Source: Gossypium raimondii
Lineage: Eukaryota; Streptophyta; Magnoliopsida; Malvales; Malvaceae
Direction of reading: 5' to 3'
DNA length: 64,000 bases
Assembly: GCF_025698545.1 (NCBI RefSeq)
Contig: NC_068576.1
Coordinates: 55,278,094-55,342,093 of the forward strand
Shown here piece by piece: positions 1 through 64,000 of the stretch (positions are counted from its first letter, which is position 1; each line of letters begins with the position of its first letter). The position numbers were made by a program, and so were the translations under genes. The notes under the pieces were generated by a model. That model saw only the letters and a list, made by a program, of their open reading frames with translations, made no database searches and had not been told where the DNA came from.

Positions 1-218
1 AATTCAAAAGGAGGAGCGATTTTTATTTTTATTTTTTAAATGTCTTTCAAGTTTTAAATATAGTTAATGAAAATATCTCATCCGAAAAGCTGAAGTCAGA
101 TGGAATTTATCACCCGAAAAAAGCTGACAAACAAGATAAAAAAAGAGTGTAGGCTAAAGAAACAACTATACACCCAAGTGATGGGATATCATTAAATAAA
201 CGGAGAGATGGTAAGTAC
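1..218 (-). other. Start of an intron of the KH-domain gene
   Basis: On the minus strand this stretch follows a consensus splice donor at 218-211 and runs to the window edge. I see no coding continuation of the third KH domain in it. It is therefore most simply the 5' part of an intron whose acceptor lies outside the window. Confidence 0.6.
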
Positions 219-2532
219 CTCCTCGGAAGAAATGGTAATTATCTGCTCATCTGACCCGGCCATGGGATCAGCAACCTTGACATCCACACCAATTTCATTT
301 TGAAGTAAATCTACTATGCCATCTGGCTCTCCAAAAACACTATCCACCTTGTCAATAGGGCAAAGTATTCTAAACACAAGCTCCTCACCATAAAGAGGCT
401 GTCCACTGTCAGACATAGGAGCAGCCCCAGCTTCAATGAAGCCAGATGGACGTGAGGAATAATTGTTGCCTCTGTAATTCATAGTAGACATCCGAGAACC
501 AAAAGAACCTTCCATAGATGATCTACGTGAAGCATTGTTTATGTTTGGAACATAATCATCATCAGGGAAAAACCGCTCTGGTGAATGCATTCGTCCGTGG
601 AAATGACCACTGCGGTCACGATGCTGGCTCTCCCTTAAGCGTGATGAAATAATTGCTATAGCATTTTTTACAGCATTTACATCACCTACAACCTGCACGA
701 TAAACAACATTAGACAAATATCATAAAACCAGTTCAAACTTAATATGCATAAATAGATGTAAACCAATAAAGCTTTCCAGAATAGCCATGTATGGTAGGC
801 AAACCACCCCTAATAGATAGAACCATAGAAGCATTATTCTTTGCACTGCAGTATTGACAGTGGGACACTATTCAAGATGCATGGATCTGAACTATCCAAC
901 TATTTTGACCCACTTGCAGCCTCAGCTGCATAGAATACCTAGATTCAGACTGCTTTGTCAGCAACCATTAAAATATGGTTCAGTAGAAAAATGAGATTAA
1001 GTGGAAGATGATAATAATTATGCAGCATTCATATGAATGATTGATACTCAAAAATATTCAAATAACAGAGAAGCATGATGTTGAGAAGGTCAAGATGGAG
1101 CATTATAGCATTCGAATACATATCACTGAGCTATTTTTAGAGAAAAAAAACTACATTGCACACATTTTCAATGCCCAAGAATCCAAGTATCAACAAAAAC
1201 AGAAGAAGATAAAATTGAACCATGAATGAAGCAACAACTTGAAGACAATGGAAAGCACAACAGATGACCAAAATAACAGGAATGCGATTGAAGCAGGGCA
1301 AAGAGTCTGAAATTTTGAAAAAATATACCAGCAAAAAACTCCATAATAAAACCTTCTGAAACCTTAAGCCTCTTTAGTTTAACAGCAGAGGATAAGCTAT
1401 TAGTTTCAGCAAAGAGTAAATTGTTTAAAATGATCGAAAAATCAGAGCAGCAGTCCGGCAATGCCAATGGCATCTACTAGTATTAGATTCTTAATAGAGG
1501 TTTCTCTAAGGGGAAAAGCAATGAAAGGAAACCACATTAGTAACTCCTATAATCCAGGGGTAGCATTCATTCAGATCAAGATTTTGGGTTCTGCTCCATA
1601 ATCCCAAATCCAAGACCTAAAAATCCTTTAATCGGTACATAAACATTCAACCGCCCAAATCATTCCATTAAGCCATTGCGTTTAAACATATTATCATCAA
1701 TCAAATATTGAAAACCCCAAGCATTAGTATTAGTATTTTGTAACTAATCCCCTTTTTAGTGTGTGTGCATTAAATGCAAATCCAAATGCAATCGGTCGCA
1801 GACCTGAACAATCTCCTCAGACATGGAAACGCAACGGGGCAAAGTATGGTCTCTAGGCAGAATCCTAATCTGAGTCTTTGTTTCGATTCTCATTTGCTCA
1901 ATAATCTTTCCTCCTTTCCCCAATAAAGAACCCACATGCATCCTCGAAACAACCAACCTCGTCGCTACCCTGTTCCCTCCTCCTCTCGCCACCGCTCCGT
2001 ATTCCTCCTCCTCCTCTCCTCCGCCACCACCAAACCCAAACTGTGAATCACTCTCCAGAATCCTCTCATGTACAAGTAACAACGCCTCCTGAGCAGGCGA
2101 GAACGACGGCATTCTCCCTTCAGGGTCACGGCGACGCGTGTCAGATATCTCGATGATGCGTTCTTCATCACCGGGAATCAGCTCGTGTACGTTGATCCAC
2201 GCGCCGGTATGTTGTCTTATAGACTTGATAATACTACCCGACTTACCGATTACACCCCCAGCTTTCATATCGTGACAAAGAATGCGGTAGCTAGTAGTGA
2301 CCATAAGGGAAGAGTCTTGTCCCCCTCCGCCGGCGCCGCTACCACCACCGCTCTTATTCGGAGGTCGACCGTTGTTGCCTCCGTTGTTGTTGTTGTTCGG
2401 ATTGTTTCCACGGTGACGATGACTATTAGGTAGGTAGTGATGGTTGTTGTACCGAGGTTTCGTCCTACCCATGGTCTCCCCATCATAGTCTTGGTCATAG
2501 TAATAGTTCCTCTTGGATCTAGATCTGTCCAT
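219..2532 (-). CDS. RCF3: KH-domain RNA-binding protein, RCF3/HOS5-like (partial, 3' end outside window)
   Basis: Two exons are visible: 2532-1804 and 692-219, joined by a GT-AG intron (1803-693). A consensus donor (GTACTTAC) follows at 218, so further exons lie beyond the window edge. The start is MDRSRSKRNYYYDQDYD, after which comes a low-complexity Asn/Gly-rich stretch. KH domain 1 has the loop GGVIGKSGSII. KH domain 2 has the loop GSLLGKGGKII and is split by the intron. A third KH domain begins at EELVFRILCPIDKV, where the usual GxxG loop reads FGEPDG, so its RNA-contact loop is degenerate. Multi-KH proteins of this group bind RNA in the nucleus; Arabidopsis RCF3/HOS5 acts in pre-mRNA processing, miRNA biogenesis and stress-gene expression. 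RCF3 has five KH domains, which fits a truncated gene. The family is certain; the orthology is inferred from the N-terminus and domain order. Confidence 0.88.
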
Positions 2533-4180
2533 CTAAAACACACACACACTACTAAACTTTTCCTTTTTCCCCTTTTTTTAAGGTTCTCAAACTTTCGAAT
2601 CAAAAAGATTTCAGTTCTTTCCTTTCGTCAATGTTTTCTCTTGGGACGATTGATGGCTCAGCTCCTTGTCAAGGATCGGGTCTAGGGTTTTCAAAAGAAG
2701 CAAAGCTTTGCTCTTTACGCTGATGTCTTCGTCCCTCTGACTATGCCTTCTTCAGTTACCTTCCGTTTGTTTCTCGATAAAATGCAAGTCTTGGTGAGAA
2801 ACCTGGCAAGAGACAGAATCTGAAAATGAGCACAGAGAGCTTCTTATGTTAGCAGTCATACGGAATTTGAGCTGCAAAGGTTTTTATGCACTTCGTCCAG
2901 TTAAGATACTTTACTTATGGACAAATCACTAATTTGGCTTCAACGGCACCGTTTTCTTAATTTTCACTTATTTTATATTTTGGGAAAGCTTAATTTCACA
3001 AAACATCTCTAAACTATCGCCTAGATTCTAAATTAGTCCCTATATTGCTGCATATTATAATCGAGTCCTCAAGGCAGTATTGCATCAAACACGTTTTTCG
3101 ATTAACCCAACCATCAATTTAGGTGTTAATTAAATATAATATAAAACATAGTTACAAACATGCAAGGGCGAAAGCAAAAAAAAAAAGAAGAGGGCACAAA
3201 ATTAAATTATAAATTCTTGAAAGGTCAAAAGATAATTTTACCATTGTACTAATTTATAATTTTATAGATTTTCAAGAGACCTGAAAAACAATTTTAGCAT
3301 TTAGGGCTAAGGCCATATCCATATTCCATCCCTTTCGATGTGAATAATATTAATAAATTTTAAGAAAAATCATTTCTATTTTTAATACCTAAAATTAATG
3401 TTGTTGAAATAAATAAAATCAATCGATAAAATCGATTAAATTGAAAATCAAATATAAAATATTTAACTTCCATTCAACCAACAGACCAAAAATCTGCAAA
3501 CGACAATTGAATCATTTAAACTGAATTATAATTTTCTAATAAATAAATAAATGTTATTTGATAGGCAGTCAAATCACGTCCCGATTTAATTAAAATACTG
3601 ATTGGACCATTTGTCTGAATTCTAAAAATATTACTTAAGATCTAAATTGTTATACAATAATTTACCATTTTTGAGGTAATGAATGACTAACCAATGTAAA
3701 GTAATGATGGAAGTCCATAGCGGAATTAATTTACTACAGTCATAACGTCAGTCTCTCAGGTCACTTGGTTGGAAACTAGGGCCACCCGTTAATTAAAAAC
3801 TTGACTACTTTTTTTTTTTTTTTTTTTATGTTTTGTGGTCCCTTATAAATATTTTTTTAACTATAAAATTAAATGTTTAATCTGGTTATTACTTTTTAAA
3901 TTTTAATCTCATAAAACTATTTTTAATAATTTAAAATATTAATTAATAAAAGGGAACGAGTCTTAAAAGAAATAGTTATTGACGTCATAAACATTTCACG
4001 TAAGTTTACATGTTTTGTTTTTTAATTAATCAATTAATACTAATTTTATTTCATGGAGTTAATATAAAATAATACTATTCAAGTATAAAAATATTTTGAT
4101 AATTAAAATATTATCAATTTTAAAAACAAATCATAACTAAAGTATAAATGAAAACATTAAGCGTTGAATGTTGCTTATTG

Positions 4181-4305
4181 AGTCTTAGTTTAATTGGTAT
4201 AGGTATTATTACCAATGTAGGAGAAGGTAGGTTCAAGTGCAGTGAAATGCATTATCCTCTCATTTATGAGTTAGGGAGGAATTACGGATAGTTGATATGA
4301 CGATG
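4181..4305 (+). repeat. SINE-like element, copy 1
   Basis: The copy contains TAGTTTAATTGG, a good match to a pol III A box, and about 45 bases later GGTTCAAGTGC, a B-box-like sequence. It is followed by the conserved body GAAATGCATTATCCTCTCAT and TTAGGGAGGAATTA. The same order of blocks recurs near 19.9, 20.2, 23.0, 23.3, 24.3 and 32.1 kb, which supports a dispersed tRNA-derived family. The ends are approximate. Confidence 0.6.
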
Positions 4306-4630
4306 TGAGTAGCACTAGAGTGTAGAGACGAGTGTCAAGTGTGACACATTTATAAAACTATTTAGAAAAATAAAAAAGAAGCATGAAATTCACATGGATT
4401 GTCATGTTTAAAATCTAGTGTTTTAGGCAATAATTTCCTTAAAAATATAATAATTAAACTATTTTTGAAAGGTCAATGATTAAATTCGATTCTTTTAAAA
4501 GTGTTAATAGTCAAATTTAGCTCTAAAAGAGAATAACGCCCAATTGACAAAAAATATAAACTTTAAAGACTAAATTTATCAATATGCCTCTATTAATCAT
4601 AGAAAACATAAAATGCATTGTTTTATTTTT

Positions 4631-5199
4631 GGGTAAACTACACCATTAATCACTAAACTATGGGTAAGTTTTCGTTTTGGTTATTTAACTAAAAAAAATT
4701 ACAATTTGATTTTTGAACTATTCAAAAGTTTCCATTTAAGTAATTGAACTATTCAAACTTTTTTTTATTTAAGTCACTAGGCTGTTAAGTTTCTTTTTAA
4801 AGTTCAACCAACGAGCTCCAAGTGACGATTCGATAATTGGTACAGTGGATCAATTCCCATCAACAAGTAGAAGAATATACTTTAGATCCAAGTCGATCTG
4901 AAGATTAGTGTTAGAGATCGAAGAAAAAAGCTGTTTGAATTTTGGTTCACAGATTCGTGACATACAAAGTTGTTTCATGAAAAAGAAAATCGAACTGCAA
5001 AAGAGAATGGGAAAGAGAGCTTTCAATTGATGCAAGCAATGAGAACAGAGAAAGCCATATAACATCGAATTTAACAGCCCAATGATTGGGCTTAAATGAT
5101 AACTTTTGAATAATTCAATGACCAAATTATAATTCTTTTAGTTAAATAACCAAAATAAAAACTTACCCATAGTTTAGTGACTAATGATGTAGTTTACCT
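4631..5199. mobile_element. Foldback MITE with ~110 bp terminal inverted repeats
   Basis: The left end GGGTAAACTACACCATTA and the following ~110 bases (TCACTAAACTATGGGTAAG, then TTGGTTATTTAACTAAAA) reappear as the reverse complement at 5090-5199. The centre has no transposase-like reading frame. The flanks are T-rich, so a 9-bp target duplication cannot be read with confidence. The long inverted repeats and small size suggest a Mutator-like non-autonomous element. A related single end occurs near 50.73-50.82 kb. Confidence 0.7.
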
Positions 5200-6508
5200 T
5201 TTTTTTTTTTTAACATAAATTTCATTTCATGAAGAAAACAATACAGAAAGAAAAACAGCTCCAATACATCAAAGAGACAAAGACCATAATGGATTAAACC
5301 AAATATACAGAATACACATAAACGATCCAACAAAAGACACGAAGAAATTCAAACCCATTTTCATCATCTCCATTATGGTTAAGATAAGGGAAGAGATCTA
5401 TTCCAAAGAGTGCAAACAACCATAAGGAAACCTATGCATAGCTTCTGTTTTCTCGAAAGACCCCAACCTTCACCGACGAAAATCTGGTTCATTACTTAAA
5501 AAGAAAAAGAAAATCTGGTTCCACATCCTTGATCAAGTCAAACAAAACGTCCAAGGCAGCAACCGAATCCCAAACAACGAACTATACATGGTTGGTTCAA
5601 GCTTGATTGTTACTTACTAATTCTACTATGAATATTTTTTTTTCTTGGGTTTTTGCTGCATTCGTTAAATTTGGACTCGAATTTAGGTTATATTTTAAAC
5701 CGGATTAGATTGTTTATGTTTGAATCTAGCAGGTAGAGATGATAATAAAAGCTACGCAATTCACTTTATTGATACAAGACAGAGAGCCGGCATAAAAGTT
5801 AGAGAGAGAGAAAGAGAACCTTTTTATTGAAGTCGAAGATTTTTATACCTTTGGCTACAATCTTGAAGTGCCCTACGTTTAGTCTGTATTAGTGGATCAG
5901 GGACAAGTGGCTAAGTGGTCTGCCACCGTAGACTTGAGTAGGATAACGACTAAACATGCTTTTAATCACTTCAAATGGAACGCGATAATTAAGGTCAGAA
6001 GTGATGATTAATGAGTTGAATATACATGAACATTAAGTGAAAAAATATTTCTGAAAAGAAAAGAAAATTCTGGCAATGAGTAAATCTAAAGAGTTTACTC
6101 AAAAACTTATCTCCGAAAACAAGGATTAATGTTGTATCTAAACTCAACCAAATTAAAAGATTAAACATAGGATGAATTGAACTTTAATAGTTCGAAACAT
6201 TATTCAATCACATTACTCAAACGTACAGATTTTAAAATCATCAATAGGCCAAAACAGAAAGGGTTGTAGAGGTATAATTTAAATATTATTATCAACAACT
6301 TAAAATAATAAATGATTAAAAATTTTGTGTTAACGTATCAAGACCCAAATTTTGAGCCATAGTATTGAGATCCCAATAAAAATTCTTATCCTGTAGTGTT
6401 GGATAAAAATATATATATTGCCCCAAAGCATGTGTAATTCGTGGACAAATTCATACATACTGATTTGATGAAACTACGCAATAAAAAAATCCCTATTCAA
6501 AAGCCTCC

Positions 6509-6660
6509 CACGTGTACGGCTCGATGAGCTTTAGCTCATGATGCCCGCGGTCGGTTCGTTGCAATTGTAATTAGGAAGGGATCTAAAATATGACCTTTGA
6601 CCGATTTCGAGCCAATCAACTATCCAACGTGGCAACAACCAATAGACACTAACCACGTGG
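6509..6660 (+). promoter_or_regulatory. Promoter of the alpha/beta-hydrolase gene: G-boxes, CCAAT boxes, inverted repeat
   Basis: Two ACGT-core sites lie 200-350 bases upstream of the start codon: CACGTG at 6509-6514 and the palindrome CCACGTGG at 6653-6660. CCAAT sequences sit near 6612 and 6640. A perfect inverted repeat, ATGAGCT-TT-AGCTCAT, lies at 6524-6539. In the predicted leader, AATCTGA (6752-6758) can pair with TCAGATT (6765-6771). G-boxes are bound by bZIP and bHLH factors, so light or ABA control is possible, but this is inference. Confidence 0.4.
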
Positions 6661-6862
6661 TGCAATCCAACCGCCAATACCCGTATAAGTATTCATCGTC
6701 CTTTTGCTCGTCTTCCCTCTTTATCTTCTTTTCATATTCTGGAACAGCAGAAATCTGAATAATCTCAGATTATACTTAAAAAAAAAAAACTGAAAATTGT
6801 AATCTCTATCAATTATTTTTTTAATCCTCAGAGCATAAATTGTGAATCCAATCTACGAAACG

Positions 6863-9800
6863 ATGCCGTATTGCGAGGTGGGAAAAACGCAGAACGCCGT
6901 CGACGCTGCTCTAAACAATGGGATCCAGATTTATTATCGGACTTACGGTCACGGCCCTATCAAAGTCCTCTTAATCACAGGTGATTTTTAATTTTTTTTA
7001 TTTTACTTTCAAATGTTTGTTGAATGTATCCTTCTTTTTGGGCGGTAGCTGATAATTTGGTGAATGAATGGTCAGGATTGGCGGGTACACACGACTCGTG
7101 GGGCCCACAAATCAGGGGACTGGCCGGAACCGATAGGGCCAACGACGATGAAACTATGGCGGTTGATCGGGAATCCGACCGAGCTAACAATGAGGTTGGC
7201 GGCATCGAGGTTTGTTCCCTCGATAATCGTGGGATGGGCCGGAGTTCCGTTCCCACCAAAAAATCAGACTATTCGTGAGTCTCTTTTGTTTTTAGCGGTT
7301 TATTAGCATTCAATTTTTATTATGCTTTGACTTTCTTTTTCCTGTTTTCGATGTTAATAGTTATTTAATAAAGGCGCTTTTTCCTGCTTTTTACAGTGAA
7401 CTGTAGCTTGTTATTTGTTAAAAATAAATAAATTCAATCAAATTTTTGTAATGTGTTTAATACTGTAAGTGACTTAAAAATTACTTACACCGCCGGTTGA
7501 AGAAGAAGAGCGAGGAAAGTGATTTTTCTTTCTTATTTCTGGATGTTGAGTGCAGGACGAGAATTATGGCAAAAGATGCAATTGCCTTGTTGGATCATCT
7601 GGGCTGGAAGAAAGCCCATGTTTTTGGGCATTCAATGGGTGAGTGAATTCATTGGAATTTTCATTGCAAGAATGAAATAAATCCAGAAAAAAAAATTAAA
7701 AAAAAAACCTTTAACCTTCTTGGTTTGTATTAATGAAGAAATGGTAATCTTGTTTTTAATATAAAGTTTGCTTGAATTTGTTATCCGAAACAGGGGCTAT
7801 GATTGCTTGTAAGATGGCGGCATTGGTGCCTGATAGAATTCTTTCTTTAGCATTACTTAATGTAACAGGTGGAGGTTTTGAATGTTGCCCGAAGGTAATT
7901 CTTTATCTTCTATTTGTGTTTCTGGGCATTTGGTTGCCTTGAATTGAGTTCTCTTCATTTTTTCATAAATTTGATGAGTTTTATGCATATCCATTATTAC
8001 CGCAGCTTAAGAAACTTTAATGATAACTGTAGAGATTATGTCACAATTTGGAATCATTTGCTAAACTGTAGAACACAGAGGACAGATTTTACTAATTTAC
8101 AGTGGATTTCAGTTTCCGAAAAGTTAAAGTTTATCATAGCCTGCCATTCTGCCAAGCACTTTCTCTCTCAGTTTAGAAAGACTCCTTGATCTGCTAAGTC
8201 TCCCCAGATATCACTTCTCACTGTTGTACCGTTGTTGCTGAGAAAGAAGAATGACAGTTAATTTCCTGGTCATCATCCAATATGATGTCAGTAGTAGTAC
8301 TGTTTATAATTATGAAGTTCTCATATTGATATAAAGTTAATTCGTTCTCATCAGCTGAAAACCAGATTCACTTTCATACTTTTGGAACTTATATTAGGAT
8401 TTAGGAGCAGCTAGTAAGTAACTTGTTTTACTATGTTGCAGCTTGACCGGAAAACATTATCCATTGCAATTCGATTTTTAAAGGCAAAGACTCCTGAGCA
8501 AAGAGCAGCGGTTGACTTAGACACGCACTACTCAGAGGTAATGTTGTTCTTTGTTAACAAAATCCTTTTCCTTTTTATTTGGTGATTGTGAACTATGTTG
8601 TTTCAACTTTTTATTTTTTCATGAAATACCAATGTCTTATATTCAGATATGGTTATGACAATATGACTTTTCAGAAAAAAAGAAACCCTACTAGTATAGC
8701 AGTATCCAGTAATCACCCCATTATTTGTATAGCTTAGAATGTGAAACTGAGGAAAGAGGATGATTAAATTGGCTTATGACAATGAGGTTTAATTTAGCAT
8801 ATATTTCATAACCCTCAAAACTAATGGCCTGCCATTCTGAATTAAGAGTTTCCTGAGTTCAACAAGGTCAAATTCAGCATCCAGTTGAAGTAATATCAAA
8901 GATACACCTTGGTTCTTTTTCTAAAACAAATGAGTAAATATAACCCTTCTTTTTCCATGCACAAAGGCAACTCATAGAGTTTCATGTTACATATGATTGC
9001 AGGAATACCTTGAGGAGTTTGTCGGTTCCGACACTAGAAGAGTAATTTTGTATCAAGTAAGTTACACTGAAGCTGATAGTTACTGGATTTGAATGACAAC
9101 CATATTAATCACTTAAGCCCAGATAAAAGTTACTCCTTGTTCACTATAAGTCCATAACTTAATAATAAGAAGTTCCTAATACTTGTTCGAGTGGATGTTC
9201 TGATTTTCTTGGCGATGGATACATCATTCTGCACCATACCATTAGATGGGCAGCGTATTGAAGAGTAGCAAATTTTTTCGGCACACTGAAGCTGCAATTA
9301 TCTGTTTGCTTTTGATTGATTTTGTTTTTTGAGCAAGTTTTCTTTTGATTGAATACTCTTTGAAATACACTTCATTTAAATTATATAGTTCCTGGAAACC
9401 ATAATGGTTTTTCCAATAGGAAATGCCTCTGATGAAATGTACTCATCCGGTTTATCTCAAGGATGATACCATGCCTCTGAAAATCATTGTCAAATGTTTA
9501 CATAGTCGACGATCTGTCATCATTGTTTGTCAGAAGCATTGATGTGAGCTTTTCGGCTCATAAGAAGATAACCCTATGAAGTTTTTGCAACAATATTACT
9601 GTTTATATAAACCGTAGATTAACTCTAAGATGCTAACTGCGAGATGCTTGCTTGTCCTTGGCAGGAATATGTAAAAGGCATAACAGCAAGTGGCATGCAA
9701 TCCAATCATGGGTTTGAAGGGCAAATCAATGCATGCTGGAGACATAAAATGACCCGAGCAGAAATTGATTTAATCCGTTCAGGTGGATTTCTTGTATCAG

Positions 9801-11888
9801 TCATTCATGGCAGGTACTACATTTCATGACCCTGAAAATAGTTTTTATTATGCAAATACTTTTAAACTCCCATAGGATGTATCTATGGTTTTAGCCAAAT
9901 ATAATAATTTCTAGTTAATTGAGTTTTTAGATTTAGTTACACTTAACATATCCTAGAATGTTCTCTTTTTCTTTTCCCAATGTAAGCATGTGGTGAGAGA
10001 GAAACTAGAGCCATCTTCTTGATAACCTTTTTATCCTCTATCAATATGGCAGATTATTTGTGGTTATGTTAATACATTGCCAGTGCTGCTTGTTCATGCA
10101 GAAATCAACTTCTTGGCGTTTCAACTGGTTGCTACTGATATGAGAATTAGATAATGTAATTACTAGGCCTAGAAACGATTCTCTTTCTTTAAAATGGGGT
10201 ATAAGCCAAGCTAGTTAATCTCTAGGCATTCCCCTTTTTTGGATTTTCATGTAATGGGCTTGTTTAGATTTTTCGTCTTTGAAATAACAAAAAGTCATTG
10301 GAACTTCCTCTTAAAATTTTATTCTCAGTGTGCTGTATGGTTGTTCTGCTGTGCATGCTAGTGCAAGTTAAATAAACGAGCTTAAATATAATGTGCTATT
10401 TAGAAAGCTCACTTCTGATCTTAACAGCTCCAACTTCCAAGTTGAAGTTTGAAATAATTTCTCTCTTTTTCAGTTTTTATTTAAATAATAATACATAAAA
10501 GAAGAACAAGAAGCTACAAGAAGTTAGCAGATTTGGTATTTGTTGCATACTACTAGTATAAGAATATCTAGTTGCTATAGTTTGATAAGGATTATAGTGT
10601 GTTTTATGTATCATAAACAGCAACATACTAATGTCTTTTATGTATCATAATAATTATCTCTTGAGATGACACTCAACTAATTTAACATTTTTGCAATGTG
10701 TAGGCAAGATGTCATTGCTCAAATAAATCATGCAAGGAGGCTAGCAGAGAAGCTACAACCTGTTGCAAGAATGGTAGAGTTTCATGGGGGGCATCTAGTA
10801 ACTCATGAGAGAACAGAAGAGGTAATTTTTCTTCATCCATTTGGAATAGGCATCGGGGGTTTTCACCCCGAGAATCTTTCTATGATGCAAGGGCACTAAA
10901 ATGGCACTTACGAAGGTTGAAAATGTTTGTAAGAATGAATTTTATTGGAAAAACGGTAACAAAACATGTCATGCTTGTAGAATTGTGTAGAGAAGAATAT
11001 TCTGCCTTGTGAAGTAATGGTTACTTGATGCATAAGAATCGAATACAAACTTGACAAAGTTGGTGCTCTTCCATCATTAGTAGATATTTAAAAGTGAATA
11101 GGTTTTATTTTATTGCATTTGCCTGTGGAAAGAACCTTACAAGATTGAATTATTCACTAATTTTCAGGTTAATCAAGCTCTTCTTGAGTTGATAAAGGCT
11201 TCCGAAATGAAGATGAGCCCACATGACTGGAACAATTTCCCCAAGAAAAGATCAGGTGTGTACTTATCTATAGTTAAAAGCCTTTTCTCCTGCATTGTAT
11301 CATCAAAATGACTTTTTTTTGGTACAATGATTATTCAAACCCAGACTCCACAACTTGGGGTTCATCATCAAAATTACTTTAATGCAGTAAATATTTATTA
11401 TTTCTATCTAATCTATCAACTAAATGCTTGGATATAAGAATGGTGCATATTCACTACGACTAGAGATAAATCTTCTAGGTGTCATTACAGATAAATAGAT
11501 TATCTGATCAAACAGATATAGAACTGCTAGAATTCACTTGAAACCTGTAGAATTCTACTTCTGTTTTTAATTTATAATTTTGCTCACTTCATTGAGGTGT
11601 AACAGAAGCGTCAAACAGAACAACCGTAGAAAGAGAAACCAACATAATCATCGCAAAGATCCACGTGTTCCTAGTATATCTAATCAGTCTATTTATGACG
11701 GCATTTAAGTATGGAAGAAGTTCTCTACAGAGACTAAAACCAGTTAGAGTTGGAGCCTCTTCCCCAAAATAGTCTCCATTTTTAAACTGGTAAATACTGC
11801 GTATATCTTTCCTTGTATTTAAACCAGGTCCGGTTAATTTGCTCAAATCATCTTCTTTGCAGGTTTTATAAATTTGTCACCATTGTGA
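6863..11888 (+). CDS. Alpha/beta-hydrolase fold protein (343 aa, ten exons)
   Basis: Exons are 6863-6980, 7076-7274, 7556-7638, 7794-7894, 8442-8537, 9003-9056, 9665-9813, 10704-10821, 11168-11255 and 11863-11888. All junctions are GT-AG and they sum to 1,032 nt in one frame. The product begins MPYCEVGKTQNAVDAALNNG. The oxyanion region is TGLAGTHDSWGPQ; the nucleophile elbow is GHSMG (Ser); the likely acid is Asp in HGRQDVIAQ; the catalytic His is in HGGHLVTHER. The triad therefore looks complete. No signal peptide or membrane segment is evident, so it is probably soluble. Plants have conserved uncharacterised proteins of this type; the substrate cannot be read from sequence. The last exon codes for only nine residues (ending NLSPL), so its acceptor is the least certain junction. 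Confidence 0.9.
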
Positions 11889-13369
11889 CACGACCCCATT
11901 TGGCTTTTTAACTGATTTTCATGTTATATCATGCAAAACCTACTGTAAGTGGAAGGACATCAATATAGCCAAAACCAACAGGCCAGATAACACAGTGGAG
12001 CTGGAAGAGAAAGCTAAAAACTCTCCTTTGATTTTGTATACAAAGATAAAGCTGAGGAGATACATTTTTATCAAACAACACGAAGTATAAATAAATAAAT
12101 ATGGCCATAAAAATATTAAAGTTGTCTCATGCATGCAAATATGCTTCCATGATTTCCATTGATAATTTTTCCCGTTTTCTCTAGATTTAGTGCTCTAGTT
12201 TTTTGTTTTTTTTACAGTAATAAGCAACTAGAAAGGTTTTAATACAGTAATACTGACTATACAAAGAAATTATGAATATAACATAAAAAGAGAGAGAGAG
12301 AACATGCCTGGCTGTTGTTTTCAGGTTGCCATGCAAAAGAACCTGAAGCATTTTAATTAGCTTTTGTTCTTAAATTGCTATTTGCGTTCGCAGTTCTTCT
12401 TTTCTTCTCTTATCTTCAAATAGTGATTTCTTTTACAAAAAAAAGGTTATGTATAAATATCATTACAATCACAAAGCCAATATGGGGGGATGCAAAATGA
12501 AGGAAAGATGGGATCATAATATTATGCCAAAAAAATATACCTTATACCCCTGGAATATCCTTATAATATATGCGTTGAGGGTCAAACTAAAAATTGTGCC
12601 AAAAGATGTGGGCCTATGTAGTTCTCTCACCACTCGTAGCAGCCCAAAACCAATGTATTCTGTTTTTGGTTAAAATTTGCTTCAGTTCCCTGTACTTTTT
12701 GCACATTTGAAATTTAGTCTCTTTATTTTTTATTTTAAGAAATTCAGATTTGTTGATACACTTAAATTCAGGTTTATTTATTTTCTTTTCAACTTATTAC
12801 ACTAACAATTTGAACTTTAATTATAAAATTTAAAAAGTAAAAATCAACCTTTGTTTTTCTTTCCTTTGCTTCTTTGCAAACTTCACGGCTTAACTAACAT
12901 TTGTTGATTGATATATCATTTTACTTTATTATAATCTTTTTATATATAAAAAAAAAAGTGTTTCACTTACGGCCCTTGGGGAACATCGGATAAAATTAGA
13001 ACAATACACATAAACTACGATAGAAACTGTAAATTTATAATGCACGATGAAATAATTGTAAAAAAGTTACATCATCCCTTTCATACAAACTTCAAATAGA
13101 TGCTCCACCAATGTCAACAAACAACATACATCATTGCATTTTGCAGGAAAACTGTGAAATAAAAAAAATTATACATAGCTCGTAGGCTGAAATATGATAG
13201 TAACATCGATACATTGTGGAATACATTTATAGGGAAAAAAAACCCAAAAATAAAAATGAAAAATAGAAAAACGTAAATGAAAACTGAAAGAAAAAGAAAA
13301 ACCTCTTATCATTTGGCCATTTTTTTGGCGACCTATCATCCATATGTGGTTTGTTTGTTCGTTTGTTTC
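11889..13369. other. 3' regions between two convergent genes
   Basis: The hydrolase (+) and ABIL1 (-) genes point towards each other here. The first few hundred bases are probably hydrolase 3' UTR and the last ~100 are ABIL1 3' UTR. Between them is AT-rich sequence with one end of a repeat related to the ABIL1-intron MITE (about 12669-12770: GGTTAAAATTTGCTTCAG). I see no gene. Confidence 0.5.
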
Positions 13370-15920
13370 TCAGTATTCATCTAAATAAGTATATAACATC
13401 TCATCTTTCTTCGATTTCCGACGACTAAGCAATGCTTTCAGCAGTCTTTTACTTTTGCTCGGAACTTGTTCGATGTCTTTCTCTGTTTGAAGTCTCATCG
13501 AAGCTGATTTCCGGGGCTCCGAGGGATACTGCCAATGATAAAACAACAGCAAATTATATCAGCATCATTAACATCATATGAATCATTTCCGGCATTAACA
13601 AAACTATTTTATGCTCACCCGCCGCCTTGCACCAGCTGAATTTGGAGTAGTCGGGCGGCTCTTATTTGGGGTCGTAGGCCTGCTCATTGATCCCGTACGT
13701 AAAAGTGGGAATCGATGCGGTGATACCGTTCGCTTCTCTGATTATGTATATAAACATCATTAGTGATTATAAACATGCATAGGATTGCAGTTCAAAAATA
13801 TAATGTAATAAAACATGCATCCGACCTAGTTCTTTTTTCGGGACCGTGGAAGTAAAAGAAAAGGTTGAAGATCGTTGCGGAGGCCATGGAGAAGGTGGCA
13901 GAGATCGCCCTTTTCTGAAACTGTCATTACAAGGATAAATATCAGTGTCTTCTAATTACACAATTAATTACACAATTAAGTACATATGGTTTATTTATGG
14001 TTAAAATATGCCTATAGTCCCTATACTTTTCAAAAGCTAGGAATTTTGTCCTATTACTTTTCAAATTTCAAAATTCACGTCCAAATGTTAATACCTTCGA
14101 AGTTTTTTTTGGTTAACTTCAAGTTATTACATCATCTTTTTTAAATTACATAGCTACTAAGTGAGTAAGTTTTTTTTTTTTCAAAATACCACAGAAATAA
14201 ATTTAAACAAAAAAAAAATGCAGTGTTAATAGCTGGACTTGAATTTGAAATCTGAAAATTAGAGGACTAAACTCCTAGAAATACAAGTTCAGGAACTAAA
14301 TTCCTAATTTTCGAAAAGTACAAGGACTATAGGCACATTTTAACCTTTATTTATTAACGCAAATTTAAGCCTTACCTGGCCGATGATGTCGGAGTTTCCC
14401 GGACTGAAGATGTTGGTGTTTCTCGAATCGTAGCTTGAACGGCTTAGAGGAGTCATTACAAGTACGATCAAGTTAGATTATGATCTTGTCCAACATATTA
14501 AAAAAATCGATAAACAAGGATCGATAGAGCAAGTACCATTCTTGAACTGATGCCAGTCATCTTCGTCGTCTAGGCTACATCCTACGTATTTCGACTTTGT
14601 AAGGTTTGCACCATGCATGGTCTCCCCGACTGAAAATTAATCAAAGACGTTGAAAACATTACCGCATATCATTGTCTCCGTAATTGCTAAAAGGAACAGA
14701 GAAGGGTACATTACCTGGCAAGATGTATCGTTTATTGTACTTTGGCGTATTAATCACCGATGACTGTTGTGAAATCCCTTCATGATCAATATACTCGTGG
14801 CATGTTCGTAGTCTCTACAATATGGTACGTAAAATTTCAGTACTTCATGAACCATCGCATGATGAAGCAAAGCAAAGGGTGGTGTTTTTTACTCAATTTT
14901 GGGATCATACATGCATGATACCCCATGCTTCAGGGATAATTTCCCTCTACAAGCAAACTTTCAACAGCAACCAACAAGAAAGGGTCGTAAAATAGACTTG
15001 TAGTTATCGTAGTTATCTCGCTATTCAATGAAAATAATCCGAGCTGCTAACCTGTTCAATACAAGAGACTCGGAGCTCAGTTCCTGAAACCTCTTCGACT
15101 TTTTCGTCTAAAAGATCGTTAACCTTGTATGTCACAGAACCCAAATGGTCTATAGTATTCACAAGTGCTTTGATGGTATAATCTTTCAATGTTTCTACCA
15201 CTCTGCATATACATGAGGATCTTATACTTTTTAGACAACAATGGCAACAATTTAAGGTATGAAAGAGGAATTAAAGCAACTCACATCTGTTTTTGGTCAT
15301 CATTGGTGTAGGAAAGTTCAAAATACTCAGCTGCTGTGTAGAGCTGTGATCTCAGATTTTTCAAATCCTGAAACAAAGAAAGTGTCATGAAAACCACGGC
15401 ATACAAAGCCAACAGTAATCGGACTCGCGCATGAATGTTGGAAACCAGTATATATTCCCACCAGTATGTTCATTTTTTTTCTAATGTTTTCCATATATTT
15501 CGAGGCCCTTGTCTGAAAGTGTCAGACACGAGTACTTTCACACTTGACTGACACGGATAGGGACTTAGCAACCTTGAGAAACAAGAAACATCCACCACTT
15601 GAAATATTAAAGACAAAAAAGAAATCACCCAAATTAGGCAATGTTTCAGCAATTTTACAGTAAAGGAGTAAAATTTCAAACATGATTATATGTAATCATG
15701 AGAAAATTAAAGCTTGAAAGAATTGTAATCAGCTTATAGCACAAAGCTAATGAACCTTTAAGATGCTAAACTTTGGCTAAGGGCTAAACACATAAACAAA
15801 AATACAAGCACTGTAACTAGGTACCTTAAGACTATCAGAGAACAACAAGCTCTGCTGCATAGAAATCTCATCATAATTCGATGGTTGTCGAGATATGGGA
15901 ATCGCAGCAGCTGCAGCCAT
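13370..15920 (-). CDS. ABIL1: ABL interactor-like protein 1, SCAR/WAVE complex subunit (318 aa, nine exons)
   Basis: Coding exons are 15920-15825, 15367-15285, 15202-15052, 14814-14715, 14629-14537, 14442-14376, 13914-13826, 13737-13619 and 13528-13370. They total 957 nt in a single frame. The N-terminal half ([56 protein letters not shown]) is the helical Abi/WAVE-binding region. The middle is Pro/Ser/Thr-rich, and the C-terminus ends [20 protein letters not shown] followed by TYLDEY, a plant ABIL hallmark. There is no SH3 domain, unlike animal Abi. The protein stabilises SCAR/WAVE, which activates ARP2/3 actin nucleation at the cell cortex. A 5' UTR intron is predicted at 15956-16437. The coding intron between 14442-14376 and 13914-13826 carries a MITE. 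The family is certain; ABIL1 rather than ABIL2/3 rests on remembered similarity. Confidence 0.92.
13999..14345. mobile_element. Mutator-like MITE inside an ABIL1 intron
   Basis: The ends read GGTTAAAATATGCCTATAG and, in reverse complement, GGTTAAAATGTGCCTATAG. The inverted similarity continues for about 80 bases. A perfect 9-bp direct duplication, TTTATTTAT, flanks the element at 13990-13998 and 14346-14354. A 9-bp target duplication and long inverted repeats are typical of Mutator-like elements. At 347 bp it has no coding capacity. Confidence 0.85.
15470..15610. repeat. Low-confidence dispersed repeat in ABIL1 intron 1
   Basis: The stretch around 15505-15560 (CTGAAAGTGTCAGACACGAG and CTGACACGGATAGGGACTTA) is more GC-rich than the surrounding intron. 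It resembles a sequence often found in plant introns and UTRs, and its reverse complement gives no gene. I treat it as a repeat remnant of unknown class. Confidence 0.25.
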
Positions 15921-15955
15921 TAAACCGAGATCGGACCGACCGAGTACGCCTTAAC

Positions 15956-16437
15956 CTGCATCATTTGAAATAATCAGAACATTAAAATCTCTTGAGCATT
16001 TTAAGCTCAAGACACCACCAAGATAATCCATGACCAAAGGCTGCTTATAGACACTGTGAGGCACCTCAAAATTAAGTTTCAGTTAATAAGATCAATCAAA
16101 GCAATTATTCCAACCAAACATTACTAAGTTGGGGAAATTAATAGACAAAAATAACAAAACCAGACAGAACTTCAGGTACTAAAACAAGAAAACCCCATTT
16201 TTGTCTGAATCTTCAACAATACTAGAACACTATATTAAACATTTTAAGAACCCCCCAAAAAACTTGAAATTTTCCATACCCTTTAGCTTAACTAACTAAG
16301 CCAAATAGACAAATGGGTCTAGATCAAAACTCAGATGATTAAAACAAGCAATACCCTTGTTTTTTTGGTACAAAAACTTGAAGCTAAACCGGAAAAAAAA
16401 AGAGTGGGTTTTATGAGTAGAAATTGCAGAGACTAAC
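15956..16437 (-). other. Predicted 5' UTR intron of ABIL1
   Basis: On the minus strand a donor GACGAG|GTTAGT lies at 16438/16437 and an acceptor ATGCAG|GTTAAG at 15956/15955, 35 bases before the ATG. Both fit the consensus, and the interval is T-rich on the minus strand. Transcript evidence would be needed to confirm it. Confidence 0.5.
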
Positions 16438-16802
16438 CTCGTCTACAAACAAGCTTGTTCTTTTGCTTTCCCACTTGTAGTACAACTGAACTTAAAAGAA
16501 GCAAATAGCTTTAGACCCACTTCGCTTTTAACCTTAAAAATCACCAGAAATTAAAAAAACCAAAGGCATAATGGGGACACAAACAGGGACTAAATGATTG
16601 AAGGAGACTAATAATATATGTAAAATAAAAAATAAAATTTACTAAACATTAGAAAACGACAACGTCAACAGGCGTCTACAGGCTTAAAAAGAGAGAGAAT
16701 GAACGGGGTTTGTTCTTTTTTATTTTTTTGCTTTTTGGTCCTTGTTTGAACTTTGAGGGACTATAGAGGGAAACAAACAGGCAGGAAACAGAGTTAGCAC
16801 GC

Positions 16803-16816
16803 CTTTATATATAGTT
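16803..16816 (-). promoter_or_regulatory. Candidate TATA box of ABIL1
   Basis: On the minus strand the sequence CTATATATAAAGG lies about 365 bases upstream of the predicted 5' UTR splice donor. It is a strong match to the plant TATA consensus. It would place transcription initiation near 16775. Confidence 0.4.
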
Positions 16817-16982
16817 GATTTTTATGGAGTAAAACCTGGGAAATTTTAAAGTGTTCAAACCCCATTTTAGTGGGGACAAAACTTGCTTTTTTGCAGCAGT
16901 AATCAAGTTCTTATCTGGTCTTAAGTATTTTCTGAACCATCACTACAATGACCGAACATGGTTTCATTACTTGTTTAAGAAA

Positions 16983-17497
16983 GGTCAAATTCTGCTATTG
17001 ATCCCTGTACTCTGTATAAATTATAGATTTAATCTCTGTACTTTACTTTGGTCAAGTTTAGTCATTGCAATTTTCAAATATGTCGATTTTAGTCATTAGA
17101 CTTCTCAAATTTTGAAATCTGAGTCTTGACCCAACAGTAGCAGTTAAATCTATTAGGTTAAATTTTACTATTAATTTTGTACTATGCCTAAAGTTATAGA
17201 TTTAGTCTCCATATTCTCCAATTAGATCATTATTAGTCCCTACAATTTTCAAATTTCAAAATTCAATTTTGATGCAAAAAACAATATTTAAATCCATAAC
17301 GACTTTTTGTGTAATCTGCGAAATAGCAAGTTATCAAGTCATTTTATATATGTTACCACATCAGAATTTAGAAATAACAGAACTTAATAAATTTAACAAT
17401 TATTGTTTAGTTATGTCTGAAATTTTAAAATTCATAAAATATAGGGACTAAATTCATAACTTACATATAGTACAAGTAGTAATGTCAAATTTTAACC
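16983..17497. mobile_element. Mutator-like MITE, related to the ABIL1-intron element
   Basis: The left end GGTCAAATTCTGCTATTGAT and the right end (reverse complement GGTTAAAATTTGACATTACT) are diverged inverted repeats. They are followed by shared 'stretch-of-T / dTTTAGTCyCTGTAC' type sequence. The flanks TTTAAGAAA (16974-16982) and TTTAATAAA (17498-17506) are a 9-bp duplication with one mismatch. It has no coding capacity. Confidence 0.65.
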
Positions 17498-18034
17498 TTT
17501 AATAAAAAAATCTTTAAACCAGCCTTTTTATATTTGGTTATGCTTGGACTTTTTTGAGTGTTATGACAGCTTCAAGCAGTAGGAAACACATGCATTTATT
17601 TGCAACAGGTCCCTGCCTGATATATATATATATATATAAATTATTATTTACTGACCTAAAATTCCATTGTTGACGTCCTTTGGTTGTGGAGATTATTTTA
17701 AATAATCAAATTTGTATGCTAATATTTGATTTGAAAGGGCGCTTCCAAGGACTTAAAAACAAAGTTTGCTGCTTTCAAAGGAGCTGGTAAACCACGTTGA
17801 CTTGCTCCAATCATATCAGGGATTGCACTCCTAGTCTAGCTAGTCCTACATGTATGATGATTTTGATTTGGGTTATTTTAGTTTTTGGTACTGAATTTAG
17901 TAATTATATTCATTTTGGTCCATGTATGTTTTTAAGCCACTTTGATATTTGAATTTGATAACTAAATCCAATTTGAATCTTGAACTTGGATTTTGTCAAT
18001 GTGTGATGATGCGGTACAACTGAAAAATAAAAAA

Positions 18035-18366
18035 AGGTTAAAACATAACATAAGTCTTTGTACTCTTTGAAAGTTTAGAATTTAGTCATTGTACTTTTAT
18101 TTCAAGGAATTTAGTTCCTATGCTTTTCAAATTTCAAAATTATATTGTTAAATTCAGATTCATTATAATGCTATTTTTTAATTACATGACTACTAAATGA
18201 GTAATTTTTCATTTCAAAATGCTAAATCAACAGTTTTTTTTAAAGTGTTAGTGTTGAATCTAAATTTTGAAATCTAAAAATAGAGAGACAAAATTCCTAA
18301 ATAAAAGTATAGGAACTCAATTCTAAAATTTGTAAAGAGTACAGGAACTTATAGCATGTTTTAACC
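18035..18366. mobile_element. MITE of the same GGTTAAAA family
   Basis: The left end GGTTAAAACATAACATAAGT pairs with the right end (reverse complement GGTTAAAACATGCTATAAGT). The inverted similarity continues inward for more than 80 bases. No clear target duplication is seen in the A-rich flanks. Confidence 0.65.
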
Positions 18367-19869
18367 AAATATATATATGGTTTTTTAAAATTTCAAGCGA
18401 TAATTTTTATGAAATCCAAAATCAAGTACCAATATGAACCTAGTTAGCAAGTTAAAGTACCAAATTAAACTTAATTAAAAATATTGGGGGCCAAATTTTA
18501 CATTTGCCCTTTTGAGTTTTACCCCTCCCCCTTAATTTCCTTTGTTTAGTTGTTGAAATTGAAACAGAATGTGTTCGGTTTGGGCCATTAATTGGGGGAC
18601 CCCATCTCACCTTCTTCTTTTCATTTTTTCCAAAGATATCAGTCTTTTTCTCCCCTTGTTGCGCAGGAACTGATGGTTTAATTTCCATTGCCCTGATTTA
18701 AACATATTATCACCTACCAATATTTATCTCATTTTAAAGGTCTATTTCTGCCCTTAGACCTTCAAAAAAAATTATGCCCTGGCCCCTATACTTTTAATTT
18801 TTTTTTATTTATCTAATTTAAAAATTAAAGTCTAATTGACTTTTTTTATTAAATATGAATAGAGGTTATCAATTAAACTTAAAATTTTAAATCAAAGCTT
18901 TATATGTTAATAAATCATATTTCAAATTTAATTTTTTTTAGACCGGTACAATGTTGAATCAAATCAGTACAAAGCACAATCGATAAAAAATTAGTCAAAA
19001 CTCACACATGGTGAGACAAAAACCCATAAATCGCAATTGTGCATAATAGAACTCGAATCTAAGTACAAAAAAGACCTAAGGCCCCTGCTTTTATATATAT
19101 ATATATAAATCAAATTTACCCTTAAATTATAATAATCAGTATATTTTAATAAAAAATATTTTTTTATCACTTTCATCAAAAGAAAAGTCATAAGTACTTA
19201 TTGTTCTAAAAATAAAATTAATTTACTAAAAACTACATTATTTTATTAATATAGTAAAATATTATAAAATTAAACTATTGCCTAATGCGTGATAAAAATA
19301 TTTACTAAAATATATTTTCAAATAATCTTATATTACATCAACCAAAACTTTATATTTTAACTGTATCAACCAAACCAGATAATATAACCCTTAAAAAATA
19401 AATCTCAGAATGGGTATTCATACTGCACCTCTCAATGAATCATGAAAATGGAATCCATCTCAGCCTATTCTAAATTCCAACGAACAATCATTTGGTTCCC
19501 CATATGAATAATGGAAGCTGCAGTCTAAAACCAAAGAGAGAGAGAGAAAAAGAAATTACAACCTCAAACTTATTGTGATGTTTAAATGGTGGATTCAAAA
19601 ATAAATTAAAATTTGGAACTTTATGATTTGCAAAAGATAGTGATGTTTATTTTTTAAATAGAAATTAGTGACATTCATGGTTTGGTCGTGCATTTCAGCA
19701 ACAGCTAAACCAAGCTTATCATGACGATGCCATTTTTTATATTAATTTTTGGGTATCTTATATTATAATTTTATTGTCATTATTTTATTAATATTACGAA
19801 CTTGAAAATCAGCTATTCGAAATATATTTTTTTGTAATTATGTGTATTTTCATTTAAAAGTTTAAATTT

Positions 19870-19970
19870 ATCCGTAACTCTTCCCAATTCATAAATAAGA
19901 ATAATATGTTTCAACGCACTTGAACTCATATTCTCTTGTATTGACAAAAATACTTATGTCAATTGATCGT
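19870..19970 (-). repeat. SINE-like element, copy 2
   Basis: The reverse complement contains AGAGAATATGAGTTCAAGTG, a B-box-like region, then GTTGAAACATATTATTCTTA and GGAAGAGTTACGGAT. These are in the same order as copy 1. The upstream A-box region is degraded. Confidence 0.5.
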
Positions 19971-20149
19971 GGTATTATGATATTGTTATAGGCGGTTTAA
20001 CCAAGTTTATTCTAAAACTTTTGGTTTTGCAATATTAACAATTTGTCTTTTATTTTATTGGATTATTTGTAAAGATAAAGATATTTTTTGAACATTAATT
20101 TCATTATAATGTTCTTATCATATCGACTATTTTTATGTAATATTTAGAA

Positions 20150-20220
20150 CTACTCATAATCCCTCTCTAACTTTTAATTAAGAAGTAATGTATTTCAACA
20201 GATTTTGACTGTGTGATAGG
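20150..20220 (-). repeat. SINE-like element, partial copy 3
   Basis: The reverse complement reads TCAAAATCTGTTGAAATACA, then TTAGAGAGGGATTATGAGTA. This matches the body and 3' part of the family. The 5' pol III boxes are missing or unrecognisable. Confidence 0.4.
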
Positions 20221-21663
20221 TATGTATCTTTTATTAAAGGAATATTTCCTTCTTATAATGTGGAAATAGACTTGGTATTTTATAGAAATCGTGATTTATA
20301 GTGGCCATAAGAATACATAATATTTTTAAAGTGTATTTATCGAGTCGTGCATTAGTGAACCCATCGGTGGCGTGATTGGTGGGAAAGGGAAATTGTATGT
20401 GTCCCCCCTCCCACTATGGCTGGAAAATGATTGTTTATTTATTTATTTCTTTCTTTTAATTTTCCCGCTTCTCAATTTCTTTATCTTATCTTCTTTCCAG
20501 AAAAGTCATTTTCCAGCCCCTAAGTCTAGCTTCAGTTTTATATATTTATCTATTTTCACTAGTTTAAAATTTAAATAATTTTATATTATTAACATTTTAA
20601 TAATTCAACTATTATATTTTATGCTCAATTAATGTAGACCGTGTATATCAAGTTTGACATAAATTTAAATTTTTGACTATTTAAAATATATCAAACGTTA
20701 AGTATATATTAATATAGACAATATTTTAGATTAATATGATATTATATTAACAAGTTCAACGGTTAAATGATTGAAATATTCATTATATAAAAAATTATTA
20801 AAATTATATAAAACAACTTAAAATTTGGACCATATATTATATTATTTATCGTGTATTTATATTCGAAGAACAAATCTAGTTCATCATTGTACAACATTTA
20901 GTGGGCTGAACCGAATTGTGAGTTCCAAATCTCTTATGGACTTCCTTCAGCGGCCCGGTAAATTTTCACATTTAAGCTTTACACTTTGATAGAAAAAAAA
21001 ATTATATATTAATTTCAACTGACTTAAGCCTTGTTATTTCTCTCTCTTCTCAATATTGCAATGAATAATCACTTAAAAAAAATAAAAAAGTTATAAGTTG
21101 CGGTTGCAAAAGAATATTTTGTCCACGTTTAATTGAATCGAGTGAATTATTTAAATTAGTCTAGTTGGTAAATTTTATTTTAGCATATTAACTCATACAA
21201 CAGCAGGAGAATATCAGTATGGGAAGTTAGAGGTGATTGTTCGTTTGAATTGAGTGGTTGATGAGATTTATTTTATAATCTTAACTTAATTTGAAAGTTT
21301 TACAAAATAAGTCGAGTCGAGACAAGTAAATTTGTTCAAGTTAAATTTAAAATATTAAATAAGTTAAAATTAAAATCTTGATGACATGACTAATTTTCAA
21401 GTCAGAGCAAATGAATTTGGTATTTGTACATATTTGAAAACTCTTTCAAGCAAATACAAGAGAAAATTAAGTTAATTTAGTATGGTAAACTTGATTTCAT
21501 GATTTACTCGTTTTAAGGACTCAAATTAATCTTTTTAAAAATAATTATATTTTATTTTTTATAAAATTTATTTTGAATTTTTTTAATTATTTGAGTTGTT
21601 TATAAATTTTTAATTTGGATTTTGAATTTTTATTTTATTTTTTGAAGGTTTTTTTAATTTTTT

Positions 21664-22045
21664 GAGTTAAATCACTATTTGGGTCCTGAACTTGACAACT
21701 ATCCTACGTTGAGAGTTGTGCTTTTTTTTGTCCAAGTTAAATCTTGAACTTGGCAATTGTTCACACATTATGACTTGAACTTGACAAATTTTCTCAGGTT
21801 GGAGCCTGAACTTTTTTTTTTATTGACATTAGGTCTTGAATTTGGCAATTTTATTTTTTAGGACTAACCTAGACAACAAAAATGTTGGAACGTTTGTCAA
21901 GTTCAGGGCCTAACTTGGACTCAAAAAAGGTTCAAGCCCTAATATGAGAACAATTGTCAAGTTCAAGACTTAATTTAAACAAAAAAAAAGTTCAAGTCCT
22001 AATGTGAGAAAAGTTACCAAATTTAAGCCAAAATATGATTTAATC
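21664..22045. mobile_element. Inverted-repeat element built from short internal repeats
   Basis: The left part has phrases such as GTCCTGAACTTGACAACTAT, ATCTTGAACTTGGCAATTGT and GACTTGAACTTGACAAATTT. The right part has their reverse complements, for example ACAATTGTCAAGTTCAAGAC and AACGTTTGTCAAGTTCAGGG. The element is thus a palindrome whose arms are themselves about 2-3 tandem units of ~60-100 bp. It has no coding potential. Confidence 0.6.
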
Positions 22046-22599
22046 CATTCTTTTAGATGAATCAAAAAAAATTTTTATTTTCAAAATTGATAGGAATGCA
22101 ATGGATATTTATACTAATTTGTTTTTCGATCTATTTAAAATTTTCATATTGTAAAAATTATACTCCATTTAAACTTGAAAATCTATTTAAATAAATTTAG
22201 AAAACTGACTCGGAATTATGGATTGAGATGATATTTTGCCTATTTGTTTTATCTTTCTTATCTTCTTTGGACCCAATGTGTCTTGAGTTATTACAAGTGG
22301 CCTTAAGGCCTTACTTACAATTGGCCCATTTCTCTGAAATTAAAAAATAAAATAAAAAAAGGCAATAGAATATTTGGTAAAAGATTTTAATCTTCTTCGT
22401 TAAGATTAAAGTAATTCACGTGTGAATCCTTAAAAAAATGGAGCATAATGCAGATCAAATAAGATGGACAAGCAAAATCATTGGTATAACATGCACAACC
22501 AATGAATGCTTCATTATATGTAATAATTCTTAATCAAGGAAGAGAATGAGGAGAATTCACCATACAGTCGAAAAATAATTTGATTATTATATAGGATTG

Positions 22600-22833
22600 G
22601 ATTGTATCTATTACTAATTATTTAATATTATTTCGATATCTTTTTTCATGTTATTAACACATCATTTAAGTAATTTTTTTAACCTGAACCTTGGGTCATA
22701 GGTTCAGAGTCCAATATTCAAGGTTTCAAGGTCCCGCCCCAGGTTGAAAAAAATTATCAAAATGATGTGCTAATGACATGAAAAAAGATGTTGAAATGAT
22801 ATTAAATAATTGATAAGGATTACAACATGACGT
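22600..22833. mobile_element. Foldback element with G-rich, telomere-like loop (short copy)
   Basis: The left arm (TTATTTAATATTATTTCGAT, then CTTTTTTCATGTTATTAACA) and the right arm (reverse complement TTATTTAATATCATTTCAAC, then CTTTTTTCATGTCATTAGCA) pair over about 90 bases. The loop at 22682-22738 contains AACCTGAACCTTGGG and AAGGTTTCAAGG. The arm core matches the longer element at 57514-58288. Confidence 0.65.
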
Positions 22834-23000
22834 GGCATCTCTGTTTCCTACCATCTTTTTCCAATGAAGGAAAGGCTCTCTTACATGTGTAGTAATTAAA
22901 TCACACCAAAATCCACGTGGTGACTTCATATCAGGACTAAATCTTTTAATGATACATATATTGTCCTTAAACTGATTGGAGAAAAAAATACTTATTATCG

Positions 23001-23112
23001 ATTGAGTCTTAACTCGGTTTGCATTGACATGAGTAAGAGGATGTATGTTTAAGCATGCTGAAACGCGTTTATTCTCCTACTTAAGGGTTGAATGAGTTAT
23101 AGGTAATTCTAA
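23001..23112 (+). repeat. SINE-like element, copy 4
   Basis: The copy reads ATTGAGTCTTAACTCGGTTT (A-box region, degraded), then GAGGATGTATGTTTAAGCAT, GCTGAAACGCGTTTATTCTC and a TTAAGGGTTGAATGAGTTA tail region. These are the same blocks as the other family members. Confidence 0.5.
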
Positions 23113-23271
23113 ATATTATGTCAATTTAGAAACTTTTAATGATACATATATTCCGGCTATATAATACTATTATTATACTTTATACAATATATACTGCTAT
23201 TTCTTTTGAACATTCAGGTTTCCATTCAATTCTTTTAACTTTGCAGTGCTTTTAAAAAGAATGGATAAAAG

Positions 23272-23386
23272 CCGATTGAGTTTTAGCGTTGTTATCAGTA
23301 TAAGAGGATGTGGATTTAAGTGTATTGAAACGCATTATCCTCTTATTTAAGGGTTGAGGAGGGATTATGCATGGGTAGTTTTATAC
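23272..23386 (+). repeat. SINE-like element, copy 5
   Basis: It contains GATTGAGTTTTAGCGTTGTT, AAGAGGATGTGGATTTAAGT, GTATTGAAACGCATTATCCT and TTGAGGAGGGATTATGCATG. It lies only about 160 bases from copy 4 in the same orientation. Confidence 0.55.
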
Positions 23387-23504
23387 ATTATATAAAAAAC
23401 AAAAATTAAAATTTGTCGATGCTACTTTGCAGATCAGATTTTTGAGGAAGAAATATTCGCTAATGAAAAGTAGCTAAAGTTTTGGAGGGGTGAAATTGAA
23501 AATA

Positions 23505-24020
23505 AGGTTTAATATATCATTTGGTATTTGAGTTTGACATTTTTTAATGTGTTACTTGTGTTATTTTTATTCAATCTAGCACTTATGTTTGACAAAATTA
23601 TATATTTTGGTACTAAAAGGTAACAATATTAACTTTTTAGCGTTTAATTTGATTTTAGGGTTAATCGGTGAAAGTTAATTATTAATATTATTAGGCTTGA
23701 TTTTTTCATTATTTGTTAATAGAATAAAATTAGTCTCAATTGTGAATTTGTTTAAATTTACATTTAATTTGTCAAATACGATTAATTAACGTGATTTAAT
23801 TCGGTTTTAGAGTTGATTTAATAACTAATTATGAATTTTCATCAAACTGACCCTAAAACCTGAATTAAACACTAAAAATTAATATTATTACCTTCAAGTA
23901 CTAAAATATGTATAACTTTTGTTAAATCCAAGGACCACATTGAACAAAAAAAATAAAAGTACCATATTAAAATTATGTGCATTAAGAAGCTTAAAATTAA
24001 CAATAGGGTGAAATAAACTA
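23505..24020. mobile_element. Inverted-repeat element (about 0.5 kb)
   Basis: The segment at about 23570-23690 (GACAAAATTATATATTTTGG, TAACAATATTAACTTTTTAG, GATTTTAGGGTTAATCGGTG) is matched in reverse complement at about 23835-23950 (AACAAAAGTTATACATATTT, TAATAATATTAATTTTTAGT, GGTTTTAGGGTCAGTTTGAT). The outer ends are less well conserved. No protein is encoded. Confidence 0.55.
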
Positions 24021-24255
24021 TTGTATCAGTTAAATTTAATATGGAAAAACGAGAATAATAATTTATGTATATATATAATTCCATTGGAGCAGTGTGAATT
24101 TTTTATCATATAATTTATCATTATATAATTTTATATAAAATATATGATTGATAACATAATCAATCAAGTGTTGTCATTATTGGTTTGTTCTTTTTTTCCA
24201 CATTAATCTAATTATAAGTTTTTATCATATCTGTTTTTTCAATGCAATGCTTAAA

Positions 24256-24375
24256 ATTATCCATAATCCCTCCTCAACCTTTAAATAGGAGGATAATGTG
24301 TTTTAGCACATTCAAACCCATGTTCTCCGGCACTAATAATAATACTAATATCCATTAAATTAAAACTTAATCGGC
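24256..24375 (-). repeat. SINE-like element, copy 6
   Basis: The reverse complement reads GATTAAGTTTTAATTTAATG, GAGAACATGGGTTTGAATGT, GCTAAAACACATTATCCTCC and GGTTGAGGAGGGATTATGGA. The B-box-like GGTTTGAATG and the body are well conserved. Confidence 0.55.
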
Positions 24376-24462
24376 TTCATTTATTTTTTAACATTAATAT
24401 ATATCAAATGATTTTTGCATATTGCGACGTTCAAGGGTTTCCATTATTGCATGAAGAAATAG

Positions 24463-24463
<1 letters not shown>

Positions 24464-24500
<37 letters not shown>
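24464..24500. repeat. (TA)n microsatellite
   Basis: An uninterrupted TA dinucleotide run of about 36 bases. A shorter run is at about 17619-17638. Confidence 0.9.
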
Positions 24501-24504
<4 letters not shown>

Positions 24505-26702
24505 GAGGATAATAAGTATAAGAAGACTGCTCCAATGTAATAAATATGCATGGGATAATTAAGAAAATAAAAAGATTAGTCAAAATTCAAGGGGATAAAG
24601 AGACAATGGTTGGTTCGTTGTGCATGCTTCAATATACGCACATGGCATGAAGTATTGGTAGCCATTATATGTATAGGTATATATGTTTTTGCGTGTATAC
24701 TTCATGAAATTATTCATGTCTTTGTACTTTATCATAGAGCTTGCTTTTAACTAATAAAAGATAGTGGTGAAGGTGGAAGAGAAGGAGAGGAGTTGAACTG
24801 CTTCTACTTCCGGATTTGACTGAGATGTCCACCAAAGCTAAAGGCTGCCTTTGAGTGTCAAAGTCGATTACTAAGAAATTTTATTTTTGTGTCATTATTC
24901 CACTCACCATAGCTACCTTTCCCTCTATGTTTACGTCGAGTCCCAACCATTGTTGAAAAATTGTTTTCCTTGAAAGTGTTCTGTAAGAGTGATGGGAGGA
25001 GGAAGTGAAGACGTACAAAGAAAATAAATTTCGAGTGCGATTGGTTGGAAAAAAAAGTGAGAAGAAAGAAAATATGAGAGAAAATCATTTTCCATCCTTC
25101 CAAATTGAAATGATGAGAGACGAGAAATGTGAGTGAAGTGTATGTTAGTTCAAAATTATGTAATTTTCAAATGTTTTATTTTCTTTCATTTTATTTTCAT
25201 CTCTACTAAGCAATTAATGGAAAGAAAATTTATGTTTTCATCCTTCTAATTTTTTTTCTTCTATTTGTCCATCTTTACTTCCAAACATACTTATAAAAAG
25301 AAAATTTATGTTTTTCATTCTTCTAATTTTCTACCCTTCAATTTTGTATCATTTCAATTTTTTTATTCTGCCAAACAAAACTTAAATGAATTGATTCGAA
25401 TATTAAAATCCATATAAATGTATAATTATTTTATTTTATTTTATTTCTCATGTTTTATTATATAAAAATTAACCAAACATGTTTTCATTATTAAAATAAA
25501 ATTTTATTTCTATTTGACAAATGTATTCTTCAATTTTAAAAAATAGTAAAAATGAAATAAAATATTTTCAAAAATCAAACGAAGTAATTCTTGGACTCTG
25601 GGAATAGTCACGTGCTAAGTTCAAAGTCTCATATTAATTACGAGTTTAGGTTATTATTTTATATAGATTATTTTCTAAAATTATTTCTCAATTAAGTTAA
25701 TTTCTGATTAAGTCATGACATCCACTAAATCAGATTAATAGCCTAAATCATCAATGCTCTCAAACGAAGGCATAGGCAGGGGCTTGACCTTGCTTAGCCT
25801 TAATGGATAAATTTGTTTTTTAGCTCCTCTCAATTATTAAAATATTCAATTTATTTATTTTCAACTTTGATTAAATGAAAAGAAATGTATTTTTAATCCC
25901 TTTAAAAATTAATATAATTTAATTTAGAAATAATGTTAAATTTAACTTTTGATATTTACATTTTTTGTTAATTTGTTCATTATTCTTTTATGAGTTAAAT
26001 TTGGCTTTCAACTTTTTAAAAGGACTAAAATCGCTTTTTAAACTAAAATACGCATGATAGTCACGTGTACTTTATATTGACATGATATTTATCTTATATA
26101 CCATGCCAACCAAAAACTTAAAATTTTAAAAATAAAAAAATTAGCTTGAAATATATGTCAATTGCTATGCGGATTGTCATATTAATGATTCAACTTTTGA
26201 AATGTTGAGGTCAAATATGACTTTTTCTTAAAGGTTGAAGGTCAAATTTAGTTAAAAAGAATTAAATTTACAAAAAATAAATATTAATGGCTAACTTTGA
26301 AATTTATGCCTTTAATTTTAAATTTTTAACTCTTTACCCTTAAAATTTTTATAATTTTTATGTTGATACCTAAACAAAATTCTCAACTTGTCCCGGCTCT
26401 CAAAATTTCATATACATATATATATACGCACACCAAAACCTTAAATATTTGTCGTAACAAATTGTTTCCATTAATGCTTTGTATCAAATGGTTTAATGAA
26501 CCTCACACTGTACTGTGTGAAGAAGGCTTAGGGTTCTAAACTATTCATTATTACATGAAATTTGACCAAACAGAATATATTGTAAAATACCCTGAAATAT
26601 AATATAATATAATATAACATAACGTATATGTTGTTTGTTTTTTTTCCCTATACAAGAGTTAGACTGATCTAATCTCACAAGATCAAACGGTGGGTAATGA
26701 GT

Positions 26703-28230
26703 TCAGGAGCCCTTCTTCTTCATTTTCCCTTCTCCACGTCTCCATGGGACCACTTGCTTAAAGCTTTCATAAATGCTTGCCTGCAGTTATTACATAACAG
26801 TGTCTTGCACAATTAGAGAACGTGTAATAATAAACATCATGTATGTAGTATGGAAGATAAGAAGTCAATGTATAATAAAAAGTATATATACTTATTAGCA
26901 TAATTTTCTACTTGCATATTTTCAAAACTCATGTGGGAATATTGTTTTAATAGTTTTTTTTTTGCTAGACAGATTTTAGCCACTAATTTTTAGAGGTAAT
27001 CGATGAAGGATTTTATTACGGGTTTGGTAATAATATTAAAATTTTAAATTTAACTCATGCATCCAAATTGATAATTCTCAATTCAACTACTAATCTGGTT
27101 CAATAATATTAAAATTTTAATTTTAAACAATTTTATTACTAATTATTACCCCAAATCTTTAAATTGAAAATAATTTTATCGAGAAAAGTCTTAACCCTAA
27201 TATAAGAGTAATAACTAATCTTGTCGGAAGGACATTCCTTTGAATTACCTTGGGGTTGAAAATGGCTTCTTAAATAATTAATTTGGTAGGTAATGGCAAT
27301 AAGTAGTACTATTGTGAATAGCATGATCAAATTATCAGTTTCAACAGTAGCAGGTAATTATCTAAATGCATTATATGATAAGTTTATCTATGGATTTCTT
27401 AGGTTTTTTTAGACAATATTTAATGTATTTAAATATTCACAATCATTGCAATTTCAATTTCTCACTTTTTAAGCGTGAATATAAAATATGAAATGATCTA
27501 AAATTATATAAAAAATCGATTTGGTTTAGTTATATTTTATGTTTAATTTAATGTCGATTTTTTAAATATTAAAATATTGCATAAAACGTAATTTTATTTC
27601 AAGGATCATCAATCAGTGAATGAAGTACTGGTTTCGGGTACTTACCAATACGTGTGACCTAGCTTGAGTAAGGCTCAACAGGCTCCCTTTCCGCCTAACT
27701 CTCGTGATCTTCACCTGTGTACCGCCGCCACTTCCGCCACCATCACGGCCGTCAACCACCGGAGGATCTGAAGACCCAAAACTACTTCCCTGAACACCTC
27801 GTCCAGCTTTTCTAAAACTCCCCCACCGACTCGACCCGAACAGAACTTTCTCCTTACTCAATCTCTTGTTATCAGGGCTCCTAAAAGACCCGCCTTTCCG
27901 AAACGACAAGGTACGAGACACAACCCGACCCGAATCAGGCCCGTCCAAGACAGTCGTTGGAGACGGCATGTTAGCAACCTTAGCCTCGGCTAACAACCTC
28001 GGAGGCAGTTCCAAGCATCTTGCAGTATGTGGCTTTGGTTGACTTTCACCGGCGGGACAAGACCTAGGCTTGCCTGGCGCTTCCTCCCACTGGAATGGAA
28101 TCGAAGCTGAGGTATGGATCGGCGGCGTCGCGATACCTGGCGGCTCTTCCGCCGCCTTACTTGGAAACAAATACAGTGAAAGCTTTGGTGTATGGGTTGT
28201 TTCACTTTCGAACTCTGCCACTGACCCCAT
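26703..28230 (-). CDS. DUF688-like protein (220 aa, two exons)
   Basis: Exon 1 is 28230-27646 and exon 2 is 26780-26703, joined by a 865-bp GT-AG intron; the total of 663 nt is in frame. The protein has an N-terminal acidic segment, then SIPFQWEEAPGKPR, a hallmark of the plant DUF688 group. A CLELPPRLL motif follows, then a Ser/Arg/Gly-rich basic region, and a C-terminal block that includes ASIYESFKQVVPWRRGE and ends KMKKKGS. Function is unknown; the protein is basic and probably largely disordered, with no signal peptide or membrane span. An in-frame ATG lies 42 bases upstream (28272), but MGSVAEFE is the more usual start. Exon 2 is only 25 codons long, but its conserved YxSFKQVVPWR motif supports it. 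Confidence 0.85.
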
Positions 28231-29951
28231 TTTTTTCTCTAAAAAACTGATCAAATCAAAAAACGTTTTCAAACACAGTAAAATAATAACAAGTTCTTTA
28301 GATTTATAAAATGGGTTTCAAAGTTTATAGAGAGAAAAAAAAAAGAGTGGGTAAAGTAGGTGCCGATGAATGTGAGCTAACGCTCCTGGCGCTTCATATA
28401 CACGAGAAAATGCCAAGGTTTTATTTTTACCGGTTTGGATGTTGTGAAAATAGGTTTAATTCTGCCCTTAGCCTCTGTAGTTTTTGGACATTTGAAATTT
28501 AGTCCCTACTTTTTCTTCCTCGAATTTAGTAACATGTTTGATTTAAAAATTAATATTCAATTTAATGACAGGATGTGTCACTAAGTTTTGAGGCACCTCG
28601 TTAAAATTTTCGAAAAAAATTAGAGAGTCTAACAAAAATTATTTGACTTATTGAAATATTAAAAACAAATTGTGGGTTTTAATTATTATTTTTAATTTTC
28701 TTGGATGATCTAATTAAAATTCTAAAAATTTTGAAAGACTTAATTAAAATATTCAAAATATTGAAGAGCACAATGAAAATTTTCCATAATGTTCTGGCTT
28801 CAATGAGGCTGATAATAATGACAATCTATTTTCATTAAATTTTAATATATTCTATCAATCTTTAGTTTTAAATAACACCTTTAAATATTAAATAGATGTT
28901 ATTAATTCAACTTTGATTAAATAAAAGAAAAGGAAAAAAAATGAAATTAGAAAAGATTGATTAAATTTCAAAAATTTGAAAAGTAAAGAAATCAAAAGTA
29001 TAATATAACCAAGAAAATATAACGAATATCCCTTTGGATCCACAAATAGAAAAATCATGGGGGGCTCTGATTGATGGAAAGGGTAAAATCATTAGTCATT
29101 GATTAGTTTAAGGAATTGAGATCGATATCTTTGGAAAAGTCACCTTAGCTTAAGCTAGTTGTTAAAGTAAGTTTAAGGCATAAGGTCAAGTTATAATACA
29201 CGTCATTCAAATCACAAAACGGTCCAAAAACTCCCCTTTATTGCTTTATATAAATATAATAAATATAAGTAATAATGTCATTAAAAGAATAAATATAAAT
29301 TAATAAAATAAATTAAAAGCAAAATGTTTGGGGGGATCAAAAGGTGTGTAAAAACTATAAAGAGCCGGATATTTTGAATATTCCCAATTATTTTCTTTCC
29401 TAAAGAAGACAAAAAAGATTTAAATAATAATAATTTAAGGCATGTAGTTGATACGATGGCGACTTTACTGCGTCAGAGAATAAATTTTCACGACTCATCT
29501 TTACCTAACCACGACAGTATTTTGTTCATCAAAAAAACACTATTATGCGAAGATGTGTCAGGTCGTGTCTCGATATAATTTTAAGTTTGGATTCGGTTTG
29601 GGTTTAATTGGGATAAAAGTGTTGAAATTTGTGTTTGGTTTGATCTGTTTGTATTAATTTTTTATATAAAAATAAATTTTAAAAAATATAATAGATTAAA
29701 TATACTAAAAATATTAAAATAAATATCTTTTTATAAATTGAAAATAAATTAATAAAATTATTTATACTTGAATAACACTAAGATAGATGCCACTTAATAA
29801 GTAAATATCTCTAAACTAATAACAAAATTAACAATAAAACAATAGTTATATAATATCCAAAATAACTACAACAAAATAGTATCAATATAATAGTGAAACA
29901 AAACAACAGCAAAATAGGGAAAACAATAGGAAAAAGCAACAGTTTTCTTGT

Positions 29952-30105
29952 AAATTTGGGTCGGGCTGTGGCTGGGCCAAAAAACCTTACATGAGACCCG
30001 ACTCGTTTAGAAAACGAGTTTCATTTTTTGGCCAAGTCCATTTTCTGGGCCTCTGTTTTTACTCAAACCCTTTCACTTTTCGGATGGGCTGGGCCACCCG
30101 ATCGG
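29952..30105. repeat. Fragment related to the hAT-type GGGCCGGGC elements
   Basis: It contains GGGTCGGGCTGTGGCTGGGC, GTTTAGAAAACGAG and GGATGGGCTGGGCCACCC. The two complete elements at 44500 and 46161 have the same words, including GTTTAGAAAACGGGC. The terminal inverted repeats are not recognisable. A second relic with similar words lies at about 42243-42380. Confidence 0.4.
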
Positions 30106-30185
30106 AATGTAAATTATTTTTCAGTTTAAAAAAGTGATTATTAAATTACTAACGTGATCTTTACCCTACATGAAAGCAATTTTTT

Positions 30186-30203
30186 GGGGGGGGGGGTGGG
30201 GGG
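30186..30203 (+). repeat. Poly-G run (G11-T-G6)
   Basis: Eleven consecutive G, one T, then six G, in otherwise AT-rich DNA. Sequencing and assembly are often unreliable in such runs. Confidence 0.8.
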
Positions 30204-32106
30204 TTTATTGTGAGTCAGCAGACTTTAGGGCCTTCTTTTAGAATTTTGCAAATTGGTAGTTCAAGGTGGCTTGGCAAATTTAGACTTTTGATAATCATGT
30301 ACTTAAGAAATAATTAAAAAATTGATCTGAAAAATGACATTACATGAAAAACAAATATGAATATTGGTAGAAATATTCGAATGTCTAATGACATAAATAA
30401 AATAATGGTTAAGCCCGTTGTAAGCATCTAAAAAATCAAGGTATGATATATCTTTTTTCACATTAGTACTTGATCTTGATAACCTTTAGCGGTTTTGACT
30501 CATGTAATAATATCGTCATCTAAAAAATATTAAATTTATATAACAAAAAAAATGGTTAATGAGGTGATATGATCTTAGAGTGTCACGTTATCACATGAAT
30601 TAAAACTTGAAAAAGTTGTCAAATGCTAGAACTAATATGGATAAAAAATACTTTAGGGACCCAAGTTAGGAAATGTTGCCAAGTTCAGGTGCCAAAAACT
30701 TGAACGTTTAAAAACTATTAGGTCTTGTTATTTTTCAAGTCCCTAAACTTTTTAAATATTTAAAATTTAGTAATTTTATTTTTCAATCCTAGTAATTTAA
30801 TTCCTTTACTCTTTTAATTTAATAATTGAAATCCAATGGATAATATTGTAAAAGAGATCCATTAAATTCCTGAAATTATTTAAAATACAAACACTAAATT
30901 TCAGAAGTGCGATGAGTGAAGGGACTGAGAGAACAAATAGACCAAATTTCTATTAACACCAATACGTACGTGGTACTGGTATTTATCTTGAAATGCGAAT
31001 GAGACGCATGCAAAAGCGTTTTTCCAACGATGACATTGATCTCACCATGAGAGGCTCAAACAGCTACAGTTTATAATTTTTGGGGTCCAATATTTTTATA
31101 TATTTCTTTTTCGCCCATACCTTTCTACAGATGACCATATTTATTCTTATTCTCTTATAAATATATCCCTCTCATATCAACATTGAATTAGGTTGGCATG
31201 TTGGTCACCCCTACATTAACCTCTAGCGGTGCTATACACCCATCAAATCTAATTTGATTTTTAGGGAGTTTACAAGTATAAATATTAATATATGTATGAA
31301 TATCAATAAAGTACTAATCACATAATCAGAATAATTCAAATTAATCTCATACATGACATGACAACGATACATAGGGGATTGACGACCCACACAAGGCAAC
31401 AATTGCAGAATGTGCCATTCAATTTTGAGAGGGCTTATCTAAAATTTTCAAAAAAAATTAGGAGTCTAATTTAAAATTCCAAAAAATTTTAGGGTCACTT
31501 TTCAAAATATTCGGAAGGTTTAATTAAATTTTTTGAAAGTTGTAAGAGGATGAATGAGAATATTTGAAAATTTTGGAAGGAATAATTGAAATTTTTAATT
31601 AAAAATCTTAAATAATAAGAGAGGCATAATTACAATTTTCCAAAATCTTGCCAATCACATACCGTCCATGCGTGGCAATCATGCATATTAAAACTTAAAT
31701 TTGAATACTCGAAGACTCAAAATATGAAAATTTGTCAATAATGTTGAGATTTTATTAACAAATTTAATTTAAATTCAGATATTTGAATAATTAATTAAAT
31801 TAAACTCAACCTAATTTGATTTTATCGGTTAAATTTTAAAGGAAACAATCGGTGATGGAACATAATTAACAAGTAACGACTTTTTAAGTGGGAATTAGTT
31901 AAAGCCTTGTGGTTGAAGCATTGGGAGATTTAGTGAAATTAATGTGAGCTTGATGGAATAACTAAAAATGAGATTTTATTTGATTTTATGTTAAAGTCTG
32001 GATTGGAACTCAAAACTTGTGATATTGGCAATAATCAAATATGGCAAAGATTTATTTTATTTTATGAAGATGGTCCAAATGTTAACTACCTAATCGTACT
32101 AGTTAA

Positions 32107-32225
32107 TTGAATTTTAGTTCAATTGGTATAGATATTGTTACTAATGTAAGAGGACGTGAGTTTGAGTACGCTGAAACACATTGTTCGCATTTTTATGGGT
32201 TAGGGAGGAGCCATGGATAGTTGCA
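32107..32225 (+). repeat. SINE-like element, copy 7
   Basis: The best 5' end of the family: TAGTTCAATTGG fits the pol III A box exactly. GTGAGTTTGAGTACGC sits at the B-box position, followed by GCTGAAACACATTGTTCGCA and GGGTTAGGGAGGAGCCATGG. A short A-rich tract follows downstream (near 32238). Confidence 0.6.
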
Positions 32226-33359
32226 AGCATTGTGTCAAAAAAACAAATATGACCAAAACTTATAATGAGATTGTTTATATATATATGGAATCACACTATA
32301 ATTTTTTTTATTCCCTTTTCAGTTATAAATTTATTTTGGGATTCAAATTTTAATGTTCTTGAATGATATTTCAATACGGTTATTGGTTTAATTATATATA
32401 TTTTCAACCGTTTCAATAAAATTAATCATTATAAGCAAATTTTGGAAGAGAATTTATGTATATAGGAGGTTTAAAACATAAATTTGATAATAAAACATGT
32501 ATTAGATTTTATTATTCAATACAAATCTATAAATCTATAAAATTTTGTAATATTATGGTCAAAATCTTAAACTTTCTAACAACAAAGTAAATTTTATTAA
32601 GTATCCTTAAATCGTTTTAAAACGTTTAACAAAGTAATTTTAATTTTAAATATTTTATTTAATTAAAAATGACACATGTCATAATTTGATAAATTCGGAG
32701 GTTTTAGAAAAAAAACCTAAATAGAAAAAATTGCATAATTTGAATACCTATTTTTCATATAAGCACTTTTAAATTATTAAAATGAATTATTTAATATAAT
32801 AACCTTAAAATTTTAAGTTTCCTTTTATATGCATGTGTTGAGGGCTGAGCCCATATTTGTTGTTTTATGATTATCCAACAGTTGAGTGGGCTTTTTGCAT
32901 ATTTCTTTGTGAAGAGCTTTTAGCTTTACAAAGATTTTGTTAATTTAATAATTAAATTTATAAAGTAAAATTATATATTTTAATCATTAAATTAATAATG
33001 TTTTTCTTCTTTAAATTTTTCCATCATTCTATCAAACCAAGCCTAAAACTTTAACTCCAACACAAGCAAAAAAAATGGACACAAGAGATTCATTTATCTG
33101 ATTTCTTCAGAAAAACAACTACATATATTATACAGCGTTTTCTTTTGGTAAAATCATAAACTTCTAGAATTGAACTATTAAACTAATGCCATTTTGAAGG
33201 ATACTAACATATTTTTTATCATTTGGGAGGTCGAGAAAATTAAGTAAAATTCAAAATTATTCATGTTGCAGTAAATTGTATTGACTAACTTGTATATGTT
33301 GGAATACAGAGATCAAGGAAGAACTTGGTATTATAGCTCCTACATGATATGATATGATA

Positions 33360-36009
33360 TTACCTTCTAAAACGTATCATTCCGTCACAAGCCAATGTCC
33401 CTTCAAGATCTCCGATGATTCGAGCTATACGAACCTCGAGACCTCTTTGAACTTCCTGAAACAAAGATCTTACATTATCGGAGACCCGTTTCATGTCAAT
33501 GGTATGTACCTTATCTAGCTCCACCCCGAGGAACCCAGAGACTATTTTGGGTTGAATTTCCATTAACTTTTGGCCTGTTGCAACCATGTATCTCTGCAGT
33601 TGGAATGTCTCCTCAAGGTAATGTTCTAGTTTTCTAGTATCTCCTTTGCTTTTTTTAGTAGTACTACAATCTCCTTGGTTCATGTCTATGTCATTGTCGT
33701 GCTGAAAATTGAAATCGATAAAAATGATAAGAAAACAGGAATTACCATTGTATTGGCTATAAGCAGAAAAGTATAAGCTTGCTTACCATCCGTTTACAGA
33801 GATCGTCGGTCTTCCCTTGAAGGGACTGATAGCGGCTGACTTGTTTGTTTAGCAAAGATAGAGACAGTAGAAAGCCTTTCATCCCGTTGTCGCTGCTTCC
33901 TTCCGTGTCCTCTCCAGTTTCTTGCTTTCCGGTTAACCTCTCGAGCAAGAGAAGTTGTTGCTTCAGCCTTTTGATCTTGTAGGAAACTCCAAGAGCTTGA
34001 AGATCCATCCTCCATAGGGTACTTTTGGTTTTACTCAATGACTGCCTAGGTAATTCAACTGAACCGGCTAGTGCCGAACTATTCGTTTCTTTCTCGACTG
34101 GATCTGGTTTGGGATTTTCTTTCTGTTCTTCGAATTCCTTTTCGGGTACTTGGACTATCAATCTGATGTTTTTGGTCTCCTTGTTTGATGGGATTTCTTG
34201 AGACTCATCAAGCAATGTTGTGTTTGTTTCTTGCTCCTTGTCCGTTGATTTTTTCTTTATAATCTTCACATTGGGCCAAACTGTATCATGTGTTAATAAT
34301 GCTGGATCATGCAGAGTTAAGTTTATTAGGTTGTTCTTGTGACAACTCAAAGGCTGTTCCTTCAAGGAATCCAATTCTTCTTCTTTTTCCAGTAGCAAGG
34401 CTTCTAATTTCATATTGTCCTGTCTGAGCTGTGACATGTCCTGGTTCAATCCTTCGGCATGGGACTGCAGCCGCTTCGATTCTAGTTCCATGCTCAGTAG
34501 CCGCCAACGAAAAGCCTCTAACTTCTCATCTTTCAGTCTCATTTGTTCTGCAAAGGCATCCAGTTCCAAATGATGCCTCTTCTCAATGACAGCTGCATAC
34601 TTTTCCGCTTCGGTTTGAACCCAATGTTCCAACCTTTTGACATCAGTTGTCATCACTGCTTCAATGCAAGAACAGAAAAACAAAAAAGGGGAAAAAAAAC
34701 ACAGAACAAACAAAGAAAATTATTTTAAGTTCATGACAAGTTAAGCATTTGACTGGATCTTGTTCTTACCCCAATCCTCACTCATTTCTGGGGAGTTACA
34801 ATCTGTAAGAGGAGAACAGATCGCTGGGTCTGTTTTTAACTCTGAAAGGTCATATTCGAAACCGGCATCAGTCGGCAGTGATCTGGTTTTGGCAGAGTTA
34901 GAAACCTCTTTGGCACCAAAGGAAGCATCTAATTTTGCACTGGCTTGGTTAGCAAACATGGCCTTCAATGAATGTCTCTCATGTTTAGACTCAGATACTG
35001 CCCTCCACCTTTCTGTTTCTAGTTCAGCTTGTTTCTTCTTTGTCTTTGATACTTTAACCTCCTTCAAAAGCAATTGCTTCTCTGCAGTATCCAACTTAGT
35101 TTTCCTCAGCATTGCAGACAAGACCTTATCTTTCTGTTCCAAGTCCTTCCGCATTTTCGCGATTTCCATGGACAAATTTTGAGCCAACAAAACTGATTCC
35201 TCTTTTTGCTCTAGGACTGCATCAAGCTCCAGCTTTGTAGCTTCAACTTCTCTAAAGGCTCGGCCCATCTCTGCTTCAAGTCGCCGTTGGTTTGAAACGA
35301 TCTCGATAAAGGCAGTTTTGTGCTTCCAAAGCTCATTAGAATGCTCTTGAGCTTCCCATTTTGCAGCTTCCTTCAACTCTTCCGCAATACTTTCAAATTC
35401 CATTACCTTTTCTTCTAATTCCTTCCCCTTTTGCTCCATTTCTTCAATTACCTTATCCTTAGACTCCACCACCATCTCCATTTCATTCAACTTTTTGTTC
35501 AAGTCATCGATGTCTTGGTCTTTCTTTTTCTGAAGGACTCTTAATTCATTTAAAAGAGCTCCGATTTGCTGCCTAAGTGACTTTCTTTCCATTAACCATC
35601 CTTGCTCTTGAGATGCAAAGATGCTCACAACCTTCTCATTTGCCTTTGCATCTTCATGTCTCCTTTTCTTTAACTCCTTGATCTCTATCTTAGCAATCTC
35701 GAGCTTTCGGAGAAGCTCGCACTGTGCTTCATTGGCTTCTTCTCTCTGGATTCTCCATATAAGCAATCCCAAGAGTTGAGCACTTCCATGAAGCATTTTA
35801 TCTCGGGATTCAGACCATTTCTCGTCTTCCTTTTCGGGTCCTGCAAGGAGTCTGAGAGCAAAAAAGGCACAAGAAACACCAAAATACATTGGGTACAAGC
35901 TATCCCTTTTGTCTTCGGAGAAAATTGGATATGAACCAGAGATTCCCTTCTCATCCATAGCTGAGGAACTTGTTTCTTTCTTTACCTCTGGAACTGAAAT
36001 TCCAGGCAT
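33360..36009 (-). CDS. Plant-specific long coiled-coil protein (817 aa, three coding exons)
   Basis: Exons are 36009-34770, 34658-33787 and 33701-33360; the total is 2,454 nt in frame. The N-terminus (MPGISVPEVKKE) is followed near residues 36-56 by a hydrophobic stretch, YPMYFGVSCAFFALRLLAG, which may be a membrane anchor or a buried helix. Residues ~85-350 are a heptad-rich coiled coil (Lys/Glu/Leu-rich). After a Ser/Thr-rich linker comes a second coiled coil (WVQTEAEKYAAVIEKRHHLE), a charged disordered region, and a conserved C-terminal helix domain (FQLQRYMVATGQKLMEIQPK) ending IRFRR. I do not recognise a named gene; similar plant proteins carry vague 'USO1-like' or 'myosin heavy chain-like' labels. 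It probably has a scaffold role. The last codons (AGAAG|GTAATA) resemble a splice donor, so a further exon is possible. Confidence 0.85.
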
Positions 36010-36012
36010 TCA

Positions 36013-37367
36013 CTGTTTTGATTCAGACCCATAAAAGAAAACATATGATATATTCATGGCAATATAGTCACTCAAAAAGGACAAATAATTGAGCACAAAA
36101 AGGCATAACAATAATTGAGGAACAATAATATCCTAAACAGTAAGCAGCACAAGGACACCTTATAAAAACAGGACAATCCATGACAAGAATAATGTAAAAC
36201 TTACAAGAACAAAAGGTTGAAAGATGTCTTCAATTCAAAACTAGACAAAATGCTAGAAAGTAGAGCCCCCAATGCTGGTTTTCCATGGAAATCATGTAAG
36301 GGCTAGCCAAAGAAAAAAAAACCCAAAGTCGCAATTTATCCTTTTTATAAAATGATCAGGGAATACCAAAAGCATGAGCTTTTACATGTGAAAAACTCTG
36401 CGAAATCTGTTAAACAAAAGGGCAAACCTTTTACAGAATGGAAGGGCTTGTTCCCTGGTTTTCAGTGACCTGATAACCCCACATGCTATCCCATCAACTT
36501 TTTTTCAATAATTCTTCTGATGGTTTGTCACCAATACTAACAAGGAAAAAAGTTTGAAGACTTTTAAATAAATGTTTCCTTGAACAATGCTGGAAATATT
36601 TTATTGTTTCCAAAGTGTCTTTCAGTTTTAAATGCATGAACTTATTAGTTGAAAATTAAAACTGTAATAATAATCTGGAAAAGGAAAAAATTGAAAATTT
36701 ATTATGAAAGTACTTTTCAGTTAACTTATAAATGTGTAATTTAATTCCATTTATAATGATTTAGGACCATATGGAAATTTATTTTGTAGACTTTAGATTA
36801 CAACTCTTCCCACACCTACAAATCAAGCCAATACCCAAAGATTATATTGAAAATATCAACCACATAAGTATTAAGCTTGGACCACATTATTCACAACTGC
36901 TGTTATTGGAATTGGACTAGATAGATAAGTTGGAATGAGAATCATTGGTTGGAACAAAAAATTTGAATTAATTTATAAGCAAGTTACTCAGAACTGGATA
37001 AAAAACCAGCAGTTAAACCGGTTTATTATTTTTTTAAAATTTTAATTATTATTGAATTGGCGAATAAACCAATTAAACCGAAAAATGACCGGATTGAACC
37101 CAAGTTTAGTTTTTAAAACATTAACTATAACCGTTAGGAAAAAAAAAACTTCACCAATGCATTTATTATTTATCGGATAATCAAAACTCATGAAAAGTTA
37201 AAGTAAAAAAAACAAAACCAATTCTACGTGGTTCAATTGCTTCCCTAAAAACCTAACAAATATCCCAATTCCCAACAATTAATACTCAAATCGAACCCTA
37301 ATGCTTGACAATGTTAATGAAGACTCAATTTACTTAATCAGGATGGCAATTTGATAGAATTTATTAC
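36013..37367 (-). other. Predicted 5' UTR intron of the coiled-coil gene
   Basis: On the minus strand a donor TTCGCAG|GTAATA lies at 37368/37367 and an acceptor AAAACAG|TGAATG at 36013/36012, immediately before the start codon. This would put the first exon and promoter at about 37.37-37.6 kb. It also explains the 1.3 kb of non-coding sequence here. Confidence 0.45.
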
Positions 37368-37639
37368 CTGCGAAAGCTCCTTGGTTGACCAAAAATGGTG
37401 GCGAAGAGCATTATCTGTAAACAAAGAGAGGAAATCTTCAATGGGTCCAGAACTATTAGGGTGTTTCGATTTGCTTCTTTGGTTGAGGAAATGATATGCA
37501 AATCAATGGTATTAAGTCAGTTTTGTTTTGTTTACAAATTGAAAAGAGAAGAGCACTCACAGTTCCATGATTGTAATTTATATATGTATATTCCGAGATC
37601 TGCTCTTGGAATTTGGATTAACCCAGCACTTGATTATAC

Positions 37640-38285
37640 TCAAAGCAATCAATAAAAAATAAATTATTTTAAAAAAATGTGAAGAATATGAGCTAAGGGT
37701 GACCCTACTGTGGATGTTGCATTGAATAATAATTAAAAGGCTTCCATTTCCATCAAAAGATTCTTCCTCTTGCATTTCTTATATGTATTCTTTTGTATAT
37801 TCTTCGATCTAAATGATAATAAAGAAAATGTGAATTGACTTTTAAAATATCCATCAAACATGGCGAAATGTTTTTGAATGATTATAATATTTGGTGGAGT
37901 GACGTGGCATTCCGGTGAAGTCGCGGGGATTCCAGAAAATTTTTTCCATGAAAGGTTTGAGAACAAGGAACACTAGTGCAGAGAAAAATGATGGTAAAAT
38001 TACTCTAAAGCCCTTGTATTAATAGTTGGATTACATTTTATCCATTTACTTAAACAATTAGTTTGATTAATCTTTTTAGGTTAGATCAACTTTGATCCTT
38101 CTCTTAAAAATTTAATTTATTTTTACTATTAAAAGCTACTCCATATACATCATAATAGCCTACATATGACATATGTACACATGGTACATTCAAATCAAAA
38201 TCATCACAAATTGTTCAATTCAAGATTTATAACTTTGTCTCAGAAGATGAATTGGTGAAATTTCTAGGTTTTTGGATAGAGATCC
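37640..38285. promoter_or_regulatory. Shared divergent promoter region (coiled-coil gene and TAP46)
   Basis: If the 5' UTR exon of the minus-strand coiled-coil gene ends near 37.6 kb, only about 0.65 kb separates it from the TAP46 start codon. The interval includes an ACGT-core site GTGACGTGGCATT (about 37899-37911). No coding sequence is seen. Confidence 0.35.
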
Positions 38286-41200
38286 ATGTGTGAGAGCAAA
38301 ATGGATGACGTGCCATTGCCTTCTCTCTTCGAACAAGCTAGTAAGATCCATCGGACGGCCACGGAGTCCGGTGCTGATCAGGTATGATCCCTTCTCATGC
38401 TTGATTCGATGTCCCTTTACTACTTTCTTATCTGATAAAATTTGCACTCCGTGGATTCATAGGATCTGGTAAAGAAAGGATGCGAGGCACTGGGTAAGTG
38501 CGAGGACATGATAAGCAAGCTAGGACTTTTTTCATCAAATGAGACCAAAGATGACATTAGCACCACCAATCTCAAGTATATTCTGGTCATCTTCAATATT
38601 ATAATTCCCTTTCCTTTTTTGATAAACCAGTTGTCCGTAGTATCTACATTAAGTTTCAAAAAGGAAAAAGCTCCATTTGAAATTTGGATTTCTAATTATT
38701 TCATAATGTTTCTGGAATTACTTATTTTTGTATTATGCTGTAATTATGTCATAGCGTCAAGGTTTTAACGTTTTTTTTTTTCATTTCAGGTGCCATTTTA
38801 TCTTGCAGAGCTGACTGAAAAGATTGTGCAGGACAATAGGATACAGATTCTCAAAACTTCACAGGCAAAATTGAAAGTAAGTTTAGTTCACAACATGAAG
38901 TGTAGTTGAAAGATTAGTCATAATACTGAATAGTGTTGCTTGGTAGCTGTTTACCTTTTAATCTGTTTCAACTTGTAGTCTATAGTCCATCTAGTATGTA
39001 AATTGGAACTTATAGAAAGTGTGGTGTCTTCTAGGAGTTCATGTCTTTTTGCGAGGCAATGAAGCTTGAACCACAGGAAGAGTTGGAAGTCGCTGTACAA
39101 GGAGCATCAAATTCTTTTGCTGACCGAAGGGCCTTAAAGGTAGTTATATATACTCCTGCTAACAGCATGATTTGTATTTTTTGGGGGAGGAATACATAGA
39201 TTTGAATGGAAATTCTGTTGTGGTGTACGTGCTTTTTTGTGCCTGCAATCAGATTGCTCGGTTCAAACGCCAAAGAGCAGCAGAAGCAAAGCTGACAGAA
39301 ATAAAGGAACGGAAGGAACGACGCGAGCGTTCAACAAAAGCTGCTGCCATATCCACTCCTGTTGAGCATGGAGAGGAGGATGTGCTGGATGACGACGGGG
39401 AGGAAGAATGAGAGGTTAGTTCTATTCGTACAATGGTTTTTAAACTCTTCTCTTGATGTGACATTACTGTTAAGACTTTCCTGTTTATGTTGTTATCATC
39501 TGAAAATCTGCAAAATCATGGAACTTATAGAAGCTATTGCATGAAATGTTGCACAAGAACCTCTAGCAACTCTTTTATATCAACTATATCATAAAACCAG
39601 GATTTAGGGAGGCTTTAGTTAAGGTACTATAAAGATTTCTTTTGAATTTGTTTGTCGTTTGAATTACTTTTTGTGCTTCTGCTCGTGAAACCAGAGAACA
39701 GGGATAGTTTAGTTAGGGCTACTACAGAATAAGATCCCCCCTGAACTGTTTCTCTGTTTGTTTCTTATTCTTGTACGATTTTCATAAGCAATTTCTAGCA
39801 AGAATTGTAATTGTATTCTGGTTGACTATGGTGCCTAGCAGTTTGAAATGTCATGTGAGGTAATACATTGCTAAGTTATAATTTGAGGCTTTGTGACTTG
39901 AGTTTTACTTTATATGATGTAAGTGTTAGCATTTTTTTCCTTCCTTTTATCTGATCTACTATTACTAGGACTGAATTGGGAACTATGACTACAATAGATG
40001 GCCCTTCTTATTTCATGAAGTCTCTAGCTGATGCTAAAAATTATTTTGGTTATTTAGTTGTCAGAATAAATCTATTATGCGTTGAAGTTGGAACTGAAAT
40101 ATTATACCTAATGCTTATTGTTGAAAATATTATTTGTGCTTGTTTTGGTTCCACAAAACTTTCTGCTTTCTCTAAAAGAATGATATTCCCCTTGCGCAGG
40201 CTTGGCTTACTACCATCTCATTGGCTATTTGTAAGGTTAGTCTAATATGTCACTACAATCTTCTATGTAAAAACTTTAAAGGTGTTTTCACCATATAGTG
40301 ATATCTTTGTTCCACAAATTGTAGGCTTTTGATCTGCTTGAAATGCTAAAGAAGGAAGAAGAGATGCTTGCTGCCATTAGGGAAAAACACCTAAAGGTAT
40401 TAATCTTCTTAAATTAGCCTCTCCTTTTTTCCTGAAAATTTTTGTTTCTTTACCTTGTTAACATTTTTGTGACGAGTTGTGCTGAAAATTTGACACCACA
40501 AGAAGACTCGAAGCTTTTAAGCTAAGCACTACCTAAGATCGACACCATACTTTCCACTTAGGAGGCGTACGGCATCACTGGAGTTAAACATTTTATTCTG
40601 TTAGGCATTAGAAAGGGAAACATAAATGTACAATGCCGAGGCTGACACTGTTCACCCCACTGAAGAGTTTGGTTACTTGATATTTCTGATAAATAGAAAG
40701 GGAACCATAAATGTGCATTGCCTTCATTCTTGATACTTGCTACAAGTCCAACTGATCATTGATTTTGTAGAAAATTTGAGATTTTGCAATAAATTACTCG
40801 ATCTGCTAAAACATTGTACTGTTATTTAAATGATAAATTACTCGATCTGCTACAATCTTTCATTTATTATCGGACCAACCTTGACTGTTACAATTTCTGA
40901 CTGATAATATAACCAATTTCTTGTGAATTGCTTAGACCAGTGATGTTGGCCTGCTTCAGTCGGTATCCTGTGCTGAAAAAGATTCATAGTTTTTCTTTTC
41001 AGGGTTTTAGAAAAGTAATTGTTTGAAGCAATCATCATATTCATTTCTTACTTTTTTTGCTCCAATTTTGAAAGTTAAAGCCTAATGAACTACTTTCTAA
41101 TGTGAATATGCATTGGTACATTTATATTTTTCCTTGTATACCAGGAAGGGGAAAAGGAGTTTTCTCAGGCTATCCTAGATGATCGCACCAAGAAAGCTGA

Positions 41201-41848
41201 GGCATGGCATCGTGATGCTGCAACTCGGGCTCGATATACTAAACCTGCACCACCTATCACGTGTGCTACATTTGCTCAAGATGTTATAGAAGGAAGGGCA
41301 AATGTTTCACAGGCACATGACCACAAACACCAGCCAATGATCTTTGGACCAAAAAGCCTTACAGGTGGAAGCTTGACAAGTGAGAGGGAAAGGATGGCAG
41401 CCCAAGCTTTCCAACCTTTTCATAGGTAAATCCCTGTCCTGTAACACAACTTTTATGTATATTCTGTATATTCTGTTCTGTTCTCTGGGATGATGCAGAG
41501 CTTTGAGCATCAAATTCTCTTGTTAAACACCTTGCACCATATCATGCCAAATTAACATGTGATGTTGAGCAGATACTGATTGCGGTCATACATAACAAAT
41601 TATCCTGTAGGATGCCAACGATAAGCATCGAGGAAGCTGGTCTGAAAGAGATGGAAATGATGAACAAATGGAAGGAGAGGAATGCAAAAATGTTCGAAGA
41701 AGCTAACTCGGCATGGTATAAGGACCGCCCGAAGTTGAGACCGAGTGAAGATGATGATGATGCACAAGAGAAGGCGAGGGCATGGGATGACTGGAAAGAT
41801 GATAATCCTCGAGGTGCTGGCAATAAAAAGCTCACACCCTGCGGGTGA
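38286..41848 (+). CDS. TAP46: TAP46 (alpha4-type PP2A/PP4/PP6 regulatory subunit), interrupted by an in-frame stop
   Basis: Exons are 38286-38381, 38463-38585, 38790-38876, 39035-39139, 39253-39414, 40200-40235, 40325-40396, 41145-41425 and 41611-41848. They give 1,200 nt (400 codons) in one frame, but codon 190 is TGA (39409-39411). The start MCESKMDDVPLPSLFEQASK aligns with other plant TAP46 proteins. Recognisable blocks include LGLFSSNETKDDISTTNLKY, ALKIARFKRQRAAEAKL, FDLLEMLKKEEEML and the C-terminal hallmark KARAWDDWKDDNPRG followed by AGNKKLTPCG. TAP46 binds catalytic subunits of PP2A-like phosphatases through its helical N-terminal domain and is a TOR target in plants. The stop falls in the conserved GEEE-x-EAW segment, where x is Arg in plant homologues. 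All splice sites and the downstream frame are intact, so the break looks recent or is a sequence error. Confidence 0.9.
39409..39411 (+). other. TAP46: Premature TGA stop in TAP46 exon 5
   Basis: Reading exon 5 from 39253 gives GGG GAG GAA GAA TGA GAG before the donor GTTAGT. Plant homologues have Arg here, so a single CGA-to-TGA transition explains it. It lies 3 bases before the exon end and more than 50 bases upstream of later exon junctions, so nonsense-mediated decay would be expected. Confidence 0.9.
40611..40850 (+). repeat. Local duplications in TAP46 intron 7
   Basis: AGAAAGGGAAACATAAATGT (about 40610) recurs as AGAAAGGGAACCATAAATGT (about 40693). Also, AAATTACTCGATCTGCTA occurs at about 40791 and again at about 40834. 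These are two short direct duplications inside one intron. Confidence 0.6.
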
Positions 41849-43211
41849 AAGCTGACAAGTAAGTTCTTATACTTTTCTTATAACGTATTCTTTCAGACCT
41901 AATTAATGGTGGTTTTAGGAACATTCTCCGAAATCTATATTTATTATAGATTTTCACTTAACGAAATTTTAGCAGTTTGCTTTGAGTAATGTATAAAATT
42001 CACACGTTAATTAGAACAAAATTGATCCTTGCACAAGTCTACGTGATTCGAATTTTGTGTAACATTATTTATATTTGTATATTTTAACTAAGCCTATTTT
42101 AGACTTATCTATATTGAATCTTTATTACATTTTGCAAAAATTATGCCACTCCTAATAATATTAGATATTATCATAGATCTGACTTTTATGATAGAAATTA
42201 TATAATATATAAAATTAATATAAATAAAATATTACATAATTAAAAAATAGGTCAGATTAACTTGGGCTTAAGCTTGACTCGCATTTTAAATGGGCTTAAT
42301 TTTTAGTTCAAGATTATGTTTTGGGTTTAATATTTTTATCCAAACCCTTTCAAATATCGATTCTGATTTTGGATTTGGGCGAGTGATTGCAACAATACGA
42401 ATTATTAAATGTGCTAAATTTTTTGTTTAAGATTTAAAGAAAATATTTAATACACTAATAGTAGAATTTAAAATTTTCACAAATAGAGTTGGATTGTTGA
42501 TAGTGTATATAGAGTATGGTAAAAAATATTTAAAAATAAATCTATAATTGAAATGAAACATATGATAAATTTATAATTTTGCTTGTGGAGTCAAAAGAGT
42601 GTATTATAAGAATATCAAATATTTGCCTTAAGATTTAAGTGTTGGTATTGTTGTCTAAAAGTGCTCTAAAAAATAAAATATCTATTTTAAACATATGTTT
42701 TAAAGTAAAAAAAAAGTATTTAAATGATGTTCAAATTCATCAATACAATAATATTTTAATAAAAATATAAAAAATAACTTATTATTAATTATTATTAATA
42801 TTTGATATATATTGCATAAACAATTAATGTCAATTATTTGTAAATTTTAATTTAAATACATAAATAATGGTGTATACCATATAAATATTATACAAAATAC
42901 ATTTGATTTTAAAAGTGTTTTTAATTAAAAGTTAAATTTCAGCTTTAGAAACCATAATATTTTAATTTAATTTAATTTAATTTAATTTTATATAAAATAT
43001 AAAAAACACCATCATAATAATATTTATTATTTTAAAACGAAAATTTTAATAATTTTGAATTAAATATATAAATAAAGGTATTATGCGACAATTTAAAAGA
43101 CAAACATTTCAATTATATTAATTAATAATTTATAAACATATTAGAGATAAATAAAGGATAATTTTTGCATATATGCTGGAAAAAAATTTATTTGAGAAAT
43201 TATGCTTTTTT

Positions 43212-44375
43212 TTAATTTATCGATTTACGTTGTTTTTGGATAGAAAAAGGAAAATGATCTTACAGGACGTGTTTTAACTGAATATTGACAACTCAGCTCT
43301 TTTGATCAGATAGTTAAATATTCGAGCTTTTGTCCTTGAGCCCTGAATTTGATTCCTCTCCTACTCATATTTATATTTTTTATTTCATGTTATTTTAAAC
43401 TTTTATTATTTTTAATTAATATTTTAATACATTAGCTCTTTCTCCTAGATGGTTAGATAATTGTGATTTCATCTTTGAGTCCTAAGTTCAATTTCCTCAT
43501 AAGCATTTAAATATGTATTTTCATTTCATGTTGTTTCAAGCTTTTTATTATTTTTAATTTATGTTTATAATTAAAAATATATTGTTTAATTAATAAAATC
43601 TTTTATTTATAAAATAAAATATTTATTGTAAAATATTATTATTAGTAAATACAAATTTTATATGTGTAATATTTATCTTTCAATACATATCATGAGTGTA
43701 GTAAATTGACATATTATATATTTTTGTATGTGCATTTGAAATATTTCCCATTAAAAATATTTGAAATATCATACCCACAATGTAGATGAAAGAACAATAA
43801 TATTTAAAATATTTTACATATTTGAAATGATTATTTGATTTTATAATACTAGAAATCACTATACCCCACAATATAGGTGGAGAAAACAAATATTTGACAT
43901 ATAAATATTGTATATAAAGAAATATATATCTAAAGAATTAGTTAATGTTTTTAAAAATAATTAAATATCTATTATTTGATTTTATAAATAAAAGAGAGAT
44001 GAATTAAAAAAACTTGAAAACAATATATTTATTAGTTATAAACATTAATTAAAAATAATAAAAGGCTTGAAACAATATAAAATAAAAAATGCATAAAAAT
44101 GCTTCTAAGAGGAATCAAACTTAGGATTCAAGGGTAACATTACAATTATCTAACCATCTAACCAAAAAACTAATGTGTCAAAATATTAATTAAAACTAAT
44201 AAAACTTAAACAACATAAAATAAAAATACAAATATGAATAAAAAATCGAACTCGAGACTTAAAAGACAAAAATATTGACATTTAATCATCTAACAAAAAT
44301 TAATTTAGCAATATTTAATAAAGATGTGTTTTATTTTCTCATCTAAAAATAATATAAATCGATAAATTTCAAAAA
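43212..44375. mobile_element. Large imperfect palindrome with tandem tRNA-like modules
   Basis: The left arm (about 43212-43615) is matched in reverse complement by the right arm (about 43975-44375), around a ~360-bp loop. Each arm has two tandem modules about 130 bp apart, each with an A-box-like part (AGATGGTTAGATAATTGTG) and a B-box-like part (CCTAAGTTCAATTTCC, or CTGAATTTGATTCC). Modules lie at about 43304-43370 and 43434-43502 in the left arm, and at about 44108-44180 and 44240-44310 in the right arm. The boundaries are approximate. Confidence 0.6.
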
Positions 44376-44499
44376 TTTCAACAAACTTTCTCAATTTTTT
44401 TTACCATATATATGAATCACCCGATAAATAAATATACATAACAATTGTTTAAAAAAAATTGGTTAAACGGAATTTTAGTACGGAATTGTGACTTTGGTC

Positions 44500-44882
44500 T
44501 AGAGGTGCTCATGGGCCGGGCAGCCCGGCCCGACGGTTCGCCCGAAATATGGGAGGGTTTGGGTAAAAATATAAGCTCGAAATATGGGCTTGGGCAAAAA
44601 AAGGGGCCCGTTTAGAAAACGGGCCGGGCCTCGGGCACCACTTTTTTGCCCGGGCCCGGCCCGATATAATAAATATATTTATTTTTTAAATTTTTTTAAT
44701 TTTTTAATTTTAAAATATTTTTAAAATACTTTTTTAAATTTTTAAAATAAATTTTTGGTATTTATTAAAAAAATAGGCCGGGCCCGGGCTTATCATTTTT
44801 TTTCCGGACCGGGCCCGGGCCTAAGACTCGGGACAAAATTTTTTTATGGGCCCAGCCCGAACCCGGCCCATGAGCACCTCTA
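44500..44882. mobile_element. hAT-type non-autonomous element with 21-bp perfect TIRs
   Basis: The left end begins TAGAGGTGCTCATGGG and continues with CCGGG; the right end is its exact reverse complement over 21 bases. The flanks CTTTGGTC (44492-44499) and GTTTGGTC (44883-44890) are an 8-bp duplication with one mismatch. The first five bases, TAGAG, fit the hAT end consensus YARNG. The interior is unusually GC-rich near both ends (GGGCCGGGC words) and AT-rich in the centre, with no transposase. Confidence 0.85.
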
Positions 44883-46160
44883 GTTTGGTCGGTTAATGGT
44901 GTTTATTAAGTATTCAAAAGTAGGGGGGTGCTGGCACACAAAGTTTTTTGGTCCACCTCTTATTTATTATTCCTTAATTATGGGTTTAATAATAATTAAG
45001 TTGCTTATTTATTTATCCAGAGATGCCACACAATGCCAGCCTGTGACAGACGGGTAATAACAAACTTCTTTGTTTTCAGTTATATTACTAAGAAAAACTA
45101 CATGCAAATTCCAAAGTGAAGTTACAAGCCTGTCCCTTGTCCGGTAGGATTTAGGACAGCTCCTGTTTAAACCACGTGGATGTTTTATACCTAGTTTTTG
45201 CTGACTAATAATGTCTCTCTTCAATTTTCTTTACATATCATGAAAGCTGTTATGAGTATTATATTTTGGGTCTTTTATTTATTTTTATACGAATTGATAT
45301 TTTATTAAAATTTTATTTATTTGTATTATTAAAAATTGGTATAAATAAAATAAACAAATAATTATATGTACCTCGTACTAATATATATGTATAGGGATCA
45401 ATTTTAATAATAGAAAAATATTTTTTAATAAAAATTTTATTTACTCTTAAATCTAACGTATAAAAATTAATTTATTTAATTTTTTAATAAATAAAATAAA
45501 ATAAAATATGATTTTTAATATAAAAATTGTTTCTATGATACTTTTACCTTTTATTTAATAAATATCTTCAAAAAAAAAGGTTAGGGAATACACCTGCTAC
45601 AAGACAAATGGGCAAGGAACATGACAGGCAAAATGAATTCACACCATCTTTAGCAAAATGTAGGAGAGAAATTGTATGTGCTTGATTTGGATGACTTTTA
45701 GTTTTAGATTCAAAAGACAGGCTTATAAATCGTAGACTCACTCAGGTGATAAGCAATATTTTTTAAATCGAATGAGATTGGTCAATTGAATTAATTGGAC
45801 AAAAAATTAATTAAGATATCAAAATGAGAACTGCTTGAAGTCGATTAAACCAATTTTTTATATTTTAAATTTTTAATAATTTATTTAATTAAATTGAAAG
45901 AACCGGTGAATAAATATTTTGACCGGTTGTCGGTTCAGAAAATGTTGGTGCTTAGTTCCCAACATAGCTTTTTAAACACATACAAAAAGTCACATGTATA
46001 GAACAATTGAGGTGGATTGACTCTTTTTTCAAGAGAAGTTTTCAACCGACTCTTTCAAGAGAAGTTCTCAAAACAATCAAATGTATTCCGTGTTGAGATT
46101 TTGTTCCTGCTAGTTCATATAGCTCAAGTGGTATCATGGTTACACAGGTAAGGGTCATAT

Positions 46161-46795
46161 TAGAGGTGTCCATGGGCTGGGCGGCCCGGCTCGGCTCGAC
46201 GGCCCGCCCGAAATATGGAAAGGTTCGGGTAAAAATATAGGCCCGAAATATGAACTTGGACAAAAAATGAGGCCCGTTTAGAAAACGGGCTGGGCCTCGA
46301 GTAAAATTTTTTTGGCCTGGCCTAGCCCGGAAATATATTAAATAAATATTTTTTATTTTTAAAATATACTAGTTTTAGTTTTATTTTAAGTTTTAAGTTA
46401 CAAAATGTTAGATTTTGTTACAACAATTAATACAATTAACAATTAATAATTTGATATAATTTGATAATTTTAGTAACAATTAATACAATTAACAATTAAT
46501 AATTTTACTAACAAAATATTAGATTTTACAAAATGTTGACTAGTACAAAAAAATATAATTTGATACAATTTTAATAACAATTAATTTTGATAACAATTAG
46601 TTTTAATTTTAATAAAAATATAATTTTAATTTTAATTAAAAAACTGGCCGAGCCAGGCCAAGCTAGGGTTCCATATTTTTTCTCTGGGCTGGGCCTGGAC
46701 AAAATCTCAGGCCCATATTTCGGGCCAGGCCAAGCCCAGGCCTAGGAAGCAAGCTAACAAAATTTTGGACCCGGCCCAGCCCATGGACACCTCTA
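46161..46795. mobile_element. hAT-type non-autonomous element with 22-bp perfect TIRs
   Basis: The left end TAGAGGTGTCCATGGGCTGG is matched exactly, over 22 bases, by the reverse complement of the right end. The 8-bp flanks GGTCATAT (46153-46160) and GGGCATAT (46796-46803) differ at one base. It belongs to the same family as the element at 44500 but is 635 bp long, with a different AT-rich centre. Short open frames inside or at its ends are not genes. Confidence 0.85.
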
Positions 46796-47857
46796 GGGCA
46801 TATAAATCTCAAGTTGATGATTTGAGTCATCTATGCTCAATTAACTCAATTATTATTCACATGTCCTATACTAACACCCTCTCTTCAGTCTTGCTGAGTC
46901 ATATCTCCTTCATGAGGACAATACCTTCGGTTGTTAGGAGTCCGATCGGCTGCCCAACTGACACTTTGAAGACTTTTCCCGGAAAAACCAATCCACCCTC
47001 AACAAAAGCCTAATGCTACTAAAGAAAAACCAGTTCTGTCAGCAATAGCCATTCAACATAACAACAAGATGAAGCCATTTTTTACTTCTTCCTTGAAAGA
47101 ATGCATTCCTGGTGGAAAATTATGAAAGATAACAGCAGATTAAACAAGGTACCTATGTTACTTGGAATCGAGAGTATATCGGATATGAATAATATCTACT
47201 CCAATACGAGCATGTTTAACTTTTTTCGAGCTTTTCCTTGTATATTCTCATACTTGTGTTTGGATTCGAGTTTACCTCACACATACGAAGTAAATCCATT
47301 GACAGAAAAGGAACTTTTCATGTTTCTAATCAGTATTGAGATATGACCTTAAGATGTAGGCTAGTCTTTTATGAACTTTTTTCCCACAACATAATAATGA
47401 TATACAACATAAAATTACAATAAATTTTTTATTGAAATGAAGAAAATCTTAAATTATTCTAAAGAGAAAAATTAAAACTGTTACATTGAAAAAAAAATGG
47501 GAACCAAAGCTCAAAAAAGCAATAACAAGATGATCCACAGCAACAATGCTATAGCAGAGGGATTTTTTTTTTTTTTTTAACTTTGTATGCTGTAGGGTAT
47601 AAACAGTTTGTGGTGCAAATTACATATAATTTTGCAAACCAAGAACTGAAAAAAAAAAAGAGAAGAAAATGTTCTGAAAATCAACAACAAAAAGACTTAA
47701 TCAAGCCCAGAATTGAAAAATCCAGAAAAGATTCAAACACTTACAATTACAATATTTTAACAATGCCCTTTTCCATTGCATTGTTCTTTGTTCACCAGCT
47801 AGATACTGCTCTTGTCAATGGAATTCATCACTTTTGACCATCAAAGTATACGTATTT

Positions 47858-48646
47858 TTAGCCATCAATGCATTGTAAGCCTCTGCAAACCCATAACCAA
47901 ACCCCAAATAAAGTAGCACAAACAAGCAAATCCAATATTAAAACTACCCAAACATGTTTCCTCCATGTTTGTTTAGCCTTTTGTTTATCGCCGCCACCAC
48001 CACCACATAAACCACCACTTTTTTGCATTGAAACTGGGTAATCTCTAAAATTGTCGCTTAAATCAACTGTATTCTCCATCCCAACAATCCCACCGCCGCC
48101 GCCGCCAACTCCACCGCAACCATCTATGGTTTCATCGCCGTTTACTTCCAAACCACCACCGGATCTTTTCTTCTTTTTCAAACCCCCTAACAAAGGAGCC
48201 ACCACGGTTGGGTTTCTACTATCTTTTACTACTGGGGATGGAACAAAATCCAAACCCAAACCCAAACCCAAACCCAAAGCCTCTGAAAAAACCGGATCGA
48301 AATGAGATTGAAGACAATTTGGGGTCAAATTATCAGTACCCATAACTAAACCAGTGAGTAGAAAATCGTCCAAAGCACCTTTCAAGCGATCCAAGAACCA
48401 AAACGACTCAGATTTGTCGAGATCTTCATGGGATATGATGAAATAAACAAAAGGGTCATCGATTAAGAAGGTATAGGACCTTTGGGAAACTGTATGAGAG
48501 AACATTGAATGGTAAGGAGGGGCTTTCTCGATGCATTCCCTTGCTAATGGCTCGATCCCCACGGCTTCTTTGCGAGTGAATTCAGCCACAACTGTGGGTC
48601 CTTTTGCAATGCAAGCATATAGTATCAGCTTAGGATCGGAAATCAT
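47858..48646 (-). CDS. Phytolongin, longin-domain protein with C-terminal membrane anchor (262 aa, intronless)
   Basis: A single open frame. Residues 1-~125 form a longin domain: ISDPKLILYACIAKGPTVVA, SQRSYTFLIDDPFVYFIISH, FWFLDRLKGALDDFL. The middle is a Gly/Lys-rich linker with (LG)n and GGVGGGGGG tracts. The C-terminal part has the phytolongin region (basic KQTWRKHVW) and a transmembrane helix, VVLILDLLVCATLFGVWLWV, followed by a short lumenal tail, CRGLQCIDG. Phytolongins are plant VAMP relatives that keep the longin fold and tail anchor but lack the R-SNARE motif, as here. They reside on secretory-pathway membranes. The lack of introns fits the Phyl1 group. A hexanucleotide repeat lies in the linker (48248-48280). 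Confidence 0.9.
   Translation of the reverse strand: MISDPKLILYACIAKGPTVVAEFTRKEAVGIEPLARECIEKAPPYHSMFSHTVSQRSYTFLIDDPFVYFIISHEDLDKSESFWFLDRLKGALDDFLLTGLVMGTDNLTPNCLQSHFDPVFSEALGLGLGLGLDFVPSPVVKDSRNPTVVAPLLGGLKKKKRSGGGLEVNGDETIDGCGGVGGGGGGIVGMENTVDLSDNFRDYPVSMQKSGGLCGGGGGDKQKAKQTWRKHVWVVLILDLLVCATLFGVWLWVCRGLQCIDG
48248..48280 (-). repeat. (GGGTTT)n hexamer repeat inside the phytolongin CDS
   Basis: On the coding strand four GGG runs are separated by TTT, encoding alternating Leu-Gly. The CCC runs on the plus strand are at 48255-57, 48261-63, 48267-69 and 48273-75. This fits the classic G-quadruplex pattern. Confidence 0.9.
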
Positions 48647-51600
48647 TTGATGGGGGTTCTTTAGAACTGTGGATTAATTTCTTATTTGATGCTTATTTTT
48701 TCAGTTTCTGTTCATAGATCGTATAGTGTTTTTTGCTAGGGTTTTTTTGGGGGGAAGAGGAAGAAGAATAACGACAATTCTTCCATTCCCATTGCAATTA
48801 AGCATTAACCAATTTTTTTTTTTCATGGAATTATAATAATAATACCCTTGTTTAAGGATTCAAATTACGGGCAATGACCTTGAAGAATTTTATAATGGTT
48901 TTTATCGCGCTTTGTGTCGGCATCACCAACCTCCAATAATACAGTGTACTGTAGCAGATCTGCAGTTTAATTATTAGTAAACTTCGACGGTGGGTTTCTC
49001 AGTGATGAAATTCCCCGCTAAGTCCCTCTATTATAGCGATAGAATCAAATTAGTCCCTTTATTATTATGAAATAGATCAATTTAATCCTGTATTATTAAA
49101 AGGAAGAGTAAATTCCATTAAATCGTCCCTAAAATATGACTCGTATTCTAAATTAGTCCTCAAACTTTAAAATGTGAGTTCTTAAAATCTCGGTATGTGG
49201 TTTCCCAATTTTTTTTTCTTCCTCATACGTTTTAGGGTTTTATTTTTTAACTTTTTTTCTATTTTGCAGACAAAATCATCTTCATTTCTTGAAAAATTAC
49301 ATCTTAAGAGATTAACACTCTCGTATTTTATTTTGGGTTCTTTCTCCTCCTCCTCTTTTATTATTATTCATCTGTTTGTTTCTAATAAATGATTATTAAA
49401 TTTAATTATTAGTTTACTCATATTTTGGTCTTTTAAGTCATTAAGTATTGATTCTAAAAATAGAACGAGACCCTTAAATATTAAATTTAAATATTAGTTG
49501 ACTCATTTTTTATCATCGAAAGTTATGTTTTATCAAAGCATTTTTAGAGTTCGAGAGACAAATTGATAACCAAATTGAAAATAGATAGATAAACAATAAC
49601 TAAATCTATGGTATGCCCATTCATTTTTAGCAAACATTTTTATGCCTGCAGTTGAATTATTGGATTGAAATTTACGGTGCACCGATCATTTATTGCATCA
49701 TGATTCTTTAAACGCGTGGTGAGTTTACGGGCAAAGTTAATATTTTGTGTATAATAATACTTATATTTTAGTTTACTTGTTTAACACTTTAACCAAACAA
49801 AATAATATATGTTTATTACATTATTAATCATTTACCTATTAAGCAATGGGTTATTTATTCATCATGTTAGTACATTACTTTTTTTCTGTTAAAGCATATG
49901 TATTAAGATTTTTTCTTAAATAATTTAAATTATTATTAATTTAAACATGTCTTTTTTATTTTTTTGGGTGAATTACAAAAAGATGGTAAAGCCTCAACAA
50001 TAATGTAATTAGCGTAACTCAGACCAAAACTACACTTTGGTAGTTATTGATATTTTTGGAGCCCTAGGCGAAAGAATAAATTAGGCTCCTTTTAAAAAAT
50101 TATAAAATATAATACCCAATAAATAAAGCATTTATGGTGAAAAATTGAAAGTCCTAAACATTTAATTAATTTATTTTAGTCTGAAACTTTTTTTCTCGCA
50201 TTAAAAATTAAAAAAAAATATCTTTTTTGAACCTCTTCCAACCTTAGACCCTGATGAATATCTTAGAACCGGACCAAGTGATGAATATCTTCATCTTCAG
50301 GCCAAGGCACTGCTTTAAATATGGAAATTCGTTCTTTTCTTTGACAACACGTTAGTCATCATGCAGATCCTGCTACAAGCACAAGAAAAGCATATTGGAA
50401 TAATTTGGTATCGCACATGCACTATTTTACAGTTTCTATGATAATTGAAGGAAATAGCTTTAGCTTCGTGTATGTTATGGGTGGCATTTGATAAGTCATG
50501 CCCTACTGTCTTTGATAATCATTACACGTATCTTCATTCCGGATTAAATTGAATCAATGTGTAGAAGTTTTTTTTTTTTTAAATCAGAGTTAATTTAATA
50601 TAATATATAAATATTAACAGTTAAATTTGTTATTTTTATAATTTTAAAAATGTCACATTATTTATTTCATCGTGAATTGAACTGCATTTAAAGGAATTGG
50701 ATGAAAAAAGACAAACATAATTAATTGAGTGATCGTTTTGTAATTTTTATAATTAGGTGACAGAAAAAAAACTTGAATATAATTGGGTGACCTGTAGTAT
50801 AGTTTACCCTTATAATAATAATAATAATTTTGAGTTCGCAAGGGAAACCCTGTAGCAATATATGTTGAGTTGAGTGATAAAAAGCTCGACATCCCTTAAA
50901 TAAAATTTTTGTGCTTGAATGTTATAAATAAAAGAAATAGAATCAATATAATTATAAGACAAGACTATGAATTTAGAAAGAAGAAAAAACTGACCAAATT
51001 GAGAAATCGACTTGAACTAACAAATTTCGATTTAATTTTGTTTGGGTTTTTCTATAATTTAGTTCAATTTTAGTTAGATGATGTCATTGAACCACATTAA
51101 TTCTGTTTAATTTCAATGGACATTGAAAAGTCAAAAAAGCTGTTAAAATTTGTTTTTAACATATAAACCCACTATATAAACTCATTTAAAATCCAAAACG
51201 AAATTCATTGCTTTCAAGTTCTAAAATAACTTTTATTATACTTTTACGTATTCTATAATTAAATAAAAAATAAACTCTAAATCTAATTTCAATGTTAGTC
51301 TCTTACAAATTCATTGTTTATTTATTATTGTTGTTAAAACTCCCAATAATTCAAGTGTTCATCTCTTTTTGTTTAATGTGTTCTTTTCTCTATTATTGTT
51401 GTTGTTAAAACTTTTAAAATGTGGTTACCATTTGGTGTTTTTTTGTTGTCGTTACACGTTAATTTGCCTCGTTTGGTTACTAGTATAATAATATGAGGAA
51501 AAAATGTATTTATCATGCATGTATTACAATAGTTAGACATAAAATAAATACCACTTAGTACAATTTTAAACTTGAAATTAGAAAGATCAAGAATAATTCT

Positions 51601-52775
51601 TGCAAAAAAAAAAGACATCTTCAAAAAAGAAAAAATTTAAAAATTTCCTTCTCATTGCTAAAATAAGTCATGAGAGTAACTAAATATTACTAATTGAATT
51701 AGTTTATTACTAACTTATATGCTAAAACATGTGTAAAAATAATATGAGAGTTACAAAATACAAATAATTTAATATTTGATTATGTTCGTAAAGATTAAGA
51801 GTGATTAAATCAATATTTAATTAAAATTTTAATAAACATTTATAATTATAAATGTTATAAATTATTATTTAATAAATATATTACTTGAAATTTTAGCATA
51901 ATTGAAAAAAATAAAATTGTCAAATGAGAAAAGAAAATCACAGTTAATTTCTTGGTTGACAGAATTTTGCCACGTCATTGATGGAACGGAAAATTCGTGT
52001 TGACGTGGCAATTGCGGACGTGACTGTTATAAAGGTCAAAAGTCAAAAGTAAACAGAGTTACTATATTTTTTAAGGGGCCAAACGACGCCGTTTAATTTC
52101 ATTCGTCTTTCCCCAGTAGATCCACGTGAACTCTGTGCCTGCCGTAGATGATTACTTACTTACCGGTGAGTTCTAAGACCCGACCCGGTTCATTGTTTTA
52201 ACCCACAACAATCAGGATTACAAGTCTTTCCATTCGGATCCAACAAATATGTTTTTTACATTTTGTTTTTCTTTATGATTGTCTAGGTTTAGGGTCCAAA
52301 ATATCATATTGTTTTTATATTTTAAAACAAATTTATTGCAATCCATATAGAAATATCGAATCAAATAAATTGGAGGATTTTTTACAAATTTTATTTTGAT
52401 TTAAATTATATTTAATTTTGTCCAAAATTATTTTTATTTAAATTATGTTTGATTTATGTTTTTAGTGATTATTTTCACAAACAGAGGTAAGTGAAGTTTA
52501 AATAAATTGGTTCTTGTTGAATTTTTGTTAAAAAAAAAACAATTCACTCCCTCATGAACAAGGTGGCAATAGTTAATATAGAACTGAACAAACAATTATC
52601 ATGTGATAGATAAAGCTTCAAATACTGGAGAGTTTGCAGTTTTTATATTATTACATCACTAACATGAATGCGAGAGCAAATAAATACAGAGAGCAACATA
52701 TGAAGAAACAAACCTTCATTTCACACTTCATAGTGGCATTTTCTGAAACACAACATATAAAAACCAAAATCATTT
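48647..52775. other. Intergenic region between phytolongin and IQD genes
   Basis: The first ~200 bases are the phytolongin leader and promoter. The rest is AT-rich with short repeat ends (near 49.02-49.15 kb, ATTAGTCCC phrases; near 50.73-50.82 kb, an end related to the 4.6 kb foldback element). A GC-richer, promoter-like block lies at 51950-52190. The last ~100 bases are probably IQD 3' UTR. No complete gene was found. Confidence 0.55.
51955..52190 (+). promoter_or_regulatory. Orphan promoter-like block with a possible first exon
   Basis: ACGT-core sites cluster here (GCCACGTCATTG, TGACGTGGCAATT, GGACGTGAC). A W-box-type GGTCAAAAGTCAAAAGT and the near-palindrome AAACGACGCCGTTT (52081-52094) follow. 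Downstream is a leader-like CT-rich stretch, an ATG (about 52147) and, 18 bases later, a strong splice donor, CCG|GTGAGT. No downstream exons are visible before the IQD gene, so this may be a decayed or displaced 5' gene end. Confidence 0.3.
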
Positions 52776-55255
52776 TCACCAGCCATGACTGCCAATAGGC
52801 AACCTCCAATCTTCTCCACCGTGGCCACCAGCGGTATCCGGGCTACATCCACCTAGACGTCTAGACGGTATGCGAGCACCGTTACTCTTTTGGCCAGGGC
52901 TCCTTGGTGCCTGGTAGACTGTTGTTCCTCCACCTGAACTTGATGAATCACAACCTGGGGATTTTTTTGTTGATGGGTTCCATTGGGGTGCATGTGGTAC
53001 ACGTTGCTGCTTCATAATCATAGGTCCTTGGCTTCGAACCTTGGCTTTGGCAGATTGGGTTGGGGCCATGTAGCTAGGTACATTACTTGACCCTGATTGA
53101 GCCTGCTGCAGGGTTGAGTATGAGCCTGAATCCATTGCTGTCACAACATCCATTTCAACAGTTTTCTCAGACATGTTATCAGTAACGGTAGTGGTTGCGG
53201 TGGTGGTCAGCAGTGTCATGTAAGAACCTTCTTGATGGCCTAGTTGACGAGCGTCGTACGGTTGCGATGACATCCAATGCTCGAGCCAGTTCCAACCCCA
53301 TTGTGCCTTCTCGCGATCATTAAGGTGGACTCCAACATCTTTGCCATTGGGGTGCGGTTGCATGAGTTGTTGCTGTGGCTGTTGCTGCTGATTCAAGAAA
53401 GTGAATTAGATGACCATTTAATCACTAAACAAAGTATTTTTTCGAGTTCTTACGAGTTACGATTTACCATGAACCAACCTGATAGCTATAGGCATAAGCA
53501 AGGGCTCGTTCTCGTCTCATCGCAGCATCATGTTTCTTCGAAACACTTTCCTTAACCTTCTCTGAGCTTTGCTGTCCACCATCCCAACTGTCATATCTCT
53601 TCAACAGGCTCCTTGGCTTTCGTTCTACTTCTCCCGTTCCTTTTTTTTCTTCATAGTCCTCGTCTGATCTCTTGGGGATCTTATCATGATCAGTTAGCTG
53701 CAGCCTACGAGCTCGAACTCTTGCCTGCACCCGGACTAATGCTTGCATGCACCGCATTGTCATTTGCGCTTGTTTGCGCACGTTATAACCTCTCACTAGT
53801 GCCTGCAACCTCACCAGTCCCTTCAAAGCACGCAAAGCTCTCCGAGCCTACAAAACCATCAGCAACATTAAGAACCACCTTAGAGAACAATGTTCCATAA
53901 TACGATTGTATAAGATGCATATAGACATGGTGACAGATTGAGACTGGGTTTGTTTTTACCAGATAGCCTCTATAATACGACTGTATAAGCGTTGCAGCTC
54001 TTTCTTCCTTAGACTGTCGTCCATAACCCGCCAACCGGACGACTTTAGCGGCAGCTTGAGCTGCCGCAACAGCTGCTTCTGCAGCAGCAGCAGTTGCCAT
54101 GGCGACAGCAATGGCATGGTTCCTATCTTCATTCAGAGGAGTCGACATTGCACTCTCATTATTCGTGATGTCCGGTGAACTCTCCGCCGGAAAATGTTCA
54201 AACGACACTGCATCCGGGGCCTCATTTGGCCATTTCTCCACATTATTCTCTCTCTGAAAATCACATCAGATTGGTCAGTTTCATTAACATTTGCCTTGAA
54301 CTATGTCAACCAATGAACAAACAAAAATTTTACAGAGCAGATTATCATTGATATGGAATGATGGAGATCTAACATTTTCAAGCACATGAAGAACAAGTTG
54401 AATGATGTGATGGCTTAGGTGGCATGAAAATTATGTGTCAAGGTAGCAACCACGTTGATAGGGGACCAGTGCCCCTTGCTTGGGTTCATGGTCCTTCAAA
54501 ACAGTGAAAAAGGGGAAGCCATCAATTAGCATTTAGCCCCCTTTGAAAGAAAAAGCAACCCTCTTACCATTTTCTTTTCTGATAAATTCTTTTCACCAAA
54601 TTAATTTACATATATATACACGGTTATACTGCAAAAGTAAATACTGACAGCAGAAATGATTATATATCTAAATATTTCTTTTTTCAAAAATGAGAATTAT
54701 TTGTTATTTTTATTTTGTCATTTTCTGTTTCATATATATCAAAACTAAATTATCCTTTCTTGTTGTTGGTATCATAAATTTTATAACCTATAAAATGAAG
54801 CTCGAATAATAATTCAAGAAAAATGAAGCTCGGGTGTAACAGCTTCCTAGTATTATGACCACAAATGAGTAAGATCAAAGATAATTTGTAATGTACTTGC
54901 AAACGTGGGCACTATATAGTTAACCAAGTTCTAACAACAAAAAGATAAGAACCCAAATAAATACAAGCAAAAATCCAGATGTTTGTGATGTTGATGTTTG
55001 CTTTCTCTTTTTTTTTTCCCTGCATTTATTAAAAATTTGCCTTAAAATGAAAAAAAAAATTTGAAAGGTGCCATTGATTTTGCTTGGAAATATGGCAATC
55101 AAATCAACCTGCTAAACAAACATCAAAAGGCCAAAAAAAAAAAAACCTAAAAACCGATGAAAAAATTACGTTACTTTTTTGTCAGGCAAGTCTTTGTGAG
55201 ATGATTTGAACACTTTCTTCACCGTCGAGAACCATCCACTCCCTTTCTTTCCCAT
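52776..55255 (-). CDS. IQ67-domain (IQD) calmodulin-binding protein (451 aa, four exons)
   Basis: Exons are 55255-55175, 54253-53960, 53847-53479 and 53387-52776; the total of 1,356 nt is in frame. The N-terminus [19 protein letters not shown] is typical of IQD proteins. An Ala-rich helix ([20 protein letters not shown]) leads into the IQ67 domain, which spans the exon 2/3 junction: [20 protein letters not shown], then [17 protein letters not shown] and [15 protein letters not shown]. There are three IQ-like repeats with flanking basic and hydrophobic residues. The C-terminal half is Gln/Ser-rich and ends with a basic IPSRRLGG segment. IQD proteins bind calmodulin and act as scaffolds on microtubules, the plasma membrane and in the nucleus. 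The composition resembles the Arabidopsis IQD17/18 branch, but that is an impression. The fourth exon starts at a tandem CAGCAG acceptor. Confidence 0.92.
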
Positions 55256-55278
55256 CGCCGGTCAAAAAACAGGAGTTT

Positions 55279-55459
55279 CTAAAACAGATACAAAAAATGG
55301 CAGATCGTAAAACACCGGATTTTTTAAACTAATGAAACATATTACACTCGTTAAAATGTTAGAAAGAACGATACATAGAGACAAAGCAACAAACACTTAT
55401 ATGCCATTTTACAAATTCATGTTAAATGAAAACAGAGAATTCATGGCAGTGGATCAAAC
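55279..55459 (-). other. Predicted 5' UTR intron of the IQD gene
   Basis: On the minus strand a donor TTTCAG|GTTTGA lies at 55460/55459 and an acceptor TTTTAG|AAACTC at 55279/55278. The acceptor is 23 bases before the start codon. The DNA upstream (about 55460-55720) is rich in CT on the minus strand, as expected of a plant leader. Confidence 0.45.
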
Positions 55460-57513
55460 CTGAAACGGAGAAGAACAGGTAGGTGATGAAATGTTACCGA
55501 TTGGCTTGAATTCTCTTCATGTTTTCTCTGTATCATATTCCATAAGGTATAAATTACTTGAATTTTTTTCTTTATTAGTTAAAGCTGAGAAAAAATGAAG
55601 TGAAAAGAAAAAAGAAAAGAGAAAAAATTGGTGATGTTATTATGGAAATAAAAAAGAGACTGAAACAGAGGAGAGCTAAGAGAGTAGTAGTAAATTTGAG
55701 AGAGAAAAAAAGGAAGTAACAGAAGAAAACCCGTGCGAAGCGATCGGCCGATTGCTTTTTAATCAAATTCACGGAACGTATAACATATATTACGGTTGGA
55801 TTGGGCCCAATGATATTTTGCCACGTCATCTTAACTCTTCTCCACGTAATTACAAGCCTGCCCCCACCCAGCAATACTTTTATTTATTTATTTCTGTTTT
55901 TGTTAATTGCACTAGACATCCCAAATTATGATACTCATTTTAAATTGGACCCTAAACTTTAATAAATTCTAATTTTATCCTTAAACAATTGATATTATAT
56001 CAATTAGACCCTTCAAGTATTGAAAATAAAAAAATTAAAAATAGAGTAAAATTGAAAAGAGAGACCGATAAAGCTTTTGTAAAAGCTTTAAAATCCTCAA
56101 AACTAATATTTCTTACGATATCCTTTTTACAATATTTATTTTCTTTAAAATTTTCATGTTAAACTGTGTTACATAAGATTTAACATCTCATTTAATGATT
56201 AAATTAATGGTTTTAGTAATGGAAAAACTTAAAATTAATGATTTTAGTAATAAAATTACCTTATTGATATAACATCAATAGTTTAGAGATGTAAATAGAA
56301 TATTTTAAAGTTTGAGGACCAATTTAAAATAAATGTTATAATTTGAGAATGTTTGATGCAATTAATTGTTTTTCAATTGAGAAAATTATAAATTAAAAAT
56401 TTGATTTTCTCTTGACTGTACTTTTAAGATTTTATATTAGTTTAAGTCAATATTTTTGGAACCGAATCAATGTTGAACCGATCGGACCACTAGTTTTAAT
56501 TAAATAAATTATTTAGAATTCATAAAATTATTAAAATGTTTTTAAAAATAAAATTCAGTTCAATTGTTAGTTCAATCGATTTTTAATTTAACTTAATCGG
56601 TTCATACTACAATTTAGCCAATTCTTTCCCTTGCTCCGAACTAGTGTACCAATTAAATTTTAATCTGATCCAATTTCAATCATTTTGGTTTAAATTCTTA
56701 TAAATCTAATTGAAATTTATTTTAGTTTAAGTTTAGATACATATCAGTTTTTCAATGCAAAATGTGGGAATGGAAGCAAACATGGGAATTATTCCCACGA
56801 ACCATAAAGCTCGTCCAACACTTAATTTATATTTGTTCTTTTGGATGAACTTTTATGTTCTTCTAAGAGTTGTTAAATAAAAAAATGTTATGTGTGTGAT
56901 ATATTATATAAAACTAAGGTGGGTTTTGGATGAACGGTTGGGTGCGATGCATTTAGTTTATTTTTTGTCTCATATTACAATATCGTTACAGTATTTAATT
57001 TTACCGCCACCGTTATTTTTATACTAACCGTAGGTAAACAGACCGTCTATCCAAACTAAACCTAAATATGAAATATAATAAAATTGGTATATGAAATATA
57101 AAAGAAAATATTAATCTAGTATTTGTTACTTAGAACAATGTATATAAAATAATAATGAAAAATGTGTTTTTTTTTAATGCTACTTTTTTATTTTATTTAT
57201 TACTTACTAGAAATGGGTTGGCATTTTATATGTTACAAATGGTAAAATTTTATCCAAAATTTATTTATGGGGAAGGGGGGGTTTAATGCGTCGCTGTTTT
57301 AGGGGGAGTTGGGGTGTTAGTAAATGCAAAGATAAAAGTATTGATAAATGTCTGCATCACATCTAGAGAACCCTGACACAAAGGGAAACTTTGATCCATC
57401 CACCAGAAAGGAAAAAAAATAAACCTTCATTGCTGGCTTAGCTGTGAATTATTGTAATATACAAAATATAAATAAACAAATAAATACATCAACGTATTAT
57501 AATATAATATAAT

Positions 57514-58288
57514 GGAATAAATTATATGAGGATGATCCTAAAAATATAAGAGTATTATTATACATTCATCTATATCTAATATATTTTCTAATTTAATTTT
57601 AGTTTAATTATTTAAATAATTAATTTTTTAAAATACAAACAAACGTCTTTTCTTCTTTTATAAATTTTAATTATTTTGTTTTTTTATAAGTTAATATTTT
57701 TATTTCCGTGCAACCAATTTAAAAAAAAATTAATAATTTTTGGACAACTTTTTTTATGTCATTGACACGTAATTTTGAAAATTATTTTACTCTAAATCTA
57801 GAATCCTCAACCTCGAATCCTAAACCTTAAATCTTGAATCTCATGCCTCGAGGTTTAGGGTTTAGATTTCAAATTTAAGGTTTGGGGTTTGGGGTTCAAT
57901 GTTTAGGTTCAAGGTTTAATGGTTTGAGGTTTAGTGGTCGGGTTTAAGGTTCAAGGGCTCGCTGTTACATGTTACAAGTTTGAGGTTCAGGTTCAAGGGT
58001 TCGGCTTAGGGTTTGGTTTCTATATTTTGGGTTCATTGTTTAAAATTTTATATTCAGGGTTTAGGGTTTGGACTTAGGGTAAAAAATATCAAAATCATGT
58101 GTCAATGACATGGAAAAAATTGTTGAATTGCCATCAAATAATTGGAAAAGGGATCACGAATAATGTGACGGAATGATCTATAAAATAATTTATTTATGAA
58201 TGAGTGTATAATAATAATTTAATGATGTGGCAAAATCTTTTGATGTCTAAAACCTTAGTTTTAGAATCATCGTTGTATAATTTATTCC
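57514..58288. mobile_element. Foldback element with degenerate telomere-like loop (long copy)
   Basis: The outer ends are GGAATAAATTATA and its reverse complement. Further in, ATGATCCTAAAA pairs with ATGATTCTAAAA. The inner arms (TATGTCATTGACACGTAATT and, reverse complement, CATGTCATTGACACATGATT) flank about 280 bases made largely of variants of GGTTTAGGG, GGTTCAAGG and their complements. The arm core is shared with the element at 22600-22833. Confidence 0.65.
57790..58080. repeat. Degenerate interstitial telomere-like repeats
   Basis: Words such as AGGTTTAGGGTTTAG, AAGGTTTGGGGTTTGGGG, AGGGTTTAGGGTTTGG and GGCTTAGGGTTTGG recall the plant telomere repeat TTTAGGG. The left ~60 bases are in the opposite orientation (CCTAAACCTTAAATC). 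The array is strongly diverged. Confidence 0.6.
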
Positions 58289-58338
58289 CATAAAATAGTA
58301 CATAAAATATATATAAATATGACATATATGTATAAAAA

Positions 58339-58822
58339 TTAGGCATAATATCAAATTTAGCCTCAATGTTTATATATATTTTAAATTTGGTTATTATTAT
58401 TTTTGTTTGAATTAAATTTGATCGTTGATCTTTTAAAAATAGTCGAATTTGATAATCAATCTTTTAAACATGGTTGAATTGATTTTTTAGTGGATATTAA
58501 CTAAAACATTAAATTTTCAAACATTACAATCCGTATAGCAACCAATATGTGTACTCCGTTCTAATTTTTATGATTTTTATAATTTTTATTTTTGTATTGT
58601 TTGTTGACGTGACATATAAAACAAATAGTGTCATATCAACATGAATTATAGGTGGACTGTCATGATAACATGATTAAAATTTTAATGTTTTAAGTAGTAT
58701 TTTCCGTTAAGAAAAAGAAATTTGACTCTTTTAAAAGGTTAATAGCCAAAATTAGTTTCCAAAAAGTGTCAAATTGGTAAATGATGTAAACATTAAGGAC
58801 TAAATTTGATATTATGCCTAAA
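58339..58822. mobile_element. MITE with TTAGGCATAATATC termini
   Basis: The left end TTAGGCATAATATCAAATTT and the right end are reverse complements over about 22 bases. Looser inverted similarity continues inward (CAATGTTTA...; TTAAAAGGTTAATAGCCAAA opposite its counterpart). Partial relatives occur near 4.44-4.61 and 25.9-26.3 kb. No target duplication is clear. Confidence 0.65.
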
Positions 58823-59247
58823 TATTATCACTACGATGAACAATAATGCTTATACTTTAAGAATTTTGAGATTTCATATTCGATTATCACCTTTTGTAAA
58901 CATGTAGAATATCTTTCAAATTTATTTTGTTTAGTTTATTAAGTATTTAATTCGATGATGATTGTAATGATTGATTCTTATTAAAACTATAGATATAGTT
59001 GGTATAAATGCTAAAATCTAATCCATGTCTTTATATTATTCATAAATTTAAAATATAGTCCTTTTTTTATTTTTAAGAATGTAGTCTTATACTTTTCATG
59101 TTTCAAAATTCGTGTCTAATTGTTATAGTCGCATTAAAATTATTTTACCAAATTTTCTGGTCTGATATCTTGACGTTTAAAAAAAGAAAAATACTCATTT
59201 TGTAGCTATGTAACAAAAAAAGTAACGTTGTAATGAACTTGAACTTT

Positions 59248-59850
59248 GGGTCTGTTTGATTGCCAGTAAAATATTTTCCGTAAAATGATTTCGGGAAAAT
59301 ATTTTACTTTTCTGTAAAATGATTTATTGGAAAATATTTTCGGTGTTTGATTGAATCTGTAAAATATTTTCTACTGTTTGGCGATTTCGAAATATTTTTC
59401 AAAAAATTGTTTTACATATATTGATATATATTAATAAATTTTTATATTTTAAAATTTTTTACATATATTGCAATGATTTATTTATAATAATACTCAATTA
59501 TTAAGCTACAATATTAATCGTTATAAATTGAAAAAATTAATATCAAATAAATTATTTGTAATTGTGTTAAAAAACAAGTATTGATAATTAAAAAACAAGT
59601 TATTGGAAAATCGATAAACAGAAGCAATTTTCTACCGGAAATGAAGGAAGGAATGAAGGAGGCGATAGAGAGGAGAGCACGAAAAATGTCTTACGGAAAT
59701 TGAAAGGGTAAGACATTTTTCCTAAAATGTAACCCGTTTTCCCTTGTTTTGGAGTTCATTTTCCAAATGGAAAATGTTTTCCGCCAATCAAACGCTGGAA
59801 AAGTTGGAAATGATTTTTCGGAAAATCAATTCCTTCAATCAAACAGACCC
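59248..59850. mobile_element. MITE with GGGTCTGTTTGATTG terminal inverted repeats
   Basis: The left end GGGTCTGTTTGATTG is matched exactly by the reverse complement of CAATCAAACAGACCC at the right end. The interior repeats the phrase GTAAAATATTTTCCG and similar, and is partly self-complementary. The flanks give no clear target duplication. No protein is encoded. Confidence 0.75.
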
Positions 59851-61181
59851 TATTGGAAAAAAAACAGTTTTAACAATTGAACTTGCATTTTTAAAACTGA
59901 AAAAAAAAAAACCTAAATTCCATAAAATAAAAATAAAAACTAAATTCTAAATATACGAAAGATATGGCCCAATAAAAAAATTGAAAATTCTATCATTCCT
60001 ACCCCTAAATAGACGGGGACTAAAGTGGAACTGTGTTAGATGCCACCCATTTGCTTGCATTAGAAGAAAAAAAAGTTAATACATATTGAAGAAGGGGGGA
60101 ATTTGTGCATTGCAGTTGGGAAGGAAGGAATCCAGTCATCTTTGTGTTGTACCCTCTCTCCATAATGGTAAATTCAAGTTAGATGACAGGTAACAAGTGC
60201 CTTTCACTTTTATTTTTATTTAATTTTGTTTTTATAAATTATTAATGCATTTGTACATTTATAATTATTTGCAATTAAAGTAAGTTGCTATAATTAGTTG
60301 TTGAATATTAAAAAAAAATGAAAGTGTTTTATTATTTACATGTTTATGGGGTATTATATTTGTCTTAAATTCAAATTTGGTTTTATAAAGCATAATAAAT
60401 GAAAAATTAGAAAGAATCGAATCAAATAAAGAAAAACGGGATAAAACGCACGTGATGGAACGAGAGATCCACACATTGTAATTATATACAGTGAGAATCA
60501 GTCAATACCTCATTAACAGGGGTGTAACTAAGGGGTTGGCAAGGCCCCCGGCTCTCCTAAAATGGAAAAGTTTTTATTTAGGCCCTTTAAATTTTTTAAA
60601 ATTTTAAATTAATAAAGGTAAAATTATACTTTGCCCTCCTAAAAATGATGAAAATAAGATATATGGTATAAAATTTTCCGACTTCACCTCTGCTCATTAG
60701 CAACTTAATAATATTGTTAATGACTACATTTAAGGTGATACTAATGTTATCAATACCGACCTATCAGTATAAATGCAATAAATAAATGAATAAATAGCAA
60801 AGTAAAAATTATGAAAATAAAGGAAATTAATAAAGATATGATGGTAGCTATATGAGATGAAGCAGAGACGTCGTTGTGAAATGAAAGCAACATGGGTTTG
60901 ATCATAATGTTAACCTATTAGGAAATTGAGTTTTGAAGGAGAAGGCACCAACAGCAGTACCACCAATGACTTAAAAAGACGAATTAAATTCAATAAATGT
61001 GACCAACCACTAACATCAATCATGACTCAAATACATTTCTTTACATCTCATTAACGTTTGGTGCAACATTTCCATTTTACTCATTTCATACTTCTTCTTT
61101 TTTTATTTCAATTTGGAATCATTAGTATTGATTTTTAGAAAATTCAAACATATAGTTAATAAACTAGAAATACAAATAACA

Positions 61182-62422
61182 GGGTAAAGTATAAGAATAA
61201 TCACCCAACAATGCAATTGATTCTCTTTTGGTCACCTAACTATTAAATTTCTCGATTTAATCACTTTACTTTTCGAAATCAAGTATTTTTGTCACTCCCT
61301 TACTGGACATGCCAGCTTTATGTATCCCCTTTGATATCTTCGTATCCGAGAATCAACAAATTCAACTCCGCATTGTTCACAAAATTTAGGGCCCTTTGTA
61401 AAAAATAACATCGATAATGGCAATAGAATAAAATAAGAACACACACAGATTTTATGTGAAAATAGAACAAAACCACGGGCAGAGGAGAAGAAATTCACTA
61501 ATGTTGAAAAACGAATGAAACAAGAGAAATTTTGACTACATATATTTAAATGTTGAAAAATCTTATTCTAATCAATGTCAAATAGAACCACTTGTTTTAC
61601 CACTGTATTTTGTTTCTTTAACAATGATTCAGGTCACACAACTCTAACACCCTCATTTTCATTTTCAGTTACTTAATAATTTCCACAAACGCAAATGCCA
61701 CTTTTCACAGGTCCAAAAATTCCTTCACAAAATAATCCATCCTTTTCCGGTAGGATTTTGTTACCTCTCCAACAATTTCTCCATTAGGTAGGATTTTCTT
61801 GGCTCAATTACTTATTTATTGGGGAGAAACTGATCCATTTTGGAGTTGTTGGTGTTATATAGATTGATTATAGAAGAAAAATTCGAATTGTTACTTAAGG
61901 GATGGAAAGCTAAGGTAGGTTTTTTATATTGGTTTAATAATAAATTCAGTCATTCAACATTTACATATTATATCCATTTGGTTGCAATTTAAAAAAATTC
62001 AACAAATTCTATCAAGAATTGAAACCTCTCTCGTTCTCGACAATACACCCCCGAACCTTTCATCTGGTGAGGGTGAGTTGAAGATGGTGGTGCATTGTGT
62101 ATGGTGGTTGACGAGAGTATTGTGGTGTGTATTGCAGAGAGTGAGAGAGGGTTAAGATGTTTCTTGATAGAATTTATTAAACTTTTTAGATTTAGGATCT
62201 AATTGATAGAATATGAAAATATTGGAAGGTTAAATTTGTCATTAGCTCAATTATAGAAATAACCCACATCAACTTTCCGTCCCTCAACTAATGAAAACTA
62301 ATGGAAAAGCGATAAAAATATTTAATTTTAAAAAGATGAGTGACTAAATCAAAAAAATTAATAGTTGGATGACCAAAATAAAATAAACTGTATAGTTGGT
62401 TGGCTATTCTTATACTTTACCC
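61182..62422. mobile_element. 1.24-kb element with ~90-bp terminal inverted repeats
   Basis: The left end GGGTAAAGTATAAGAATAAT, with TTTGGTCACCTAACTATTAA further in, pairs with the right end (reverse complement GGGTAAAGTATAAGAATAGC, then TTTGGTCATCCAACTATTAA). The arms extend for about 90 bases with mismatches. The interior shows no transposase. A 9-bp target duplication is not evident. The long arms suggest a Mutator-like non-autonomous element. Confidence 0.65.
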
Positions 62423-64000
62423 AAATATTTTCGTGGAGAGAAAAAAGAGAGAAAATTTTAAAATTGGATAAGGCTAGACCCAAAAAAATCAATTCTTACG
62501 CCTCAGCCCAAAACGGTGCGCAGCCCGTTATCAGCAATAAAACGATCCCATCCCTGCCGATCGGGCCAGCCGGCCAGCTCAGCATTTAACTAAAATAACG
62601 GGTTCAGTTTTTTTGGACTAATCAAATCCAGCCACGTGTTAAAAGAAATAGGATTCCACTCAAATCTAAGGTTTAATCTTGGTTTTAGTCCCTTTACTAT
62701 ATTAAAATTAATAATTTAATCCTATACTTTAATTGGACAATTTAACATCTAATTTTATAATGTTATTAGCAATTTAAAATTGATAATATCGAAAATTGAA
62801 AACTTAAGTTATTACTTTAATGATATGATTTTATAAATTCAAATATTGTATTATAAAAATAAAAAATTAAAATTATATCAAATTAAAATAAAGGATTACA
62901 CCTGGCCTCACGAGACTGGTTTCTCTCATGCTCCGACTTGGTCAACTCGAGGAAAAATTCAAAATCAAAAGGGTTAATGCAATTTTTTATCCCTAAACTT
63001 GATAGCTAAATACACTTTGGTACATGTGCTTTTTTGTTCATTTTAATACTTGAACATACTATCTAGATCCACTTTAGTATCGAATTTTGTAAAAGTATGA
63101 TGATGTAGCAGTCTAAGAGTGTGCCGTGTCATCACCTAAAACTTAAAAAAATATTTTTAAAGAATTAAATCAAAATTTTATCATTTTTAGGGCTAAAATA
63201 TAATTTTACCATTATTAATTAAAATTTTTATAAATTATAAAAGACCTAAATGGAATTTTTTTTCAAAAATTTTAGAGGGATCGGGGCCCTGCCAGTCTCT
63301 TGGCTTCGCCATTGAAAATAATGAAGTTCAAGTACCAAAATTCACACCTACAAAAAAAGGTTAAAGTATCAAAATGGACTTAGGGAGATAAATAAACTGA
63401 TAAATATATTTTTAAATGTTATGGTTTTAAGAGAAATGATTAAATTTCGAATATATATGGAAATGAAATAATTAATTGAAATTGCCAATTACTTGGCAGA
63501 TATAACTTACTCCTTATTCCCTTTTCATTGCTTTTTAAATTGAAGTTGGTCCAATTAATTTTAAATGATTTATAGAAAGTAGCAGTTATGAATCATTAAT
63601 ACACTTATTAATTATTAATATTTATTATAAATATATATTTTAAATTTTAGATAGTTATGGAAGCACTCTTTCTTTCTTACATGAATTTCCGTTTTCTAAA
63701 TCATTTTCTTTTAAAATTGATTTAATATATCATTTCGCATACGTTAGGTTTCAATATTTAATTTGGTATGTAAGTATTTTTGCCAAACTGATACTTAAGT
63801 TTGGTTTTAATGTTTAGTTTGGTGTCCAGATCAAATGACTTCATGTGACCTAATGAATATTTGATACATGTGTTCAAGTAAAAAAAAAACATAGGTACTT
63901 AATTTGAAAAAAAAAGCATAGGTACTTAATTTGATCATTAAAGCTAAACTCAAGTGCTTAATTGGGACAAATGGAAACTCAACTATCAAATTAAAAAAAA

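Follow-up and report, generated by a model that had tools for sequence, protein, structure and literature searches.

A probable young null allele of TAP46, an ancient duplicate gene, in Gossypium raimondii

Nonsense-bearing members of ancient duplicate gene pairs are described under the concepts of incipient pseudogenes and late fractionation. The gene considered here belongs to the family of plant TAP46, animal alpha4 (IGBP1) and yeast Tap42, proteins linked to the phosphatase PP2A. The excerpts of one study report that residues 94-202 of alpha4 are important for binding PP2Ac, and that deleting its C-terminal domain (236-339) strongly lowers PP2A binding in a yeast two-hybrid assay (PMC3237570). 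Disruption of plant Tap46 is reported, again in an excerpt, to be embryo-lethal (PMC4321543), and one paper uses Tap46 as an expression marker (PMC6801916).

We analysed a window of 64,000 nucleotides of G. raimondii DNA on a contig that we call C12. An earlier note, made from the sequence of this window, had reported a nonsense codon within a TAP46 gene. Among the papers surveyed, we found no report of a stop codon in TAP46 of cotton.

The TAP46 gene of the window and its internal stop codon

The TAP42/TAP46-family gene lies on the plus strand of the window, from 38286 to 41848, and comprises nine exons (Table 1). Joined, the exons give 1200 nt, or 400 codons. Codon 190, counting from the ATG, is a premature TGA, and no other break of the frame was found; GT-AG dinucleotides are found at all eight introns. 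Exon joining and splice sites thus confirm the earlier claim of a TGA in an otherwise intact nine-exon gene, and the claim that 399 of the 400 codons are fine is correct when the final stop is counted. The single open reading frame expected of a family member after splicing is interrupted in the window copy at codon 190. A frame conserved over 398 sense codons and interrupted only once is more than a chance open reading frame.

The identity of the gene as TAP46, also claimed at the outset, is borne out by the Pfam TAP42 profile (PF04177, cut-off 26 bits), which the window gene matches over its whole length: the half before the TGA scores 148.3 bits over profile positions 1-175 and the half after it 116.1 bits over positions 185-346. 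The first part of the protein, like that of the second copy described below, also matches the solved N-terminal structures of alpha4 and Tap42 (4iyp, 3qc1 and 2v0p). Within this part, exon 5 encodes the basic stretch IARFKRQRAAEAKL, which aligns with KIQRYKQKKELEHRL of alpha4 in 4iyp. Over the acidic linker around codon 190, neither mammalian alpha4 nor yeast Tap42, the relatives found in the PDB, gave an alignment.

Table 1. Features of the TAP46 locus in window coordinates (C4 copy, the second TAP46 copy on contig C4)
Feature	Position	Strand	Remarks
Dispersed repeat, ~190 bp	37984..38177		end lies some 110 bp upstream of the TAP46 start codon
TAP46 exon 1	38286..38381	+	96 nt; ATG at 38286, start aligned with the ATG of the C4 copy
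TAP46 exon 2	38463..38585	+	123 nt; donor CTG/GTCATC (exon/intron), the weakest of the gene
TAP46 exon 3	38790..38876	+	87 nt
TAP46 exon 4	39035..39139	+	105 nt
TAP46 exon 5	39253..39414	+	162 nt; contains the TGA; skipping preserves the frame
Premature stop TGA	39409..39411	+	codon 190; CGA (Arg) in the C4 copy
TAP46 exon 6	40200..40235	+	36 nt
TAP46 exon 7	40325..40396	+	72 nt
TAP46 exon 8	41145..41425	+	281 nt
TAP46 exon 9	41611..41848	+	238 nt; includes the normal stop

The intact second copy and the origin of the pair

A search of the genome for a second TAP46 copy, proposed in the earlier note as a check, led to an intact locus. The species' own assembly comprises 751 Mb in 281 contigs, at least thirteen of them large: C1 to C13 each bear matches more than 24 Mb from their start, with lengths of 50.6 Mb for C4 and 57.7 Mb for C12, and this size and number of contigs agree with a diploid D-genome cotton. 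There, the PF04177 profile gave four exon matches at two places (11 of 11 candidates scored); it matched two of the nine exons of each copy, and fragments without those exons might escape it. Exon 5 used as a DNA query was also found at two places (2 of 2 candidates scored). The sole additional TAP42-family locus found lies on the minus strand of contig C4, at 50441691-50445440, and neither the profile search nor the exon 5 search found a third copy or an alternative-haplotype contig bearing the other base.

The C4 copy has the same nine exons and an intact frame of 402 codons (402 aa) before its stop, and the two copies differ in length by only three codons, in an acidic stretch. It reads CGA (Arg) at the position of the TGA, within the same GEEE-R-EAW segment, and the genome thus contains, at another place, an intact relative of the copy with the disabling lesion. 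The earlier statement that plant homologues have Arg at codon 190 holds for this paralogue, the only plant sequence compared.

Because loss of Tap46 is reported to be embryo-lethal (PMC4321543), loss of the C12 gene needs cover, and a tolerated loss points to the C4 copy. We infer that the intact copy supplies TAP46 and would in this way make the loss tolerable. The earlier idea that a duplicate covers for the gene is accordingly well placed; its addition, that this would be as in a polyploid, fits an ancient event only. A recent polyploid homoeologue was ruled out, with only one other locus found and a dS of 0.54.

This divergence was obtained by a Nei-Gojobori count over 398 codons with bootstrap intervals, which gave a dS of 0.537 (0.415-0.692) and a dN of 0.061 between the copies. 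An excerpted study of Malvadendrina genomes reports syntenic Ks peaks of 0.2-0.5 and places a decaploidy common to Malvatheca at 61-57 Mya (PMC12343791). Our dS of 0.54 (0.42-0.69) overlaps these peaks at their upper edge, the counting methods being different, and is the one line of evidence that suggests an origin of the pair by whole-genome duplication.

The surroundings of the two copies were also compared. A blastn comparison of the window to the 210 kb surrounding the C4 copy returned, apart from the TAP46 gene, short and scattered matches of repeat-like appearance, and none of nine open frames from about five window genes (named by eye) had a match in these 210 kb at E 1e-3. The neighbouring coiled-coil-like gene (named by eye; window 34741-36009, minus strand) has its closest relative on contig C2 (80% identity), not on C4. 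A KH-like neighbour has no close relative in the genome, the best other match reaching 41%. On the C4 side, a kinase-like gene lies 40 kb from the TAP46 copy; 64 of 1655 candidates were scored for it, and none of the 21 relatives listed at E 1e-60 is on C12. In the stretches compared, no neighbours common to the two loci were thus found, which is not strange given five ancient subgenomes and heavy gene loss.

Elsewhere in the genome, terpene synthase matches are densely clustered at 54.0-54.3 Mb of contig C5 and at 5.9-6.2 Mb of contig C11. Several of them contain an internal stop, some perhaps through read-through into an intron. The C5 piece that we tested is identical in 120 of 130 aligned residues to (+)-delta-cadinene synthase (3g4d, a Gossypium arboreum enzyme), which scored 251 bits compared to 142 for the next protein.

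Constraint, age and nature of the lesion

The pair is ancient and has been retained by selection, and the region past the TGA is constrained no less than the region before it. The dN/dS ratio between the copies is 0.113 (0.075-0.164) overall, 0.139 (0.080-0.230) before the TGA and 0.087 (0.042-0.158) beyond it, far from the value of 1 towards which relaxed constraint would lead. Given this unrelaxed constraint, the window copy would be an incipient pseudogene at most.

Had the gene died long ago, one would expect a higher ratio, frameshifts or damaged splice sites. The window copy shows none of these, and consequently the TGA is either young compared to the duplication or erroneous. With the background ratio set between 0 and 0.08 in a rough model, the 97.5% upper limits on unconstrained evolution of the downstream half are 0.034-0.066 dS units (point estimates 0.004 to 0.042), which corresponds to 14-27% of one lineage's time since duplication. 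This limit is loose: taken over 60 million years, it leaves room for about 8-16 million years, and "young" is to be understood as relative. From the earlier description of the gene as a very young pseudogene we therefore keep youth relative to the duplication, in line with the absence of downstream relaxation, and replace the remainder by an incipient state at most.

The change itself is simple. In the intact C4 copy, a stop can be reached by 169 different single-base changes, of which 35 are transitions, and four codons are CGA; the TGA observed in the window matches the outcome of a CpG transition in one of the four. Since the C4 copy reads CGA, the single CGA-to-TGA transition suggested earlier stands as the simplest account, and C-to-T decay at the CpG would be its mechanism. 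An excess of CpG decay in the window copy, as a sign of methylation, was not seen: seven CG sites of the C4 copy are TG or CA here, nine show the reverse and 20 are shared.

Taken together, we consider it likely that the C12 TAP46 gene is an ancient duplicate with a young single-base nonsense mutation, that is, a null allele or incipient pseudogene that may be fixed or polymorphic.

If the TGA were instead an error of sequencing or assembly, an artefact confined to the plant that was sequenced, or a somatic or minor allele, the C12 gene would work normally. There is just one lesion, every splice dinucleotide is intact and downstream constraint is undiminished; an error would likewise come with hardly any other decay. 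Nevertheless, the TGA arises from a CpG transition outside any homopolymer, and CpG transitions are a common type of real mutation rather than a typical long-read error. The type and place of the change thus favour a real mutation. The other long frames of the window show no obvious break by eye, a weak argument as it was made without gene models or relatives. Stop-codon differences between D-genome cottons are also frequent: for two other D-genome cottons, one study reports stop-codon mutations, with gain and loss not separated, between the members of 641 syntenic gene pairs (2.01%), and large-effect mutations in 2915 syntenic genes (9.14%) (PMC8176745). With about 2% of syntenic pairs so affected, the C12 TGA would be ordinary in kind. 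We accordingly regard an error as unlikely though still worth reckoning with; the weights given here to a real null allele and to an error are judgements and were not computed.

The region upstream of the gene and its splice donors bear on a further reading, in which the duplicate was silenced earlier and the TGA is a late passenger. A dispersed repeat (Table 1) lies about 110-300 bp upstream of the ATG. It has at least 41 other matches at 70-79% identity (40 of 251 candidates scored) and no counterpart was found in the C4 upstream sequence used for comparison, where the two copies align well only over the last ~35 bp before the ATG. The intron 2 donor (window 38586-38591) is weaker in the C12 copy, GTCATC scoring 3.4 bits compared to 6.9 for GTAATC in the C4 copy (all donor scores come from an approximate matrix), and a GT 10 nt upstream of this donor scores higher and would shift the frame. 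The PF04177 scores of the C12 copy are also below those of the C4 copy, both before the TGA (148.3 vs 152.7 bits) and after it (116.1 vs 127.4 bits). However, differences between the copies are assignable to one of them only with an outgroup, and the other donors are equal or stronger in the C12 copy, with summed donor scores of 63.7 bits compared to 59.3. The repeat, at 70-79% similarity to its relatives, may be old, and this similarity dates the family rather than the insertion. With a dN/dS of 0.11 and no frameshift, we give practically no credence to an earlier silencing.

Fate of the message and comparison with known systems

If the TGA is real, translation of the spliced message would end after 189 codons. 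The next exon junctions follow the TGA at distances of 3, 39, 111 and 392 nt. An intron located 50-55 nt or more past a stop is reported to promote decay, in plants as well (PMC5040709, in excerpt), a distance reached by the junctions at 111 and 392 nt and missed by those at 3 and 39 nt. Nonsense-mediated decay is thus expected, and the message would be degraded. A protein made despite this decay would retain the part resembling the N-terminal domain of alpha4 and Tap42 and lose the conserved C-terminal half.

Such an escaping protein of 189 residues could be imagined as a phosphatase inhibitor or decoy under selection, and the earlier note had raised a dominant-negative-like fragment should the message escape decay. 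These 189 residues do span the match to the alpha4 N-terminal structures, and the importance reported for alpha4 residues 94-202 speaks for some binding. On the other hand, the strong drop in binding reported upon deletion of residues 236-339 speaks against it, and so does the predicted decay of the message. The region after the TGA is at least as constrained as the region before it, which argues against a long-lived truncated form. The idea is therefore weakened, both by the two distant junctions that favour decay and by the absence of any sign of selection for the truncated form, and we regard a selected function of this kind as highly improbable.

The stop could also be bypassed by skipping of exon 5 or by a cryptic exon 5 donor, giving a shortened TAP46 with its normal end. 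Exons 1-7 are each a multiple of three, skipping of exon 5 (162 nt) yields a frame of 345 residues with a single terminal stop, and in-frame GTs are present upstream of the TGA at 39361 and 39382. The normal exon 5 donor is nevertheless strong (9.4 bits, equal in the C4 copy), whereas the in-frame cryptic donors score -2.4 and -0.1. Skipping would also drop 54 residues, including the basic stretch IARFKRQRAAEAKL within the 94-202 stretch reported to matter for PP2Ac binding (PMC3237570), and the product without exon 5 would probably bind PP2Ac poorly. A bypass by splicing is in our view very unlikely.

Read-through of the stop codon was rejected, as the context GAA TGA GAG is without the TGA-CTAG motif, a known read-through motif. 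Downstream reinitiation is possible at codon 210, the first in-frame Met past the TGA, and would give a C-terminal piece only. No structured RNA was matched in Rfam at the gathering score in window 36000-43000.

A real null allele would offer a clean natural case of the late loss of a long-retained copy of an essential TOR-pathway gene, and a test of why some ancient duplicates that were selected for tens of millions of years become dispensable. Both copies may have been strongly selected for some 60 million years, with the C12 copy now being lost in this cotton lineage and, as a result, a recent change in the dosage or division of labour of the TOR-PP2A pathway; we offer this only tentatively, as a possibility on the doubtful side. 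If it is true, compensating expression is expected from the intact C4 copy. Annotation of the locus also calls for caution, as a gene caller could split or mis-splice the window TAP46. Apart from this, isolated stop codons in duplicated genes are commonplace, and the modest interest of this one lies in a loss that, if real, followed long joint retention.

With plant TAP46, animal alpha4 (IGBP1) and yeast Tap42, the window gene shares the PF04177 match in both halves and the match to the N-terminal structures; it differs from them in that the normally spliced copy cannot encode the full protein. With nonsense-bearing members of ancient duplicate pairs, the C12 and C4 genes have in common that one copy is intact while the other carries a stop, that they diverged long ago and that the pair was long under purifying selection. 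What sets them apart is that the C12 copy has a single lesion, and its loss, if real, would have come late, after long joint retention of both copies.
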